Shown here piece after piece: positions 1 to 64,000 of a DNA stretch of 64,000 bases. Both the position numbers and the translations under genes were made by a program. The notes below the pieces were generated by a model, which had not been told where the DNA came from, did not search any database, and saw only the letters and a program-made list of their open reading frames with translations. The stretch is taken from the NCBI RefSeq assembly GCF_900231165.1, contig NZ_LT960614.1, forward strand, positions 1,362,550-1,426,549, written 5' to 3'. The number at the start of each line of letters is the position of its first letter. Positions within the stretch are counted from its first letter, which is position 1. Origin of the DNA: Hartmannibacter diazotrophicus (lineage in GTDB: Bacteria > Pseudomonadota > Alphaproteobacteria > Rhizobiales > Pleomorphomonadaceae).

Positions 1-273
1 GCCAACCGGTTGCCTGTTCTGGAAGAGGTGCTTTCGGTCGACGGCAAGCCCTGTGCGCTTTTCGTCGATGCTTCCGATGTGCCCGCTCTGACGAACGGCA
101 TCAGGCAGGTTCTCACCGACGAGGCTCTTGTCCGCTCCCTCGTCACGGCCGGCCGGCAACTGGAGGCGAAATATTCGTTGGACGCCATGGTCGACGGCTA
201 CGTGCAACTGATCGACGATCTGGAGCGCAAGGCTCTTCGGCCCGGCAAGGGCATGTCGATCGCCAAGGCATGA
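1..273 (+). CDS. Glycosyltransferase, C-terminal fragment (cut by window start)
   Basis: The reading frame is open from base 1 and ends at a TGA at 271-273, so only the last 90 residues are present. The fragment has the look of the end of a group 1 / GT4 glycosyltransferase: a (V)LEEV..DG..CALFVDASDVPALTNGI segment, which in this family is the donor-binding loop followed by the helix that begins 'D...LA.AI..ll.D', then a short helical tail. Its stop overlaps the ATG of the next gene (ATGA), which implies translational coupling in a polysaccharide operon. The N-terminal acceptor domain lies outside the window, so the sugar donor cannot be inferred. Confidence 0.7.
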   Translation, partial: ANRLPVLEEVLSVDGKPCALFVDASDVPALTNGIRQVLTDEALVRSLVTAGRQLEAKYSLDAMVDGYVQLIDDLERKALRPGKGMSIAKA

Positions 274-1802
274 TCGTCGCCATTCACGGTTCGCCGGTCC
301 GGCTGCGGCGCTGGCATGAAAGGCTGGCCGCGCGGCTTTCCGCGCTTGCGGACGTGGACCTGCGCTGGTCGGAAGGGGAGGGCGGATCGCCGCTTCCCGG
401 CTCCGTTTCGCTGCTGCTCGAACTGGAGCGCCTCGTCCTGCATCGGCTGAAGCCGGGTCTTGCCGATCCCGATACGGCCAAGGACCCCGGCTGCCCGCCT
501 GTCGGAACCGACAAGCCGGACATCGTCCTCGATCTTGGCGATGCCCCTTTGCAGGCGGCGCCCGGCTCGCGCCATCTGCGCGTTCTCTACGACGGCCTGC
601 CGGGAGAAGACGCACTCTTTTCAGCCATTCTCTCCGGGCGCATCCCGGTCATCGAGATCGAGGACGTTGCTGCTGGAACGATCCTCGCCTTTGCCAATCC
701 CTCGCCGGAAACATCCGGCGGGCTGCGCGGCGGTATCGATGCCGTCTGCTCGCGGGTCGTGACGCTGTCGGAACGGCTGCTGAAGGCCCTGGTCAGCGGC
801 AGAGAGCCCGAGCCGCTGCTCAAGGCGACCCATCCGGGCCGCTCGCCGGCAAATCCTCTTGTCTCCGGTGCCAGGCACATCGCGGCATCCGCCGTCCGCG
901 AGGCCTATCGCCTGTGCTGTCATGCGCCGCACTGGCGGATCGGCTGGCGCATGAACGACGGCGACGGCGTGCTGGACCGCGGCGACCTCATGGGACCGCG
1001 CTGGAACGTGCTTTCCGATCCGGGCGATCATTTCTACGCCGATCCGGTTCCAGTGACGTGGCAGGGCAAGACCGTCCTCTTTTTCGAGGACCTCGACCAC
1101 CGTGTCGGCAAGGGGATCATCTCGGCCGTCGAGCTCGATGACAAAGGTCCTGTCGGCCCGGTGCGGCCGGTTCTGGAGGACCCCTGGCATCTCTCCTACC
1201 CCTTCATGATCGAGCACGGCGGCGCGCTCTATATGATCCCGGAGACGGGCGGCAACCGCGACGTCGCGCTTTATCGCTGCGTCTCCTTCCCGGACCGCTG
1301 GGAACGTTGCGCGGTCCTGCTGGACAACATCGTCGCGGCCGATGTGACGATCATCCGGCACGGCGGGCGGATGTGGATGTTCTGCGCCACCTGGGACGAT
1401 TCCGGAGGCTGGTCGGACTGCCTGTCGATCTTCCACGCGCCCGATCTCTTCGGTCCCTGGACGCCGCTTGCCGGAAACCCGGTGCTGATCGACCGCGATA
1501 CGGCGCGGCCTGCCGGCGACATGGTGCTGCGGGAGGGCAAGATCTGGCGTCCCGTGCAGGACTGTTCCGGCGGCTACGGCTCCGCGCTCGGCGTCATGGA
1601 GGTGACGCGCCTCGATGAAGGGGGATTCGAGCAGATCCTACGCCACCACGTGCGTCCGGGGCCGCTGTGGCCGGGACGCAAGCTCCATACCTACAATCGC
1701 CTCGGCCGGCTCGAGGTGATCGACGGCACGACCTATCGGCCCAAGATCCCCTGGCTCGCTGCCAAGGTGGACGAGCGGATGGCGCCCGCCGCAAGCGTCT
1801 GA
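270..1802 (+). CDS. GINT1-like beta-propeller protein of polysaccharide locus
   Basis: 510 residues. Residues about 1-230 resemble the N-terminal part of bacterial formyltransferase-like/'DLG' proteins of surface-sugar clusters; residues about 235-505 carry the repeated pattern of the glucosamine inositolphosphorylceramide transferase 1 N-terminal (GINT1_N) five-bladed propeller: HFYADPV near the start, then FFED, LSYPF, MIPETGG, ADVTI, WWMF-like MWMFC and RPAGD blade motifs. In plants this domain is fused to a GT64 domain; in bacteria it stands alone beside glycosyltransferases, and its activity is not established. ATG at 270 overlaps the upstream stop. A role in building or modifying a surface glycan is inferred from the neighbours only. 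Confidence 0.6.
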   Translation: MIVAIHGSPVRLRRWHERLAARLSALADVDLRWSEGEGGSPLPGSVSLLLELERLVLHRLKPGLADPDTAKDPGCPPVGTDKPDIVLDLGDAPLQAAPGSRHLRVLYDGLPGEDALFSAILSGRIPVIEIEDVAAGTILAFANPSPETSGGLRGGIDAVCSRVVTLSERLLKALVSGREPEPLLKATHPGRSPANPLVSGARHIAASAVREAYRLCCHAPHWRIGWRMNDGDGVLDRGDLMGPRWNVLSDPGDHFYADPVPVTWQGKTVLFFEDLDHRVGKGIISAVELDDKGPVGPVRPVLEDPWHLSYPFMIEHGGALYMIPETGGNRDVALYRCVSFPDRWERCAVLLDNIVAADVTIIRHGGRMWMFCATWDDSGGWSDCLSIFHAPDLFGPWTPLAGNPVLIDRDTARPAGDMVLREGKIWRPVQDCSGGYGSALGVMEVTRLDEGGFEQILRHHVRPGPLWPGRKLHTYNRLGRLEVIDGTTYRPKIPWLAAKVDERMAPAASV

Positions 1803-1834
1803 CGTGCGGCCAGCTTTCTGGTCGTCGTCTTGCC

Positions 1835-3031
1835 TCAGCCTCGCTTGGAGATTGATGCCGCGATCCGTCGCCCGAGCGCGATCATCGGGGCTTCGAGCCA
1901 TGTCCAAGTGATCGCGCTCAGAAGCAGGGTGACGAGCGTCGTCGCGACGAGCAGCCACGTGGCAAAGAGGCCGGTGTTCCGGGCAAGGACGTCATTGCCA
2001 ACGGCGAGCACGGTCAGCCCGGTGATCGTGAAGAGCGTCGGAAAATGCAGCAGGTAGATGCCATAGGAAAGATTGCCGAGGCGCCGCATCAAGGGTGACT
2101 TGGCGAGCATCGCAGGCGCGTCGATCATCAGGAGCACGATCAGGAAGGACACGGCCATCTCGAAGAGGTTGGTCACCGGATCGGCATGTCCCTTGTAGAG
2201 ATAGCCACCGGCCGCCATCAGCTCGCGCCCGTTCATGAGGATGAGGAAGAGCGCGGCGACGGCGACAAGCCGGAACGACTGGGAGAGGCGGGCAAGCGTC
2301 TCGCGCCAGTGATAGGCGACGAAGAGAACCAGGATACCGGCGGCGAAGTTCACCATGAACACCGGCCACCGGTAGAGCAGGACATGGCTGTCGGGCATCT
2401 GGTAGGCGGCAAAGGAGACCACGAGAAGCGCCGCCGTGAGAATGGCCGCGCGCCCGAGATTTCTGGCGAAAAGTACGAAGAAGGGCAGCATGGCCGAGGC
2501 GATCATTTCGACGAAGATCGTCCAGGTCGGCGGGTTGGCCTTGTCGATCAGGCCGAGAAAGCTGGCGACGATGAGAAAAGGCCCGGGCTTTTCGTCGTAG
2601 TGGCCGAAGAAGGTCGGCTCGAAGACCGCATTGCGCACGAGGGGATGCAGGAGAAAGGCATAGGCGAGCCCGAAAGCCGTCGCGACGATGAGAAGCGGAT
2701 AGAGGCGGAACAGCCGCTTGATGCCGTAGGCGACATAGGCAAGGGGCGATGCCGTGAAGCGCTTCAGCGAAATGGACAGAACGGCCCCGCTGAGCACGAA
2801 GAAGAAGGCGACCGCGGCCCCTCCGCCGCTGAAATAGTGAAACGGCGCAAGAACCGTCGGCGCAAAGGCCAGCAGCGCGATCACGTGGCTCCAGAGCACG
2901 GCGAGCGCCGCCACGCCGCGCAGGCCGTGTAGCGGTACGTTGAACGGGCGGTCCAGCGCGGGCACGACCGTGCCAGCCGCCAGGAATGGCGCGGTTTTGC
3001 CGGAGGCGAGGGACGGATGCTCGATCGTCAT
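1835..3031 (-). CDS. Acyltransferase family 3 (OafA/YrhL-like), membrane
   Basis: 398 residues if started at the ATG 3029-3031 (MTIEHPSL). The frame stays open far upstream, but that part is the shadow of the next gene. After a short cytoplasmic N-terminus it has the hallmark (L)RGVAALAVLWSHV motif near residue 35, with the catalytic-type His, then about ten hydrophobic segments, including FFVLSGAVLS and LSYGIYLLHFP. This family transfers acetyl or other short acyl groups from the cytoplasm to exported glycans. It lies 56 bp downstream of the CelD-like gene on the same strand, so it probably decorates the polysaccharide made by this locus. Confidence 0.85.
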   Translation of the reverse strand: MTIEHPSLASGKTAPFLAAGTVVPALDRPFNVPLHGLRGVAALAVLWSHVIALLAFAPTVLAPFHYFSGGGAAVAFFFVLSGAVLSISLKRFTASPLAYVAYGIKRLFRLYPLLIVATAFGLAYAFLLHPLVRNAVFEPTFFGHYDEKPGPFLIVASFLGLIDKANPPTWTIFVEMIASAMLPFFVLFARNLGRAAILTAALLVVSFAAYQMPDSHVLLYRWPVFMVNFAAGILVLFVAYHWRETLARLSQSFRLVAVAALFLILMNGRELMAAGGYLYKGHADPVTNLFEMAVSFLIVLLMIDAPAMLAKSPLMRRLGNLSYGIYLLHFPTLFTITGLTVLAVGNDVLARNTGLFATWLLVATTLVTLLLSAITWTWLEAPMIALGRRIAASISKRG

Positions 3032-3087
3032 GGCAGTTCCGGCTCCTTGAGACGTTGTGCCCGCTTGTTGCCGTGGCCTGAGGACGG

Positions 3088-4308
3088 TCACTTGCGCAGA
3101 AGTCGGCGGACCTTCCTGTTGAGGCCCGGATACTTGTCGAAGTAGATGCGCGCGTCCCGGACGAGCCGTCTCTTGATGGCCGGCAGATGCCCGCGCAGCG
3201 TCAGCGGGGTGTGGTACTCGAATAGATCGAGAGGCGTGCCGCCGAAACGTGCCTTGTACGCATGGGCGCCGACGCCGATGTCGAAGACCTCGAGGCCCTC
3301 TTCCTTGCACAGGTCCTGGGTCGAGACCATGTTGCACAAGCCCGGCGAATAACGCCGATACTGGTTGCCGCCCATCGTCGTGATGATGCCGTTGAACCGG
3401 CCCCGGTAGGTGAAGCCGAGGAACGTGGCGATGGTGGCGCCATCGAAATCGATCGTCGTCATGCTGGTGCGGCCGCTGGCGGCGCCGGCAACGGCGAGAT
3501 CGCGAAAGAAGGCACCGATATTGGGATTGTCGAGGTTGCTGGTCTGCCCCAATTCCCGGCAACGGTGATGGCGCTGCGTGATCATGATGTTCACGGCACG
3601 GGCGACTTCGTCCGGATCGGTCACGCGCCGGAAGACATAGTCGCCTTCCTTCTTCATCTTCCGGATCTTGCCCGCCGCGTCGCGGTGCGCGCTCGTCCGC
3701 GTCAGGTCGATGTCCCTGATGGGGACGACGGAGGTGCTGACCCCCATCATGATCGAGTCCGGAAGGAGGGCGAGCGGATTGTCCAGCGGCCCCACGGTCC
3801 GGGGCATCTTCTTCATGGAAAGGCCATCGGCGGCCGGCAGCGCGGCCACCACCTTTTTCCACATGATGGCGGCCTGGCGGGCGTCGAAACGGGCGGCCGG
3901 TCCCAGGATTGGGGCGCAATAGTCGCAAAGGTCGAGATCGGCAAGTTCGAGCATGCGCATGGCGCCGCGCCGGCGCCAGACAAAGGGGATCAGGACCTGC
4001 GGCTGCCCCGCCCTGTCCCGGACGACCACCACATAGGGACGCGCTCCGTGCTCTTGCGGGATTCGCCCGAGAAAGTGCTCCATGAAGAAGCGGCTCTGGA
4101 AGACGGTCAGATGGCCGGTCGCCTCCAGCGCATCCCATTCGGCCCACAACGCGGGAGACGTGATGTCGTCGAAAACATCGACGGTCAGCGAGGCGGCGTC
4201 GATTTCGTGCTGGGCAATAGCGGGAGTGGCATCGTATGCGACATCCCAGCCAAGGGCACTGGAAGCAAATTCCCACCCGGCATCTGAAGCGTGGGCCACG
4301 TCGATCAT
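3088..4308 (-). CDS. CelD/BcsL-like GNAT acetyltransferase
   Basis: 406 residues. The C-terminal half (about 190-360) has the Acetyltransf_6/CelD layout: an R-rich segment (KIRKMKKEGDY), YRGRFNGIITTMGG and the (Y)SPGLCNMVSTQDL helix, followed by FDIGVGAHAYKARFG, the usual end of the GNAT-like fold in these proteins. Such proteins occur in cellulose and exopolysaccharide clusters; the acceptor is not known. No signal peptide, so cytoplasmic. An AGGA precedes the ATG at 4308 by about 9 nt. Followed after 56 bp by the acyltransferase gene, likely co-transcribed. Confidence 0.75.
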   Translation of the reverse strand: MIDVAHASDAGWEFASSALGWDVAYDATPAIAQHEIDAASLTVDVFDDITSPALWAEWDALEATGHLTVFQSRFFMEHFLGRIPQEHGARPYVVVVRDRAGQPQVLIPFVWRRRGAMRMLELADLDLCDYCAPILGPAARFDARQAAIMWKKVVAALPAADGLSMKKMPRTVGPLDNPLALLPDSIMMGVSTSVVPIRDIDLTRTSAHRDAAGKIRKMKKEGDYVFRRVTDPDEVARAVNIMITQRHHRCRELGQTSNLDNPNIGAFFRDLAVAGAASGRTSMTTIDFDGATIATFLGFTYRGRFNGIITTMGGNQYRRYSPGLCNMVSTQDLCKEEGLEVFDIGVGAHAYKARFGGTPLDLFEYHTPLTLRGHLPAIKRRLVRDARIYFDKYPGLNRKVRRLLRK

Positions 4309-4374
4309 TCCCGAATCCTTCGGTCGATTACTGGATACAAAAACCGGCCCGGCGGCCTCGGCGCGCGATGCGTG

Positions 4375-5589
4375 TCAGTTGCCGGGTGATCGATCGGATA
4401 ACAGTGCCTCAGGCTCGAACAGAGCCTTCATGACCAGCGGATCCGGCAGCCCGGTCGAAGGATCGAGCAGGCCGAAACCGTCGGCAAAATCCCAGTGCGT
4501 CCAGCCGACGCAGCCTTTGTCTTCCGCCGCCGTGACCACGGACGCCAGCCACCTGGCACGATCATCCGGTTGGGCGGCAAAGCGCAGGACGCCAAATTCG
4601 TTCAGGATGACCACCCGGTTATTCTTCGCGGACCAGTCGGCAACCGCCTCGAACAGCCGATCGGCGGAGTGCGGTGTCCAGTCCCGCGACAGGGAACTGT
4701 CGAGAAACCGCGAACTGGCCGCATGGCCCTCCGCACGCAGATCAATGAGCAACTGGCGAATGGCGGGATCGGTCTTGCTGGCCGGGAAGGGAACGTTTTT
4801 CAGGTGCGTCAGCGGGTCGGCGTCCGTCGACCACGTCAGCCCCTGATGGGTGAACGCCATCGGGTCGTAGAAATGCACGGCATAGACGACGTTCGGATCG
4901 TCCACGGGCTTCATGCCGAGAAGAACTTCGGGCCGCTGCGGCCCGTAGGGTTCGGCAATCAGCGTCGTCTCGGGCATCAGCGCGCGCATATGGGCCAGGA
5001 AGCGGGGCAGATGCACCCGCCAGGTGTCCTCGTCGGTCACCGGTTCGTTCAGGACTTCGGCAAAGATGCGGTCCGGGGGAAACTGCGTGATGACGGACGC
5101 GAGATTGTCCCAGGCATTCTCGACGGCCTTGGCCGCCGCCTCCGGATCGGACTTGTAGAGGTCGGCGAACGGACCGCCCGGATGCAGGTCGACGCTGACC
5201 GCATAGCCTTCGTCGAGAAGCAGGGAGAGGGCGCCGCGCAGGGCGCTCAGCTGGGCGGCAACGGCGGTAGGGTCCATGAAACGGGCCATGACGAGTTCGC
5301 CGCGCACAGGCAGGCGCACATGGGTCATGCCGAGCAGGCGAAGGTGGCGCAGGACCGTGCGGCTCGGCGTCTTGCCGTCGGGGCGGTCCATCCAGCTTGG
5401 AATGTTGAAGCCACGGGCCAGCGCCTGCACGCGATCGGCGGCCACGCCCCCGCTGCGTTCGGCAAGGCAGGCCGGAAAGCCCTCCGCCGCCGACGCGGGC
5501 ATGCCGCCGGCCAGGCCGCCCAGACCGAGGAGCGAAAGGAAAGCCGCGGCTGCAAGACGCTGTACGGGCCGCAAAGGCAGAATCCTCAT
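4375..5589 (-). CDS. Secreted glycoside hydrolase family 5 (cellulase-like)
   Basis: 404 residues from the ATG at 5587-5589, chosen because it overlaps the stop of the upstream gene (ATGA) and opens a clean signal peptide (RLAAAAFLSLLGLGGLAGG, cleavage near ASA-AEG). Further 5' in frame is only shadow sequence. GH5 landmarks in order: ARGFNIPSW near 60, HVRLPVRGE, VSVDLHPGG, VLNEPV (the Asn-Glu acid/base pair), YAVHFYDP, and VILNEFGVL with the nucleophile Glu, then WTHWDFADGFGL. Found in a polysaccharide cluster, it more likely trims or releases the organism's own exopolysaccharide than digests plant cellulose; that is inference. Confidence 0.88.
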   Translation of the reverse strand: MRILPLRPVQRLAAAAFLSLLGLGGLAGGMPASAAEGFPACLAERSGGVAADRVQALARGFNIPSWMDRPDGKTPSRTVLRHLRLLGMTHVRLPVRGELVMARFMDPTAVAAQLSALRGALSLLLDEGYAVSVDLHPGGPFADLYKSDPEAAAKAVENAWDNLASVITQFPPDRIFAEVLNEPVTDEDTWRVHLPRFLAHMRALMPETTLIAEPYGPQRPEVLLGMKPVDDPNVVYAVHFYDPMAFTHQGLTWSTDADPLTHLKNVPFPASKTDPAIRQLLIDLRAEGHAASSRFLDSSLSRDWTPHSADRLFEAVADWSAKNNRVVILNEFGVLRFAAQPDDRARWLASVVTAAEDKGCVGWTHWDFADGFGLLDPSTGLPDPLVMKALFEPEALLSDRSPGN

Positions 5590-6434
5590 TTCGATTTGGT
5601 CAGGAGCAGCCACATGGCATGCGGATTGGTCGTCAGGTACCGCCAGCCGAGCCGTGTCGGTTCGAGGCTTGCGCGGTAGAGCCACTCGAGCCCCATCCGC
5701 TGCATCCACTCGGGCGCGCGGCTCTTGGTGTTCGACAGAAAGTCGAAGAGACCGCCCGTCGTCTTGACGAGGCCGACGCGGTCCAGTGCCATGAGGTTGC
5801 GAGAGATGAACGCCTGCTCGAGAGGAACGCCAAGGCCGACCCAGAGAATATCCGGCGCGGCGTCATTGATCTCCGCGATGACGGCGCTTTCTTCCTCGCG
5901 CTTGAAATAGCCGTTCCGCGCTCCGACCAGCTTGAGATGGGGATAGAGCTTGCGGACGTTGGCCTCCGCCGCCCTGATGATCTCCTCTCGCGCGCCGAGC
6001 AGGAAGAAGCTCGCGCCGACGCGCTGCGCCACCTCGGCCACGTCATGGAAGAGATCGGTCGTGGCGGCACGCTCGGGCACCGGATGTGCACAGGCGAACT
6101 GGGAGACCGCGACCATCGGTGAGCCGTCCGCGTGGATCAGGTCGGCGTCATCGAAGAGCGCCTTGACCTCGCGATTGGTCGCGCAGAGCGAAATGACCTG
6201 CCCGTTGGCCGACGTGATGTAAAATGGAGGTTTGCCCGAATTGCGCCTCGCTACTGCCCAATTCGCCATATACTCAGCAGACAGCGCCCGGTCGATGACG
6301 GCAATCTCCATGCCTCCGAGCGTTGCGGTGGGGATATCCTTTGGCCAGACACCTGCCAAGGGACCAGTGATGGCCGCTTGCCCTATGCCTGTCTCGTGCG
6401 TGATTGCAAATTCCAGTGACATAGCCGCCGACAT
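5586..6434 (-). CDS. WecG/TagA/CpsF family glycosyltransferase
   Basis: 282 residues. Family landmarks: YITSANGQVISLC, the DADLIHADGSPMV motif (residues about 95-107) that contains the conserved Asp of the family, FFLLGAREE, and PDILWVGLGVPLEQAFI. WecG/TagA enzymes transfer a sugar (ManNAcA or ManNAc in studied cases) to a polyprenyl-PP-linked primer at the inner membrane face, an early step of polymer assembly. Here the substrate is unknown. The stop overlaps the GH5 start. An alternative start lies four codons in (MSLEF). Upstream is a 279-bp AT-rich gap with a 9-bp palindrome. Confidence 0.88.
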   Translation of the reverse strand: MSAAMSLEFAITHETGIGQAAITGPLAGVWPKDIPTATLGGMEIAVIDRALSAEYMANWAVARRNSGKPPFYITSANGQVISLCATNREVKALFDDADLIHADGSPMVAVSQFACAHPVPERAATTDLFHDVAEVAQRVGASFFLLGAREEIIRAAEANVRKLYPHLKLVGARNGYFKREEESAVIAEINDAAPDILWVGLGVPLEQAFISRNLMALDRVGLVKTTGGLFDFLSNTKSRAPEWMQRMGLEWLYRASLEPTRLGWRYLTTNPHAMWLLLTKSK

Positions 6435-6562
6435 GCTCCGCTGCCTTGGACTTCATTACGCTTTTCAGCAGTCATATACGCATCAGCTTTGGGCCAAGTT
6501 AAAATCCAGCTTTCCTTTGAGTAACATCATCTCTAGGTGATCGTACTCTAAACTTGGCTTCA

Positions 6563-6583
6563 TAAAATTCGTATCGAATTTTA
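6563..6583. promoter_or_regulatory. Perfect 9-bp inverted repeat, candidate operator
   Basis: Arms TAAAATTCG (6563-6571) and CGAATTTTA (6575-6583) separated by 3 nt. It lies in an AT-rich gap 129 bp upstream of the WecG/TagA start and 131 bp beyond the end of the sugar transferase. There is no T-tract, so a binding site is more likely than a terminator. The cognate regulator is not identifiable from the sequence. Confidence 0.45.
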
Positions 6584-6678
6584 GAAATTGTTCACCACCT
6601 TAAATCAACTCCGTCGAAACCGATAGCTCTGGTGTCGCCTGATCTCGTCGGGTCGAATTTTCCCTCTCTTCAACACTT

Positions 6679-6707
6679 TGCCCGCCCTCGATTTTGGGGG
6701 GGGCGGG
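6679..6707. other. GC hairpin between sugar transferase and WecG-like genes
   Basis: GCCCGCCC (6679-6686) can pair with GGGCGGGC near 6700-6707, just past the stop of the sugar transferase on the minus strand. A terminator is expected here, but neither side carries a U-rich run, so only the hairpin is certain. Confidence 0.4.
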
Positions 6708-6713
6708 CAGTCG

Positions 6714-8267
6714 TCAATACGCATTCTCCTGATTGAGGATCCGTATCGGCGTCAGGAACAGAATATAAAGATCGAACAAAATCGACCAATTGTCGATATA
6801 TTCCAGGTCATATTGTACACGTTCCTGAATTTTCTCGGGTTTGTCGATCTCTCCGCGCAGGCCGTTGATCTGCGCCCAGCCCGTGACGCCAGGCTTGACC
6901 CTGTGGCGGGCGAAGTATCCGTCGACGACTTCTTCCCAGAGCTTGTGCGCCGTATGGGCATTGACCGCATGCGGTCTCGGACCGACGAGCGACAACTCGC
7001 CCTTGAGCACGTTGATGAGCTGGGGCAATTCGTCGATGGACGTACGCCGCATCAAACGTCCGACGGTCGTGACCCGGGTGTCGTCGCGCGTCACCACCCT
7101 TTCGGCCTTCGGATCGGCCATTTCTTGATACATGGACCGGAATTTCAGGACGCTGACAACTTCGTTGTTGAAGCCATAGCGCTTCTGCCGGAAGAAGACC
7201 GGACCGGGACTGTTGAGCTTCACGGCAGCGGCTGCCGCGATCATGACGGGCGAGAAGACGACGAGCGCCAGGGACGCGAAGACGACATCGAAGATGCGCT
7301 TGGCGATCCGGTCCCAGCCGACGATCGGCTTGTCGAAGACATCGAGAAAGGGCACGCCGGCGATATAGGAATAGGCGCGCGGCCTGAGCTTGATGCGGCT
7401 TGAAAGGGCGCTGAGACGGATATTGACCGGCAGGACCCAGAGGCGCTTGAGGATCTGCAGCAGGCGCGCCTCGGCGCTGAGCGGGATCGAGACGATCACC
7501 ATGTCGATGGCCGCCAGACGCGCGAATACTTCAAGTTCGGCCACGTTGCCGAGCTTGGGATAGCCGGCGGTGTTTTCAGGCGACCGGTCGTCCTTGCGAT
7601 CGTCGAAGATGCCCAGAATCTTGAGTTCGTTGCGCCCGTTGCGTTCCACCGCCTTGATGAGATCCTCCGCCGGAGCGCCGCCGCCGACGATGACGGCTCT
7701 CGTCTGCAGCCGGCCCTGGTGCGTCCAGTGCCGCACGAGGCTCGTGACGATCAGCGAGGAAAGAACGAGCGAGGCGAGCTGGCTCGCCGCCCAGATCAGC
7801 AACCAGTCGCGCGGCATGGCGATGCCGACCTCGCCGACGAACATCAGCGCGAGAAGGGCGCTGATCGTCAGCAGCAGGACCACGATGCTGCGTCCGACCC
7901 GCCGGATACCCTGGCGGATGGCGCCGATGCTGTAGTCCTGGATGACCTGGATGCCGAAGACCGTCAGGATCGGAACGCCGATCAGCGGGCCAAACTGGCT
8001 TTGCGTGATCGAGGAAAAATCGTCGGTCCAGACCTTGAGGCCGACGATGCCGATGGCGATCATCAGGAGAAAATCGAGAATGGCGGCGATGCCGCTGACG
8101 ATCGACGGAGAGATCGCCTCCTCGCGAAAGGACATTGCGACGGATCGGGCCTTGTTGCCGAGGACCACCTTGCGGCTGTCGATGGCGCGCCGATCGCTGG
8201 CAGGCGCCTCGGCGGAGGTCCCGACCAGACGGGCGAGGGGAGCCGATGTGCTGTCCTGCATGGTCAT
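6714..8267 (-). CDS. Polyprenyl-phosphate sugar-1-phosphate transferase (WcaJ/ExoY-like)
   Basis: 517 residues. The N-terminal half has four hydrophobic segments between about 55 and 185 and a nucleotide-binding-like domain (AVIVGGGAPAEDLIKAV). The C-terminal bacterial sugar transferase domain (about 315-517) starts with the KRIFDVVFASLALV membrane re-entrant helix, then VFFRQKRYG, VLKFRSM, RRTSIDELPQLINVLKGE, LVGPRPHA and VKPGVTGWAQINGLRG, all standard for phosphoglycosyl transferases; the D-E in IDELPQ is the catalytic dyad. It loads the first sugar phosphate on undecaprenyl phosphate at the inner membrane and so starts repeat-unit synthesis for the polysaccharide made by the neighbouring genes. 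Confidence 0.92.
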   Translation of the reverse strand: MTMQDSTSAPLARLVGTSAEAPASDRRAIDSRKVVLGNKARSVAMSFREEAISPSIVSGIAAILDFLLMIAIGIVGLKVWTDDFSSITQSQFGPLIGVPILTVFGIQVIQDYSIGAIRQGIRRVGRSIVVLLLTISALLALMFVGEVGIAMPRDWLLIWAASQLASLVLSSLIVTSLVRHWTHQGRLQTRAVIVGGGAPAEDLIKAVERNGRNELKILGIFDDRKDDRSPENTAGYPKLGNVAELEVFARLAAIDMVIVSIPLSAEARLLQILKRLWVLPVNIRLSALSSRIKLRPRAYSYIAGVPFLDVFDKPIVGWDRIAKRIFDVVFASLALVVFSPVMIAAAAAVKLNSPGPVFFRQKRYGFNNEVVSVLKFRSMYQEMADPKAERVVTRDDTRVTTVGRLMRRTSIDELPQLINVLKGELSLVGPRPHAVNAHTAHKLWEEVVDGYFARHRVKPGVTGWAQINGLRGEIDKPEKIQERVQYDLEYIDNWSILFDLYILFLTPIRILNQENAY

Positions 8268-8778
8268 GCTGCGCGGTTCCGTCTTTCTTGGTCTGCGCGG
8301 AGGCGTGGCGAGTTCCGTACGTTCGGCAGGGCATGTGGCCCGTCGATCGGTCGTCTGAATGGATTTGGACCATCAATCATTTTGGCGGGGTTAACTCTTC
8401 CGGCATTTGCGATTGTCGCCCGGCCGGATTTGCCGACATTGCTAGCGAAAGGTGAATCCCATTGATCCAATAGGGCCGATTGGTGACGAAGCGTTGACCA
8501 TGCCGCCCGAATATGCACGCGAGGATTGTTTGTTTGAGAATCCTGCAATTCCGACATTTACCGCTTGACATGTGAGGACTGACGAATGATGATAATCGTC
8601 AGAACTTGAATTCACGGCCGGGATGCCACGCGCGAATGGGCTGGGGCGCTGTTTTGGGGATTGTCTCCGAAGCCTCGAAATTCATCGAGCGCAAACCGCA
8701 AGGTTCAGGCATCCTGAGCGGGCCTCAAGGCACGTCCCTGGCGGCATGCATGTGGTTTAACGAGACAGGTGGGATGGG
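8268..8778. other. Divergent intergenic region, sugar transferase / tetR
   Basis: 511 bp between two divergent genes. It holds one 22-bp palindrome (8580-8601) that recurs in front of the RND pump genes. No convincing gene is seen: the 60-100 codon frames here lack a ribosome binding site and any recognisable domain. Promoters for both flanking genes must lie here but cannot be placed with confidence. Confidence 0.6.
8580..8601. promoter_or_regulatory. Candidate TetR operator O1 (TGACGA-N10-TCGTCA)
   Basis: Palindrome with arms TGACGA (8580-8585) and TCGTCA (8596-8601), 10-nt spacer; the adjoining C and G extend it to 7 bp per arm. The same arms and the same spacer occur at 9443-9464, in front of the efflux pump. 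O1 lies 178 bp upstream of tetR and 313 bp upstream of the divergent sugar transferase. Two matching copies flanking a TetR gene make self-regulation likely. Confidence 0.65.
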
Positions 8779-9387
8779 ATGTCCCGGTTGATGCGGATGC
8801 GCAGCGATCCCGAAGAGACGCGCGCCAATATTCTGGAGACCGCCGAGGAGCATTTCCGGCGGATCGGGTATCAGAAGACGACGGTGGCGGACATCGCCTC
8901 CGCGCTGAAGATGAGCCCGGCCAATGTCTATCGCTTCTTTCCCTCCAAGGCGGCGATCGTCGGGGCGATCTGTCAGCGTGTGACCGGCGAGATTCGCTCG
9001 TTGGCCCTGCAGATTGCGAAGTCCGAAGGCACGGTCTCGGAGCGGATCGAGCGTTTCGTGGTGGACCTGCACGTCCACAACAAGACGGTTCTGATGAATG
9101 ACCAGCGCCTGCACGACATGGTGTCGGTGGCGATGGAGGAAAACTGGGAATCGATCGAGGCCCATACGGAGGCGATCCGCCAGATTCTGGCCGATCTTGT
9201 CCGGGAAGGCGTGGAATCCGGGGAGTTCGCTCCTTGCGATCCGGAGTTCACGGGTGGCCTGATCAAGATGAGCTTTGTCGGCTTCCTGCACCCGATCCTG
9301 ATCGAGCAGTGCGGCGGCGAGGATTTGGTGCCGGCCGCCCGCGGGGTCGCCCGGATGGTTCTGAACGGTCTCAAGGCCCGCAGTTAA
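8779..9387 (+). CDS. TetR/AcrR family transcriptional regulator
   Basis: 202 residues. The N-terminal DNA-binding domain (about 12-60) has the TetR pattern: RANILETAEEHFRRIGY, then TTVADIASALKMSPANVYRFF (helix-turn-helix) and FPSKAAIVGAI. The C-terminal ligand-binding half resembles TetR_C regulators of RND pumps. The gene is immediately upstream of a co-directional MFP/RND pair, and identical half-sites are present upstream of both itself and the pump, so it is the probable repressor of the pump. The inducer is unknown. Confidence 0.9.
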   Translation: MSRLMRMRSDPEETRANILETAEEHFRRIGYQKTTVADIASALKMSPANVYRFFPSKAAIVGAICQRVTGEIRSLALQIAKSEGTVSERIERFVVDLHVHNKTVLMNDQRLHDMVSVAMEENWESIEAHTEAIRQILADLVREGVESGEFAPCDPEFTGGLIKMSFVGFLHPILIEQCGGEDLVPAARGVARMVLNGLKARS

Positions 9388-9442
9388 GCGTTCACCGCCA
9401 GCCGAAGGAAACGGCGGCCAGCGTATCGGTGTTTCCTGATTG

Positions 9443-9464
9443 TGACGAATTTTGAATATCGTCA
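9443..9464. promoter_or_regulatory. Candidate TetR operator O2 before the RND pump
   Basis: TGACGA (9443-9448), 10-nt spacer, TCGTCA (9459-9464), located 42 bp ahead of the pump adaptor start. It matches O1 in both arms, spacer length, and the two bases after the left arm (AT). Its position between tetR and the adaptor gene fits direct blocking of the pump promoter. Confidence 0.7.
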
Positions 9465-9506
9465 GTTGAAATAATGTCATCCATCATGCATCGCATGGAG
9501 ATTCCA

Positions 9507-10589
9507 ATGTCCCGATCCGCCCTGATCCTGGGTGCCGCGTCCCTGCTGCTCGCCGCCTGCCAGCCTCAGGAAGAGGCCGAGGCGCCGCGTCCGCCGGTCG
9601 TGCGGGCCGACGTCGTCCATCTGGCGTCCATGGCTGAAATGCACAGCTATACCGGCGTGGTGAAGCCGCGCCGCGAGGTTCCGTCCGCCTTCCGCATCGA
9701 CGGCAAGATCGAAAGCCGGGCCTTCGATGTCGGTGATGTCGTCAAGGCCGGAGACGTGCTGGCGACGCTCGACGACACCGACCTGAAGCTTTCCCTCGAA
9801 AGCGCGGGCGCCGAACTGGAGGCCGCCAAGGCCAATCTCGACCAGGCTCGCACCGACCAGAAGCGCATCGGCAATCTCGCCGATGGCGGTGTCGTCAGCC
9901 GGTCTTCGGACGAGCAGCGCCGGCTCGCCACCGAAGAGGCGACGGCCCGGCTGGAAAAGGCCGGTCATGCGGTGGCGCTGGCGAAGAACCAGCTTGAGTA
10001 TGCGACCCTGCGCGCCAGCCACGATGCCGTCGTGACCGCCGTCTCGGCCGAGCCGGGACAGGTGGTCGCCGTCGGCGCACCGGTCCTGACGCTGGCGCCA
10101 ACGGAGCCGAAGGAAGTCGAGATCGCCGTGCCGGAAGGCCAGACCGGTGACCTCGACGGGGCAACGGCCAGCGTCACGCTCTGGGCCGGGGACAGCAAGT
10201 CCATGGCCGCGCATCTGCGCGAAATGTCGCCGCAGGCCGACGCCACCTCGCGCACCTATCTTGCCCGCTACACCATCGACGAGCCGACACGGGACGTCCG
10301 CTTCGGCATGACGGCGACCGTGACGCTGATGCGCGGCGACCCGAAGCCGGTCGTCCAGTTGCCGACGACGGCAGTGCTGGACGAAGGGCAGGGGCCGACG
10401 GTCTTCGTCGTCGGAGCAGACGGCAAGACGCTGAAGAAGACGCCCGTGATCATCAGGCGCTTCGGCGAGCGCGATGTCGTCATCGAGTCCGGCCTTGCCG
10501 AGGGCGAGAGGGTCGTCACGCTGGGCGTGAACCAGCTTCAGGACGGCGAGGTCGTGCGCGTCGCCGTCGAGGCGGCAAGCGCCGACTGA
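9507..10589 (+). CDS. RND efflux periplasmic adaptor (MFP), lipoprotein
   Basis: 360 residues from the ATG at 9507, preferred over the upstream ATG at 9474 because GGAG sits 6 nt before it and it opens a lipoprotein signal (ILGAASLLLAAC, lipobox Cys near residue 17). Domains: lipoyl-like half (FRIDGKIESRAFDVGDVVKAGDVLATLDD), alpha-helical hairpin (about 85-150), second lipoyl half (ATLRASHDAVV...AEPGQVV) and beta-barrel and membrane-proximal parts (VPEGQTGDL; GQGPTVFVV). The adaptor joins the inner membrane pump to an outer membrane channel; no TolC-type channel gene lies nearby. It is followed after 106 bp by the pump gene. Confidence 0.92.
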   Translation: MSRSALILGAASLLLAACQPQEEAEAPRPPVVRADVVHLASMAEMHSYTGVVKPRREVPSAFRIDGKIESRAFDVGDVVKAGDVLATLDDTDLKLSLESAGAELEAAKANLDQARTDQKRIGNLADGGVVSRSSDEQRRLATEEATARLEKAGHAVALAKNQLEYATLRASHDAVVTAVSAEPGQVVAVGAPVLTLAPTEPKEVEIAVPEGQTGDLDGATASVTLWAGDSKSMAAHLREMSPQADATSRTYLARYTIDEPTRDVRFGMTATVTLMRGDPKPVVQLPTTAVLDEGQGPTVFVVGADGKTLKKTPVIIRRFGERDVVIESGLAEGERVVTLGVNQLQDGEVVRVAVEAASAD

Positions 10590-10695
10590 GGCGACCGCAG
10601 GCCGCCTCGCACGTTTTCAGAGTCCCTTTATCGAACCGGGCGGCCGCCAATGGCCGTCCGGACGTGATCCCTTTCGTCTTTCATGGAGCAGGTCC

Positions 10696-13600
10696 ATGGC
10701 CAATGTCGCGCATCCCGAAGGCCCGCGAGCCTCGGGCCTGAACCTTTCACGCTGGGCGGTCACGCATCAGCCGCTGGTTCTCTTCTTCATCATCGTCCTC
10801 AGCCTTGGCGGTATTTACTCCTATGCCCGCCTCGGACGCGCCGAGGATCCGAGCTTCACGATCAAGGTGATGAACATCACCGCCGTGTGGCCCGGAGCGA
10901 CGGCGAAGGAGATGCAGGAGCAGGTCGCCGATCCCATCGAAAAGGTGGTCCAGGAGGTTCCGCATTTCGACAAGGTGAGAACCTATTCGAAGGCCGGCAC
11001 CAGCTACATGCAGGTCAGCCTCTCGGACGCGACCCCGCCCGGCGACGTCAAGGACATCTGGTACCAGATCAGAAAGCGGGTCGGCGACATCCGGGCCCAG
11101 CTCCCGTCCGGCATGCTCGGCCCCTATTTCAACGACGACTTCGGCGACGTCGACAGCGCCCTCTACATGCTGAAGGGCGACGGCACGACCATGCGCGACC
11201 TGAAGGACGAAGCGGAGTTGATCCGCCAGAGCCTGCTGCGGGTGCCCGATGTCGCCAAGGTCCATTTCTATGGCGATCAGGACCAGAAGATCTTCGTCGA
11301 ATTCAGTCACAGCAAGCTGGCGACGCTCGGCGTCACGCCAAGCGACATCTTCACCTCGATCGCCGCGCAGAATGGCGTGACGCCGGCCGGAACGATCGAG
11401 ACCGCCGACGAACGCATCGCCGTCCGCCTTGACGGCGGCGTCGATGGCGTGAAGTCGATCGCCGACATCCCGGTGAGCGCCGGGGGTCGTGTCTTCAGGA
11501 TTGGCGACATCGCCTCTGTCCGGCGCGGTTACGAGGACCCGCCCTCCTATGTCGTCCGCAACGAGGGCGAACCGGCGCTGGCGATCGGCGTCGTGATGGC
11601 CGACGGCACCAATATCGAGACCCTCGGCCACAATCTCGATGTGGCGATGAAGGATATCCGCGCCGACCTTCCGGTCGGGTTCCATGTGCAGCAGGTCGCC
11701 GACCAGCCGAAGATCGTCGAGGAATCCGTCGCCGAGTTCATCCAGGCCTTCGTCGAGGCACTCGCCATCGTGCTCGCCGTCAGCTTCCTCTCGCTTGGCT
11801 GGCGCACGGGCATCGTCGTGGCGCTTGCCGTGCCGCTCGTGCTCGCCATCGTCATGATCGTGCTCGACATGCTCGGCATGAGCCTGCACCGCATCACGCT
11901 CGGCGCGCTGATCATCGCCCTCGGCCTTCTCGTGGACGACGCCATCATCGCCGTGGAGATGATGGTGGTGAAGATGGAAGAGGGCTATGACCGCCTGACG
12001 GCGGCGACCTTCGCATGGAGTTCGACCGCCTTTCCGATGCTGACCGGCACGCTGGTCACGGCCGCCGGCTTCCTGCCCGTCGGCTTTGCCAAGTCGAGCG
12101 CCGGCGAATACGCGGGCGGCATCTTCTGGGTCGTCGGCATCGCTCTCATCGCTTCCTGGTTCGTGGCCGTGATCTTCACGCCCTACCTCGGCGTCAAGCT
12201 GCTGCCGGACTTCCACAAGGGCGGCCATGGCTCAGCCGGCCACGATCTCTACGCAACCCGCACCTACCGCATCCTGCGTGCCGTCATCGACTGGTGCGTC
12301 GCGCACCGCATTATCGTGGTGCTGGCGACGGTCGGCTGCTTTGCGACGGCGATCTGGGGCTTCAAGTTCGTCGAGCAGCAGTTCTTCCCCTCGTCCCCCC
12401 GGCCGGAACTCAACGTCGAGGTTCGCCTGCCGGAAGGCTCGTCCATCGCGGCGACGACGCGGGCCATGAAGGTGATCGAGGGACAGGTGGCCGGTCGTGA
12501 CGACGTCCTCACCTACACGTCCTATATCGGCGCCGGATCGCCGCGCTGGTTCCTTGCCTCCAATCCGGAACTGCCGAAGTCCAACTACGGCATTCTCGTC
12601 ATGGAGACGACGGGCCCCGAGGCGCGCGACCACGTGAAGGCGGATCTGGAGACGTTCATCGCCGACGGCGGCCTGCCGCAGGCACGCGTGCGCATCAATC
12701 CGCTGGAACTCGGGCCTCCGGTTGGCTTCCCCGTGCAGTTCCGTGTCATCGGCGCCGACCCGGTGGAGGTGCGCCACATCGCCCGCAAGGTGCAGGCGAT
12801 CGTTGCGGAGAATCCGAAGACAAGGAATGCGCAGCTCGACTGGAACGAGCAGGCGAAGGCGATCCAACTCGTGCTCGATCAGGACCGCATCCGCGCCCTC
12901 GGCCTCAATCCGCAGGAGATTGCCAACACCCTGCAGACCCTGATCTCCGGCTATCAGGTCACGACCGTGCGCGACGGCATCGAGAAGGTCGGCGTCGTGG
13001 CAAGGGCCGTTGCCGGTGAGCGCGCCAATCTGTCCGATCTCGACGATCTGACCGTTGCCGTGCGCGGCGGGCACCCCGTGACGCTCGCTCAGGTCGCGCA
13101 TATCGACTATGGCTTCGAGGAACCGATCCTGTGGCGGCAGAACCGCGACATGATGATCACCGTGCGCGCCGATGTGATCCCCGGCGTGCAGGCCCCCGAC
13201 GTGTCCAACGCGATCTGGCCGAAGCTGCAGCCGATGATGGAGAGCCTGCCTGTCGGCTACCGCATCGAGATGGGTGGCTCCGTGGAGGAAAGCGCCAAGG
13301 CCAACGTGGCGCTCTTCGCGGTCTTCCCGGTGATGATCCTCGCGATGCTGACCATCCTGATGATCCAGCTCCAGAGCTTCTCCAAGCTCGCGCTGGTCTT
13401 CTCCACGGCCCCGCTCGGCCTCGTCGGCGCGACGGCCTCGTTGATCGCTTTCCACCAGCCCTTCGGCTTTGTGGCCCTTCTCGGCCTCATCGCGCTCGCC
13501 GGCATGATCATGCGCAACACCGTGATCCTCGTCGATCAGATCGGCCACGATCTCGATGCCGGCGTCGATCCGTGGAACGCCGTCGTCAACGCCACCGTGC

Positions 13601-13887
13601 GTCGTTCGCGCCCGGTCGTTCTGACGGCGCTGGCCGCGATCCTCGCCATGATCCCGCTGTCCCACAATGTCTTCTGGGGGCCGATGGCCGTGGCGATCAT
13701 GGGCGGCCTTGCCTTCGCGACGCTGCTGACGCTGCTCTTCGTGCCGGCGCTTTACGCGCTCTGGTTCCGCGTGAAGCGGCCGGAGGTCAACCGCGAGCCG
13801 AAGTCAGTCGCCCAGGGCGAGCATCAGCTGGCCCTGCCGATCCCGACTGTTGATGGAAAAGGACAGCTGGTCGGCGCGGCGGAGTAA
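10696..13887 (+). CDS. RND family efflux pump, inner membrane transporter
   Basis: 1063 residues, the full length expected for hydrophobe/amphiphile RND pumps. A first membrane helix (about 27-45) is followed by the porter region (LGRAEDPSFTIKVMNITAVWPGATA), a helix cluster starting near 345 and the proton-relay motif GLLVDDAIIAVEMM with its Asp pair, then a second porter region and a second helix cluster (GLIALAGMIMRNTVILVDQI). GGAG precedes the ATG. It works with the adaptor just upstream; the substrate range cannot be told from sequence. It ends before a hairpin terminator at 13912. Confidence 0.94.
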   Translation: MANVAHPEGPRASGLNLSRWAVTHQPLVLFFIIVLSLGGIYSYARLGRAEDPSFTIKVMNITAVWPGATAKEMQEQVADPIEKVVQEVPHFDKVRTYSKAGTSYMQVSLSDATPPGDVKDIWYQIRKRVGDIRAQLPSGMLGPYFNDDFGDVDSALYMLKGDGTTMRDLKDEAELIRQSLLRVPDVAKVHFYGDQDQKIFVEFSHSKLATLGVTPSDIFTSIAAQNGVTPAGTIETADERIAVRLDGGVDGVKSIADIPVSAGGRVFRIGDIASVRRGYEDPPSYVVRNEGEPALAIGVVMADGTNIETLGHNLDVAMKDIRADLPVGFHVQQVADQPKIVEESVAEFIQAFVEALAIVLAVSFLSLGWRTGIVVALAVPLVLAIVMIVLDMLGMSLHRITLGALIIALGLLVDDAIIAVEMMVVKMEEGYDRLTAATFAWSSTAFPMLTGTLVTAAGFLPVGFAKSSAGEYAGGIFWVVGIALIASWFVAVIFTPYLGVKLLPDFHKGGHGSAGHDLYATRTYRILRAVIDWCVAHRIIVVLATVGCFATAIWGFKFVEQQFFPSSPRPELNVEVRLPEGSSIAATTRAMKVIEGQVAGRDDVLTYTSYIGAGSPRWFLASNPELPKSNYGILVMETTGPEARDHVKADLETFIADGGLPQARVRINPLELGPPVGFPVQFRVIGADPVEVRHIARKVQAIVAENPKTRNAQLDWNEQAKAIQLVLDQDRIRALGLNPQEIANTLQTLISGYQVTTVRDGIEKVGVVARAVAGERANLSDLDDLTVAVRGGHPVTLAQVAHIDYGFEEPILWRQNRDMMITVRADVIPGVQAPDVSNAIWPKLQPMMESLPVGYRIEMGGSVEESAKANVALFAVFPVMILAMLTILMIQLQSFSKLALVFSTAPLGLVGATASLIAFHQPFGFVALLGLIALAGMIMRNTVILVDQIGHDLDAGVDPWNAVVNATVRRSRPVVLTALAAILAMIPLSHNVFWGPMAVAIMGGLAFATLLTLLFVPALYALWFRVKRPEVNREPKSVAQGEHQLALPIPTVDGKGQLVGAAE

Positions 13888-13911
13888 TGCGTCTTCCGCG
13901 CCGGCCACCGC

Positions 13912-13942
13912 GTGCTCCCTTCTCCTTGTGAGGAGGGAGCAC
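13912..13942 (+). terminator. Intrinsic terminator of the RND operon
   Basis: GTGCTCCCT (13912-13920) pairs with AGGGAGCAC (13934-13942), with further partial pairing inward, followed by TTCTCTTT. It sits 24 bp past the pump stop. Confidence 0.7.
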
Positions 13943-14240
13943 TTCTCTTTGTCCCGCTCCGCCAACCGCTTGCGGTTCCTTCCTTTTCCGCCCGGAGCAA
14001 TTCTTTCAATTTCAGGGCACGAATGAAGATAAATTGATGTCAGGACCAGTTTTAATTAATTGATTCTGGTTGTCTTTTCTCGTTTGATCCCGATCCCGTG
14101 CAGACCCGGCCGGCCAATGGTCCGGAGCCCGTTGCACCCACTTGCCGCATGGCGAGGGGCTTTCTCCGGACGGCGAGGTCGGGCATGGTGCGCACCGAAA
14201 GAAGTGCCGATTGCGGCCGATGAGGGATGAGGAAACAGCC
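13943..14240. other. Leader/promoter region of formate-THF ligase gene
   Basis: About 300 bp. The first half is AT-rich (TTTTAATTAATTG near 14050) and probably holds the promoter; the second half is GC-rich and may form an untranslated leader. No known riboswitch class was recognised by eye. A GAGGAAAC ribosome binding site ends it. Confidence 0.45.
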
Positions 14241-15917
14241 ATGTCGAGCGATATCGAGATTGCCCGTAGCGTCACCATGAAGCCGATCGGGGAGGTGGCG
14301 ACCAAGCTCGGCATTCCGGACGACGCGCTCGACAACTACGGCAAGCATATCGCCAAGGTCGACGGCGAATATCTGAAATCCCTCAAGGACAAGCCGCGCG
14401 GCAAGCTGGTGCTCGTGACCGCCATCACGCCGACCCCGGCGGGCGAAGGCAAGACCACGACAACAGTCGGCCTTGGCGACGGCCTCAACCGCATCGGCAA
14501 GAAGGCGGCGATTTGCCTGCGCGAGCCCTCGCTCGGCCCGTGCTTCGGCGTCAAGGGCGGCGCGGCCGGCGGCGGCTGGGCCCAGGTCGTGCCGATGGAG
14601 GCGATCAACCTCCACTTCACCGGCGACTTCCACGCGATCACCTCGGCGCACAACCTGCTCTCGGCGATGATCGACAACCACATCTACTGGGGCAACGAAC
14701 TCGGCATCGACAGCCGCCGCGTCTCCTGGCGCCGGGCGATCGACATGAACGACCGCTCTCTGCGCGAGATCACGTCGTCGCTCGGCGGCGTTTCGAACGG
14801 CTATCCGCGCACCGACGGCTTCGACATCACCGTCGCCTCCGAGGTGATGGCGGTCTTCTGCCTTGCGACCGACCTTGCCGACCTCGAAGCGCGCCTGTCG
14901 AGGATGATTGTCGCCGAGACCCGCGACCGCAAGCCGATCACCTGCGGCGACATCGGCGCGGCGCCCGCGATGACGGTGCTGCTGAAGGACGCCTTCTCGC
15001 CGAACCTCGTCCAGACGCTAGAAGGCAACCCGGCCTTCGTGCACGGCGGCCCCTTCGCCAACATCGCCCACGGCTGCAACTCGGTCTCCGCGACCACGGC
15101 CGCGTTGGCCCTTGCCGACATCGTCGTGACGGAAGCCGGCTTCGGCGCCGACCTCGGCGCCGAGAAGTTCTTCGACATCAAGTGCCGCAAGGCGGGCCTG
15201 ACGCCCGACGCGGCGGTCATCGTCGCCACCATCCGTGCGCTCAAGATGCATGGCGGCGTCGGCAAGAACGACCTTTCGAAGGAAAACGTAGCGGCCCTCG
15301 AGACGGGCTTTGCCAACCTGGCCCGTCATATCGAGAACACGAAGAAGTTCGGCGTTCCGGTGGTCGTCTGCGTCAACAAGTTCGTCACCGACACGGACGC
15401 CGAGATCGAGGCGGTCATTCGCCTCACCAAGGAGAAGGCCGGCGTCGATGCCGTTCTCTGCACCCACTGGGGCGAGGGATCCAAGGGCACCGAGGAACTC
15501 GCCAACAAGGTCGTCGCAATGCTCGACGCGCCGCGCGAGGCGCCGTTCCAGCCGCTCTATCCCTCCGAAATGGGCCTCTTGGAAAAGGTCGAGACCATCG
15601 CCAAGACCCTCTACCGCGCCAGCAGCGTCGCCGCGACACCTGCGGTCGCCAAGCGTCTGGCCGAGTTCGAGGCGGCAGGCTTCGGCCATGTGCCGGTCTG
15701 CATCGCCAAGACCCAGTCGTCCTTCTCGTCCGACCCCAATATGAAGAACGCGCCGGAAGGCCACGTGCTGCCCGTTCGCGAGGTGCACCTTGCCGCCGGC
15801 GCCGAATTCGTGGTCGCCGTCTGCGGCGACATCATGCGCATGCCGGGCCTGCCCAAGGTCCCCTCGGCGATGCATATCAAGCTCGACGAGAACGGCATGA
15901 TCGAAGGACTGAGCTGA
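14241..15917 (+). CDS. fhs: Formate--tetrahydrofolate ligase
   Basis: 558 residues, the usual FTHFS length, when started at ATG 14241 ([10 protein letters not shown]) behind GAGGAAAC. An in-frame start 99 bp upstream would add residues not typical of the family. ATP-binding P-loop [13 protein letters not shown] (about 60-72), then [20 protein letters not shown] and [17 protein letters not shown], both signatures of the family, and CVNKF. The enzyme makes 10-formyl-THF from formate, ATP and THF in the cytosol, feeding purine and one-carbon metabolism. It stands alone between two terminators, with no folD or fchA beside it. Confidence 0.97.
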
Positions 15918-15947
15918 GCGATCCTCCCAAGACATCAGCCAACAGGA

Positions 15948-15980
15948 ATGCCCCGTCTCCTCGTGAGGCGGGGCATTTTT
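15948..15980 (+). terminator. Intrinsic terminator after fhs
   Basis: ATGCCCCGTCTC (15948-15959) pairs with GAGGCGGGGCAT (15965-15976) with one G-U pair and a 5-nt loop, followed by TTTT. Clear rho-independent terminator 30 bp after the stop. Confidence 0.88.
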
Positions 15981-16488
15981 GCTTGGGGCTCCGACCGACG
16001 CATGGCTGGCGGTTCAGGGTGGCCAATCCCTTCCCGCAGTTAGAAAAATTCTAAAGTTGAGTTAGTAATTCCACAATACTTGACAGCATCCCCCCGCTCT
16101 GAAAAGTTGGACCTGTGGCCGCCATCGAGCAGGCCGCAGCCTTTGATGTCTGGGCCTTGAACCCTTTCGATTGGAGGTCGGGGAAGATGAGGGGGTTGGC
16201 CTCGCCATGCCGCGGCGGACGTTGTCTGCGAGGGTGGAGTGCAAGGCTATGTGCGGCCCCTCGGCGCGGCCGTGGACGATGGGCGCGTGTCCGGAAGATG
16301 CCGGCTGATTTTCACGACACACAATCGGCAAGGAATGGCGCGGGGTCATGCGCCGCAAGCGGCTGCATGCATTGGGTGGCCGTCAGGTCACCCATGGGTC
16401 TTGGTCGCTGGGGCAGAGGAAGGCCCGGCGGACAAGGGCCATCGAAGGCCGGCCAACGGATTTCAGGATGACAGGACGGAGAGACGAA
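15981..16488. other. Long leader region of the imelysin operon
   Basis: 508 bp between the fhs terminator and the imelysin start. It contains the ICE-like box at 16040-16054 and a consensus -35-like TTGACA at 16080-16085 without a convincing -10. The remaining about 400 bp is GC-rich with no supported gene; it may be a long 5' UTR. Confidence 0.5.
16040..16054. promoter_or_regulatory. ICE box, predicted Irr binding site
   Basis: TTAGAA (16040-16045), AAA, TTCTAA (16049-16054): a perfect inverted repeat matching the known alphaproteobacterial iron control element, TTTAGAA-N3-TTCTAAA, at all but one outer base. Irr binds this element when haem/iron is scarce. The downstream genes are an iron-type imelysin operon, which fits iron control. 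It lies 434 bp before the first start codon. Confidence 0.75.
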
Positions 16489-17766
16489 ATGATGAAGAAG
16501 GCCCTTTGGGGAACGGGCTTGGCAGTCGGCGCCGTGATGACCGGTTCGGCCTTTGCCGCCGATGCGCCAACGCCCGAGGCGATCGTGGACAACTACATCG
16601 CCATTGCGCGCGCCGACTACGGTGACTCGCTGACGACGGCCGAAGCGCTGGACGCCGCCATCAAGACCTTCGTCGCGACGCCGACCGAGGAGAACCTGGG
16701 CGCTGCCCGCGAGGCCTGGAAGGCCGCCCGCGTGCCCTATCAGCAGACCGAGGCCTTCCGCTTCGGCAATGCCGTGGTCGACGACTGGGAGGGCCGCGTG
16801 AACGCCTGGCCGCTCGACGAGGGCCTGATCGACTATGTCGACGCCGGCTACGGCAGCGAGTCGGACGCCAACAGCCTCTATACGCTGAACGTGATCGCTC
16901 ACTCGTCGATCGAGATCGGTGGGAAGACCATCGACGCCTCGAAGATCACGCCGGAACTGATCTCCGGCACCCTGCAGGAAGCCGGCGAGATCGAGTCGAA
17001 CGTCGCCAGCGGCTATCATGCCATCGAGTTCCTGCTCTGGGGGCAGGACCTCAATGGAACCGGCCCCGGCGCCGGCAATCGTCCGGCCTCCGACTATGAT
17101 ACGGCCAACTGCACTAACGGCAACTGCGACCGCCGCATCGAATACCTGACCTCCGCATCCGAGCTTCTGGTCTCGGATCTGAAGGAAATGGTCGGTGACT
17201 GGCAGGATGGCGGCGCGGCCTATGAGGCGCTGAAGGCGAAGTCGCCCGAAGAAGGGCTTGCGACGATCTTCACCGGCATGGGCTCGCTTTCCTATGGCGA
17301 ACTGGCCGGCGAGCGCATGAAGCTCGGCCTCCTGCTGCACGATCCGGAAGAGGAGCACGACTGCTTCTCCGACAACACCTACAACTCGCACTATTACGAC
17401 ATCGTCGGCATCCGGAACGTCTACTTCGGCACCTACACCCGCGTCGACGGCAGCAAGGTCGAGGGCCCGAGCCTCAGCGCCCTGCTGGAGGCCAAGTCTC
17501 CCGAAGTCGCGACCGAACTGCAGCGCAAGCTCGACGCCACGCTGGCCGCAGCCACGGCGATGAAGGCGCGCGGCGAGACGGTCGAGGCCTATGACCAGAT
17601 GATCGGCGAAGGCAATACGGAAGGCAACGCGGTCGTCCAGACGGTCATCGACGGCCTTGTCGACCAGACCCGCTCGATCGAGCGCGGCGTCTCGGCGCTG
17701 GGTCTTTCGGAGATTGCGTTCGAGGGCTCCGACAGCCTCGATAGCCCGGATTCGGTCTTCCAGTGA
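16489..17766 (+). CDS. Imelysin family protein (IrpA/EfeO-M75-like), first copy
   Basis: 425 residues. ATG ATG at 16489/16492 behind GGAGAG; either could be the start. Sec signal to about residue 24 (VGAVMTGSAFA-ADAP). It carries the imelysin GxHxxE signature intact as GYHAIEFLLWG at about 175-185, within an all-helical peptidase M75 fold. Family members are periplasmic or outer membrane proteins, iron-regulated, and thought to bind metal; the peptidase activity named for the family is doubtful. First gene of a four-gene unit with a di-haem protein, a second imelysin and a DUF1513 protein, behind an ICE box. A role in iron acquisition is inferred. Confidence 0.92.
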   Translation: MMKKALWGTGLAVGAVMTGSAFAADAPTPEAIVDNYIAIARADYGDSLTTAEALDAAIKTFVATPTEENLGAAREAWKAARVPYQQTEAFRFGNAVVDDWEGRVNAWPLDEGLIDYVDAGYGSESDANSLYTLNVIAHSSIEIGGKTIDASKITPELISGTLQEAGEIESNVASGYHAIEFLLWGQDLNGTGPGAGNRPASDYDTANCTNGNCDRRIEYLTSASELLVSDLKEMVGDWQDGGAAYEALKAKSPEEGLATIFTGMGSLSYGELAGERMKLGLLLHDPEEEHDCFSDNTYNSHYYDIVGIRNVYFGTYTRVDGSKVEGPSLSALLEAKSPEVATELQRKLDATLAAATAMKARGETVEAYDQMIGEGNTEGNAVVQTVIDGLVDQTRSIERGVSALGLSEIAFEGSDSLDSPDSVFQ

Positions 17767-17775
17767 GATGAAGCG

Positions 17776-17801
17776 GGGGAGGAGGCTGTAGCTTCCTCCC
17801 C
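17776..17801 (+). other. Strong intercistronic hairpin
   Basis: GGGGAGGAGGC (17776-17786) pairs with GCTTCCTCCCC (17791-17801) around a TGTA loop with one G-U pair. No T-run follows, so it may stabilise or partly attenuate the mRNA between the imelysin and the di-haem gene. Confidence 0.6.
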
Positions 17802-17934
17802 TATACCGTTTCGGCTGAACAAAGCCGATGGGCACGTTGGCAGAGATCGAAAAACACCGCTGGACGGAGCGGCGTCTTTCTTCAATGACAGTGGGATGCG
17901 GTGAAGGGGCGCCGCTCTGGGGAAGATTTTGGCG

Positions 17935-19437
17935 ATGATGATGCATTGGCGGGCCGCCCGTTTCTTGCTGCTGCCGGCCGCGATGGCCGGCTTGCTTGTT
18001 TCCACCGCCCTGGCGGCCGACAGTGGACCGATGTCCTGGCGTGACGATCTCTCCCCCAAGGACCGCGCGCGCGTTGCCAAGGTAACGGCCGAGACGGACG
18101 ATTTTTCAAAGTCGGAGAAGTTCGAAGCGCTGCCCGGCGGCGCGACGACCAATCGCAAGGTCTTCGACCGGGACGCCTTTTCGCAGTTCTCGTCCAATCT
18201 GAGTTTCGCCGGCGAGGAAAGCTTCAAGCTTGGCAACGGCCTGTTCCGCCGCCTCTGGGTGTCGTCGCCGTCGTCGACGCAGGCCGCCGACGGCCTCGGA
18301 CCGCTCTATAATTCGCGCGCCTGCCAGAGCTGCCATCTGAAGGACGGCCGCGGCCATCCGCCGGGGGTGACCGATGCGGAAAGCTTTCTGATACGCCTCT
18401 CGGTGCCGGGACCGAACGGTCCGGTCGACGACCCGACCTACGGCGGCCAGCTTCAGGATGTGGCTGTTCCCGGCCTGCCGGCCGAAGGGCACATCAAGGT
18501 CACCTATCAGGAAGAGCCGGTGGCGCTGGCCGACGGCACGGTCGTCTCCCTGCGCAAGCCGACATACGAGATCGACAACCTCGGCTACGGCCCGATGGGC
18601 AAGGGGATCATGATGTCGCCCCGTGTCGCCCAGCCGATGATCGGCCTCGGGCTTCTGGAGGCCATCCATCCCGGCGATATCGAGGCGCTGGCCGACCCCG
18701 ACGACAAGGACGGCGACGGCATTTCCGGCCGCATCAACCGGGTTCATGACGACCGCACCGGCAAGACGGTGATGGGCCGCTTCGGCTGGAAGGCAGGGCA
18801 GCCGACCATCGAGCAGCAGAGTGCTCACGCCTTTGCCGGCGACATGGGCCTTTCGTCCGAACTCATGCCTGCGTCCACCGGCGACTGCATGAAGGGCGGC
18901 GAACAGAAATGCTTCGACATGCCGAGCGGCGTTCAGGCGAAGCTCGGTCCCTATGAAGTTCCGCCGGACATGATGGACCTCGTCGTCTTCTATTCCCGCA
19001 ATCTGGCGGTCCCCGCGCGCCGCAACGTCGACGACCCGGTCGTGCTGCACGGCAAAGAAGTGTTCGACGAAGCCGGCTGTCCGGCCTGCCATCATCCGAA
19101 ATTCGTCACCCGCCGCGATGCGTCGATGAAGGAACTCTCCTTCCAGCTCATCTGGCCCTTCACCGACATGCTGCTGCACGACATGGGCGAGGGGCTTGCA
19201 GACAACCGGCCGGAGGCGGGCGCCAACGGGCGGGAATGGCGCACGGCGCCGCTCTGGGGCATCGGTTTGACCGAGGCGGTCAACGGCCATACGCTCTTCC
19301 TGCACGATGGGCGGGCGCGCAACCTGCTCGAGGCTGTTCTTTGGCATGGCGGCGAGGCGCAGGCGTCGAGGGATCATGTCGCGAGCCTCGACAAGGCCGA
19401 CCGGGACGCGCTGATCAAGTATCTGGAGTCGCTTTGA
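17935..19437 (+). CDS. Di-haem oxidoreductase (DHOR, DUF1111 family)
   Basis: 500 residues from ATG 17935, with GGAAG 9 nt upstream; two more in-frame ATGs follow at once. Signal peptide to about residue 28 (LVSTALA-ADS). Two c-type haem motifs: CQSCH at 130-134 and CPACH at 382-386. The family ('thiol oxidoreductase with two CxxCH haems') is periplasmic and usually encoded between two imelysin genes; its redox partner is not known. LGPLYNSRACQSCHLKDGRG and LHDGRARNLLEAVLWHGGEA-type end are family landmarks. Stop overlaps the next ATG by one base (TGATG). Confidence 0.92.
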   Translation: MMMHWRAARFLLLPAAMAGLLVSTALAADSGPMSWRDDLSPKDRARVAKVTAETDDFSKSEKFEALPGGATTNRKVFDRDAFSQFSSNLSFAGEESFKLGNGLFRRLWVSSPSSTQAADGLGPLYNSRACQSCHLKDGRGHPPGVTDAESFLIRLSVPGPNGPVDDPTYGGQLQDVAVPGLPAEGHIKVTYQEEPVALADGTVVSLRKPTYEIDNLGYGPMGKGIMMSPRVAQPMIGLGLLEAIHPGDIEALADPDDKDGDGISGRINRVHDDRTGKTVMGRFGWKAGQPTIEQQSAHAFAGDMGLSSELMPASTGDCMKGGEQKCFDMPSGVQAKLGPYEVPPDMMDLVVFYSRNLAVPARRNVDDPVVLHGKEVFDEAGCPACHHPKFVTRRDASMKELSFQLIWPFTDMLLHDMGEGLADNRPEAGANGREWRTAPLWGIGLTEAVNGHTLFLHDGRARNLLEAVLWHGGEAQASRDHVASLDKADRDALIKYLESL

Positions 19438-20579
19438 TGATGAATGGGCCGGGGAGTGCCGCCTTTCTGGCCGGCACGCTTCTGTTGACCTGCCTGACGC
19501 CTGTTGCCGCTCTGGCCCAGGCGCGCGGCGAAGGCTCCACACAGGCTGCCAATCTCTCCGAAGCCGAATTCGGGGCGATTGTCGCGAATGCCATCGACGG
19601 AGAAATCCGCCCCGGCTTCAAGGCGCTCGCAGCCAAGGCGGACGTCTTTTGGGACGATGCCAAGGCTCTCTGCAAGGCGCCAGACGCCGCTCATCTGGAC
19701 ACGGCTCGCAAGGCCTTCGCCGCAACGGTCACCGCCTGGTCGCGCGTCGAGTTCTGGCGCTTCGGTCCGCTGATGGAAGAGCACCGACTGGAGCGGATGG
19801 CCTTCTGGCCGGATGCCCGCAGCCTCGGCCTCAAGCAGGTGCAGGCCGCTCTGGCGAAGAAGGACGACACGGCGACAAGCGTGGAGAGCCTTGTCCAGAA
19901 GTCCGTGGCCATGCAGGGCCTGACGGCGCTCGACTACCTGCTCTACGGTTCCGGTGCCGAGACGCTTGGCAAGGCCGACGATGCCGGCGGCGCCTATCGC
20001 TGCCATTACGCCGAGGCCGCCGCAGCAAACGTAGCCGACATGGCCGGCCAGTTGCAAACCGCCTGGACCGGCCCGGACGGCGCCGCGGCGCTGTTCGAAA
20101 AGCCGGGCTCCAACAACCCGCTGTTCCAGACGTCGAAGGAGGCGGCCGGCGAACTCTTCCAGCAGGTTGCGACAGGACTTGAGATCATCGGCGACCACAA
20201 GCTGAAGGTCGCGCTCGGCAAGAGTGTCGACGACGCCAAACCGAAGCTCGCCCCCTTCTGGCGCTCGGGCCTGACGATGGCGACCGTTGCGGCGAATTTC
20301 GAGGGCTTGCGCGGTCTTGTGGAAGCGAGCGGCGCCGGCAAGAAGCTCGATCCCTCGCTGGAATGGCTCGACAACTCGATCCGCTTCGAATTCGACAATG
20401 CGATCGACGCGGCCCGCAAGCTGGATAAGCCGATCGAGGACGTGGTGACAACGCCTGACGACCGCAAGCTTGCGAGCTATCTCGTGCTGAAGACCCTCAG
20501 CATCCGCGACAACGTGGGGTCGGATCTCGTTGCCGGCATTGGTCTTGAAAAGGGCTTCAACTCGCTGGATGGCGATTGA
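19437..20579 (+). CDS. Imelysin family protein, second copy
   Basis: 380 residues. ATG at 19437 overlaps the stop of the di-haem gene. Signal peptide to about residue 28 (LTCLTPVAALA-QAR). Helical imelysin-like domain, with FWRFGPLMEEHRLERMAFWPD. At the position where the first copy has GxHxxE this protein reads GLTALDYLLYG, so the His is Thr and the Glu is Asp; the metal-site signature is degenerate. Its other features, including YRCHYAEA, are intact. This two-imelysin arrangement, one canonical and one divergent, suggests the copies have different roles. Overlap with its neighbour implies fixed stoichiometry. Confidence 0.88.
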   Translation: MMNGPGSAAFLAGTLLLTCLTPVAALAQARGEGSTQAANLSEAEFGAIVANAIDGEIRPGFKALAAKADVFWDDAKALCKAPDAAHLDTARKAFAATVTAWSRVEFWRFGPLMEEHRLERMAFWPDARSLGLKQVQAALAKKDDTATSVESLVQKSVAMQGLTALDYLLYGSGAETLGKADDAGGAYRCHYAEAAAANVADMAGQLQTAWTGPDGAAALFEKPGSNNPLFQTSKEAAGELFQQVATGLEIIGDHKLKVALGKSVDDAKPKLAPFWRSGLTMATVAANFEGLRGLVEASGAGKKLDPSLEWLDNSIRFEFDNAIDAARKLDKPIEDVVTTPDDRKLASYLVLKTLSIRDNVGSDLVAGIGLEKGFNSLDGD

Positions 20580-20608
20580 TCCGGCGGGACTGTTCCAAGG
20601 ATGAAGTG

Positions 20609-21718
20609 ATGTCCATCAGCCGACGCCATTTTCTGGGTCTTGCGGCGGGCCTTTCCGTGGTCGGCCCGCGACGCCTCTTTGCCGCCGGTCCTGATGGCGC
20701 GCCGCGCTTTGCCGCCTGCGCCCGGCTGCCCGACGGCAGCTTTGCGGCCGTCCTGATCGACGATGGCGGGCGTATCCTCGGGAGCCGACCGCTCCCCGAC
20801 CGGGGCCATGAGATCGCTATCGACCAGACGAGCGGCCGGATGGTCGCATTCGCCCGCCGGCCCGGCAGCTTCCTCGCGGTCTTCGAACCGGACTTCAGAC
20901 AGGCGCCGAGGATCGTCGCCGCCGCGCAGGGGCGCACCTTCTACGGTCATGGCGCCTTCAGCCCGGACGGCAAGATTCTCTACGCCACCGAAAACGACTA
21001 TGACGGCCAGCGCGGCGTGATCGGCCTTTACGATGTCGCCGACGATTTCCGGCGCATCGGCGAGTTCTTCTCCGGCGGCGTCGGCCCGCATGAACTCCAG
21101 TTGATCGACGGTGGCAGGACGCTGGCGATCGCCAACGGCGGCCTCGACACATCGCCGGAATTCGGCCGGATGAACCTCAACACGGCGGAGATGAAGCCTT
21201 CGCTCGCCCTCGTCTCGACGGATGGGGGCAAGGTGCTGGCCAATCACGACCTTGGCGCCGATCTCAGCCAGCTCTCGATCCGCCATCTGGCGACGGACCG
21301 CTTCGGCGCGATCTGGTTCGGCTGTCAGCACGAGGGGCCACGGACCGAACTGCCGCCGCTCGCCGGCCGCGTCAGCCAGTCGGGCAAGGTCGAACTCTTC
21401 ACCTTGCCCGAAGAGTTGCGAGTGCGGCCGCGCAACTATATCGGCGCGGTGTCTGCCAGCGGTGACGGCGAGACGGTTGCCTTCTCGGCCCCGCGCGGCA
21501 ATGTTGTCTTTGCCTTCGACGCGGCGAGCGCCCGCTTTGCCGGCATGTCGGATCTAGCGGACGGTTGCGGCATCATCCGCGGGCCCGGCGAGCACGACAT
21601 CGTCGGTGCCGGCGGCATGGGCGATGTCGTCAGCTTCGAATTCGGCGACAAGGCAGTCGAGCGCAGGGAAGTCAGGAAGGACGATCTTTCCTTCGACAAT
21701 CACCTGACCTTGCTCTGA
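20609..21718 (+). CDS. DUF1513 protein, Tat-exported beta-propeller-like
   Basis: 369 residues from ATG 20609, chosen because it opens a twin-arginine signal (SRRHFLGLAAGLSVV). The mature part has DUF1513 landmarks: GRTFYGHGAFSPDG, LYATENDYD, GVGPHELQL, LAIANGG, and LSIRHLATD, typical of a propeller built from four-stranded blades. It is the last gene of the imelysin operon, 29 bp after the second imelysin. DUF1513 proteins almost always accompany imelysins; the function is unknown, though a periplasmic metal- or haem-related role is inferred. Confidence 0.88.
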   Translation: MSISRRHFLGLAAGLSVVGPRRLFAAGPDGAPRFAACARLPDGSFAAVLIDDGGRILGSRPLPDRGHEIAIDQTSGRMVAFARRPGSFLAVFEPDFRQAPRIVAAAQGRTFYGHGAFSPDGKILYATENDYDGQRGVIGLYDVADDFRRIGEFFSGGVGPHELQLIDGGRTLAIANGGLDTSPEFGRMNLNTAEMKPSLALVSTDGGKVLANHDLGADLSQLSIRHLATDRFGAIWFGCQHEGPRTELPPLAGRVSQSGKVELFTLPEELRVRPRNYIGAVSASGDGETVAFSAPRGNVVFAFDAASARFAGMSDLADGCGIIRGPGEHDIVGAGGMGDVVSFEFGDKAVERREVRKDDLSFDNHLTLL

Positions 21719-21784
21719 GGCGGAGGCGCCCTAAAGAGGTTTGCCGTTGATACGGATCACAGAGTCCGTTTGACTTCTTGCTGA

Positions 21785-21831
21785 AGCATCCAGTTGCCCG
21801 AAAACCGGAATCCACTTTTCGGCTGGATGCT
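21785..21831. repeat. Rhizobiales-type intergenic palindrome
   Basis: AGCATCCAG (21785-21793) pairs with CTGGATGCT (21823-21831); inside it CCGAAAA pairs with TTTTCGG. The 'CCGAAAACCGGAATCCACTT' core is a sequence I recognise as common in intergenic elements of rhizobia. It lies exactly between the convergent imelysin operon and fructokinase gene and may end transcription both ways. Confidence 0.6.
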
Positions 21832-22761
21832 CTAGCCCGCCATCTCGTGACGCCAGGGCGGATTGGCGCCCGGCCGCGAGACCGTGACGGCGGCGGCGCG
21901 AATGCCGAAATCGACGCAGGCGGAAATCTCCTTCGCCGTCATCGCCTCAAGCTTTTCGCGGCTCAAATAGCCGCCCTCGTAGAGCGCCGTCAGGAAGCCG
22001 CCCTGGAAAGTGTCGCCGGCGCCGATCGTGTCGGCCACCTCCACCTTGCGGGCGCCGACCTGCAGCTTGCCGGCTCCGGCGTGATAGACAGTGACGCCGT
22101 CGCCGCCGCGCGTGATCAGCACGATCGCGGGACGGATTCCGAGCCATTCGGCAGCCTTTGCATCCCAGTCCGCATCATCGAACAGGAACTCGAAGTCGAC
22201 ATCCGACATGCGCAGGATATCGGCGTGGGCGATCAGAGCCTCGATCCGGCGGCGATAGTCGTCGCGGTCCTTGGTGAGCGTCGGGCGGCAGTTCGGATCG
22301 AGCGCGACGATGGTCTTGCCGGCGGCCTCGGCAACCATCTTGGCGGTCTCCGAGGACACCGGATCGTGGATCAGCGTCGTCGAGCCGACATGAACGGCGG
22401 CAATCCTGGAAAAGTCGATCGAGCCCGGCGTGTAGGTCCAGCGGCTCGCGGCCGTCGCCTCGTCATAGAAGGCATAGTGCGGCTCGCCATCGACAATGCG
22501 CACGAAGGCGAGCGTCGTCTCCGAGGCACTGCGGGTCAGGTAGTCGAAGCTGACATTTGACGCCTTGAGGTGATCGGCCAGCATCGCACCGAACATGTCG
22601 GTGGAAATGCCGGCAACCAGGCCCGACGGCGCACCAAGCCGGCCGATCGCGACAGCGATATTAAGACACGAACCGCCGACCGCCGGCACATAGGCGTCGC
22701 GGCCGTCAGCCGATTTCACGGGGACGAAGTCGATAAGCGCATCGCCACAGACAAGGAGCAA
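21832..22761 (-). CDS. frk: Fructokinase, PfkB family
   Basis: 309 residues. TTG start at 22759-22761, supported by AGGAGG 7 nt upstream. PfkB carbohydrate kinase landmarks: VCGDALIDFVP, VGGSCLNIAVAIGRLGA (sugar binding), FVRIVDGEPHYAFYDE, VALDPNCRP, and the DTIGAGDTFQGGFL segment with the catalytic Asp. The end, AAVTVSRPGANPPW, is the same as in rhizobial Frk. It phosphorylates fructose to fructose 6-phosphate in the cytosol. Divergent from a LacI regulator beside xylB and xylA. Confidence 0.88.
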   Translation of the reverse strand: MLLVCGDALIDFVPVKSADGRDAYVPAVGGSCLNIAVAIGRLGAPSGLVAGISTDMFGAMLADHLKASNVSFDYLTRSASETTLAFVRIVDGEPHYAFYDEATAASRWTYTPGSIDFSRIAAVHVGSTTLIHDPVSSETAKMVAEAAGKTIVALDPNCRPTLTKDRDDYRRRIEALIAHADILRMSDVDFEFLFDDADWDAKAAEWLGIRPAIVLITRGGDGVTVYHAGAGKLQVGARKVEVADTIGAGDTFQGGFLTALYEGGYLSREKLEAMTAKEISACVDFGIRAAAVTVSRPGANPPWRHEMAG

Positions 22762-22861
22762 GGGAGCCTCCTGAATTTTTTCTCGTTCCTAACGACAATT
22801 GCCCACCTCCGCAATGATTTCGATGGCGCCGGCAGGCGGCCTCGGACGTCCCTATGTCCTC

Positions 22862-22890
22862 TTGACGATGTGATCACATCAAAATAAAGA
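22862..22890 (+). promoter_or_regulatory. Promoter of lacI-type gene with overlapping palindromic operator
   Basis: -35 TTGACG (22862-22867), 17-bp spacer, -10 TAAAGA (22885-22890). A perfect 14-bp palindrome, GATGTGATCACATC, occupies 22867-22880 in the spacer. A bound LacI protein there would block the promoter, consistent with self-repression; it could also act on the divergent fructokinase gene. Confidence 0.7.
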
Positions 22891-22915
22891 TCAAAACAAA
22901 TCGAATGAGGGCCGG

Positions 22916-23941
22916 ATGGCACGGGTCACACTCAAGGACGTGGCGGAAGCAGCGGGCGTCAGCATCGCGACGGTCGACCGTGTTCTGAACGGACGCGCGG
23001 GGAACGCCTCGCGTAGCGCCGTTCGCGTGCAGGAGGCGATCAACCGGCTCGGCTACGCGCCCTCAGCCTTGTCAGCCCGGGTGGATGCGGCGCGCCGCCG
23101 CTTCGTCTTCGTGCTGCCCTCCGGCGAAAATCCCTTCATGTCGAGCCTCAGCGAGGCGGTCGGGAGTCTTTCCGACTGGATGACGCTCGAAGGGGCGGTC
23201 TACGAGACGGTCCGTGTGGACGTTTTCGACGGCGCGGCGCTCGCCGCCGCACTGGACGGACTGGAGCGCGACGGTCTTGCCGGGGTCGCGCTGGTGGCGC
23301 TCGACCATCCAATGGTGCGCGAGGCGGTCAATCACCTCCATGCCGCCGGCATTCCGGTCGTCACGCTGGTCTCCGATCTTCCGGGATCGCGCCGGGCCCG
23401 CTACGTCGGCATCGACAACATCGCCGCCGGCCGGACGGCCGGAGCCCTGATGGGACGCTTCATGGGCGGGCAGGGGGCGGAGGTTGCCATCGTCGGCGGC
23501 TCCTTCGATCTTCGCGACCACGTCGAGCGCCAGCTTGGCTTCAAGCGCGTCCTGGCCGAGGAATTTGGGAATGTGCGCGTCGTCGATGTCCGCGAGGGCC
23601 GCGATGATCGCGAGACGACCCGCCGCGCCGTCGAGGCGCTTCTCGCCCGCCATCCGGACCTTGCGGGCATTTACAGTGTCGGCGCCGGCAATGCCGGGAT
23701 CGTCGAGGCGCTGAAGGCCAACGGCCGGGCCGGGAAGACGTTGCTGATCGCGCATGAACTGACGGCCGAGAACCGGGCGGCGCTGCTCGCCGGCGCCATG
23801 CAGGCCGTGATCAACCAGGATTGCGGCCACGAGATCCGGTCAGCTGCCCGGGTGATGCGGGCGCTCGCGTCCGGTACGCCCATCGTGGCCGAGCAGGAAC
23901 GCATCCGGATCGACGTGTTTCTCAGAGAGAATTTGCCCTGA
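22916..23941 (+). CDS. LacI family transcriptional regulator (sugar-responsive)
   Basis: 341 residues. N-terminal LacI helix-turn-helix (VTLKDVAEAAGVSIATVDRV) followed by the hinge helix (LSARVDAARR), then a periplasmic-binding-protein-like sensor domain with VALDHPMVREAVNHL and YVGIDNIAAGRTAGALMG. It sits in front of xylB and xylA, 73 bp away on the same strand, so it probably senses xylose, xylulose or a related sugar. The palindrome in its own promoter suggests autoregulation. The rhizobial xylose regulator best known is a ROK protein, so this is not called XylR. Confidence 0.88.
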   Translation: MARVTLKDVAEAAGVSIATVDRVLNGRAGNASRSAVRVQEAINRLGYAPSALSARVDAARRRFVFVLPSGENPFMSSLSEAVGSLSDWMTLEGAVYETVRVDVFDGAALAAALDGLERDGLAGVALVALDHPMVREAVNHLHAAGIPVVTLVSDLPGSRRARYVGIDNIAAGRTAGALMGRFMGGQGAEVAIVGGSFDLRDHVERQLGFKRVLAEEFGNVRVVDVREGRDDRETTRRAVEALLARHPDLAGIYSVGAGNAGIVEALKANGRAGKTLLIAHELTAENRAALLAGAMQAVINQDCGHEIRSAARVMRALASGTPIVAEQERIRIDVFLRENLP

Positions 23942-24014
23942 GGCGCCGAAGGCGTCCGCTGAAGGGTCGGCCGATCGGCGATCGGGTCGAAAGAGGGAAG
24001 GAAACCGAAGCACC

Positions 24015-25472
24015 ATGTATATCGGCATCGACATCGGCACCTCGTCGGTGAAGTCCGTCCTGATCGGAGACGATCAGGCGATTGTGGCAAGCGCCAGCGT
24101 GCCGCTGGAGGTTTCGCGCCCGCATTCCGGCTGGTCGGAGCAGAACCCGGGCGACTGGGTGAGCGCCACCTTCGCCTCGCTGGACGAGCTTGCCCGCACG
24201 CATCCGAAGGAAATGAGTGCCGTGACCGGCATCGGCCTTTCCGGCCAGATGCACGGCGCGACGCTTCTGGGCGCGGACGACAAGCCCTTGCGTCCGGCGA
24301 TCCTCTGGAACGATGTGCGCTCGTCCGCCGAATGCGCGGAACTGGAAGCCCGCTGCCCGACGTCCCGCGACATCGCCGGCAATATCGCGATGCCTGGCTT
24401 CACCGCTCCGAAGCTGCTCTGGGTGAAGAACAACGAGCCCGAGGTCTTCGCGCAGGTCAGAAAGGTGCTGCTGCCGAAGGACTACGTGCGGCTTCATCTG
24501 GTCGGCGACTATGTCTCCGACATGTCGGACGCCGCCGGAACGCTCTGGCTCGACGTCAAGGCGCGTGCTTGGTCGGACGCGCTTCTCGCCGCAACGCATC
24601 TCACGCGCGATCACATGCCCTGGCTCGTCGAGGGAACGGATGTCTCCGGTCGCCTGAAGCCGGATCTTGCCGCTCGTTTCGGAATGGCCGGCCAGCCCGT
24701 TGTGGCGGGCGGCGGCGGCGACAACGCGGCGAGCGCCATCGGCATGGGCACGGTCACGCCCGGCGCGGCCTTCGCCTCGCTCGGCACCTCCGGCGTGCTC
24801 TTTGTCTCCAACGACCGCTTCTCGCCCAATACCCACGGCGCGGTTCATGCCTTCTGCCACGCGCTGCCCGACACCTGGCACCAGATGGGCGTCATCCTGT
24901 CGGCAACCGATAGCCTCAACTGGCTCTCGGGCCTCCTGAAGATCTCGGCCTCCGACCTTGCCGGAGCGCTCGGCGACAAAGTCACCGCGCCGTCTCCGGT
25001 CCTTTTCCTGCCCTATCTTTCCGGCGAGCGGACACCGCACAACGATGCAGCCGTCCGTGGCGCCTTCGTTGGCCTTGCCCATCAGAGCGATGCCGCGACG
25101 ATGACCCAGGCCGTGCTGGAAGGCGTCGCCTTCGCCTTCGCCGACTGCCTGCGCGTTCTCGGAGATGCCGGAACGACAGTGCCGCGCGCGGCGGCGATCG
25201 GCGGCGGTTCGCGCTCCAACGTCTGGCTACAGATCATGGCCAACGTGCTCGGCGTCCCGCTCGATGTGCCGCGCGATGGCGATTTCGGCGGCGCTTTCGG
25301 TGCGGCCCGGCTCGGCCTCATTGCCGCGACCGGCGCCGATCCGTTGAGCATTGCCACCCCGCCGCCGACCGAGCGGACCATCGATCCGGAACCGGCGCTA
25401 GTTGCCGCCTATGCGGACCGCTACGCCCGTTACCGGGCCTTCTATCCCGCCGTTCACGCCGCCTGCGCGTGA
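24015..25472 (+). CDS. xylB: Xylulokinase
   Basis: 485 residues, standard length. FGGY kinase landmarks: [17 protein letters not shown] (ATP-binding), [14 protein letters not shown] (xylulose-binding), [11 protein letters not shown], and the C-terminal [10 protein letters not shown] and [21 protein letters not shown] blocks. It phosphorylates D-xylulose to xylulose 5-phosphate. xylA follows after 61 bp, giving a two-step route from xylose into the pentose phosphate pathway. Confidence 0.95.
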
Positions 25473-25533
25473 GTTTTCAGGAACACGTCAACAGACGCCG
25501 GCAAAGGCGCCGGCACCCAAAGGAGAAATCGTC

Positions 25534-26850
25534 ATGAGTTCGGGATTTTTCGGCGACGTCGCCCCGATCAAGTTCGAGGGAGCGGAGAGCAAGAATCCGC
25601 TGGCCTATCGCTGGTATGACAAGGACCGCGTCATCCTCGGCAAGCGCATGGAAGACCATCTGCGCTTTGCCGTCTGCTATTGGCACTCGCTGACCTTCGC
25701 CGGTCTCGACCCCTTCGGCGGCATGACCTTCGAGCGGCCCTGGTTCCAGCCCGGCGACGAGATGGCCATGGCGCGTCTCAAGGCCGATGTCGCCTTCGAA
25801 CTGTTCCAGATCCTCGGTGTGCCCTTCTTCACCTTCCACGACCGCGACATCGCGCCGGAAGGCAAGAGCCTTGCCGAATCCAACAAGAACGTTCGCGAGA
25901 TTGCCGACATCTTCGCCAAGAAGATCGACGAGACCGGCATCAACCTGCTCTGGGGCACGGCCAACCTCTTCTCGAACCGCCGCTTTATGGCGGGCGCGGC
26001 CTCCAACCCCGATCCGGACGTGTTCCTCTACGCGGCGGCGCAGGTGAAGAACGTCTTTGACGTCACCCGCGAGCTGGGCGGTCAGAACTACGTCCTCTGG
26101 GGCGGCCGTGAAGGCTACGAGACGCTGCTCAACACCTCGCTGAAGCGCGAACTCGACCAGCTTGGCCGCTTCCTGACGATGGTCGTCGACTACAAACACA
26201 AGACCGGCTTCAAGGGCGCGATCCTGATCGAGCCGAAGCCGAAGGAACCGTCGTCGCACCAGTACGACTACGACGTCGCCACCGTCTACGGCTTCCTGAA
26301 GGCCTACGGGCTGGAAAAGGAAGTGCAGGTCAACGTCGAGCAGAACCACGCGATCCTCGCCGGCCACAGCTTCGAGCATGAACTGGCACTGGCCGCCGCC
26401 CTCGGCATCTTCGGCTCGGTCGACCTCAACCGCGGTCACTACCAGCTTGGCTGGGACACGGACCAGTTCGGCATGAACGTGCCGGAACTGACGCTGGCGA
26501 TGGTGGAAATCCTGCGCGCGGGTGGCTTCACCACCGGCGGGTTCAACTTCGACGCCAAGATCCGCCGCCAGTCTCTCGATCCGGTGGACCTTGTCCATGG
26601 TCACGTCGGTTCGATGGACGCCATGGCAAGGGCACTGGTTGCCGCCGCCGCCATCGTCGAGGACGGCGAGTTCGATGCCGAGGTTGCCAAGCGCTATGCG
26701 GGCTGGGACGAGCCGATGGGTAAGGCGATCCTTGCCGGCGACATGACGCTGGAGGACTGCGCCGCCCATGTTGCCGGTTCGAACCTCGATCCGAAGCCGG
26801 TGTCCGGGCGCCAGGAGTATCTGGAAAGTCTCGTCAACCGCTTCTGCTGA
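25534..26850 (+). CDS. xylA: Xylose isomerase
   Basis: 438 residues from ATG 25534 behind AGGAGA. Class II xylose isomerase landmarks: the [11 protein letters not shown] motif, [12 protein letters not shown] with the active-site His and Asp, [34 protein letters not shown] with the metal-binding Glu, [13 protein letters not shown] and FDAKIRRQS. It converts D-xylose to D-xylulose using divalent metal. A hairpin terminator begins 30 bp after the stop. Confidence 0.97.
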
Positions 26851-26879
26851 GCCGGTTGACGCAAGCGTTGAAGCAAGAA

Positions 26880-26908
26880 AAACGGCGGCCGAGTTTCGGC
26901 CGCCGTTT
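26880..26908. terminator. Bidirectional terminator between xylA and DUF1328 gene
   Basis: AAACGGCGGCCG (26880-26891), loop AGTTT, CGGCCGCCGTTT (26897-26908): 12 perfect base pairs with A/T flanks on both sides. It serves the convergent xylA and DUF1328 genes. Confidence 0.88.
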
Positions 26909-26934
26909 CGCGTTTCGTGTGCTTGTGGTCGCCG

Positions 26935-27114
26935 TCAGACGGTCGGCGGCCTGCGGCCGGTGACAAGGCCGTAGATGAGCGAGATGGCGAAGAGAACGAT
27001 CGCCACGAAGAAGATCAGCTTCGCGATGCCGATGGCCGTACCGGCGACGCCGCCAAAACCAAGAACTGCCGCGATCAGCGCGACGATGAGGAAAGTAAGA
27101 GCCCAACCGAGCAT
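26935..27114 (-). CDS. Small DUF1328 (YtjA-like) membrane protein
   Basis: 59 residues from ATG 27112-27114, with AGGAG 9 nt upstream. Two membrane helices (about 4-22 and 28-48), with [21 protein letters not shown] and a short basic end, RRPPTV. The DUF1328 family is widespread and of unknown function, often stress-induced. It stands alone, convergent to xylA. Confidence 0.85.
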
Positions 27115-27476
27115 GTCTTTTCTCCTTCCGTGATCCTGTTGTTGTCTGGTCCAAGAACGGATGGGGGTTCGTTTGGTTCCCAAAAGATGCGGAGGGACGA
27201 AGCCGGCGCCGTCACATCTTGCGGCCGTGCGCCGGAATGACGAGGCGAGCGGACCGGGCAAGCCGAAGCCGTTAGGCATGGGCCGTCGTGAAGGATTTTC
27301 ACCGGCAGTGAAATGCAGTAAGCCTCAAGTCTGTCGCGCGGTCGCCGGATTTTGGTCTCGCGCGGCAGCCATTGTCGCCAACCGAAAATTGATTCTTGGG
27401 TTCTATCGATTGGGCCATCGCGCCGATGGCGCTCGTTTCAGATGGCGGCCTGCCGGCCGCGCAGGGGAATTGCTGA
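27115..27476. other. Divergent intergenic region, DUF1328 / DedA-like
   Basis: 362 bp. Promoters for both flanking genes are expected. No clear palindrome or gene was seen. Confidence 0.4.
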
Positions 27477-28058
27477 ATGCTGCGTCGTCTTTACGACTGG
27501 ACCATGTCGCTTGCCGCGAGCCGTCATGCCGTAACCGCCCTTGGCGCGATCTCCTTCATCGAAAGCTCGGTCTTCCCGATCCCTCCCGATACGCTTCTGA
27601 TCCCGATGGTGATCGCCGAGCGCCGCCGCGCCTGGTGGTATGCGACGCTGGCCACGATCTCATCGGTGCTCGGCGGGATCGCCGGCTATCTGATCGGCGC
27701 TTTTCTCTTCGACCAGGTGGCCTGGCCGATCCTCACCGCCTATGGCTATGCCGACAAGTTCGAGACGTTCCGTGGCTGGTACAACGACTGGGGCGTCTGG
27801 ATCGTGCTTGTCGCGGGCGTCACGCCCTTTCCCTTCAAGGTGATCACGATCGCCAGCGGTGCGACCGGCCTCAACATGATCGTCTTCGTCCTTGCGAGCA
27901 TCATTGCGCGAGGCGCCCGCTTTTTCGCGGTCGCTGCGTTGCTCTATGTCTTCGGTCCGCCGATCAAAGACTTCATCGAGCGCCGTCTCGGTCTTGTCTT
28001 CACGGTTGCGATGGTGCTGCTGATCGGGGGCTTCGTCGTCGCCCGCTACGCGGTCTAG
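27477..28058 (+). CDS. DedA/YqaA-like (VTT domain) membrane protein
   Basis: 193 residues. SNARE-associated/VTT landmarks: FIESSVFPIPPDTLLIPM (residues about 27-45), GGIAGYLIGAFLFDQ, VAGVTPFPFKVITIASGATGLN and FVLASIIARGARFF. The family includes undecaprenyl phosphate flippases and YqaA-like proteins; the P-x-P-x-D and F-P-x-K parts are shared with the latter. Five or so membrane spans. The role here is unclear; the neighbouring genes are unrelated. Confidence 0.82.
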   Translation: MLRRLYDWTMSLAASRHAVTALGAISFIESSVFPIPPDTLLIPMVIAERRRAWWYATLATISSVLGGIAGYLIGAFLFDQVAWPILTAYGYADKFETFRGWYNDWGVWIVLVAGVTPFPFKVITIASGATGLNMIVFVLASIIARGARFFAVAALLYVFGPPIKDFIERRLGLVFTVAMVLLIGGFVVARYAV

Positions 28059-28573
28059 AGCGGCGGGCAATCATACGGCTTGGCGCGGGTGCCCGGCACG
28101 CCGCTCGTCATCCCTGGATCCGGTGCGTAAGGGTCTCGTTCCTGCGCTTTCGCTCGAACGCATGATGCTCGAGCCGCGCCTGGCCGGCCTCGCCAAGGGC
28201 CGGCAGCGAAATGACACCACTGGTCCGCTCAACGGACCTGGCGGCCGGGATCGACTGTCCGCAATATCCTGCTTAGCGACTGGAAGATAAGGACGATCGT
28301 CCCGACTGCGTATTTTTGCGGATCGTGAAAAGGTGCCGTTCGGCACCGTCCAGTTCTTCCGTCGATATCTTTATCTTCACTTTCGTTTGGCGGCGTTTTT
28401 GCCTCCGTCGCCGGCAAACCGTGCGGAATTTACGCAATTTTCACAGAGTTACTCTCAAATTCCAAGGGAATAGCGGCCATCCGACGCATCTCAGCCGATG
28501 GCGTCTGTCTCGGTCACAGGCGGCAGCGGTGCATGGATCTTGCGCCGAGAGGTGGCCTTGGGAGTGAAAAAAC
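28059..28573. other. Region upstream of chemoreceptor gene, with hairpin
   Basis: 515 bp. GGTGCC (28332-28337), GTTC, GGCACC (28342-28347) forms a hairpin without a T-run. The last 250 bp is AT-richer than its surroundings and should contain the chemoreceptor promoter. No gene is seen. Confidence 0.45.
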
Positions 28574-30253
28574 ATGAAGCTGTCGATCCGAAATGTTCTC
28601 ATCGGCCTCAGTCTGGTCATGACGACGTTGCTCCTTGCCTTCGGCGTTCTGTCCAACAGTTCGATCGATGCACTGGAAGCCCGTCTGACCGATGTCGACC
28701 AGCACTGGCTGCCGAGCGTTTCGATCATTCATGAGCTGAAGACGAGCGTGGCCGACTACCGGATCGCCGAAAGCACCAACATCCTCTCCTCCGATCCCGA
28801 GCAGGCGGCCGATGCCCAGGCGCGCATCGAAAAGGCGGCTGCCGAAATCGATCGCGACCGGTCGATCGTGGAATCGCTCCTGACGACTCCCGAGGAACGG
28901 GCGGCCTACGACGAATTCTCCGCGCTCTGGGGCGACTACCAGAAACTCCACGACCAGATGATGGAAATGACGGCAATGTTCCGCGTCGAGGATGCATCGC
29001 TGTTCTACAAGCAGGACATGGCGACCGCCTACCAGGCGATGACGGGCAAGCTGGTCGATCTCGGCGCGATGAACGGGCAGGGCCTGCAGGCGGCCTTTGC
29101 CGTCAGCAGCGACGTGCATGACCGCGCCATCATGCTGAACACCGTCATGACGATCTTCGGCACCGTCATCGGTATCGGCGCGTCTGCCTTTGTCCTGTTC
29201 CGCGTCAGCAGGCCGCTGAGCGGGCTTGCCGACGCGATCGACAACGTCGCGAAGGGACACTATGACAGCGCCATCCGGGGCACGGCGCGCAAGGATGAAC
29301 TGGGCACGATGGCGCGCGCGGTCGACAGCTTCCGCACCTCTCTGGCGGAAGCCGAGAAGGTTCGGGAGGAACAGTCGCGCCGGGATGCGCTGGCCGCCGA
29401 AAAGGCGCGGGAAGAGCGCTCGAAGATTGCGGACCGGCTGATGGAACGTGTCGGAGGGCTCGCCGAACTCTTCCTTTCGTCGTCGAAGGAGGTGCAGGAG
29501 GCCGCGACGAACATGTCGACGACGGCCGAGCAGACCTCGCAGCAGGCCCGCGCCGTTTCGCAGGCCGCCGAGAATGCGTCCGGCAACATGCAGACGGTCG
29601 CCGCCTCCACCGAGGAACTCGCCGCATCCGTTCAGGAAATCAACGGTCAGGTGACCCATTCGGCCACCGTTGCCGACAATGCCTACCGCGAGGCGGAGAC
29701 CGCCAGCCGCCACGTCACGACGCTGGCCGATGCGGCCTCTGCGATCGGCGACGTGGTCAATCTCATCAAGGGCATCGCCGACCAGACCAACCTTCTGGCG
29801 CTCAATGCCACCATCGAGGCGGCAAGAGCCGGCGAGATGGGCAAGGGCTTTGCCGTTGTCGCGCAGGAGGTCAAGCAGCTCGCCTCGCAGACCGCCAAGG
29901 CAACCGACGAGATTTCCCTGAAGATCGGCGAGATGCAGACGGCGACCGGTACGGCCGTCGCCTCGATCGAGGAGATCGTCCGCACCATCGCCGACGTCAA
30001 GGAAATCGCGGCCACCATTGCCGGGGCCGTCGAGGAGCAGGGTGCAGCCACGGGCGAGATTGCCGGCAACACGCACCGCGCCGCCAGCGGAGCGAGCCAG
30101 GTGACGTCCAACATCGCCGGCGTCGGGCAAGCGGCGGAAATGACGGGAGCCGCCTCCGGCCACCTGATGGACCTGTCTCAGGGCCTGTCGGAAAAGGCGG
30201 CCGATCTGCGCGCCGCCGTCGAGGGCTTCGTGCAGGAACTTCGCGCTGCCTGA
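28574..30253 (+). CDS. Methyl-accepting chemotaxis protein
   Basis: 559 residues. TM1 about 9-27, periplasmic four-helix-bundle-type sensor (30-185, with 'WLPSV...E.R.AE'), TM2 about 186-209, HAMP (210-263) and a signalling coiled coil with the hairpin tip at about 401-427 ([20 protein letters not shown]). It transmits ligand binding to CheA/CheW. No C-terminal NWETF-type pentapeptide for CheR/CheB docking. No other che gene is within the window, so it is an orphan receptor. A terminator at 30282 ends the unit. Confidence 0.94.
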
Positions 30254-30281
30254 TTCCCTGTCTTGATGGCTGGAACAATTT

Positions 30282-30310
30282 GACGCCGGTGCGCTCGTCG
30301 CGCCGGCGTC
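30282..30310 (+). terminator. Intrinsic terminator after the chemoreceptor gene
   Basis: GACGCCGGTGCG (30282-30293) pairs with CGCGCCGGCGTC (30299-30310), with one T-G pair and a CTCGT loop, followed by TTCGTTTT. Confidence 0.82.
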
Positions 30311-30416
30311 TTCGTTTTGGCACGGCGCGGCAATGAAACCGACTTGCGCGAAGTCCGGTGGACGCCGTACCTATGATCAGACGCGATCGTGAGCCCAAGA
30401 CCCAGCGAAGAGCCAG

Positions 30417-31580
30417 ATGAAGCCGACCAATCCGATTTTCACCGGCATGCCGACGACGATTTTCGAGAAGATGTCGGCGCTGGCCCGCGAGACAGGTGCC
30501 ATCAATCTCGGTCAGGGCTTTCCGGATGTGGACGGTCCGGAGGAAATCAGGGCAAAGGCCGCCGAAGTGGCGCTGGCCGGCCCGAACCAGTATCCCTCGA
30601 TGATGGGCATCCCGGAATTGCGGCAGGCGGTCGCCGCCGCAAACAGGCGCTTTTACGGCCTTGATATCGACTGGCAGAGCGAGGTGCTCGTCACCTCCGG
30701 GGCGACCGAGGCGCTGGCGGACGCGATCTTCGGTCTCGTCGCACCGGGCGACGAGGTCATCGTCATCGAGCCCTTCTACGATTCCTATGTGCCGATCATC
30801 CGCCAGGCCGGCGGCACGCCCGTCTTCGTGCGCATCACGCCGCCGGGCTGGGAGATCGACGTCGAGGCGCTGGCCCGGGCCTTCTCGCCGCGCACCAAGG
30901 CCATCATCATCAACGACCCGATGAACCCGGCCGGCAAGGTCTTCTCGCACGGCGAGTTGCAGGCGATCGCCGATCTTTGCCTTGAGCACGACGCCTATGT
31001 GATCGCCGACGAGGTCTACGAGCACCTGACCTTCGACGGCCTGAAGCACGAGACGCTGATGGCCTTTCCGGGCATGCGCGATCGGGTGGTCAGGATCGGC
31101 TCGGCCGGGAAGACCTTTTCGCTCACCGGCTGGAAGATCGGCTATGTGACGGCCGCGCCGAACCTGCTCGGACCGGTTTCGAAGGCGCACCAGTTCGTAA
31201 CCTTCACGACGCCCCCCAATCTTCAGGCCGCCGTCGCTCATGGTCTCGCCATGCCCGACAGCTATTTCGAAACGCTGGCGAGCGAACAGGCGAGGAAGCG
31301 CGACCGTCTCTCGGCGGGTCTGCGTGCCGCTGGCTTCGAGGTCATGGCCTGTCAGGGCACCTATTTCGTCACCACGGACACCGGCCCGCTCGGCCTCGAT
31401 GACGACGCGGAGGCCTGCATGCGGCTGACCCGTGAGGCTGGCGTGGTCGCCGTGCCGGTCTCGGCCTTCTATGCCGGATCAGCGCCGACGCGCTTCATCC
31501 GCTTCTGCTTCTGCAAGCGCGACGAGGTGCTCGACGCGGCGGTGGACCGTCTTGCCAAGTGGCTCAGGAAGGCCGCCTGA
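30417..31580 (+). CDS. Class I/II PLP aminotransferase (methionine/kynurenine type)
   Basis: 387 residues. Fold-type I landmarks: INLGQGFPD, NQYPSMMGIPELRQAVA, VTSGATEALADAI, IINDPMNPAGKVF, VIADEVYEHLTF and SAGKTFSLTGWKIGY with the PLP Lys. The 'GQGFPD' start and 'NQY' loop match the YbdL/kynurenine aminotransferase group, which uses 2-oxo acids and methionine, kynurenine or other hydrophobic amino acids. The asparaginase gene follows after 55 bp on the same strand, so they may be co-transcribed and serve amino acid catabolism. Confidence 0.88.
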   Translation: MKPTNPIFTGMPTTIFEKMSALARETGAINLGQGFPDVDGPEEIRAKAAEVALAGPNQYPSMMGIPELRQAVAAANRRFYGLDIDWQSEVLVTSGATEALADAIFGLVAPGDEVIVIEPFYDSYVPIIRQAGGTPVFVRITPPGWEIDVEALARAFSPRTKAIIINDPMNPAGKVFSHGELQAIADLCLEHDAYVIADEVYEHLTFDGLKHETLMAFPGMRDRVVRIGSAGKTFSLTGWKIGYVTAAPNLLGPVSKAHQFVTFTTPPNLQAAVAHGLAMPDSYFETLASEQARKRDRLSAGLRAAGFEVMACQGTYFVTTDTGPLGLDDDAEACMRLTREAGVVAVPVSAFYAGSAPTRFIRFCFCKRDEVLDAAVDRLAKWLRKAA

Positions 31581-31635
31581 CCGGGCAGATCGGCGACGTC
31601 AGGCCAATTCTTATATCCATGGAGTTTCGGGACAC

Positions 31636-32649
31636 ATGTCCAATCCGGTTCTGGTCGAGGTGACTCGTGGCGGCGTCGTCGAAAGCCGCCATCGCGGGTC
31701 CGTTGTGGTGGTCGATGCCGATGGGCGCGATGTTCTGGCGCTCGGCAATGTGCGTGCGCCCGTCTTTCCGCGCTCGGCCATCAAGGCCTTTCAGGCCCTG
31801 CCGTTGATCGAGAGCGGCGCTGCCGACCGCTTCGGCTTCGGCAACGCCGAAATCGCGCTCGCCTGTTCGTCGCACAATGGCGAGGCGGCCCATGTGTCGA
31901 CGGCGCGCCGCATGCTGAAGGCCTGCGGCTGCGACGAGGGCTGTCTCGAATGCGGACCGCAGGCACCCGAACGGGAGGCCGACAAGGCGCGCCTTGCCCG
32001 CTTGCAGGGACGCCCGGCGCGCATCCACAACAACTGCTCCGGCAAGCATTCCGGCTTTATCGCGACCGCCATGGCGATGGGCGTCGATCCGACCGGCTAT
32101 TCCAAGCGAGGCCATCCGGTGATGGACGGGGTCATCGACGCGGTCTGCGACATGGTCGGCGACGTCTTCGCGGAGGACTATTGCGGTCTCGACGGCTGCT
32201 CGATCCCGACCTTCGCCGTGCCGCTGACGGCGACGGCCTATGGCTTTGCCAAATTCGCGACAGGTGCCAAGCTTGGGCCCGAACGGACGAAGGCGGTGGC
32301 CCGCATTCGCGAGGCCGTCTTCGCGGAGCCCTTCATGGTCGCCGGTACGGGGCGCTTCTGCACGCGCGCCATGACGATCCTCGGCAAGCGGGCGTTTGTG
32401 AAGACGGGCGCGGAAGGCGTCTTTACTGTGGCCCTGCCGGAGCAGGGGCTTGGCATGGCGATCAAGATCGACGACGGCGCCACTCGGGCCTCCGAAGTGG
32501 TGACGGCCGCGGTCGTCTCGACATTTCTCAAGCTTGGCGATGGCGCGCTCGATGCGCTGATTCATCCGCAGGTGCTGACGCGTCTCAACGAAGTCGCCGG
32601 CGAGATCCGGCCCGCCGAGGCACTGGTGAAGGCGCTCGACGCAGCGTGA
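31636..32649 (+). CDS. L-asparaginase, class 3 (Rhizobium etli ReAV type)
   Basis: 337 residues from ATG 31636. Landmarks: PVFPRSAIKAFQ, ACSSHNGE and IHNNCSGKHSG, all diagnostic of this family, unrelated to the E. coli enzymes. Residues equivalent to those known in ReAV are present one position earlier: Ser47, Lys50, Ser79 for catalysis, and Cys134, Lys137 and Cys188 for the zinc site. It hydrolyses Asn to Asp and ammonia in the cytosol. Its stop codon directly abuts the convergent stop of the next gene. Confidence 0.93.
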   Translation: MSNPVLVEVTRGGVVESRHRGSVVVVDADGRDVLALGNVRAPVFPRSAIKAFQALPLIESGAADRFGFGNAEIALACSSHNGEAAHVSTARRMLKACGCDEGCLECGPQAPEREADKARLARLQGRPARIHNNCSGKHSGFIATAMAMGVDPTGYSKRGHPVMDGVIDAVCDMVGDVFAEDYCGLDGCSIPTFAVPLTATAYGFAKFATGAKLGPERTKAVARIREAVFAEPFMVAGTGRFCTRAMTILGKRAFVKTGAEGVFTVALPEQGLGMAIKIDDGATRASEVVTAAVVSTFLKLGDGALDALIHPQVLTRLNEVAGEIRPAEALVKALDAA

Positions 32650-34017
32650 TCAACTGATCCGGTTCTCGCCGATGGTGAGATTGGAGAAACGCACGGCGCT
32701 GGCGACCGAGAGATCCTCCGTCACGACCTCGCCTTCCAGCATGCCCCGGATGGCGCCGTCTGTCGTGTTGGAGATCATGTTGGCCGAAAGCAGGGTGTGA
32801 CCTGCCGTGTCGGCCACGGAAACGCCGATGCCGATGCGCCCGCCGCGCAGCACGTTGCCGGTGGCGACGATTTCGTCCGCACTTTGATCCGTTCCGGCGA
32901 TGAGCGCGATTCCGGCGGCGTTTTCGACCACGTTGCCGGTGATTGTCGCGCTGGTCTCGGCAACGAGGCCGACACCGGCCAGCCGGTCATCCTCGGCGCC
33001 GCCGCTGATGTTGCGGATCACATTGCCCTGGCAGACATGGGAGCTGCCGGGACCGCCGGGGCCGGCGAGATGAAGCCCGGTCGCCGCGCCATCGACGATG
33101 TTGGAGGAGATCAGAGCGCCGTCGCATCCGTCGCTGACGAGGATGGCGGTCCGCCCGGCACGCATGACGCTGTTTCCGACGACCTGGACGTTGGGGCTCG
33201 CGACCGCCTTGACTGCGTTTTCGGCGCAGTCGGCAATGCGGTTGCCCGAGACTAGGACGCCGCCGGCCTGGACGATGAGAATGCCCGTGCCGGCGCCCTG
33301 ATCATCGCCCCGCAGGGTTGCGATGTCCGCGATGCGGTTGTTGGTGATGGTGGTGCCGTCGTCGGCCGCGGTCCAGCGGCGGATCACGATGCCGGCCTTG
33401 CCGCAGCCGCCGATCTCGTTGCCGGAGATGGAGAGGCCGGCCGATTCCTCGCTGGTGATGGCGCTGCCGATGGCGCCGGACAGGCTGTTGCCGACAATCC
33501 GGCCGGAGACCCGCGTGAGCGCGAGCGCGTGGCCGGCAGAGCCGACGACAGAGCAGCGTTCCATGGAGAAATCGGCGACGGTGCGGAAGGAAAGAAGGCC
33601 GCCTTCGGGGTCGTCGAGCGCCCGGTTGGCGCCATCCATCACGATACCTTCGAGGCCAATGCTGGAACTGTCCTCGGCATAGAGAAGCTTGCCGCCGCCC
33701 GAATAGACGAGACGCGACTGACCAGCAACGCCGATAATGCGGACGCCTGCCGGAACGCGGATGTTGCTGACCTCGTAGCGCCCGGCGGGCAGGAAGAGCG
33801 GCTTGCCTTGTTCGCCCGCGCGGTCGAGGGCCTCCTGCATCACGCGGCTCTGGTTCTCGCTTGCAGCTTCGTCCAGCTGGACGGACGCCTCCGGCCGCGT
33901 GAAGGAGCCGCGCAGAACGGCCGCGCCGTCGCCGGACCGCTCGGAATGAGCCGGCGTCAGGATCAGGCCGGTGCCGATGCTGGCCGCTGTGCCATAAAGA
34001 AACGCCCTGCGATCCAT
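32650..34017 (-). CDS. Tat-exported parallel beta-helix repeat protein (TIGR03808-like)
   Basis: 455 residues from ATG 34017, which opens MDRRAFLYGTAASIGTG, a twin-arginine signal. After it comes a phage-tailspike-like N-cap (PLFLPAGRYEVSNIRVP) and a right-handed parallel beta-helix of about 12 rungs with recurring (I/V)xGNxI patterns (VSGNRIADC, VVGNSVMRA, ISSNIVDGA, ITGNVVENA, ATGNVLRGG). The family is known from rhizobia as uncharacterised Tat-translocated repeat proteins; the fold suggests carbohydrate binding or cleavage. No obvious partner beside it. Confidence 0.85.
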   Translation of the reverse strand: MDRRAFLYGTAASIGTGLILTPAHSERSGDGAAVLRGSFTRPEASVQLDEAASENQSRVMQEALDRAGEQGKPLFLPAGRYEVSNIRVPAGVRIIGVAGQSRLVYSGGGKLLYAEDSSSIGLEGIVMDGANRALDDPEGGLLSFRTVADFSMERCSVVGSAGHALALTRVSGRIVGNSLSGAIGSAITSEESAGLSISGNEIGGCGKAGIVIRRWTAADDGTTITNNRIADIATLRGDDQGAGTGILIVQAGGVLVSGNRIADCAENAVKAVASPNVQVVGNSVMRAGRTAILVSDGCDGALISSNIVDGAATGLHLAGPGGPGSSHVCQGNVIRNISGGAEDDRLAGVGLVAETSATITGNVVENAAGIALIAGTDQSADEIVATGNVLRGGRIGIGVSVADTAGHTLLSANMISNTTDGAIRGMLEGEVVTEDLSVASAVRFSNLTIGENRIS

Positions 34018-34117
34018 CTTGATACAAACTCCCTCGTCTTGTGACGTGAGGAGCAAGGAGCGTTCCGGATTGCAGGTTTGTGGGTGACTGAGCCCCGATC
34101 GGGCCGAACCGGGCGGT

Positions 34118-35149
34118 TCAAAGACTGAGCAGGCTGGCGATCTCGGCGGCCGCGAGCGAGGGGGCCGTATAGCCGCTGCGAACCTCGTCCTCGAGGCGCG
34201 AGATGGCATCGCGGATGGTCTTGTCGCGGCTGAGCCGTTCGTGGAAGCGGGCAAGGATCATCTCGCGCATCCAGTGCACCTGCTGGTCGGCGCGCTTCTT
34301 CTGGAAACGGCCGGAGGCGGTTGTCGCCTCCCTGTAGCGCAGGATCTCCGTCCAGAGCGTGTCGAGGCCTTCGTTGGCAAGCCCCGAAATCGTGACGACC
34401 GGCGGGGTCCAGTCAGCGGCGGCGGGCGAGAGGATATGCAGCGCCGCCCGGTATTCGGACGCAGCCGCCCGCGCCCTCGTCGCGCCTTCGCCATCGGCCT
34501 TGTTGACGGCGATCATGTCGGCGACTTCAAGGACGCCCTTCTTGATGCCCTGAAGCTCGTCGCCGGCGCCCGGCAGCATCAGCACGAGGAAGAAATCCAC
34601 CATCTCGGCGACGGTCGTCTCCGACTGGCCGACGCCGACGGTCTCGACGAGAATGACGTCGAAGCCCGCGGCCTCGCAAAGCAGCATGGTCTCGCGCGTC
34701 TTGGCCGCGACGCCGCCGAGCGTGCCCGCCGAGGGGGAGGGGCGGACATAGGCGCCGCGGTCCATCGAGAGCTTCGCCATGCGCGTCTTGTCGCCGAGGA
34801 TCGACCCGCCGGTTCGCGTCGAGGACGGATCGACCGCGAGGACGGCGACCTTGTGCCCGAGCGCCGTGAGGTTGCTGCCGAACTGGTCGATGGTGGTCGA
34901 CTTGCCGACGCCCGGGACGCCCGTGATGCCGATCCTGAGCGAGCGGCCGGTTTCGCCGATCAGCATCTGCAGAAGCTGGCGGGCGGCTTCCTGGTGGTCG
35001 GCCTTGCGCGATTCCACCAGCGTGATCGCCCGCGCCAGCATGGCCCGGTCGCCACGGCGGATGCCATCCGCGAGTTGATCGAGGTCGGGTCCGGGCCGGG
35101 ACGTGACGTGGGACGGCGCTGCAACGGCAGGTGTGCTGGGGGCAGGCAC
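34118..35149 (-). CDS. meaB: Methylmalonyl-CoA mutase-associated GTPase MeaB
   Basis: 343 residues from a GTG at 35147-35149, chosen for the GGAGG 6 nt upstream; longer frames run through the neighbouring gene. G3E-type GTPase: GVPGVGKS (Walker A, residues 77-84), VDPSSTRTGGSILGDKTRM, VETVGVGQSE and NKAD. MeaB loads and protects the adenosylcobalamin of methylmalonyl-CoA mutase, whose two subunits are encoded 3.8 kb further along on the same strand. The two loci are separated by unrelated genes, so they are probably not co-transcribed. Confidence 0.94.
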   Translation of the reverse strand: MPAPSTPAVAAPSHVTSRPGPDLDQLADGIRRGDRAMLARAITLVESRKADHQEAARQLLQMLIGETGRSLRIGITGVPGVGKSTTIDQFGSNLTALGHKVAVLAVDPSSTRTGGSILGDKTRMAKLSMDRGAYVRPSPSAGTLGGVAAKTRETMLLCEAAGFDVILVETVGVGQSETTVAEMVDFFLVLMLPGAGDELQGIKKGVLEVADMIAVNKADGEGATRARAAASEYRAALHILSPAAADWTPPVVTISGLANEGLDTLWTEILRYREATTASGRFQKKRADQQVHWMREMILARFHERLSRDKTIRDAISRLEDEVRSGYTAPSLAAAEIASLLSL

Positions 35150-35163
35150 GGAAACCTCCGTTG

Positions 35164-35757
35164 TCAGCTCTCGGACTGCGGCGGCGTCCAGATGATGCGC
35201 TGAAGAGTCGACGTTGCGACCGTGTTCGCATCGGGCAGGGCGTCGGATGCCTCGTAGCCGGGAATGGCGAAGATAAGCGTCACGTTTGATGTGCCGCGCG
35301 CAGTGCAGATCGGCATGCCGCGCCAGTTGCCGGTGCCAACGCGGCACTGGTTGATGTCCTGGCGGACCTCGGCGAAGGTCATGCCGATGCGTTCGCCGTT
35401 GGGGCCGGTCATGTGATGGGTGACGCCGTGAATGGCGCCGATCTTGCCGCCGCGACCGGACAGAACCTGCAGGACCTGAAGACCATTGTGGAAGGCGGCC
35501 AGCGCGGTTTCGGTGCGTGTCTCGCTCGCCATCGTGACGGTGTCGACCGTGTAGCCCGGAAGGGCCGCCTCGATCGCCGCCTTGGAGTAGGGCGTGTCCA
35601 CACCGATCGGCCCGGCCCCGCTGTCCGTCATCACGAGCAGGGTCTCTGTCGGCAGGGTGTTGACTTCCTCGAACGAGGAGGCGCAACCGGCAATGAACGA
35701 AAGAAGCGCCGCCGAAGCGAGCGCACGAAGAAGGATCGCGGGACGCACATTTTTCAT
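35164..35757 (-). CDS. DUF1131-like lipoprotein
   Basis: 197 residues. Lipoprotein signal with lipobox LLSFIAGC, Cys at about 25. The mature part matches the DUF1131 pattern (DSGAGPIGVDTPYSKAAIEAALPGY, then GVTHHMTGPNGERIGMTF), as in the RpoE-regulated lipoprotein YfeY. Function unknown. It ends 14 bp before the meaB start, so meaB is likely its operon partner. Confidence 0.7.
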   Translation of the reverse strand: MKNVRPAILLRALASAALLSFIAGCASSFEEVNTLPTETLLVMTDSGAGPIGVDTPYSKAAIEAALPGYTVDTVTMASETRTETALAAFHNGLQVLQVLSGRGGKIGAIHGVTHHMTGPNGERIGMTFAEVRQDINQCRVGTGNWRGMPICTARGTSNVTLIFAIPGYEASDALPDANTVATSTLQRIIWTPPQSES

Positions 35758-35914
35758 GTCAGCCGGATAGCATGCCGCGGGCTTCCAGCAAAGGGCGCGA
35801 CGCCGGCACGAGGGTCACAAATGTGCATCGCCGGGCCAGTTTCCCGCTGACCGATTGTCTCACTTCGAGATCATGGCGAACCTGGCCACCGTCGGAGAGA
35901 GGTAACGGCTCGCG

Positions 35915-36235
35915 TCATTCGAGGATGACGGCGGTCCCGCAGGCGGTGACCATCATCATCGATCCTCTGTCACCGACGGTCTCGTAGTCGATGTCGACGC
36001 CGATGACAGCATTCGCGCCGGCGCTCTCTGCCTCGGCGCACATTTCGTCCACAGCGATCGAACGCGCCCGGCGCATCTCGTTCTCATAGGCGCCTGAACG
36101 CCCACCCACGATATCTCGGATCGAGGCGAAGAGGTCCTTGAAGACATTGGCGCCGAGAATGGCCTCGCCTGCGACGAGGCCGCGATAGGCGACGATCCGG
36201 CGTCCCTCGACCGTGTTGGTTGTCGTGACGATCAT
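35915..36235 (-). CDS. YbjQ/UPF0145 family protein
   Basis: 106 residues, full length for the family. Landmarks: [29 protein letters not shown] and [12 protein letters not shown]. This pentameric 'heavy-metal-binding-like' fold is common; the real ligand is unknown. Alone on its strand segment with 86 bp separating it from sthA. Confidence 0.92.
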
Positions 36236-36321
36236 CGAGCATCTCCTTCCTGCCGGCCATGGCTCGTCGCCATGACCACCGCCTTGATATCATGGGAAGG
36301 AAGACTGCCGGAGATTTTGGG

Positions 36322-37740
36322 TCAGGCCGTCGTTGCAGGCTCCACGACGCTGGCGCCCGCCATGCGGTTCCAGGCGTCGAGCCCGGCGATCTTGTAGGCC
36401 TCGGCAAGGGTCGGATAGTTGAACGTGTTCTCGATGAAATAGTCGATGGTGCCCTTGAGGTTGAGCACCGCCTGGCCGATGTGGATGAGTTCCGTTGCGC
36501 CCTCGCCTACGATATGGACGCCGAGCAGGCGGCGCGTCTTCAGCGAGAAGATCATCTTCATCATGCCGGTGTTGAGGCCCATGATGTGCCCGCGCGACGT
36601 CTCGCGGAAGCGGGCGATGCCACATTCGTAGGGGATGCCGCGTTGGCGCACTTCCTCCTCCGTCATGCCGACGGTCGAGATTTCCGGCACGGCATAGATG
36701 CCGTAGGGGAAATACTCCGGGGCAGGGGGCAGAGGCATCTTGAAGGCGTGGCAGGCGGCGACGCGGCCCTGTTCCATCGAGGTGGAGGCAAGGCTCGGAA
36801 AGCCGATCACGTCGCCAGCCGCATAGATGCCGGGCACCTCGGTCTCGAAGGTCTTTGGATCGACCTTGAGTCGGCCGCGATGGTCGACAGCAAGGCCGAC
36901 GGATTCAAGGTTCAGTGTCTCGATGGCGCCGACGCGCCCCGCCGCGAAGAGCAGCGCCTCGGAGCGGACGAGGCGGCCTCCGGTCAGCGTGCAGACGGGA
37001 TGGCCGTCCGCCATGGCGATGCTTTCCACCTTGTCGCCAAGGCGGATCGCCATGCCCCGATCGCGCAGTTCGTGCGTGAACTCGTCGATGAGTTCGCGGT
37101 CGATGAAATCGAGGAAGCTGTTGCGCGGCTCGATGAGCGTCACCTTGACATCGAGTGCGGAGAAGATCGTCGCGTATTCGACGCCGATGACCCCGGCGCC
37201 GATCACGGTCAGCGTGCGCGGCAGGCGCCCGATCTCGATGATTTCGTCGCTGTCGAGGACGTTGGTGCCATTGAAGGGCACGTATTCGGGGCGGAAGGGG
37301 CGGGTTCCGACGGCAATCAGCACGTTCTTGGCGCCGTATTCCATCCGCTCGCCGGTCTCGCTCGTCACTTCGACCCGGTTGGGGCCGACGAAGCGCGCCG
37401 TGCCCCAGGTCGTTTCCACGGCGTTGCGGGCAAACTGGTGTTCGAGGACGTCGACCTCGTGGTCGAGCGTCTTGTAGAGGCGCTGCAGGAGGTCGTCGGA
37501 CTGGATGTCCTTCTTGACCCGGTAGGCGCGGCCATAAAAGCCGCGTTCGCGGTAGCCGGTCAGGTTCAGCACCGTTTCGCGCAGGGTCTTGGAGGGAATG
37601 GTGCCGGTGTGCACGGAGACGCCGCCGACGCGGCGGCCCTTTTCGACGACCAGCGTCTTCTTGCCGAGCTTGGCGCTTTGAACCGCGGCGCGCCGACCCG
37701 CTGGCCCGCTGCCGATGACGATCATGTCGTAGGTCTGCAT
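36322..37740 (-). CDS. sthA: Soluble pyridine nucleotide transhydrogenase
   Basis: 472 residues from ATG 37740. Two-dinucleotide-binding flavoprotein: FAD motif VIGSGPAGRRAA at residues about 8-19, NAD(P) motif VIGAGVIGVEYA near 180, GIYAAGDVIG, and C-terminal dimer domain with YPTLAEAYKIA. At the redox disulfide position of lipoamide dehydrogenases it reads VSVHTGTIPSKT, with no cysteines, as is diagnostic for SthA. It moves reducing equivalents between NADPH and NAD+ in the cytosol. Confidence 0.94.
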   Translation of the reverse strand: MQTYDMIVIGSGPAGRRAAVQSAKLGKKTLVVEKGRRVGGVSVHTGTIPSKTLRETVLNLTGYRERGFYGRAYRVKKDIQSDDLLQRLYKTLDHEVDVLEHQFARNAVETTWGTARFVGPNRVEVTSETGERMEYGAKNVLIAVGTRPFRPEYVPFNGTNVLDSDEIIEIGRLPRTLTVIGAGVIGVEYATIFSALDVKVTLIEPRNSFLDFIDRELIDEFTHELRDRGMAIRLGDKVESIAMADGHPVCTLTGGRLVRSEALLFAAGRVGAIETLNLESVGLAVDHRGRLKVDPKTFETEVPGIYAAGDVIGFPSLASTSMEQGRVAACHAFKMPLPPAPEYFPYGIYAVPEISTVGMTEEEVRQRGIPYECGIARFRETSRGHIMGLNTGMMKMIFSLKTRRLLGVHIVGEGATELIHIGQAVLNLKGTIDYFIENTFNYPTLAEAYKIAGLDAWNRMAGASVVEPATTA

Positions 37741-38093
37741 CGTGTCCCGGACTTCCTTCTGCGTCAGGCAACCCAGCATTGGGCGGCAGGAGAGAGCGGA
37801 CCAGTGCCCGGTCTCATGTCGGCGGCATGCATGTTCAAGGCCAGATAGATGGCCGATAGGTGAGTATCTCAAGCGTCAAGGTCAGGAAGATTTAACCCAA
37901 TCAAGTTGCAGAAAGTTGAATTTTCAAAACGAATCGACAACGATCGGCTGCGAGAATGCGTTGCTCGTGGCAATCCGTGCTCACAGTCCCTTTGAAACGC
38001 CCCCCTTTGAACGGACCTCTGCTCGCCGGCAGACGACGGTCGATCTGCCGCAAAAGCAATCAGCAACCGGAGCGAGAAGTCATAGCCGATGCG
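37741..38093. other. Divergent intergenic region, sthA / diguanylate cyclase
   Basis: 353 bp. TTGAA-TT-TTCAA lies at 37916-37927 in an AT-rich stretch and may mark a promoter zone. No gene is supported. Confidence 0.35.
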
Positions 38094-38930
38094 ATGACGT
38101 TGGAAAAGACGCATGGCGCGGGCTGGCTCTATGGCTGGACCGCTGGGCTTGCGGTCCTTTCCGTCATCTCCTCCATGTGCATAACGCTGGCGATCGAGGT
38201 GATTTTTCTCCTGCCGATCTATCCGACGATGGACCTGTGGACGGGGGTCTTGATCGGCGGCGCCGTTCCCGCGCTGCTTGCCACTCCGATGATCTTCGCT
38301 CTGCTCCGGCTGCTCCAGAAGTTGCGCCATTTGAATGTCCGGATGCGCCAGATCGCGATGACCGACGACCTCACCGGACTGTTGAATCGTCGCGCCTTCA
38401 TGGATCGCGCGGGCGATAAAAACGGCCGCATCGCCGAGGGCGTCGGGTTGCTCCTCATCGATGTCGATCGGTTCAAGCTCATCAACGACACGTTCGGCCA
38501 CGCGAGCGGCGACATGGTGCTGGTGCGAACCGCTGAAACGATCCGGGAATGGGCGGGCGAAGGCAGTCTGGTGGCGCGCCTTGGGGGCGAGGAATTCGTC
38601 GTGCTCTGTTCGTCCGTCGAGGCGGGGGACACGCTCGCAATCGCCGAGCGCATCCGCCAGGAGGTTGAAAGCGGGCGAATGCTCTTTGCCGACCATATCG
38701 ATGTGGAGACCATCAACATCGGCGTTGCCTGCGCGAGGCAGGGGGAGACGGTGAACTCGCTCCTCATCCGTGCCGACAATGCGCTTTACGCCGCGAAGGC
38801 GGCCGGCCGCAACCGCGTGGTCCCGTGCAAGGAGGCTCCACCTGTCCTCAACCCGGCGGAGGCGAGCATGCCCCGGCCGCCGGCAGGGCAATCCGAGCCC
38901 TCGGGCTGCGAAAGCCAGCTGGCAGGTTGA
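38094..38930 (+). CDS. Membrane GGDEF diguanylate cyclase
   Basis: 278 residues from ATG 38094; a longer in-frame start exists 46 codons upstream, but its extra sequence looks non-coding. Two membrane helices (about 15-35 and 45-70) are followed by a GGDEF domain: MTDDLTGLLNRRAF, LLLIDVDRFKLINDTFGH and RLGGEEFVVL, with an intact GGEEF active site. The residues ahead of it do not form the RxxD inhibitory site. It should make c-di-GMP. No sensor domain beyond the membrane part. Confidence 0.88.
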   Translation: MTLEKTHGAGWLYGWTAGLAVLSVISSMCITLAIEVIFLLPIYPTMDLWTGVLIGGAVPALLATPMIFALLRLLQKLRHLNVRMRQIAMTDDLTGLLNRRAFMDRAGDKNGRIAEGVGLLLIDVDRFKLINDTFGHASGDMVLVRTAETIREWAGEGSLVARLGGEEFVVLCSSVEAGDTLAIAERIRQEVESGRMLFADHIDVETINIGVACARQGETVNSLLIRADNALYAAKAAGRNRVVPCKEAPPVLNPAEASMPRPPAGQSEPSGCESQLAG

Positions 38931-38949
38931 AGGCGCTTTCTCCGCGAGC

Positions 38950-41115
38950 CTATTCGGCGGCCTGCAGATCCCCGTAGCCGAGCCGCGTGCTCAGATCCTG
39001 CACCAGCTTTCCCGCGGCGTCGGCGATCACCGTGCCGGGCGGGAAGATGGCGCTCGCGCCGGACTCGTAGAGCGCCGGATAGTCCTGCGGCGGGATGACG
39101 CCGCCGACGACGATCATGATGTCGCCGCGCCCTTCCGCTTCCAGCGCCGCCTTGAGGGCCGGAACGAGCGTCAGGTGACCAGCGGCGAGCGACGACACAC
39201 CGACGATATGGACGTCGTTTTCCATCGCCTGGCGGGCGGCTTCTTCCGGGGTCGCGAAGAGCGGCCCGATGTCGACGTCGAAGCCGAGGTCGGCAAAGGC
39301 CGAGGCGATCACCTTCTGGCCGCGGTCGTGCCCGTCCTGACCCATCTTGGCGACGAGAATGCGCGGGCGCCGGCCCTCATTCTCCTCGAAGGCGGAAACC
39401 AGCTTGTGAACGGCTGCGATCTTGTCGTCCATGCGTCCGGCCTCCCGCTTGTAGACACCCGAGATGGAGCGGATTTCCGCCTTGTGCCGGCCGAAGACCT
39501 TTTCCATCGCGATGGTGATCTCGCCGACGGTCGCCTTGGCGCGGGCGGCATCGATGGAAAGCGCCAGCAGGTTGCCGCTGCCAGCCGAGGCGGCATTGGT
39601 GAGGGCGTCGAGCGCGGCGGTGACGGAGGTCTCGTCGCGTTCGGCGCGCAGGCGCTTCAGCTTCTTGATCTGAGCCGCGCGCACCGCCGAGTTGTCGACC
39701 TTGAGGACGTCGATCTCGGTCTCGCTGGAAACGCGATACTTGTTGACGCCGATGACCGGCTGTTCGCCGCTGTCGATGCGCGCCTGCGTCTTGGCGGCGG
39801 CTTCCTCGATCCGGAGCTTCGGGATGCCGGCCTCGATGGCCTTGGCCATACCGCCGAGCGCCTCGACCTCTGCGATATGGGCAAGCGCCTTTTCGGCGAG
39901 ATCGGCGGTCAGTCGCTCCACGTAATAGGAGCCGCCCCAGGGGTCGATCATCTTGGTCGTGCCGCTTTCCTCGGCAAGCACGATCTGCGTGTTGCGGGCA
40001 ATACGGGCGGTGAAGTCGGTGGGGAGTGCCAGCGCCTCGTCGAGGCCGTTGGTGTGCAGCGACTGGGTATGGCCCTGCGTTGCCGCCATCGCCTCGATCG
40101 CCGTGCGCACGACGTTGTTGTAGGGGTCCTGCGCGGTCAGCGACCAGCCCGACGTCTGCGAATGGGTGCGCAGCGACAGCGAGCGCGGGTCCTTCGGATC
40201 GAACTCCTTCTTCATGAGGTTCGCCCAGAGCAGGCGCGCGGCGCGCAGCTTGGCGACCTCCATGAAGAAATTGGTGCCGATCGCCCAGAAGAAGGACAGG
40301 CGCGGCGCGAAACGGTCGACCGGAAGGCCAGCCGCCATGCCCGTGCGCACATATTCAATGCCGTCGGCCAGCGTATAGGCAAGCTCCAGGTCCGCCGTCG
40401 CGCCTGCTTCCTGCATGTGGTAGCCGGAAATCGAGATGGAGTTGAACTTCGGCATCTTCTCCGACGTGTAGGCGAAGATGTCCGAGATGATCCGCATCGA
40501 GGGGGCGGGCGGATAGATGTAGGTGTTGCGGACCATGAACTCCTTCAGGATGTCGTTCTGGATCGTTCCTGAAAGCTTGTCCGGAGTAACGCCCTGTTCT
40601 TCGGCCGCGACGACGAAAAGCGCGAGCACGGGCAGCACCGCGCCGTTCATTGTCATCGACACGCTCATCTGGTCGAGCGGGATATGGTCGAACAGCGTGC
40701 GCATGTCGTAGATCGAATCGATCGCGACACCCGCCATGCCGACGTCGCCGGGAACGCGCGGATGGTCGCTGTCATAGCCGCGGTGGGTGGCAAGGTCGAA
40801 GGCGACGGAAAGGCCCTTCTGGCCCTGGTCCAGATTGCGCCGGTAGAAGGCGTTGGAATCCTCGGCGGTCGAAAAGCCCGCATACTGCCGGATCGTCCAC
40901 GGGCTGCCGACATACATCGTCGGATAGGGGCCGCGCAGATAGGGCGGCAGGCCCGGCCATGTGTCGAGATGGGCAAGGCCCTGAAGGTCGCCAGCCGAAA
41001 AGACCGGATCGACGGCAATCCCTTCCGGCGTGACCCAGGGGGCGATGCCTTCGGCGGTGGCTGCGGGCGCGACCTTGCGGTAGGCGACATCGGCGAAGGA
41101 AGGAAGTCTCGTCAT
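38950..41115 (-). CDS. mutB: Methylmalonyl-CoA mutase, large (alpha) subunit
   Basis: 721 residues. N-terminal TIM barrel ([32 protein letters not shown]-type block, here read as [18 protein letters not shown]), [28 protein letters not shown], and a C-terminal B12-binding domain with D594-x-H596-x-x-G599 (DGHDRG), whose His is the lower cobalt ligand. It interconverts methylmalonyl-CoA and succinyl-CoA with adenosylcobalamin, the last step of propionyl-CoA use. ATGA overlap with the small subunit gene; the two form a heterodimer. Confidence 0.96.
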
Positions 41116-42968
41116 CCGTTCAGCCCTCCCTTGGGGGCAGGCAGCGCGACACCGAGGCCGGCAAGGACGTCGGTCAGAAGCGCGATCATGTCGAGCCCTT
41201 CATGGGCAAAGACGTCGACGCCGGCTTGTCTCAGGCCGTCTTCCAGGTCGCCGGGCCGGCCAGCGAGGAGAACGCGCGTTGCGCCGGCAGTCTTCAGGGC
41301 GCTGGCAGCCTCCGCCCCAAGTGTCTCATAGGTGGCGTCGTTGGAACAGAGACAGGCGATGCTGGCGCCGCTCGCCTTGAAGGCCGCGACGAGCGAGGCG
41401 GCATCCTTATGCCCACGATCGCTGATCGCCTCGATGCCGCCGGCTTCGAATAGGTTCTTGGCCCAGGTGGCCCGGACGGTGAAAGCCGCGACGGGACCGA
41501 GATTGGCGAGGAAAATCTTCGGCCGCGCGCCGTTGGCGTGAAGCACGGCATCCGAGGCGTCCCGGAAGGCTTCCCACGGTTCGGCGATCCGATAGGGCTG
41601 GACGGGTCCGGCCCCGGCGGGAGCCTCGGGCAGCGGGGCAGCGACAGCCGCATCGCGCTCGCTGAGCAGCGGATAGGTGCTGGTGCCGGTGATCGGCTTG
41701 CGGCGGCGGGCGACCGCTTTGCGCGACGCCTCCGCCATCTCGGCGATTCGCGACGCGATGCCGCCTTGGGCAAGGCTGCGGGCCAGGCCTCCCTCGCGCT
41801 CGATCTGGCGGAATTCATCCCACGCCCGTTCGGCGATCTCGTCGGTCAGCGTCTCGACGCCGCCGCTGCCGGCGGTCGGATCGGCGACGCGGTGGAGGTT
41901 GGATTCTTCCAGAAGGACGTTCTGGACGTTGCGCGACAGGCGCCGGGCATCGGCATCCGGCAGGCCGAGGACGGCCGTGTGCGGCCGCGTCAGGATGGCG
42001 TCCGCCCCGCCAATGGCCGCGCCGAAGGTGGCGATGGTCGAGCGCAGGATGTTCACCCAGGGGTCGCGCTTCGTCATCATTCGCTCTGCCGCATCGGCCA
42101 GAACGAAGGCGGGCTTCGCGGCAAAGCCGCAGGTCTCTGCGAAGAGCGCATGAAGACGGCGGAAGGCCCGAAGGCGGGCGATCGTCAGGAACTGGTTCTG
42201 GTCGGCGACGAGACGGAACTCGATCCGCGACAGAAGCCCTTCAAGGTCCTCCTGTCCGGCTGCGTCCGCGAGCCGGAGATACTCTGCCGCTGTTGCCAGT
42301 GCGATCGCGATCTGCTGCGCTGACGAGGCCCCGGCGCCGTGCCAGCCCTGACCGCGCGCGGCAAGCCAGGTTCCGGCAAGGCCTATGTCCTTGCCGAGCC
42401 CGATGGCGGCAGTCACCGTCTTTCCGGCATCGTCGGCTGTGCCGGTACGGCCGGGCTCGAAGGGATCGACGCCGAGATGCAGCGTTCCGCCCCCGGCCGT
42501 AGCCAGATGGCGGGCGACGGTTTCCACCTGACCGGACGCGAAGGTCTCCGGCGAAAGATGGATCGAAACGAGGTCGGTGTAGACGCCGTCGAAGAGGCGA
42601 CCGAGGTCTGAAATCGGTCCGGCGAACGCCAGGTCGATGCCGCCGACACCGCCGGACAGCTCTTCCAGCAGGGCGGCGTTCGCTTCAGCCGCATCGGTGA
42701 CGAGAAGAGGCTGCACGATCTGCCAGGGCAGGCCGGCCGGCCGCATGGCGAGGGCCTTGGCATCGATGCGCCTTGGAGCGAGGGGCGGAACCGTGATGCC
42801 CTCGGCCGTGCGCGCCGTGATCTTGTCGAGGGAGCGGCCCTTGAGGGACTTCTCGACCGCCGCCTGCCAGTCGTCCTGCCCGAAAGTGGGCAGCGTGCCG
42901 CTCAGCAGTTCGGCAAGGCGTTCGCCGTCCGAGCCATTTTCTGTTGTTGTCGACGAGCGTCCGGTCAT
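41112..42968 (-). CDS. mutA: Methylmalonyl-CoA mutase, small (beta) subunit
   Basis: 618 residues from ATG 42968 (MTGRSST); a TTG 15 bp upstream is an alternative. The mutase fold is recognisable in [21 protein letters not shown], the family's typical start, and in the TIM barrel part, but the C-terminal cobalamin domain has no D-x-H-x-x-G motif, as is normal for the non-catalytic subunit. Its stop overlaps the large subunit ATG, so the heterodimer is made in a coupled way. Confidence 0.92.
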
Positions 42969-43141
42969 GTCCTCAAAGCCCAAAGCATCCGCAAGAAGGG
43001 CAGGCCAACCGCCGTACTGGTGCGGCCGGCGATGGCCTCTGGTCGGGGCAAGGAACCCCAGCCGTCATCTTACGGCAAGACGACGGCTGGTCGCATCACC
43101 CAAAAGGAGGACAGTGTTGTGGAGGCTTGTCGCTGAAGGAC

Positions 43142-43552
43142 TCAGTAGGTGAGAATCACATCCATGGTCTTCGCCTGCTCGACCCAGGCCTCCACGAGCT
43201 TTCCGCTGGGAAGCTGGCGGACAAGTTTGCGCTCCGCATTGACCTCGACCATCTTGGCCGTGAGGTTCTCGGCATTGCGGTGGCGCAATTCTTTCACGGT
43301 ATCGACGCCAGCAGCTTCAAGAAGCTCGGAATACTCCTCGCCGACACCCTTGACGCGCATCAGGTCGGCCATATTGGCCCATTTCAGGATTTGCCCCTCG
43401 TCAAGGCCGGACGCTTCGGCGAGTTCCTTGCGCCCCTTCGGGTCCTTGGCCCGGTCGAGCAACTTGCCCGTGGTGGCCACGCCCACCGATGCAAGAACCG
43501 CCGAATATTTCGGTCCGATTCCCTCGATCTTGCTGATTGGATAGGACGCCAT
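43142..43552 (-). CDS. DUF4332 helix-hairpin-helix protein
   Basis: 136 residues from ATG 43552, behind GGGGGAG. Two helix-hairpin-helix repeats: ISKIEGIGPKYSAVLASVGV and MRVKGVGEEYSELLEAAGV, with KELAEASGLDEGQILKWANMADL between them. DUF4332 proteins resemble the DNA-binding HhH domains of polymerases and ligases; nucleic acid binding is inferred only. Not linked to the mutase genes. Confidence 0.85.
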   Translation of the reverse strand: MASYPISKIEGIGPKYSAVLASVGVATTGKLLDRAKDPKGRKELAEASGLDEGQILKWANMADLMRVKGVGEEYSELLEAAGVDTVKELRHRNAENLTAKMVEVNAERKLVRQLPSGKLVEAWVEQAKTMDVILTY

Positions 43553-44018
43553 CGCTTCTCCCCCCGCTTGCTCTTGCCGCACGGCAACAATGGAGCCTTC
43601 AGAAGCGATGCGGACCGAGACCGTCCGGGCTGCTTCCTGGCCCTTCATTGTCGAAAGCTGCCGATCCGGCAACCCGATGAAAAGTTGTGCCTGTTTTTAA
43701 CGATTATGCAAGAAAAAGAACGTGCTCGGTGATCTCGACCCGAGGAGAGGCGGGCAAGTGGAATGGCTCTGGCAAGACCCTTCCGCAGCGGTCTCCATAG
43801 GTCCCGGCGATGCTGAATGCCTGGGATGGGCGTTGGGCAAGTGAAATGTGCCGCGTATCGCCGCGCGCCGGGTCTGGAGGCATCAGGCGATTGGCAATGC
43901 CGGCAAGGACCGGCTCCCGATTGGGGAGGGGCTGAACGAATCGGCCGGGAAGGACGTCAAATGTCCGCAAACGAATCGGTGGCACTCACGGCCGATGCCG
44001 GTTGTCCGGAAAGAGCGC
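43553..44018. other. Intergenic region before the peptide cluster
   Basis: 466 bp with no gene supported on either strand. It carries the promoter side of the DUF4332 gene and ends in the terminator of the first small peptide gene. Confidence 0.4.
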
Positions 44019-44046
44019 AAAAAAAAGACGGTCAGTTTCCCGACCG
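44019..44046 (-). terminator. Intrinsic terminator of peptide gene 1
   Basis: Read on the minus strand: CGGTC (44046-44042), 8-nt loop, GACCG (44033-44029), then TC and a run of eight T. Short stem but long T-tract, 28 bp after the stop. Confidence 0.75.
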
Positions 44047-44073
44047 CCGCATTCTCGCAACTTCTGTTGTCGC

Positions 44074-44292
44074 TCAGCGCTGGCTCTTGCGCCGTGCCAT
44101 GAGGAACAGGCCACCGGCGATCGGCAGGCCAAGGGCCGCGACCGGAAGCGGAACACCGTTCGGGTCGCCCAGGGCCTCGCAGACGAAGAGCTGCAGGTTG
44201 CCCTGGCACAGGAACTGGCCTTCAGCAAAAGCAGGCATGGCGCTCAAAGTAACCAGCGCAGCCGCAGCCGCGCCCAAATAAAATTTTTTCAT
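44074..44292 (-). CDS. Small exported peptide 1 with PEP-CTERM-like tail
   Basis: 72 residues, ATG at 44290-44292 with AGGAGG 5 nt upstream. A 23-residue Sec signal ends at AFA. The mature part is 49 residues: EGQFLC, then C29-x8-C38, a DPNG turn, and the tail VPLPVAALGLPIAGGLFLMA followed by RRKSQR. The cysteine spacing, NG, PLP, AALGLP and GLF positions are shared with the two other genes of this cluster. The tail has the three parts of a CTERM sorting signal (short motif, hydrophobic helix, basic end) and resembles VPLPA-CTERM, but that assignment is not proven. Function unknown. Its own terminator follows at once. Confidence 0.85.
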   Translation of the reverse strand: MKKFYLGAAAAALVTLSAMPAFAEGQFLCQGNLQLFVCEALGDPNGVPLPVAALGLPIAGGLFLMARRKSQR

Positions 44293-44293
44293 A

Positions 44294-44313
44294 TGAACCT
44301 CCTGGAACTCTGG
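44294..44313 (-). promoter_or_regulatory. Conserved leader of peptide gene 1
   Basis: This 20-nt stretch, read on the minus strand as CCAGAGTTCCAGGAGGTTCA, is identical to 45436-45455 in front of peptide gene 2. It includes the ribosome binding site and may be a shared mRNA leader element. Confidence 0.7.
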
Positions 44314-44340
44314 TTGATAGGTCCCCCCTATCCGCCCGAT

Positions 44341-44358
44341 AAGATTAATATCAATCTT
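44341..44358. promoter_or_regulatory. AT-rich inverted repeat upstream of peptide gene 1
   Basis: AAGATT (44341-44346), AATATC, AATCTT (44353-44358). It includes ATTAATATCAAT (44344-44355), nearly the same as ATTAATAACAAT in front of gene 2, at a similar distance (about 50 bp) from the start codon. Candidate promoter or operator. Confidence 0.5.
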
Positions 44359-45180
44359 CTTGCTGCCGTGCAACGTGCTTTTCGAAACCTTAAGTCAAAC
44401 GCGAAAATTGAGAAGGATCGACAAGGCCCAAAGAAAATTAAACGGATAAATAGACGCCGGGTAGTCGTGCCGTATTAAGAATAAAAAGAGCGAATTGGTT
44501 CGTGGACGAGTCATAAATTGAGTAACATGGTTTCAAAAGTATAAACAAAAAATACAAAGCATGTTCAGTCGAGTCTTAAAGTTGCTTGTGATGTGTTTTC
44601 GGACATTCACGATCTCGATTGGATCGAGTGCACCTTAATTTTAACCATGCCAGTTGAACGTGGGGAGTCCGCAAAAGCCGGTAGTAATCTCAACCGGGGT
44701 AGCATGGCCGCGATTCATGCCTTCTGGCCTGATTTGCCAATGGATTGTGACCTGAATTCAACAACTCTCGTAAACAATTTCCGGCCAGGCATAGTCTAGT
44801 GATGCCTTGGGAAACAATTCTAAGTTTATCAATTCAGAAATACATCTGATGGGTGTGTATCTCGACCCCATATGCACTCGCAGTGGAATTCATGTGTCAT
44901 CGCGCTGGGAGAAGGGCGGTGCGGTCGGATGCAAGCCGATGGATGGCTGCCTCCGCAGGGAGCGCGCGCTCACGCTTGCGTGGAAACTCCTGAGCCGGAC
45001 CTGCGCGACCATGCGTCCGCAATGACGAGCCGGTGGGCGAAGGCCGACGGGACTTCCTGGCTGAATGGGCCTACTGGCCGATGCGGGCAGGCGACGCCCC
45101 TTGCAAGCTCAGCGTTCGCTGCGGCATCTGCTGCCGTCGTGACTGCAGCCGAGATGTGGGCTGCTTCAAGGGCGTGAAGC
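44359..45180. other. Long low-coding spacer between peptide genes 1 and 2
   Basis: About 820 bp. The part up to 44880 is AT-rich and has no supported gene; the part from about 44890 to 45170 is GC-rich with several short open frames, none with a ribosome binding site or family match. It may be a decayed gene or an unrecognised RNA. Confidence 0.4.
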
Positions 45181-45208
45181 GAAGGCGGCCGGCGCGCCGA
45201 CCGCCTTC
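45181..45208. other. Strong hairpin after peptide gene 2
   Basis: GAAGGCGG (45181-45188) pairs with CCGCCTTC (45201-45208) and the stem extends inward to about 13 bp with one G-U pair. It lies just past the stop of peptide gene 2 but lacks a T-run on the minus strand; it may be a terminator or an mRNA-protecting hairpin. Confidence 0.6.
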
Positions 45209-45215
45209 GGAAAAC

Positions 45216-45434
45216 TCAGTGTGAGTGCCTACGCTTGGCATACAGGAAAAGGCCGGCCGCGAGCGGCAGACCGAGGGCTGCAATGGGCAGCGGAACACCA
45301 TTCGGCGGCGACACCTGCTTACAGACCAGAAGTGTCGGGCTGATTTCACAAAGATATGCGCCCTCGGCAAACGCCGGAAGGGCACTGAATGCAACCACCG
45401 CCGCGACCGCCGCGCTCAAAATGTATTTCTTCAA
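45216..45434 (-). CDS. Small exported peptide 2 with PEP-CTERM-like tail
   Basis: 72 residues. Start is TTG at 45432-45434, fixed by AGGAGG 5 nt upstream in the same leader as gene 1; there is no nearby ATG. 23-residue signal ending AFA. Mature: EGAYLC, C29-x8-C38, PPNG, then VPLPIAALGLPLAAGLFLYA and KRRHSH. It aligns with peptide 1 without gaps over its full length. Probably exported and anchored in the inner membrane by the tail, or processed there. Function unknown. Confidence 0.85.
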   Translation of the reverse strand: MKKYILSAAVAAVVAFSALPAFAEGAYLCEISPTLLVCKQVSPPNGVPLPIAALGLPLAAGLFLYAKRRHSH

Positions 45435-45435
45435 T

Positions 45436-45455
45436 TGAACCTCCTGGAACTCTGG
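45436..45455 (-). promoter_or_regulatory. Conserved leader of peptide gene 2
   Basis: Identical over 20 nt to 44294-44313 in front of peptide gene 1; contains the AGGAGG ribosome binding site. Confidence 0.7.
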
Positions 45456-45480
45456 CCACTAGTGTTCCTGTTCAGCAAGT

Positions 45481-45496
45481 AAATTAATAACAATTT
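45481..45496. promoter_or_regulatory. AT-rich inverted repeat upstream of peptide gene 2
   Basis: AAATT (45481-45485), AATAAC, AATTT (45492-45496), containing ATTAATAACAAT (45483-45494). It matches the element before peptide gene 1 in core sequence, arm architecture and distance from the start. Confidence 0.5.
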
Positions 45497-46084
45497 CGCC
45501 GGATGTGCGCAAGGAAAAATTATGAATTCAGGACAGCGGCAAGAAGAGGTCGGGTGAATAAAGCGCCAATATCTTAATCGTCGAACAAGTCTGAAATATA
45601 ACGAAAATTCGAAGTCCGTGAAATCACGGCTGCGCAAGTAGGCAACATCTCGAGGGGCTTGGAGAGCGGTCCAGACCAAAAGTGGAAAAATTCCCGTTCT
45701 ATTCTGGGAATCGGGCGCCAAACGATTGATCGATATTGAGTTGGATAATCCGGCGCGCGGGCATCTTCGGCGCAAATGGCCGCTCCTCGATGCGCCGGGG
45801 TCGAGAATGCTTCGCTGAGACTGGGCGAAGTCTCGCGGGCTCGAAAAACGGGGGGGGGCGATTCAGCCGGGAGGGTGGCCCGCAGTTCAGCGGCACCTGC
45901 CGGCACAAGGCTGCTGTGACAGCGGCTTGCCTGTGACGGTCATGGGAGACCGTGCCGATCGTCGAAGGGGCGGGGGGGGGGGGCAGTACCTCACGCCATC
46001 GGAAGGCTTATGCGGGGCTTCATGCGCTCGCGTTGCCCGGACTGGATAAAGGCGGCGAGAGCAACCGATTCGTCATGCAGAAAA
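45497..46084. other. Spacer between peptide genes 2 and 3, with G-tracts
   Basis: About 590 bp without a supported gene. It holds a run of 9 G (45850-45858) and a run of 12 G (45972-45983). Such runs are unusual here and are prone to slip; no reading frame with a known domain crosses them. Confidence 0.5.
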
Positions 46085-46112
46085 GAAGGCGGCCGGGAGG
46101 TCGGCCGCCTTC
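46085..46112 (-). terminator. Intrinsic terminator of peptide gene 3
   Basis: GAAGGCGGCCG (46085-46095) pairs with CGGCCGCCTTC (46102-46112); on the minus strand it is followed by TTTTCTG. Eleven perfect base pairs, 7 bp after the stop. Confidence 0.85.
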
Positions 46113-46119
46113 CAGAATC

Positions 46120-46335
46120 TTAGCGAGCCTGCTTGCGCTTGGCGTAGGCGAAGAGACCGGCCGCGATCGGCAGGCCGAGAGCGGCGATCGGGAGCGGAGC
46201 GCCGTTGCCCGGGAGCGCCTGGCAGATCTCGAGGTTGGGAGCGAGATCACAAATCTGCACACCATTCGCGAAGGCCGGAGCCACGCTAAACATTGCCACG
46301 GTGGCAATGGCGGCACCATACATGATTTTCTTCAA
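46120..46335 (-). CDS. Small exported peptide 3 with PEP-CTERM-like tail
   Basis: 71 residues. TTG start at 46333-46335 with AGGAG 6 nt upstream; an ATG four codons in (MYGAAIA) is less likely because it shortens the signal and is far from the ribosome binding site. 23-residue signal ending AFA. Mature: NGVQIC, C29-x8-C38, one residue shorter before NG, then APLPIAALGLPIAAGLFAYA and KRKQAR. The most divergent of the three in sequence and leader. Function unknown. Confidence 0.83.
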   Translation of the reverse strand: MKKIMYGAAIATVAMFSVAPAFANGVQICDLAPNLEICQALPGNGAPLPIAALGLPIAAGLFAYAKRKQAR

Positions 46336-46677
46336 GGCAAACTCCTCTGAACTTGAAATACAGGTCCACACAATCTTGTTACCAGAAAACCGCGGATTGG
46401 CAAAGTTGTAAACGAGTCAAAAATGGAATATCGGATTGAATTAAGCATACTTAAATTGCATTCAGATGAGAATGCAGCCAAAAAATGGCAATCTAAGTGC
46501 GATATATTGCAATTCATGTTACTTATAGTGCATTTAATCTGATTATTTATGGGTTTGCTTGATGTGCAAATGTTAACGCAAATTTTGTTATGATCAATAA
46601 TGATACGTCGCCGGAACTATTTCCCGCCGACTGTATTGGGCCTGTCTTGATGGTGGGATTCACTCGCGTGAGTTCGC
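46336..46677. other. AT-rich region upstream of peptide gene 3
   Basis: 342 bp, clearly lower GC than the window. TGCATTC (46457-46463), 6-nt spacer, GAATGCA (46470-46476) is a perfect inverted repeat 122 bp before the start and may be an operator. No gene is supported. Confidence 0.5.
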
Positions 46678-47976
46678 TCACGGGTCAGGCGTGGTGACGT
46701 TCAGCCGCTGCGCGTGCACCTTGTCGATTCGCAGGCCATCCATGTCGACGACCTCGAAACGCCAGCCGAGATGGGAAAAATGCTCGCCGGTCACCGGCAG
46801 ATGCCCGAGCCGGGACAGCATGAAGCCGGCCGTGGTGTTGTAGCCCCGCTCCGCCGGCAGGGCCATGCCGATCGTCTCGGCCATGTCTTCCGCCGGCATG
46901 GAGCCGGCAATGAGCCAGGAGCCGTCCTCGCGCTGGAAGGCATCCTCCGATTCGCCTTCGTCGAGGTCGGAGCGGAAGGCGCCCGCAATGGCTCCAAGCA
47001 CGTCGGCCGGCGTCACGATGCCTTCGAAGTCGCCATACTCGTCGTGGACCAGGGCCATCGGCTCTTCCGAGGACCGCAGGAGTTCCAGGAGATCGAGCGC
47101 GCTTGCGGTGTCCGGAATGACCGGCGCCGGCCGGATATGCTTTTCGATGTCGAGCGGTTCGCCCGAGAGGAGTTGCTTGACCAGATCGCTGGTCACCACG
47201 ATGCCGGCCATGTCGTCGCTGCCGTCGCGCGAGACCGGCAGCCGCGTGTGGCTGGAGGTCAGGAGCTTTTCCCGGATGGCCGCATCATCCGCCGCCAGCG
47301 AAAGCCGTTCCACGTCGGTGCGCGGCGTCATCAGGGCCTTCACCTTGCGGTCGCCGAAACGGAAGACGCCGGAAATGAGCCGGCGCTCGTCGGCCTCGAT
47401 GACGCCTGCTCTTTCGGCTTCGGCGATCAGGCTGCGGATTTCTTCCTCGGTGACGACCTCCTTCCGGTCCTGCTTGACGCGCAAGAGGAAGAAGACGAAG
47501 CGCGAGGACAGATCCAGCAAGACGACAAAGGGCGCGGCAACGCGCGACAGGGCGCGCATCGGGCCGGCCACGAGGCATGCGATGCGCTCCGGATTGCCGA
47601 GGGCCAGCTGCTTGGGGACCAGTTCTCCGATGACCAGCGAGAAATAGGTGATGATGGTCACGACAAGCCCAATGCCGACCGGCTGGGCCATGCCGGGCTC
47701 GACGCCGAAGGACTGGAGCAAGGTGGAGAGCTTCTCGCCGAGGGCGGAGCCGGAATAGGCGCCGGCGAGAATGCCGATCAGGGTGATGCCGATCTGGACT
47801 GTGGAGAGGAAGCGGCCGGGGTCTTCCGACAGTTCCAGCGCGGCCTTTGCGCCGGCCCGTCCTGCCTCGGCCATGGATCTCAGCCGTGCCCTGCGGGAGG
47901 AGACAACCGCCAGTTCGGACAACGCAAAGACGCCGTTGAGCAGAATGAGCAGCGCAACGATAATGATTTCGAACAT
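46678..47976 (-). CDS. CNNM/CorC-like (HlyC/CorC family) membrane protein with CBS pair
   Basis: 432 residues. N-terminal CNNM domain with four hydrophobic segments (about 3-22, 60-82, 95-120, 135-165), including LLILLNGVFALSELAVVSSRRARL and IGELVPKQLAL, then EEIRSLIAEAERAGVI, a CBS pair (MTPRTDVERLSLAAD; ...LVHDEYGDFEGIVT.ADVLGAI) and the C-terminal CorC/HlyC domain. Family members are Mg2+ or Na+/Mg2+ exporters. Alone on its segment. Confidence 0.9.
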   Translation of the reverse strand: MFEIIIVALLILLNGVFALSELAVVSSRRARLRSMAEAGRAGAKAALELSEDPGRFLSTVQIGITLIGILAGAYSGSALGEKLSTLLQSFGVEPGMAQPVGIGLVVTIITYFSLVIGELVPKQLALGNPERIACLVAGPMRALSRVAAPFVVLLDLSSRFVFFLLRVKQDRKEVVTEEEIRSLIAEAERAGVIEADERRLISGVFRFGDRKVKALMTPRTDVERLSLAADDAAIREKLLTSSHTRLPVSRDGSDDMAGIVVTSDLVKQLLSGEPLDIEKHIRPAPVIPDTASALDLLELLRSSEEPMALVHDEYGDFEGIVTPADVLGAIAGAFRSDLDEGESEDAFQREDGSWLIAGSMPAEDMAETIGMALPAERGYNTTAGFMLSRLGHLPVTGEHFSHLGWRFEVVDMDGLRIDKVHAQRLNVTTPDP

Positions 47977-48072
47977 GGGGACCGTTCAAGTGCCTCGGGA
48001 GCGGGTGGGTTGACGAACCCTACCAGAGCCCCAGCACGAAGTCCCGCCTACGAAATCTCGCGCGCGGTTGTA

Positions 48073-48444
48073 TCAGATGAACTGTTCAAGCCCTGGAATG
48101 GAGTCGATGATGCTGTCGACGGCTTCCGGGCCGGCCTTGTCGCGCGCGTAGACGACGAATTCCTTCGTCAGGCCCTGGATTTCCCCCATGTCGAGACCGG
48201 CCGAGCTGAGCTGGGTGAACGCCGCCATGGCGCCGCCGCCGACCATCTCGGTCAGGCCGCTGAGGAAGCCACCGCCATTTTTCGAGCCGAGAAAGTCCTC
48301 AAGGCCGAGATTGCTGGCAAGATCGCGCACCTGGTCGCTCGGGCCGTCCTTGTCGAGGAAATTGAGAATGATCCGTAAGGCGGACTCGGCGGTTTCCTCG
48401 CTGATCCCAATTCGATCCGAAATAATCTGCACCAACTCGTGCAT
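48073..48444 (-). CDS. Small helical protein, DUF2267/DUF2780-like
   Basis: 123 residues from ATG 48444 behind GGGGGG. It begins with an amphipathic helix pattern, MHELVQIISDRIGISEETAES, then GGGFLSGLTEMVGGGAMAAF and IDSIPGLEQFI at the end. The helix-Gly-helix pattern and terminal 'IPGL' recall DUF2780/DUF2267 proteins, but I cannot assign a family with certainty. No signal or membrane segment. Function unknown. Confidence 0.7.
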   Translation of the reverse strand: MHELVQIISDRIGISEETAESALRIILNFLDKDGPSDQVRDLASNLGLEDFLGSKNGGGFLSGLTEMVGGGAMAAFTQLSSAGLDMGEIQGLTKEFVVYARDKAGPEAVDSIIDSIPGLEQFI

Positions 48445-48650
48445 CGGGCCCCCCTGACCTGCACTTTTACGCGACCGGCGATATAGATACCACACACCAG
48501 TCAAGATCAAGTGGGTGATTGTACCACCTTGTGCCTATATAGCCTTGAAAGAGGTGAACAATCAGGCCGGCGCACAATTGCTCTCAAGAATGCGGCTCTC
48601 TATAAACCTGACAGCTTGTTGGATGCTCAACGATCACTGGGAGATCAGGC

Positions 48651-50213
48651 ATGATTGAAGAAGGCAAGGTGTTGATCGGCAAGAGCGAGAAGCCAGAATA
48701 TCTCACCTTGAAACTGGCAAATCGGCATGGTCTTGTGACGGGCGCAACCGGAACGGGAAAGACGGTTAGTCTTCAAATACTTGCAGAAGGACTTTCCAGC
48801 GCGGGCGTTCCGGTCTTCTGCGCCGATATCAAGGGCGATCTTTCCGGAATTTCCATGGCCGGTGAGCCCAAGGACTTCCTGTTGAAGCGTGCCGAGGAGA
48901 TCGGCCTCGGCGAGGAATATGTGTTCGAGGCGACACCGACGGTCTTCTGGGACCTGTTCGGCCTCGAAGGGCATCCGATCCGCACGACCATCTCCGAGAT
49001 GGGGCCGCTGCTGCTGGCGCGGCTGATGAACCTCAACGACACGCAGGAAGGCGTGTTGAACATCACCTTCAAGATGGCCGACGAGGAGGGGCTCCTGCTG
49101 CTCGACCTCAAGGACCTGAGGGCGATGCTCAACTACGTCGGCGAGAATGCCCGGGAAATTTCCACGCGCTACGGAAATGTCTCGACGGCGTCGGTCGGCG
49201 CGATCCAGCGCGGCCTTCTCGTGCTCGAACAGCAAGGCGCGGAGAATTTCTTCGGCGAGCCGGCGCTGGAGGTCCTCGATCTCATGCGCACGACGCGCGA
49301 CGGACGGGGCATCGTCAATATTCTGGCGGCTGACAAGCTGGTGAACAATCCAAGGCTCTATGCCACCTTCCTGCTGTGGCTTCTCTCCGAACTCTTCGAG
49401 GAATTGCCCGAGGTCGGCGATCCGGAAAAGCCGAGGCTGGTCTTCTTCTTCGATGAAGCCCATCTCCTGTTCGACGAGGCTCCCAAGGCCCTGATCGACA
49501 AGGTCGAGCAGGTGGTCAAGCTGATCCGCTCCAAGGGCGTCGGCGTTTATTTCGTGACCCAGAACCCGATGGACGTTCCCGAGAGCGTGCTGGCCCAACT
49601 CGGCAACCGCATCCAGCACGCGCTGCGCGCCTATACGCCGCGCGAGCAAAAGGCGGTGAAGGTGGCGGCGCAGACCTTCCGGCCCAATCCAAACTTCGAT
49701 GCTTTTGAAGTGATCACGCAGCTTGGCGTCGGCGAGGCGCTCGTCTCCACGCTGGAGAACAAGGGCATTCCCTCGATTGTCGAGCGCACGCTCGTCCGTC
49801 CGCCGAGCGGACGCCTCGGACCCATTACGGACAACGAGCGCCAGCAGCTGATCAACAGCAGTCCGATTCTCGGTCTCTACGACAAGCCCGAGGATCGGGA
49901 ATCCGCTTTCGAGTTGCTGGCCGCTCGCACCGAGGAAAAGCTCACGGAGGCTGAGGCTCCCGAGGCAAGCGGAGGGCTGCTTGGTGGCCTGATGGGCACT
50001 CTGTTCGGGGTCGGGACGACGGCAACGGAGGGCGGGCGCCGCAAGCGGTTGACCGTGACCCAGCGTGTCGCCCGTGACGTGACCCGCACGGTCGTCAATC
50101 GTGTGGCAGGTCAGGTCGCGGCGGATGTCGGCAAGTCCGTGGCCGGTTCGATCGGCTCCTCTGCCGGGCGGGCAATCGTGCGCGGCGTTCTCGGCAGCCT
50201 GCTGAGGCGATAG
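48651..50213 (+). CDS. HerA-like ATPase, DUF853 family
   Basis: 520 residues. Walker A GATGTGKT at 31-38; Walker B LVFFFDEAHLLF near 265; VYFVTQNPMDVP as sensor region; Gly/Ala-rich C-terminal tail (about 440-520) with VTQRVARDVTRTVVNRVAGQ. DUF853 proteins are hexameric AAA-like relatives of HerA; E. coli YjgR is one. The role is unknown, and no NurA nuclease gene is near. Monocistronic, with divergent promoter region before it. Confidence 0.9.
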   Translation: MIEEGKVLIGKSEKPEYLTLKLANRHGLVTGATGTGKTVSLQILAEGLSSAGVPVFCADIKGDLSGISMAGEPKDFLLKRAEEIGLGEEYVFEATPTVFWDLFGLEGHPIRTTISEMGPLLLARLMNLNDTQEGVLNITFKMADEEGLLLLDLKDLRAMLNYVGENAREISTRYGNVSTASVGAIQRGLLVLEQQGAENFFGEPALEVLDLMRTTRDGRGIVNILAADKLVNNPRLYATFLLWLLSELFEELPEVGDPEKPRLVFFFDEAHLLFDEAPKALIDKVEQVVKLIRSKGVGVYFVTQNPMDVPESVLAQLGNRIQHALRAYTPREQKAVKVAAQTFRPNPNFDAFEVITQLGVGEALVSTLENKGIPSIVERTLVRPPSGRLGPITDNERQQLINSSPILGLYDKPEDRESAFELLAARTEEKLTEAEAPEASGGLLGGLMGTLFGVGTTATEGGRRKRLTVTQRVARDVTRTVVNRVAGQVAADVGKSVAGSIGSSAGRAIVRGVLGSLLRR

Positions 50214-50314
50214 GGCGGGGAGACGGATTCCCAAGTCTCGGGAGATCGCATAAGGTCCGGGTCCGACGACCGCTCCGGTCCCTGTCGCATTTCCAGAACC
50301 ACCGGAACCTCCCC

Positions 50315-51706
50315 ATGTCCAGTCTTACGTCCGTCCTTGCGCGTCTCGATGCCGATTTCGACAAGAGCCTCGAGAGGCTCTTCGATCTGCTGCGACTGAA
50401 GTCGATCTCGACCGATACCGCGTTCAAGCCGGATTGCCGCAAGGCGGCCGAATGGCTCGTTGCCGATCTGTCGTCCATCGGGTTCGAGGCGTCGCTGCGC
50501 GAGACGCCCGGCCATCCGATGGTCGTGGCGCATTACCGCAAGGCGCACGATGCGCCGCACGTGCTCTTCTATGGCCACTATGACGTCCAGCCGGTCGATC
50601 CGCTGGAGCTCTGGAAAACGCCCCCCTTCGAGCCACGGGTCGAGGAAGCCGCCGACGGCTCGAAGCGGATCGTTGCCCGCGGTGCGGCCGACGACAAGGG
50701 GCAGCTGTTGACCTTCGTCGAAGCGGCGCGTGCCTTTCTCGCCGAAACCGGATCGCTGCCGCTCAACGTCACGATCCTTCTGGAGGGTGAAGAAGAATCC
50801 GGCAGCCCGAGCCTCGTACCCTTCCTGGAGGCAACGAAGAAGGAGTTGTCCGCCGACGTTGCCCTCATCTGCGACACCAGCATGTGGAATGCGACGACGC
50901 CGGCCATCACGACGATGCTGCGCGGTCTCGTCGGCGAGGAGATTGTCATCACCTGTGCCGATCGGGATCTGCATTCGGGTCTCTACGGCGGGGCATCCTG
51001 GAACCCGATCCGCGTCCTGACGTCGATCCTCGGCGACCTTCATGACGAAACGGGCAGGGTGGTTCTGCCCGGCTTCTATGATGGCGTTAGCGACATCAGC
51101 CCGGACGTGAAGGCCAACTGGGACAGGCTGGATTTCGACGAGACGGCGTTTCTGGGCGGTGTTGGCCTGAAGACGCCAGCCGGCGAAGCGGGACGGACGG
51201 TGCTGGAACAGCTCTGGGCCCGGCCGACGGCCGAGATCAACGGCATTTCCGGCGGCTACACCGGCGAGGGCTTCAAGACCGTTCTGCCGTCCAAAGCCTC
51301 CGCCAAGGTGTCGTTCCGCCTCGTCGTCGGCCAGAACCCCGACAGGATCCGGGCAAGCTTCCGCAAGTTCGTCGAGGACCGCCTGCCACCGGACGCGAGG
51401 GTAGAATTCCACGCCCATGGCGGCGGTCCGGGTCTGAAAATCTCCGACGAGAATCCGGCCCTGAAGAAGGCGCTTGGCGCCCTGACCGATGAATGGACCC
51501 AAGAGGCGGCCGTCATCGGCGGTGGCGGGTCGATCCCCATAGTCGGGCTCTTCAAGGATATCCTCGGCATGGACAGCCTGCTCATCGGCTTCGGGCTCGA
51601 CGACGACCGCATCCACAGTCCGAACGAGAAATACGAAATGGAGAGCTTCCGCCGTGGTCAGCGCTCATGGGCGCGGATCATCGCGGCGCTGGCCGACAAG
51701 GCCTGA
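50315..51706 (+). CDS. M20 family metallodipeptidase
   Basis: 463 residues. Two-zinc peptidase landmarks: LFYGHYDVQPV (metal His and bridging Asp), GAADDKGQL, LLEGEEESGS (catalytic and metal Glu) and DTSMWN, with a lid domain around 210-360 and (I)HSPNEKYEM with the last metal His. The set fits the carnosinase/CPG2 subgroup of M20, which splits dipeptides or acyl amino acids. Cytosolic. 101 bp after the HerA-like gene on the same strand; an operon is possible. Confidence 0.9.
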   Translation: MSSLTSVLARLDADFDKSLERLFDLLRLKSISTDTAFKPDCRKAAEWLVADLSSIGFEASLRETPGHPMVVAHYRKAHDAPHVLFYGHYDVQPVDPLELWKTPPFEPRVEEAADGSKRIVARGAADDKGQLLTFVEAARAFLAETGSLPLNVTILLEGEEESGSPSLVPFLEATKKELSADVALICDTSMWNATTPAITTMLRGLVGEEIVITCADRDLHSGLYGGASWNPIRVLTSILGDLHDETGRVVLPGFYDGVSDISPDVKANWDRLDFDETAFLGGVGLKTPAGEAGRTVLEQLWARPTAEINGISGGYTGEGFKTVLPSKASAKVSFRLVVGQNPDRIRASFRKFVEDRLPPDARVEFHAHGGGPGLKISDENPALKKALGALTDEWTQEAAVIGGGGSIPIVGLFKDILGMDSLLIGFGLDDDRIHSPNEKYEMESFRRGQRSWARIIAALADKA

Positions 51707-51713
51707 CTGCAGC

Positions 51714-52373
51714 TTACTTGCCGGGCATCAGGTCGGCGAGGGACGTGAGCACGGCGTCGGGCTTCAGGTCCGGATATTCGTCGGGCGCGCCGGAGCGGTT
51801 GATCCAGTTGGTGCGGAATCCGAAGCGCGACGCGCCCGCGATGTCCCAGCGGTTGGACGACTGGAACGAGATTTCCGGTCGTCCGACCCCGAAATGCTTC
51901 GTCACCATCTCGTAGACGGCAGGATCAGGCTTGTAGCGATGGATCGTGTCGACCGACAGAACGCAGTCGAACAAGGGCTCGAAGCCGGCTGCGCCGACGG
52001 CATCCGCGAGCATGCCCGGCGATCCGTTCGACAGGATGGCGAGCGAGTGACCGCCCGCCTTGAGATGCTCCAGTAGCGGCCTCGCATCGGGATAGGGGGC
52101 GAGCGTCCGGTAGGCGTCGAGAAGCGCCTCGCGAAGCGAACGATCGGCGCTCGGCACCATCGCGAAGGCGGTGTCGAGGGCCTCGGCCGTCAAGGCTTCG
52201 AAGTCACGATAGCGGCCGGAGAGCGAGCGCACGAAGGCATATTCGAGCTGTTTCGTGCGCCAGATGTCGGAGAGTTTCGCCGCATCGGGGCCGACGGCCG
52301 CCTCATGGCGACGCACGGCGCCATGCACATCGAAGAGCGTTCCATAGGCATCAAACACGAAAATGCGTCTCAT
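51714..52373 (-). CDS. HAD family type II dehalogenase-like hydrolase
   Basis: 219 residues from ATG 52373. FVFDAYGTLFD with nucleophile Asp8; LSNGS for motif II; and YKPDPAVYEMV and SFQSSNRWDIAGASRFGF, the type II (S)-2-haloacid dehalogenase signature. Substrate may be a 2-haloacid, but many of these are general phosphatases. Convergent with the M20 peptidase gene, 7 bp apart. Confidence 0.88.
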   Translation of the reverse strand: MRRIFVFDAYGTLFDVHGAVRRHEAAVGPDAAKLSDIWRTKQLEYAFVRSLSGRYRDFEALTAEALDTAFAMVPSADRSLREALLDAYRTLAPYPDARPLLEHLKAGGHSLAILSNGSPGMLADAVGAAGFEPLFDCVLSVDTIHRYKPDPAVYEMVTKHFGVGRPEISFQSSNRWDIAGASRFGFRTNWINRSGAPDEYPDLKPDAVLTSLADLMPGK

Positions 52374-52506
52374 AAGCTCCGCCCCATGCGCTCGTGACGA
52401 TCGGGCCGCACCATGGACGAGTCCGCTCGGGACCGCCAATCACGCTTTCTAGAGCGCAACGCGGCGTCAAAGGCGGTCCGTTGAATGCACATGGCCGCTC
52501 GACGCT

Positions 52507-52662
52507 CTATCGCATGAACTGATGCATCGCGCCCGGGAAGAGGCCCATGAGGCCGATCAGGATCAGATAGATGGCGACGATATAGTTCAGGAAACGCGGC
52601 GCGATCAGAATGATGATGCCGGCGATGAGGGCAATGAGGGGCGCGATGGAGACGGCAACCAT
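52507..52662 (-). CDS. DUF3096 membrane peptide
   Basis: 51 residues, ATG at 52660-52662 with AAGGAA upstream, stop TAG at 52507-52509. It has two short hydrophobic helices: IAPLIALIAGIIILIAPRFL and NYIVAIYLILIGLMGLF. This is the DUF3096 pattern of tiny inner membrane proteins of unknown function. Easily missed because of its size. Confidence 0.82.
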   Translation of the reverse strand: MVAVSIAPLIALIAGIIILIAPRFLNYIVAIYLILIGLMGLFPGAMHQFMR

Positions 52663-53039
52663 GGGGATATTCCTTGGGTGAGATGGACAGGACGGGCCGG
52701 CGCACAGCCCTCAGGCGATTGGAATGAGGTGCTGCAAGAGGGTCGCCTGATTGACGAGGGAGGCTCTGACCCTCCAACCAGCATATGAACGCCTGTTGGC
52801 CAGAATCGTTCGACACGCCGCAAGTCTGCTCCCGCCTTGGCTGACAGTACAGACGTCAAATCCAACGAAGTCGCTGAATGGGGCCTGCGCGGTTTCGTGT
52901 CGCGGCTGCGCCCCGATGTGCGGCGGCAAGGCTCCAGTTTGGGTCAAAGAATTTGCCGAAACCGGTTTCCTCCGCTTGACCGGATGGTCTATGTCTCCTC
53001 GGGATTGTCGATGTCTTATTTCGAGGAAAGTTCCGAACA
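52663..53039. other. Region upstream of the class IV aminotransferase gene
   Basis: 377 bp. A perfect 12-bp palindrome, GAAACCGGTTTC, lies at 52958-52969, 70 bp before the start codon of the next gene, and is of the type bound by LacI-family or similar regulators. No gene is supported. Confidence 0.45.
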
Positions 53040-53894
53040 ATGGCCGAAGACAGCAAGACCTGGACCTGGCTCGACGGTGCCTGGCACGAGGGCAACGTGA
53101 TGATCATGGGGCCACGGACTCATGCCTCGTGGATGGCCTCCAGCGTCTTCGACGGGGCGCGCGCCTTCGAGGGTGTCACGCCCGACCTGGAACTGCATTT
53201 CGAGCGCATCAACGACAGCGCAAGGGCGATGTTTCTTGAGCCGGCGGTTCGCGTCGGCGAGATGATGGAACTGGCGAAGGACGGCATTGCCAAGTTCGAT
53301 GCCGATGCCGCGCTCTATATCCGCCCGATGTACTGGGCGGAGGCCGGTGGCTTCATGGGCGTGCCGCCGCTGCCGGAATCCACGCGCTTCTGCCTGTGCA
53401 TCTACGACGCCCCGATGCCACCCGTGACCGGCTTCACGGCAACTTTCTCCTCCTTCCGGCGTCCGTCGCTGGAAGTCGCGCCGACCAACGCCAAGGCCGG
53501 ATGCCTCTATCCCAATTCCGGCCGGGCGCTGACGGAAGCAAAGTCGCGCGGTTTCGACAACGCCATCATGTGCGACATGCTGGGCAATGTGGCCGAGACG
53601 GCGACCTCGAACATCTTTCTCGTCAAGGACGGCAAGGTTGCGACGCCGTCGCCGAACGGCTCGTTCCTGGCGGGTATCACCCGCGCTCGTACTATCTCGT
53701 TGCTGCGCAAGGCCGGATATGAGGTGCACGAGACGCGGTTGCGGCCGAATGATTTTCTGGAGGCGGACGAGGTCTTTTCGACCGGCAACTACTCGAAGGT
53801 CGTGCCGGTGACGCAGATTGACGACCGTGATTTCCAGCCGGGTCCCGTGATGGCCAAGGCGCGCGAACTCTATTGGGAGTTCGCCCACGGCTGA
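53040..53894 (+). CDS. Branched-chain amino acid aminotransferase-like (class IV)
   Basis: 284 residues. Fold-type IV landmarks: SSVFDGARAFEG, LYIRPMYW, TNAKAGCLYPNSGRALTEAK (with the PLP Lys in the NAK motif), CDMLGNVAETATSNIFLVKDG and GITRARTISLL. It transfers amino groups to or from 2-oxo acids; branched-chain amino acids are the likely substrates, though D-amino acid or ADC lyase relatives share the fold. Monocistronic. Confidence 0.86.
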   Translation: MAEDSKTWTWLDGAWHEGNVMIMGPRTHASWMASSVFDGARAFEGVTPDLELHFERINDSARAMFLEPAVRVGEMMELAKDGIAKFDADAALYIRPMYWAEAGGFMGVPPLPESTRFCLCIYDAPMPPVTGFTATFSSFRRPSLEVAPTNAKAGCLYPNSGRALTEAKSRGFDNAIMCDMLGNVAETATSNIFLVKDGKVATPSPNGSFLAGITRARTISLLRKAGYEVHETRLRPNDFLEADEVFSTGNYSKVVPVTQIDDRDFQPGPVMAKARELYWEFAHG

Positions 53895-54017
53895 GGATCG
53901 CGGCAGGACTGTTGCTGCAGGGCGGGGCGGGAGGCCGAAGGCGCGATCGCCCGTCGCCGGACAATCACAACGGCAGTGGAGCAGAGCCTGTGGCCGGTGG
54001 AAACGGCGCGCCCTGCT

Positions 54018-54713
54018 TCAGCAGTCGATCTCGATGACGTTGGCGTCTTTTTGCGGCTGGACTTCGCGCACGGCGGGAGGAGCAGGCTTTCTGGCGGCAA
54101 CCCTTGGCGCCTCCGCCGGTGTGGGGGCGGGTGCCTGAGCCACTGGCGTCGTCTTCTGCTGCTCGGCGCGGAACTGCTCGATCGGAATGAACCCCGACTT
54201 GGTGCAGATCTCGAAGTGATCGACCTGGCGACGATCGGGGCCACGGAAATTCGGATCGTTGCGGCGGCGCCGGTCGGGTCCGTAGTAACCGGACTTGGTC
54301 TTGATATAGGTGCGCGGATTTTCCAGCACGCCGGTCAGCCGCTGGTGGAGCGCGCGCGGGCTGATCGGCTTCACCAGCACCTCGTCGACACCGTAGTTGA
54401 TGGCCTTGCGGATGTTGTTGAGGTCGGCATGGCCCGTCACCATGATGATCGGCATCATGCGGTTCATGATGGACGGATCGTGGCGGAGCTTGTTGGCGAT
54501 CTGGAAGCCGCTCGCTCCGGGCATCACGAGATCGAGGAAGAGGACGTCCACGAAGGTTGTCTTCATGAAGTCCATGGCGAGCTTCGGGTTCTCGAAGTCG
54601 ACGATGTCGCGGTAGCCGAATTCCGACAGCACGGAACGCATCAGGCTGGAGAAATTCCGGTTGTCGTCCAGGAGGACGATCTGCTTGAATTCGACAGTCG
54701 TGCTGGCCGCCAC
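54018..54713 (-). CDS. Response regulator with proline/alanine-rich tail
   Basis: 231 residues. Receiver domain about 10-130: acidic pair D16-D17, phosphoacceptor D61 in LFLDLVMPG, T in IIMVTGHAD, and K in VLVKPIS. No DNA-binding or enzymatic domain follows. Instead comes the motif YYGPDRRRRNDPNFRGPDRR, which recurs in a rhizobial group of single-domain regulators, then a Pro/Ala-rich tail to residue 231. The partner kinase is not nearby. Confidence 0.87.
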   Translation of the reverse strand: MAASTTVEFKQIVLLDDNRNFSSLMRSVLSEFGYRDIVDFENPKLAMDFMKTTFVDVLFLDLVMPGASGFQIANKLRHDPSIMNRMMPIIMVTGHADLNNIRKAINYGVDEVLVKPISPRALHQRLTGVLENPRTYIKTKSGYYGPDRRRRNDPNFRGPDRRQVDHFEICTKSGFIPIEQFRAEQQKTTPVAQAPAPTPAEAPRVAARKPAPPAVREVQPQKDANVIEIDC

Positions 54714-54965
54714 GATAAGACCCCGCTTCCGCTTTGTCGCACACTATGAGCCGATCGCCTTAACAAGAGGTGAGGCCGTCGGGGATAATTGTCTCCGTTT
54801 TCCAATCGATTGCGCGTTTTGCGTGTCCAGGGCCGGCATGCGGTCATGCCAATTTGCGCGACTGCTCTTCACGGCGGTCTGCGTCGTGGGACCTGAAGCA
54901 CAACCTTTTGGTTCAGGCGCGTGCGCTCGAACGTGGTGTGTTCCCGCCGCGGCGCGCAAAAAGAA
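54714..54965. other. Intergenic region, response regulator / sodB terminator
   Basis: About 250 bp, plus the sodB terminator to 54994. The first part should contain the response regulator promoter, reading to the left. No gene is supported. Confidence 0.4.
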
Positions 54966-54994
54966 ATGGCGCGCGCCGGTGCGGCGCGCGCCAT
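54966..54994 (-). terminator. Intrinsic terminator of superoxide dismutase gene
   Basis: ATGGCGCGCGCC (54966-54977), loop GGTGC, GGCGCGCGCCAT (54983-54994): 12 perfect pairs; on the minus strand TTCTTTTTG follows. Confidence 0.88.
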
Positions 54995-55018
54995 CTCGAA
55001 ACAAGCAGCCCGGAAGGC

Positions 55019-55615
55019 TTACTTCGCCGCGCCGAAGAGCTCGGCGACATACTCCCAGTTGACCAGATGGTCGAAGAAAGCCTCCAGGTACTTCGGGCGG
55101 GCGTTGCGGTAGTCGATGTAGTAGGAGTGCTCCCAGACATCGCAGCCGAGCAGCGGCGTCGCGCCGTGGACCAGCGGATTCTCGCCGTTCGGCGTCTTCA
55201 TGACGGTGAGCTTGCCGTCCTTCACGGCGAGCCAGCACCAGCCCGAACCGAACTGTCCGGCGCCGGCGGCAAGGAAGTCCTCGCGGAACTTCTCAACCGA
55301 GCCGAGGTCGGAGATGATGGCCTTTTCCAGTTCGCCCGGAATGGCGCCGCCGCCGTTCGGCTTCATCCACTTCCAGAAGTGGATGTGGTTGTAATGCTGG
55401 CCGGCATTGTTGAAGAGGCCGGCGTTCTTGCCGTAGCTCTCCTTCACGACCTCTTCCAGGCTCTTGCCTTCAAGGCCCGAGCCCTCCAGCAGCTTGTTGC
55501 CGTTGGTCACATAGGCCTGATGGTGCTTGTCGTGATGGTACTCCAGGGTCTCGGCCGACATGTAGGGGCCGAGCGCGTCATAGGCATAGGGAAGTGCGGG
55601 CAATTCAAAAGCCAT
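55019..55615 (-). CDS. sodB: Superoxide dismutase, Fe type
   Basis: 198 residues from ATG 55615 behind AGGAGG. N-terminal YHHDKHHQAYV with metal ligand His27; second metal His77 in YNH; WCWLAV; then CDVWEHSYYIDYRNARPKYL with the last Asp and His ligands. Gln73 in NNAGQHYNH marks the Fe-type active site, where MnSOD has Gly. It removes superoxide in the cytosol. Confidence 0.95.
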   Translation of the reverse strand: MAFELPALPYAYDALGPYMSAETLEYHHDKHHQAYVTNGNKLLEGSGLEGKSLEEVVKESYGKNAGLFNNAGQHYNHIHFWKWMKPNGGGAIPGELEKAIISDLGSVEKFREDFLAAGAGQFGSGWCWLAVKDGKLTVMKTPNGENPLVHGATPLLGCDVWEHSYYIDYRNARPKYLEAFFDHLVNWEYVAELFGAAK

Positions 55616-55964
55616 CTTGAGCCTCCTTTGTGATCTTGGGGGTGGATTGCGAGCCACTCCTCGGGAAGTGAATGGTCGGAGACGCCGACAGTTCCCGGGC
55701 GAGGCAGGAAACATGCGTGCGATCGAGGTGGGGCGACTGCAACGTCGTGATTGGACGGGCGGACGATAACAGGACTTCGAAGGCTTCTCAATGCTGTGGC
55801 AGCATCGGACGAGGCCTGTTTCGAAGGTTGCGGCCGCGCCGGGCAGTCGCCCAAAAAAACGGCGGTTTTCGCCGGAAAAGCCCACTCCTCATGGGCGGGA
55901 CATTCACCTATAGTTCATGTCTGTCGACCATTTTGGACAACAATTCGATTGCGAGGGGAAAGCC
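55616..55964. other. Divergent intergenic region, sodB / coiled-coil protein
   Basis: 349 bp. Promoters for both genes are expected. No clear operator palindrome was recognised. Confidence 0.35.
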
Positions 55965-57020
55965 ATGACTGGCGGCAATGAATCATCTGCACAAACCACT
56001 TCAGGCCTGAAATCGAGCGTGGCCATCGTTGTCGGAGTCGTGGCGACCGTTGCCCTCGTTGGCTGGGGGATCGTGATCTACCAGAACGGCAGCCAGAACG
56101 AGCTCGAGGCGCGGGTCGCAACGCTGCAGCAAAGCGTCGGGACCGAGGAGGAAATGCGTGCCCGTCTCGCCGGCCTGCAGCGGGAGACGACCGCCACCCA
56201 CAACCGGCTTGTCTCCCAGGCGGCGGCCGTCGGGGTGCGCCAGAAGGAACTGACGGACGCAATCGGCAAGCTTGAGGCGGCCCAGTCGTCGACGGCCAAG
56301 GCGGTCGCGGACGAACAGGCGGCCCGCGCCTCGATCGAGATGCTGCAGGCCGAACTGCCGGATCTGCAGCGCAAGGTCGTGCGGCTGCACAATGACCTGG
56401 TGGCGAAGACGGCCGCTGTCGGCGCGCGCGAGACGCAACTGGCCGACCTGACCGCGAAGGTGAATGCGGCCTCCGAAATCGTCGCCGAGATCGAAAGCTG
56501 GAAGCTGCGTCGCTCCGATGCCGTGGCTGAGACGAAGGGGCTCGAGCGGGACGTGGTGCGCCAGAGGAGCCTGCTGGTTTCGCTGTCGGCCGCCAGCAAT
56601 GCCCGCGCCGATCAGGTGACAAAGGCAACCGAGCAGAAGACCACCGCCGAGACCAGGGCCCGCGAGGCGGCGTCGGCAGCAGCGAAGGCGACCAAGACGC
56701 TGGCTGCCGCCGAGGAACAGCTCGCATCGACCGAGGACGCGCAAGTGGATGCCGAGCGCAAGCTCGTGCGCACCAACAACCAGCTCGTCCCGACACTGGC
56801 CGCGCTCGACGTGCGTCAGGGCCAGCTCGGCAAACTGAATGGCCAGATCGGCGACCTCGAAAGCCGCTCGCAGGAACTTTCCGCGCTGGCGGACGAAAAG
56901 TCCGGTCAGTTGAAGTCGATCGAAGGCGCGATGGCGACGGCCAAGGGACAGATCCTCGGCCTGCGCAAGATGCTGGACGAGAGCGTGGCCGGATTGGAAA
57001 GCTCCGTTCCGATGCAGTAA
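55965..57020 (+). CDS. Membrane-anchored coiled-coil repeat protein
   Basis: 351 residues from ATG 55965 behind GAGGGGA. One membrane helix (about 19-38, SVAIVVGVVATVALVGWGIVI) near the N-terminus, then an almost wholly helical Ala/Gln/Arg-rich coiled coil. Four related segments share the pattern N-x-L-V-x4-A-x4-R-x3-L: around THNRLVSQAAAVGVRQKEL, RLHNDLVAKTAAVGARETQL, QRSLLVSLSAASNARADQV and TNNQLVPTLAALDVRQGQL. Predicted to be periplasmic with the N-terminus inside; function unknown. A terminator follows the stop. Confidence 0.78.
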   Translation: MTGGNESSAQTTSGLKSSVAIVVGVVATVALVGWGIVIYQNGSQNELEARVATLQQSVGTEEEMRARLAGLQRETTATHNRLVSQAAAVGVRQKELTDAIGKLEAAQSSTAKAVADEQAARASIEMLQAELPDLQRKVVRLHNDLVAKTAAVGARETQLADLTAKVNAASEIVAEIESWKLRRSDAVAETKGLERDVVRQRSLLVSLSAASNARADQVTKATEQKTTAETRAREAASAAAKATKTLAAAEEQLASTEDAQVDAERKLVRTNNQLVPTLAALDVRQGQLGKLNGQIGDLESRSQELSALADEKSGQLKSIEGAMATAKGQILGLRKMLDESVAGLESSVPMQ

Positions 57021-57044
57021 GGCCTCGCGCCGTTCTCTCCATCG

Positions 57045-57076
57045 AAAGCCCCGCGCGGACTGCCGTGCGGGGCTTT
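57045..57076. terminator. Bidirectional intrinsic terminator
   Basis: AAAGCCCCGC (57045-57054) pairs with GCGGGGCTTT (57067-57076), followed by TT and CTT on the plus strand. Serves the coiled-coil gene and the convergent peptidase. Confidence 0.86.
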
Positions 57077-57086
57077 TTCTTGGGTC

Positions 57087-59171
57087 TTACGCCTTGCCGG
57101 TCACCTTCAGGGCGAAGGCATAGCGCAGCGCATATTCCTTGAGCGCATCGAAGCGCCCCGAAGCGCCGCCGTGCCCGGAATCCATGTCGACCTGAAGCAG
57201 GACGGGGTTGTCGCTGGTCGAGAGTTCGCGCAGGCGCGCCACCCATTTGGCCGGTTCCCAATAGGTCACGCGCGGATCGGTGAGACCGGCGACGGCGAGG
57301 ATCGGCGGGTAGGGCTTGGCTGAGACATTCTCGTAGGGCGAATAGGACAGGATGATCTCGAAAGCCTCCTGGCTCTCGATCGGGTTGCCCCATTCCGGCC
57401 ATTCGGGCGGCGTCAGCGGCAGGGTGTCATCCATCATCGTGTTGAGCACGTCGACGAAGGGCACGACCGCGATGATGCCGCCGAAGAGCGTCGGTGCCAT
57501 GTTGGCGACCGCTCCCATGAGCATGCCGCCGGCCGATCCGCCCATGGCGACGATATTGCCGCGCCGGGTGAAGCCCTCCTCGACCAGATAGTCGCCGCAG
57601 GCGATGAAGTCGGTGAAGGTCTTTGTCTTTCCGGCCTTGCGCGCGGTCCGGTACCAGTAGTCGCCCTTGTCGTTGCCGCCGCGGATATGCGCGGTGGCAT
57701 GGATGAATCCCCGATCGACGAGCGACAGCGAGGTCGTCGAGAAGGACGCCGACATGGCGATGCCATAGGCACCGTAGCCGTAAAGCAGGACGGGCGCGCT
57801 GCCGTCGAGCGGCGTGTCATTGGCGTAGAGCAGGGTGAGGGGGATCAACTCGCCGTCGGCGGCCGGCACATGAAGCCGGCGCGTCACGTAGTCGTCCGGG
57901 TTATGGCCGGACGGGACCTCCTGCTCCTTGCGCAAGGTCCGCTCTCCGGTCGCCATGTTGTAGTCGTAGACGCGCGACGGCGTCGTCGGCGACGAATAGG
58001 AAAAGCGCAGGATATCGGTGTCGAACTCGAAGCTGCCCATGAGACCGAGCGAATAGGCCTCCTCGTCGAAGTCGATGGCGTGTTCGGCGCCCGACGCCAG
58101 ATCGCGGATGACGATCCGCGGCAGGCCGTTCTCGCGCTCCAGCCGCACCATGCGACCGCGATAGACGGTCATGCCGAGAATGAGCCGGCCCGGCTTGTGC
58201 GGCACCACGGCGGTCCAGTTCTCCCGGCCGGGCGAGGCGACCGGCGCAGCCACGATCTTGAAGTCGGGCGCATCCGCGTTGGTCAGGACATAGAAGAGGT
58301 CGCCGCCGTCATCGTCGACATTGTATTCAACGCCGGTCTCCCGGGGCGCGACGAGCCGGGGCTCGGCGGTCGGATCGTCGGCGGGAATGACGCGCACTTC
58401 CGACGTTTCGTGATCGTGGCTGTCGATGACGATGAAACGGCCCGACTGGGTCTTGCCGACACCGAGGAAGAACGCCGCGTCATTCTCCTTGTAGACGAGC
58501 GTGTCGTCGGAGGCCGGTGAGCCGAGGCGATGGAGGAAGATCTTTTCGGTCCGGTGGTTCTCGTTGAGAACAGCGTAGAAGACGTCCTTGGCATCGCTCG
58601 ACCAGGCGCCGCCGCCTGACGTCGAGCCGATCTCGTCGGCAAGATCGGCGCCAGACGCGATGTCGCGGAACTTCAGGGTGTAGTATTCCGATCCCTTGTC
58701 GTCGAAGGCCCAGGCGAGCAGCGTGTGGTCTGGGCTGTGCGAGGCCCCGGCAAGGCGGAAATAGGCCTTGCCCTTGGCGAGCGCATCGGCATCGATCAGG
58801 ATCTCTTCCGCTCCGCCCTCGCGTGCGGTGCGCACGAATTTCGGATGCTGCGCGCCTTCCTCATACCGTGAGGCATAGGCAAAGGGGCCATCCGGCGCCG
58901 GGACGGAACTGTCGTCTTCCTTGATCCGCCCGCGCATCTCCTTGACGAGCTGGTCCTGAAGCGCCTTGGTGTCGGCGAGAAACGCGTCGGTGTGGGCGTT
59001 CTCCGCCTCCAGGTGCGCCCGGATGTCCGGCTCGAGGACCGACTGGTCGCGAAAGACCTCCTGCCAATGCGCCGAGCGCAGCCAGCCGTAGTCGTCGCGA
59101 ACGTCCGTGCCGTGAATGACGCGGGTCAGCGGGCGCTTTTCCGCAAGCGGTCCTCGGGACTTTGTTTTCAT
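57087..59171 (-). CDS. S9 family oligopeptidase B-like serine peptidase
   Basis: 694 residues from ATG 59171; a longer start 60 bp upstream adds unconvincing sequence. N-terminal seven-bladed propeller (about 60-400; landmarks SHSPDHTLLAWAFDDKGSEYYTL-type), then an alpha/beta hydrolase domain with GYGAYGIAM, HIRGGNDKG, the nucleophile Ser in MGGSAGGMLMGA, AGLTDPRVTYWEPAKW, with the Asp, and DSGHGG with the His. Oligopeptidase B cuts after basic residues in short peptides. Cytosolic. Followed by msrB upstream on the same strand. Confidence 0.92.
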   Translation of the reverse strand: MKTKSRGPLAEKRPLTRVIHGTDVRDDYGWLRSAHWQEVFRDQSVLEPDIRAHLEAENAHTDAFLADTKALQDQLVKEMRGRIKEDDSSVPAPDGPFAYASRYEEGAQHPKFVRTAREGGAEEILIDADALAKGKAYFRLAGASHSPDHTLLAWAFDDKGSEYYTLKFRDIASGADLADEIGSTSGGGAWSSDAKDVFYAVLNENHRTEKIFLHRLGSPASDDTLVYKENDAAFFLGVGKTQSGRFIVIDSHDHETSEVRVIPADDPTAEPRLVAPRETGVEYNVDDDGGDLFYVLTNADAPDFKIVAAPVASPGRENWTAVVPHKPGRLILGMTVYRGRMVRLERENGLPRIVIRDLASGAEHAIDFDEEAYSLGLMGSFEFDTDILRFSYSSPTTPSRVYDYNMATGERTLRKEQEVPSGHNPDDYVTRRLHVPAADGELIPLTLLYANDTPLDGSAPVLLYGYGAYGIAMSASFSTTSLSLVDRGFIHATAHIRGGNDKGDYWYRTARKAGKTKTFTDFIACGDYLVEEGFTRRGNIVAMGGSAGGMLMGAVANMAPTLFGGIIAVVPFVDVLNTMMDDTLPLTPPEWPEWGNPIESQEAFEIILSYSPYENVSAKPYPPILAVAGLTDPRVTYWEPAKWVARLRELSTSDNPVLLQVDMDSGHGGASGRFDALKEYALRYAFALKVTGKA

Positions 59172-59239
59172 TTTGAGAGTGTCCGGTCGAGCTTCGAGGG
59201 AGGGGCATGCGGCGTGAGGATCAGGCCGCATGCGGAATT

Positions 59240-59662
59240 TCAGCCCTCACTAGTCCCGCCGGTGTCGAGTTTCAAGGCGTGGCCGTTCATGCAGTAGCGC
59301 AGACCCGTCGGCGCCGGCCCGTCGTTGAAGACGTGGCCGAGATGGGCATCGCAGGTCGAGCAGCGCACTTCCGTGCGGCGCATGAAGAACGACCGGTCGG
59401 AATGTTCCTCGACGGCATCCGCCGAGACGGGGGAGAAGAAGCTCGGCCACCCCGTTCCCGAATCGTATTTGGTTTCAGAGGCAAAGAGCGGATTTCCGCA
59501 GCAGACGCAGCGGTAGAGCCCGGCCGCCTTGCTATCCCAGTACGGACCGGTGAAGGCGCGCTCGGTGCCGTGCTTGCGCGTGACGCGGAATTGCTCGTCG
59601 GTCAGGATTCGGCGCCACTCGTCATCGGTTCTCTCAATCTTGTGGTCGACCGGTGCCGTCAT
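59240..59662 (-). CDS. msrB: Peptide methionine-(R)-S-oxide reductase
   Basis: 140 residues from ATG 59662. Zinc-binding Cys pairs C52/C55 and C101/C104; catalytic Cys124 in [11 protein letters not shown]; and GTGWPSFF. It repairs the R form of methionine sulfoxide. It is upstream of the oligopeptidase on the same strand, 68 bp apart. Confidence 0.95.
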
Positions 59663-59833
59663 GGTTTCTTTTCCTTCCTTCTGTCGCCAGCAAGGCACTG
59701 CCGCCTTGTATGGCACATCTTTTCATGTCTGATTTAGGCGTGCACCGGGGACAGGGCAACGCGGTTCACGCGAAATTCAGCTGCGCCGGGTATCGGCTGG
59801 GAGGCGTTCAGGACGTGACGGAGCGAGAGGCTC

Positions 59834-60541
59834 ATGACGATGGCCAATGAATTCGGACTGCCGGTCGGAGAGGCCCTGCCGGACTGGAAGCCCGCCGAAC
59901 GGCCGCCCGGGACGCCGATGGAAGGACGCCTCGTGCGGATCGAGCGATTGAACGCTGCCGCGCACGGGCCCTCCTTGTTCGACGCCTTCGCTCTCGACCG
60001 CAGCGGTCGCAACTGGACCTATATGACCGTCGGACCCTTTCCCGAACGGGATGGCTTCGACGCATGGCTTGCCACGGCCGAGACGAGCGCCGATCCGATG
60101 TTTCACGCCATCGTCGACAAGGCGAGCGGCGATGCGGTGGGCATCGCCAGCTACCTGAGGATCGACCCGAGTGTCGGCGTGATCGAGGTGGGCTTCCTGA
60201 GCTTTTCTCCGCGTCTGCAGTGCACGCCGCATTCGACGGAAGCCATGTATCTGATGATGGCCCGTGTCTTCGACGAGCTCGGCTACCGGCGCTACGAATG
60301 GAAATGCGACGATCTCAATGCGGCCTCGCGCAAGGCGGCGGACCGCCTGGGCTTCAGCTATGAAGGCACGTTCCGTCAGGCAACGATGTACAAAGGCCGC
60401 AATCGGGACACCGCCTGGTATTCGATCCTCGATCGCGAATGGCCACGGCTGAAGGCAGCCTTCGAGGCATGGCTCGCCCCGGAGAATTTCGATGCCGACG
60501 GTCGTCAGATCCAGTCGCTGAAGCGGTTGCGTCGCGGCTGA
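59834..60541 (+). CDS. GNAT acetyltransferase, RimJ/RimL type
   Basis: 235 residues. Acetyl-CoA-binding GNAT core at about 65-200: AIVDKASGDAVGIASYLRI, GVIEVGFLSFSPRLQ, TEAMYLMMARVFDELGYRRYEWKCDDLNAASRKAADRLGFSYEGTF-like end, here seen as ASRKAADRLGFSYEG. RimJ/RimL relatives acetylate protein N-termini or small molecules. Monocistronic. The long N-terminus before the core is typical of this subgroup. Confidence 0.88.
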   Translation: MTMANEFGLPVGEALPDWKPAERPPGTPMEGRLVRIERLNAAAHGPSLFDAFALDRSGRNWTYMTVGPFPERDGFDAWLATAETSADPMFHAIVDKASGDAVGIASYLRIDPSVGVIEVGFLSFSPRLQCTPHSTEAMYLMMARVFDELGYRRYEWKCDDLNAASRKAADRLGFSYEGTFRQATMYKGRNRDTAWYSILDREWPRLKAAFEAWLAPENFDADGRQIQSLKRLRRG

Positions 60542-60656
60542 GCCGCAGGCAGCCATGGTAAATCCGGATCGGAAGCCCTATTTCACAAAGACATGTGCAT
60601 TTTGCCACGGGGGGACAACGATTTGGCGAACGCTGGCAAGATTTTTAACAATTGAC

Positions 60657-60672
60657 CGGCAAGGATTTGCCG
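60657..60672. other. Short hairpin upstream of mrpA
   Basis: CGGCAA (60657-60662), GGAT, TTGCCG (60667-60672) lies in the gap between the acetyltransferase and mrpA. No T-run follows, so it is not a clear terminator. Confidence 0.4.
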
Positions 60673-60789
60673 TGAAAAAGCCGCCGGATATCCTTCCTCC
60701 CGGTTGCTGATCGCATGGGTGCAGCCTTCACCCTCCGGACCTGTTGAGCCAAGAACGCCGCCCTGACGGTCATTCGAACGAGCGAGTTG

Positions 60790-63165
60790 ATGACGAGCGA
60801 CGCCCATCACTGGATTTTTCTAGCCGCCGCCGCGCCCTTTCTAGCCGCCGCCATCGCCCCGCTCCTGCACAAGCTTCTCGGATCTCTGGCCGCATGGGTG
60901 CTGGCGCTCGTGCCGCTTTCGATCTTTGTCGGCTTCTGCGGGCTGATCGGCACCGTCTCGGCCGGCGAGCGCGTCGTCGTCGGCGTGCCGTGGCTGCCTG
61001 CCTACGGGTTCCAGCTCTCCTACATGGTCGACGGGCTCAGCCTGCTCTTCGCCCTGCTCATTTCGGGGATCGGCACCTTCATCGTGCTCTATTCGGGGGG
61101 CTACCTGAAGGGGCACCCGCAGCAGGGGCGCTTCTATTCCTTCATCCTCATGTTCATGGGAGCCATGCTGGGCGTCGTCCTCGCCGATAACCTCATCGCG
61201 CTCTTCATCTACTGGGAACTGACCTCGATCACCTCCTTCCTGCTGATCGGCTTCGACCACACCCGCGCCGCTTCGCGCCGCGCCGCACTGCAGGCGCTGC
61301 TGGTGACGGGGGCAGGAGGGCTTTCCCTGATGGCCGCCGTCGTCATGATCGGTTCGGAAGCCGGCACCAAGGAGATGTCCGAGATCCTGACCGATCCGGA
61401 TGTCCTGCGCTCGTCCGCCCTTTATCTGCCGATCTTCCTGACGGTCCTCGGTGCGGCCTTCACCAAGTCGGCCCAGTTCCCGCTGCATTTCTGGCTGCCC
61501 AACGCCATGGAGGCGCCGACACCGGTCTCCGCCTACCTCCATTCGGCGACCATGGTGAAGGCGGGCGTCTATCTGCTGATGCGCCTGCAGCCGGTCATGG
61601 GCGACACGGAACTCTGGATGACGGTGCTGCCGATCTTCGGCGGCACGACGCTTCTCGTCGGTACGATCCTCGGCCTGCGCCAGACCGATCTGAAGCTGAT
61701 GCTGGCCTATACGACCGTCGCTTCGCTCGGTCTCCTCGTCATGCTGACGGGCACCAGCAACGAGATCGCGATCGAGGGCGCGGTCCTCTATCTCTTCGCC
61801 CACGCGCTCTTCAAGGGCGCGCTCTTCATGGTCGCCGGCTGCGTCGACCATGAAGCAGGCACGCGCGACATCACCAAGCTCGGCGGTCTCAGGAAGGCGA
61901 TGCCGATCACCTTCGGCGCCGCGCTGGTTGCGGCCGTCTCCATGGCCGGCCTGCCGCCGATGATCGGCTTCATTGCCAAGGAAGTGCTCTACGAGGGCGT
62001 CTTCGAAGTCAACTGGCTCTGGGTCATCGTCGCCGTCCTCGGCAATGGCATGATGTTCGCCCTCGGTTTCGCCGTGGCTCTGAAGCCGTTCCTCGGGCCG
62101 GAGGTTCACACGCCCAAGCACGCCCATGAGGGGCCGATCACATTGTGGCTGGGGCCGGTGGCTCTCGGGACCGTCGGGCTGCTGGCGGCGCTCTTCGCCC
62201 ACTATTCCGCCGAATGGCTCATCGGCCCGATGACGGACGCCGTCCGCGGTGAGGCCGCTCATGTCGAGTTGCACCTGATCCCGCAGCACATCGGTTGGCC
62301 GCTGCTGCTGTCGCTGATCACCGTCGGTCTCGGCATTCTCGTCTATCGTTCGATCGACACCCTGCGCGGCATCGTCGCCGGAACGCTCACCGGCATCGGC
62401 TGGGGGCCGGACCGGGGCTTCGACCAGGTCGTTTCCGGCCTCGTCCGGTTTTCCGCCGCGCTCACCCACAAGCTACAGTCCGGCCGGCTCGAGGCCTACC
62501 TGACCGCGACCATGGCGCTGACGGCGCTCGTCGTCCTGGTGCCGATGATCGTCTTCGGCAGCCTGCCGGACATCTTCGTGCCGCTGGATCTCAAGTTCTA
62601 CGAATGGACGATGGTCCTCATCGCGGTGCTCGGCCTCATTTCAGTCATCAACGCGCGCACTCGCCTGATCGCGATCGTCTCCCTGGGCATTCAGGGCTTT
62701 TCGGTCGCGGTGCTCTTCATGCTCTTCGGCGCGCCGGATCTGTCCTTCACGCAATTCATGGTCGAGACCCTGTCGGTGGTGATCCTCGCCCTCGTCATGA
62801 CGCGTCTCAACGTCGCCGAGCAGGACCACCGTCCCTGGCGCCAGCGCGTCAGCGACGGCACCATCGCGATTGCCGGTGGCGCGGGCTTGGGACTGTTGCT
62901 TCTTGCCGTCACGCAAGTGCCCTTCGACAGCAAGCTGACCGACTTCTTCAACGCCTACAGCCGCACCATCGCCCACGGCCGCAACATCGTGAACGTGATC
63001 ATCGTCGACTTCCGCGGCCTTGATACGCTGGGCGAGATTTCCGTGGTGATGACGACCGGCCTCGCCATCCTCGCCCTGGTGCGGATCAGCCGCCGGGCCC
63101 GGGTCGCCGCGGGCCCGGAAGAGATCGACACCTCGAAGTTCGCCAGGACGGGAGAACCGAAATGA
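60790..63165 (+). CDS. mrpA: Mrp Na+/H+ antiporter subunit A
   Basis: 791 residues from ATG 60790. A TTG directly before it is in frame. NuoL/ND5-like core: YWELTSITSFLLIGFDH with the conserved Glu; FTKSAQFPLHFWLPNAMEAPTPVSAYLHS and MVKAGVYLL, with the conserved Lys and His; DLKLMLAYTTVASLG. The C-terminal part adds the MrpA-specific membrane region (MbhD/MbhE-like, to about 780). Mrp complexes expel Na+ for H+ and need all subunits. mrpB begins inside its stop (ATGA). Confidence 0.95.
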   Translation: MTSDAHHWIFLAAAAPFLAAAIAPLLHKLLGSLAAWVLALVPLSIFVGFCGLIGTVSAGERVVVGVPWLPAYGFQLSYMVDGLSLLFALLISGIGTFIVLYSGGYLKGHPQQGRFYSFILMFMGAMLGVVLADNLIALFIYWELTSITSFLLIGFDHTRAASRRAALQALLVTGAGGLSLMAAVVMIGSEAGTKEMSEILTDPDVLRSSALYLPIFLTVLGAAFTKSAQFPLHFWLPNAMEAPTPVSAYLHSATMVKAGVYLLMRLQPVMGDTELWMTVLPIFGGTTLLVGTILGLRQTDLKLMLAYTTVASLGLLVMLTGTSNEIAIEGAVLYLFAHALFKGALFMVAGCVDHEAGTRDITKLGGLRKAMPITFGAALVAAVSMAGLPPMIGFIAKEVLYEGVFEVNWLWVIVAVLGNGMMFALGFAVALKPFLGPEVHTPKHAHEGPITLWLGPVALGTVGLLAALFAHYSAEWLIGPMTDAVRGEAAHVELHLIPQHIGWPLLLSLITVGLGILVYRSIDTLRGIVAGTLTGIGWGPDRGFDQVVSGLVRFSAALTHKLQSGRLEAYLTATMALTALVVLVPMIVFGSLPDIFVPLDLKFYEWTMVLIAVLGLISVINARTRLIAIVSLGIQGFSVAVLFMLFGAPDLSFTQFMVETLSVVILALVMTRLNVAEQDHRPWRQRVSDGTIAIAGGAGLGLLLLAVTQVPFDSKLTDFFNAYSRTIAHGRNIVNVIIVDFRGLDTLGEISVVMTTGLAILALVRISRRARVAAGPEEIDTSKFARTGEPK

Positions 63166-63581
63166 AATCGGTCATCTTCAAGACGATCGCCCCCTACCTG
63201 ACGGCGCTGATGCTGCTGTTCTCGGTCTTCATCCTGTTGCGTGGTCACAACGATCCGGGCGGCGGCTTCATCGGCGGCCTGGTCGCGGCCTCGGCCTTTG
63301 CGATCTACGGCCTCTCCAATGGTGTCGCGACCGTGCGCGTCGCGATCTATTTCCATCCGATGACGATCGCGGGCGCCGGCCTCGTACTCGCTACGGTCAG
63401 TGGCCTGATCTCGGTTTTCGCCGACGATCCGTTCATGACCAGCCAGTGGGTTTTCCCGGTGATTTTCGGTTCGGAGGTCGCGCTCTCCACCCCCATGCTC
63501 TTCGACACGGGCGTCTATCTGGTCGTCACCGGTGCGATCACGTCGATCGCCCTGTGTCTTGAAGAGCAGGACAAGCTGTAA
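63162..63581 (+). CDS. mrpB: Mrp Na+/H+ antiporter subunit B
   Basis: 139 residues. Four membrane spans, with LLFSVFILLRGHNDPGGGFIGGLVAASAFA, the MrpB signature (here quoted in part), and FGSEVALSTPMLFDTGVYLVV. ATGA overlap with mrpA; mrpC follows after 10 bp. Confidence 0.94.
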   Translation: MKSVIFKTIAPYLTALMLLFSVFILLRGHNDPGGGFIGGLVAASAFAIYGLSNGVATVRVAIYFHPMTIAGAGLVLATVSGLISVFADDPFMTSQWVFPVIFGSEVALSTPMLFDTGVYLVVTGAITSIALCLEEQDKL

Positions 63582-63591
63582 GGAGAGACTC

Positions 63592-63969
63592 ATGGAAGCC
63601 GCCTTTGCCGCGCTTGTCGCGATCTTCTTTGCCGTCAGCCTCTATCTCATGATGTCGAAGCAGCTCATCCGCATCCTGCTCGGCGTCGCCATCCTCGGCA
63701 ACGCGGTCAACCTGCTGCTCTTCACGAGCGGCCGGCTGATGCGCGTCGTGCCGCCCATCATCCCCGAGGATTCGGACGTGCTGACCGGGCCAACAGCCAA
63801 CGCCTTGCCCCAGGCGCTCATCCTGACGGCCATCGTCATCTCCTTCTCCTTCTTCGCCTTCCTTCTCGTGCTTGCCTTCCGCGCCTATCAGGAACTCGGG
63901 ACGGACGACACGGACAACATGCGCGTCGCAGAACCGATCGACGACGCGTTGCCGCCGCAGGGATATTGA
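63592..63969 (+). CDS. mrpC: Mrp Na+/H+ antiporter subunit C
   Basis: 125 residues from ATG 63592 behind AGGAGAG. NuoK-like, three membrane spans: LMMSKQLIRILLGVAILGNAVNLLLF, then DALPPQ-type end and PQALILTAIVISFSFFAFLLVL. The short spacing shows one operon with A, B and D. Confidence 0.94.
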   Translation: MEAAFAALVAIFFAVSLYLMMSKQLIRILLGVAILGNAVNLLLFTSGRLMRVVPPIIPEDSDVLTGPTANALPQALILTAIVISFSFFAFLLVLAFRAYQELGTDDTDNMRVAEPIDDALPPQGY

Positions 63970-63974
63970 ACCAA

Positions 63975-64000
63975 ATGGCGACAACCGCCCACGGACCGAC
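63975..64000 (+). CDS. mrpD: Mrp Na+/H+ antiporter subunit D, start only
   Basis: Only the first eight codons (MATTAHGP) are within the window, beginning 5 bp after the mrpC stop. The identity rests on the position in the operon (A-B-C-D order) and not on sequence. Confidence 0.5.

Follow-up and report, generated by a model that had tools for sequence, protein, structure and literature searches.

Small exported peptides with a shared C-terminal tail as candidate substrates of an exosortase-like enzyme in Hartmannibacter diazotrophicus

Within the 64,000 nucleotides of the Hartmannibacter diazotrophicus genome that we analyzed (the window; contig NZ_LT960614.1, positions 1,362,550 to 1,426,549), three small genes in a row encode proteins that end in nearly the same tail, which raises the question of what reads this tail in the cell. 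The initial annotation had placed the three genes on one strand, and we recovered all of them on the minus strand, together with the following local features (positions are those of the window):

44027..44048, minus strand: terminator-like hairpin followed by a T-run, 3' of gene 1 (terminator scan)
44074..44292, minus strand: gene 1, exported peptide precursor of 72 aa, ATG start, Cys29 and Cys38
44077..44163, minus strand: gene 1 tail, PNGVPLPVAALGLPIAGGLFLMARRKSQR, candidate sorting signal
44294..44313, minus strand: gene 1 leader with AGGAGG Shine-Dalgarno, 20/20 bases identical to the gene 2 leader
45180..45209, minus strand: GC-rich hairpin without T-run, 3' of gene 2 (by eye; absent from the scan list)
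45216..45434, minus strand: gene 2, exported peptide precursor of 72 aa, TTG start, Cys29 and Cys38
45219..45305, minus strand: gene 2 tail, PNGVPLPIAALGLPLAAGLFLYAKRRHSH, candidate sorting signal
45436..45455, minus strand: gene 2 leader with AGGAGG Shine-Dalgarno, 20/20 bases identical to the gene 1 leader
46085..46112, minus strand: GC-rich hairpin followed by a T-rich stretch, 3' of gene 3 (by eye; absent from the scan list)
46120..46335, minus strand: gene 3, exported peptide precursor of 71 aa, TTG start, Cys29 and Cys38
46123..46209, minus strand: gene 3 tail, GNGAPLPIAALGLPIAAGLFAYAKRKQAR, candidate sorting signal

The design first described for these proteins holds in all three: a 23-residue signal ending in AFA (read from the sequence), cysteines at exactly residues 29 and 38 and nowhere else, and a near-invariant tail with G-[VA]-PLP-[VI]-AALGLP-[IL]-A-[AG]-GLF in common. 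The 20-base leader shared by genes 1 and 2 is CCAGAGTTCCAGGAGGTTCA, while the Shine-Dalgarno site of gene 3, found by eye, reads AGAGGAG. Terminators had been proposed for genes 1 and 3; the scan returned a hairpin and T-run after gene 1, but the one after gene 3 was seen by eye only, and terminator-like sites are no commoner in the region than in shuffled sequence (3 observed, 4.2 expected). Separate control of each gene copy is plausible. An Rfam toga_FSE match at 45181-45208 (22.3 against 40 bits) falls on the gene 2 hairpin and was taken as chance. The tandem family of three stands, but the genome holds four copies: a fourth paralogue of 87 aa lies 1.4 Mb from the window genes, with its cysteines at residues 38 and 48. 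All four paralogues have exactly two cysteines.

The tail consists of P-x-P-[IV]-A-x-x-GLP, a helix and a basic end. Across 13 aligned tails and their precursors we found the general features of CTERM signals, namely a motif, a hydrophobic stretch, a basic end and an N-terminal signal peptide, the last judged by eye. No NCBIfam or Pfam model was matched by the tail of the window proteins at its cut-off. In the three window proteins no PEP-CTERM or VPLPA-CTERM model found a match, even with E values of up to 10 allowed; TIGR02595 (PEP-CTERM) was likewise without a match in the fourth copy (E up to 1) and in nine other tail proteins (E up to 0.1). A check for VPEID-CTERM, suggested at the outset, came back negative, with no protein of the genome above the cut-off of TIGR04161 (33 bits; the best, at 12.1, is encoded away from the peptide genes). 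The general idea of a sorting tail holds, but, as far as these sequence comparisons can tell, the tail is something other than PEP-, VPLPA- or VPEID-CTERM. Among the candidates rejected for the window proteins are TrbC/VirB2 pilin (15.8 against 27.9 bits) and the Gram_pos_anchor, LAVTG, ExtJ, Phr and DLW-39 models, all under their cut-offs.

A candidate enzyme emerged from gene neighborhoods in other lineages. In two Neorhizobium species, a gene with the same tail immediately precedes an unclassified gene of the exosortase family, and these tail-exosortase pairs make up two of the four loci among the matches listed when contigs were searched with the gene 2 protein. That the Cys-bearing loop is the working part is a conjecture: all four paralogues have their two cysteines, but the two Neorhizobium tail proteins have Gly-rich mature parts that lack cysteine. 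Tails of the form P-x-P-[IVL]-xxx-GLP occur near exosortases of the wider family in 8 of 26 loci and in none of 30 others, a count that omits 28 of 84 loci (our own tail loci, enzyme-locus copies and tail hits in enzyme-positive genomes), in which the 30 comparison loci are those retrieved in the analysis, hence non-random and partly overlapping, and several of the 26 enzyme loci were viewed before the motif was set.

The H. diazotrophicus counterpart of the Neorhizobium enzyme, which we call exo2, is an exosortase-family protein of 276 aa (G000:C1:4265287-4266117), unlinked to the peptide genes, accompanied by a 159-aa partner and 45% identical to a Neorhizobium exosortase-family protein (E 9.7e-72). 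It scores slightly above the cut-off of TIGR04178 (24.4 against 23 bits), a threshold reached by five of the eight family members tested, with the Neorhizobium members at 24.0 and 25.8. All three remain under the cut-off of PF09721 Exosortase_EpsH (25.7; exo2 15.2, Neorhizobium 8.5 and 11.6), and a further family member, L028, has no match to it at E up to 1. None of the named exosortase subfamily models is reached by exo2 at cut-off, and the XrtD model gives no match at E up to 1. The homology of exo2 to known exosortases is weak; against XrtE, the other exosortase of this genome, BLASTP gives no significant match (E 0.76), and a profile comparison returned a probability of 3%, or a weak 31% with six XrtE sequences. 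Its candidate catalytic residues are Cys186, Arg231 and His246. The wider family retains Cys, N-x-x-R and His, and many of its genes overlap a partner gene of ~155 aa. Asn-x-x-Arg is present in 27 of 27 wider-family enzymes, and the Cys in 26 of 27 by script and in the G502 enzyme by eye, in contexts such as Cys-Ser-Ser or Cys-Ala-Ser rather than Cys-x-Gly; His-x3-Gly is found in exo2, whose Neorhizobium relatives have Ala in place of the Gly. A single clade (support 100/100) unites the enzymes paired with AALGLP tails. In the members tested, none of the tail, the partner and the enzyme subfamily reached a dedicated NCBIfam 20.0 or Pfam model, and the annotated record of Rhizobium sp. WL3 labels both enzyme and partner as hypothetical proteins. 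One enzyme locus sits inside an exopolysaccharide cluster. Plasmid searches returned three distant records for exo2, the same three for another family member, and no match for the gene 2 protein. Comparison with PDB chains gave no match at E up to 1, either for the exosortase profile or for XrtE, and a predicted structure of a Neorhizobium exosortase was discarded (pLDDT 39).

We then asked whether tail and enzyme occur together across genomes, a co-occurrence that the initial annotation had proposed to record. Among 397 genomes of the order, the exosortase (>470 bits) and the tail (>50 bits) are found in the identical three genomes, the strong tails thus accompanying close exo2 homologues. 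In a scan of the class, all five genomes with a tail at E<=1e-3 lie within the 11 exosortase-positive genomes out of 385. When the 392 genomes outside the tail profile are considered, 13 of them exosortase-positive, the tail is detectable at E<=1e-3 in five, all exosortase-positive (P = 1.7e-8), and, as that threshold was chosen after the results were known, we also report that 6 of the 13 genomes with a tail at E<=0.01 are exosortase-positive (P = 5e-7). A tail at E<=1e-3 is absent from 8 of 20 exosortase-positive genomes, and 11 genomes whose tail scores between E 1e-3 and 1e-2 have no enzyme match; absences in the large scans are soft because only ~20 tail candidates were scored per genome. 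With up to 150 candidates scored, tails were found in seven of nine further exosortase-positive genomes of the order and in none of five exosortase-negative genomes of the window's family.

The tail is also used many to one. In four genomes (G001, G202, G242 and G276) it is carried by four to six proteins each, 21 altogether, and outside the tail none of the 46 same-genome pairs and one of all 210 pairs are alike; in the window's genome, all four tail proteins are paralogues. Because of the adjacency in several lineages, the co-occurrence and the many-to-one use, we read the tail as a sorting signal at the C-terminus that is served by a cognate enzyme of the exosortase family. The suggestion of dedicated machinery is thereby supported, but not its assignment to PEP-CTERM/VPLPA-CTERM, whose models find no match in the window proteins.

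These data bear on the reading that the proteins are plain small membrane proteins, in which the tail is an uncut anchor and the exosortase link indirect. A signal, a C-terminal helix and a basic end would by themselves yield a membrane protein, and the peptide genes are unlinked to exo2 in the window's genome; against this, a motif beyond hydrophobicity is conserved across families and genera, and the tail tracks the enzyme family and is common to otherwise dissimilar proteins. We regard this reading as unlikely, although it is the strongest of the alternatives.

Less probable still is that the tail is read by XrtE, a fusion of exosortase E and a CAAX-type protease (the VPEID-CTERM system). 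XrtE is a clear exosortase (189.9 against a cut-off of 150; 16.3 against 400 with the XrtD model) and the sole PF09721 match of the genome, which has no TIGR04161 protein above cut-off to serve as its substrate. However, the gene immediately upstream of xrtE encodes a lipoprotein-like candidate substrate of 142 aa with another tail, APEVGAEGAAAAFAVVIGSILVMTGRRRRKA, a point weakened in turn by five other XrtE genes next to which our filter saw no tail gene. Of the 397 genomes of the order, six have XrtE above cut-off, and two genomes of the Neorhizobium type with an AALGLP tail (G303 and G364) are outside its nine matches.

Processing by an LPXTG-type sortase or another sorting protease (rhombosortase, myxosortase-like) would account for the generic LPXTG_anchor scores, above cut-off in two of seven wider-family tail proteins and at cut-off in one of nine more, and for the sub-cut-off match of the gene 1 protein to an LPXTG-like model (17.5 against 27); the tails lack an LPXTG motif and the gene adjoining them is exosortase-like, which makes this reading very improbable.

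Finally, the paralogues tell whether the three frames are genes at all. In the six pairwise comparisons of paralogues, dS of the entire gene is 1.1-2.2 and tail dN/dS 0.08-0.38, and pN is 0.42-0.66 in the middle part and 0.07-0.20 in the tail; because of these values, the genes are not chance frames, and both checks first proposed on this point, the substitution pattern of the tail and relatives in other genomes, speak the same way. Chance open reading frames could explain the short length, the TTG start in two of three and the few relatives (at least two convincing ones in the contig search with the gene 2 protein), but set against the low tail dN/dS, the paired cysteines of every paralogue, the Shine-Dalgarno sites and relatives in another family, this explanation is hardly credible. 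Two Rickettsiales MAG loci (L010 and L013) were rejected as relatives, as both align over residues 1-41 only, and the remainder of the L010 frame is unrelated to the peptides.

The pair of tail and exo2 can be set beside known systems. It resembles PEP-CTERM/EpsH, as portrayed in excerpts of Haft 2006 (PMC1569441), in the N-terminal signal peptide, the C-terminal motif, helix and basic cluster, the multiple proteins per genome with one tail, the Cys, N-x-x-R and His motifs of the enzyme and the exopolysaccharide-cluster setting, here for one enzyme locus. It differs in that the tails have no Pro-Glu-Pro and no TIGR02595 match, that exo2 has Cys-Ser-Ser where the EpsH motifs given in these excerpts are Cys-x-Gly, Asn-x-x-Arg and His-x-x-x-Gly, and that PF09721 stays under cut-off. 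With VPLPA-CTERM/XrtD (TIGR04152, and TIGR03370 for the tail) it shares the VPLP string of the gene 1 and gene 2 tails, but no VPLPA-CTERM model matched the window proteins, and the XrtD model did not match exo2. The VPEID-CTERM system with exosortase E/protease (TIGR04161, TIGR04162) is represented in the window's genome by XrtE, whereas the peptide tails are not VPEID-like and exo2 lacks a fused protease. The combination of a variant exosortase and an adjoining partner gene recalls XrtF of Flavobacterium johnsoniae, for which parts of two accounts (PMC10936215, PMC12188702) report that mutants in XrtF or the partner lose biofilm and colonization; the XrtF substrates are given as unknown, and the family member L028 scores 18.5 against the XrtF model cut-off of 90. 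The tripartite tail logic, and discovery by co-distribution and by adjacency where a genome has a single target, are those of GlyGly-CTERM/rhombosortase in excerpts of PMC3237569, with another enzyme superfamily and another motif. We found no published account of this tail-enzyme system in the open-licence literature, covered as titles, abstract openings and selected passages. The pair would be a new candidate addition to the exosortase systems.

We consider it likely that the products of the three window genes and of the fourth copy are mini-substrates of an exosortase system not yet characterized, with exo2 as the likely enzyme. The precursor would pass the inner membrane via Sec, lose its signal after AFA and be retained in the membrane by the C-terminal helix, with the basic end inside. 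Then exo2 and its 159-aa partner would recognize P-x-P-[IV]-A-x-x-GLP and cut near P-x-P, and exo2 would either free the peptide or transfer it to a surface acceptor, probably tied to lipid or exopolysaccharide. The product would comprise the ~23-24 residues ahead of PLP, or 39 in the fourth copy, in which the Cys pair could form a loop of 8-9 residues. More tentatively, and as a possibility that we would put somewhat short of an even chance, an exosortase subfamily with its own partner and P-x-P-[IV]-A-x-x-GLP tail may mature ribosomally made mini-peptides. What is left once signal and tail have been cut off, by the Sec and exosortase steps respectively, would be displayed on the surface or released: in H. 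diazotrophicus Cys-loop peptides of 23-39 residues, in Neorhizobium and Microvirga short Gly-rich ones.

To our knowledge, the acceptor of exosortase products is still open. The substrates described here are short enough for cut site and acceptor to be readable by mass spectrometry on one peptide, and mini-substrates would make the acceptor question directly testable. If the broader reading is true, exosortases would be peptide-maturation enzymes besides sorters of large surface proteins.

Three tandem genes and a fourth copy on the same contig encode the small exported peptides of this genome (G000; other G numbers are scanned genomes, L numbers loci taken from genomes):

44074-44292, minus strand: gene 1, 72 residues
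45216-45434, minus strand: gene 2, 72 residues
46120-46335, minus strand: gene 3, 71 residues
L015:8125-8388, plus strand: fourth copy, 87 residues, 1.4 Mb from genes 1-3, between two large frames

The initial annotation had described the three tandem Cys-pair genes correctly in coordinates, lengths, signal and cysteine positions. Each protein has a 23-residue signal ending in AFA and exactly two cysteines, at positions 29 and 38, with 24, 24 and 23 residues between signal and PLP in genes 1, 2 and 3, respectively. The copy number of three stands for the tandem and not for the genome, given the fourth copy, whose two cysteines lie at positions 38 and 48 and whose flanking frames presumably resemble glycogen phosphorylase and RecG. 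Tail-only profiles (E <= 0.01) matched these four copies and no fifth place in G000. In the six paralogue pairs, dN/dS of the tail is 0.08-0.38, and pN is higher in the middle part (0.42-0.66) than in the tail (0.07-0.20). Judged from their sequences, all four copies are genes under selection. By eye, hairpins with common GAAGGCGG stems follow gene 2 (45180-45209) and gene 3 (46085-46112) and look as if they had been duplicated along with the genes. The stretch separating genes 2 and 3 holds two long runs rich in G, also found by eye (window positions 45848-45856 and 45969-45982, ends approximate), which are possibly prone to slippage.

The tail had been proposed to be a PEP-CTERM/VPLPA-CTERM sorting signal read by an exosortase, and VPEID-CTERM and TIGR03370, the VPLPA-CTERM tail model, had been named for comparison. 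No Pfam or NCBIfam model scored above its cut-off on the three window proteins, and none for PEP-CTERM, VPLPA-CTERM or VPEID-CTERM matched them at E up to 10; TIGR04161, the VPEID model, exceeded its cut-off nowhere in the G000 genome. The proposal is not supported for PEP-CTERM or VPLPA-CTERM; in kind it is supported by adjacency, co-occurrence and the sharing of one tail by many proteins.

A search with the gene 2 protein against the genome_contigs collection (84,980 species) gave at least four loci among the matches listed. Two of them, from a Rickettsiales MAG, align over residues 1-41 only. The other two, from Neorhizobium huautlense and N. alkalisoli, encode a small protein with tail RGAPFPIAALGLPLAAGLFAYVILKRSKN or KGAPVPIAALGLPLAAGLFAYVVRKNSKN. 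Its gene overlaps that of a membrane protein, 296 or 334 residues long when read as the longest frame. These membrane proteins pass the cut-off of 23 for TIGR04178, the exosortase/archaeosortase signature, by a small margin (24.0 and 25.8) and bring no named exosortase subfamily model over its cut-off. Their single homologue in G000 is exo2, an unlinked exosortase-family protein of 276 residues (45% identity, E 9.7e-72; TIGR04178 score 24.4, cut-off 23). The exosortase gene is followed by an overlapping partner gene, of 159 residues in G000 and 153 in N. huautlense, with no family match at cut-off:

L016:2283-2762, plus strand: partner gene (153-159 residues, two common Cys columns)
L011:5919-6380, plus strand: partner gene (same description)

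A downstream gene of 153-166 residues sharing the two Cys columns is present at 8 of 12 order-level loci. In Rhizobium sp. WL3, enzyme and partner, both annotated as "hypothetical protein", lie amid glycosyltransferase, acetyltransferase and sugar transferase genes.

Residues D154, C186, S188, N228, R231 and H246 (exo2 numbering) are invariant in a 13-row alignment. All 27 family members have N-x-x-R and His-x3-[Gly/Ala], and the Cys motif was found in 26 by script and in the remaining one, G502, by eye. Its context is mostly Cys-Ser-Ser, instead of the Cys-x-Gly given for EpsH (PMC1569441). Likeness to XrtE, the protease-fused exosortase that is the only PF09721 match in G000, is weak: E is 0.76 by BLASTP, and the family profile reaches 3% probability against a single XrtE and 31% (E 5e-4) against six, aligning on Cys and N-x-x-R. 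Just upstream of xrtE, a gene carries the tail APEVGAEGAAAAFAVVIGSILVMTGRRRRKA, unlike that of the peptide genes:

L014:7989-8417 (G000:C1:1257988-1258416), plus strand: lipoprotein-like gene, 142 residues

Its product is probably the XrtE substrate, missed by TIGR04161; a filter for tail genes beside five other XrtE genes found none. The XrtE model matched 9 of 397 order (Rhizobiales) genomes, 6 of them over cut-off. Since G303 and G364 are not among the 9, XrtE is dispensable in Neorhizobium carriers of the GLP tail.

In the same 397 genomes, the narrow exosortase profile (A3) matched 10 and the narrow tail profile (A2) 7. G000, G303 and G364 exceeded 470 bits with A3, the others reaching at most 81, and 50 bits with A2; the four remaining tail matches (18-22 bits) fell in genomes with no exosortase match. 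G303 is the independent case, because G000 and G364 fed into the narrow profiles. Within the window's family the tail occurs in 1 of 20 genomes, namely G000.

Among 385 class (Alphaproteobacteria) genomes, the wide exosortase profile (A4, E <= 1e-5) matched 11, and the wide tail profile (A5, E <= 1e-3) matched G000, G490, G599, G749 and G719, all five within these 11. At E <= 0.01, A5 matched 13 genomes, 6 exosortase-positive and 7 not; the weak matches that were viewed are mostly partial. Beyond these 11, nine further exosortase-positive order genomes yielded tails in seven (G001, 4; G145, 1; G202, 6; G242, 6; G276, 5; G303, 1; G364, 1) and none in G137 and G322; five exosortase-negative genomes of the window's family yielded none. 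A5 was built with tails from G000, G145, G242, G303, G364, G490 and G599. With these seven removed, 5 of 5 tail genomes at E <= 1e-3 are exosortase-positive against a background of 13 in 392 genomes, 10 of the 392 having been picked by enzyme status (P = 1.7e-8, kinship ignored), as are 6 of 13 at E <= 0.01 (P = 5e-7, kinship ignored). In the class set alone the figures are 2 of 2 against 8 in 382 (P = 3.8e-4) and 3 of 10 (P = 7e-4) at the two thresholds, kinship again ignored. Overall, 12 of 20 exosortase-positive genomes have the tail at E <= 1e-3.

Tails of the form P.P[IVL]xxxGLP lie at 8 of 26 enzyme loci vs 0 of 30 other loci, a count that leaves out the window's own three genes and 28 of 84 loci (own tail loci, enzyme-locus copies and tail matches in enzyme-positive genomes), with several of the 26 viewed before the motif was fixed and the 30 drawn non-randomly and partly overlapping. 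The script returned L024, L028, L029, L053 (two), L055 (two), L056 and L057, to which the truncated L026 is added. On a Microvirga ossetica plasmid, in a stretch with no gene listed in PLSDB, two divergent genes adjoin one exosortase:

L053:3832-4101, minus strand: short protein with VPGPIAGAGLP tail
L053:4259-4552, plus strand: short protein with VPGPIAGAGLP tail

In a tree of 27 enzymes, with many deeper branches long and unsure, the four paired with AALGLP tails (that of G000 and three of Neorhizobium type) form one clade (support 100/100), separate from enzymes of genomes with PGP-x-AGxGLP-type tails, the pairing being by genome and not by adjacency for G001, G202, G276 and the second enzymes of G242 and G749.

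In G001, G202, G242 and G276 the tail is shared by 21 proteins of 61-324 residues. Once it is trimmed away, none of the 46 pairs within a genome and 1 of all 210 pairs are alike at E <= 1e-3, and nine of the 21 showed neither a Pfam family nor a PEP_CTERM match at E up to 0.1. One of them, a GLP-tailed protein of G001 (L089:1489-2079, minus strand), matches the Npun_F0296 exosortase-dependent surface domain below its threshold (21.8 vs 29 bits); this domain perhaps bears another tail elsewhere.

The peptides and their tail probably belong to the exosortase/CTERM kind of system, with unusually small substrates. On the best reading, the peptide would be exported via Sec and retained by its tail; exo2 and its partner would recognise P-x-P-[IV]-A-x-x-GLP and cut near P-x-P, and a peptide of 23-39 residues would be released or transferred. 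The two cysteines may form a loop of 8-9 residues. As the enzyme-adjacent proteins of Neorhizobium and Microvirga are Gly-rich and have no Cys pair, this loop would belong to the cargo of the present lineage and not to sorting. Related systems function in biofilm and surface attachment (PMC12188702, PMC10936215), and by analogy a surface role for the window peptides is likely.
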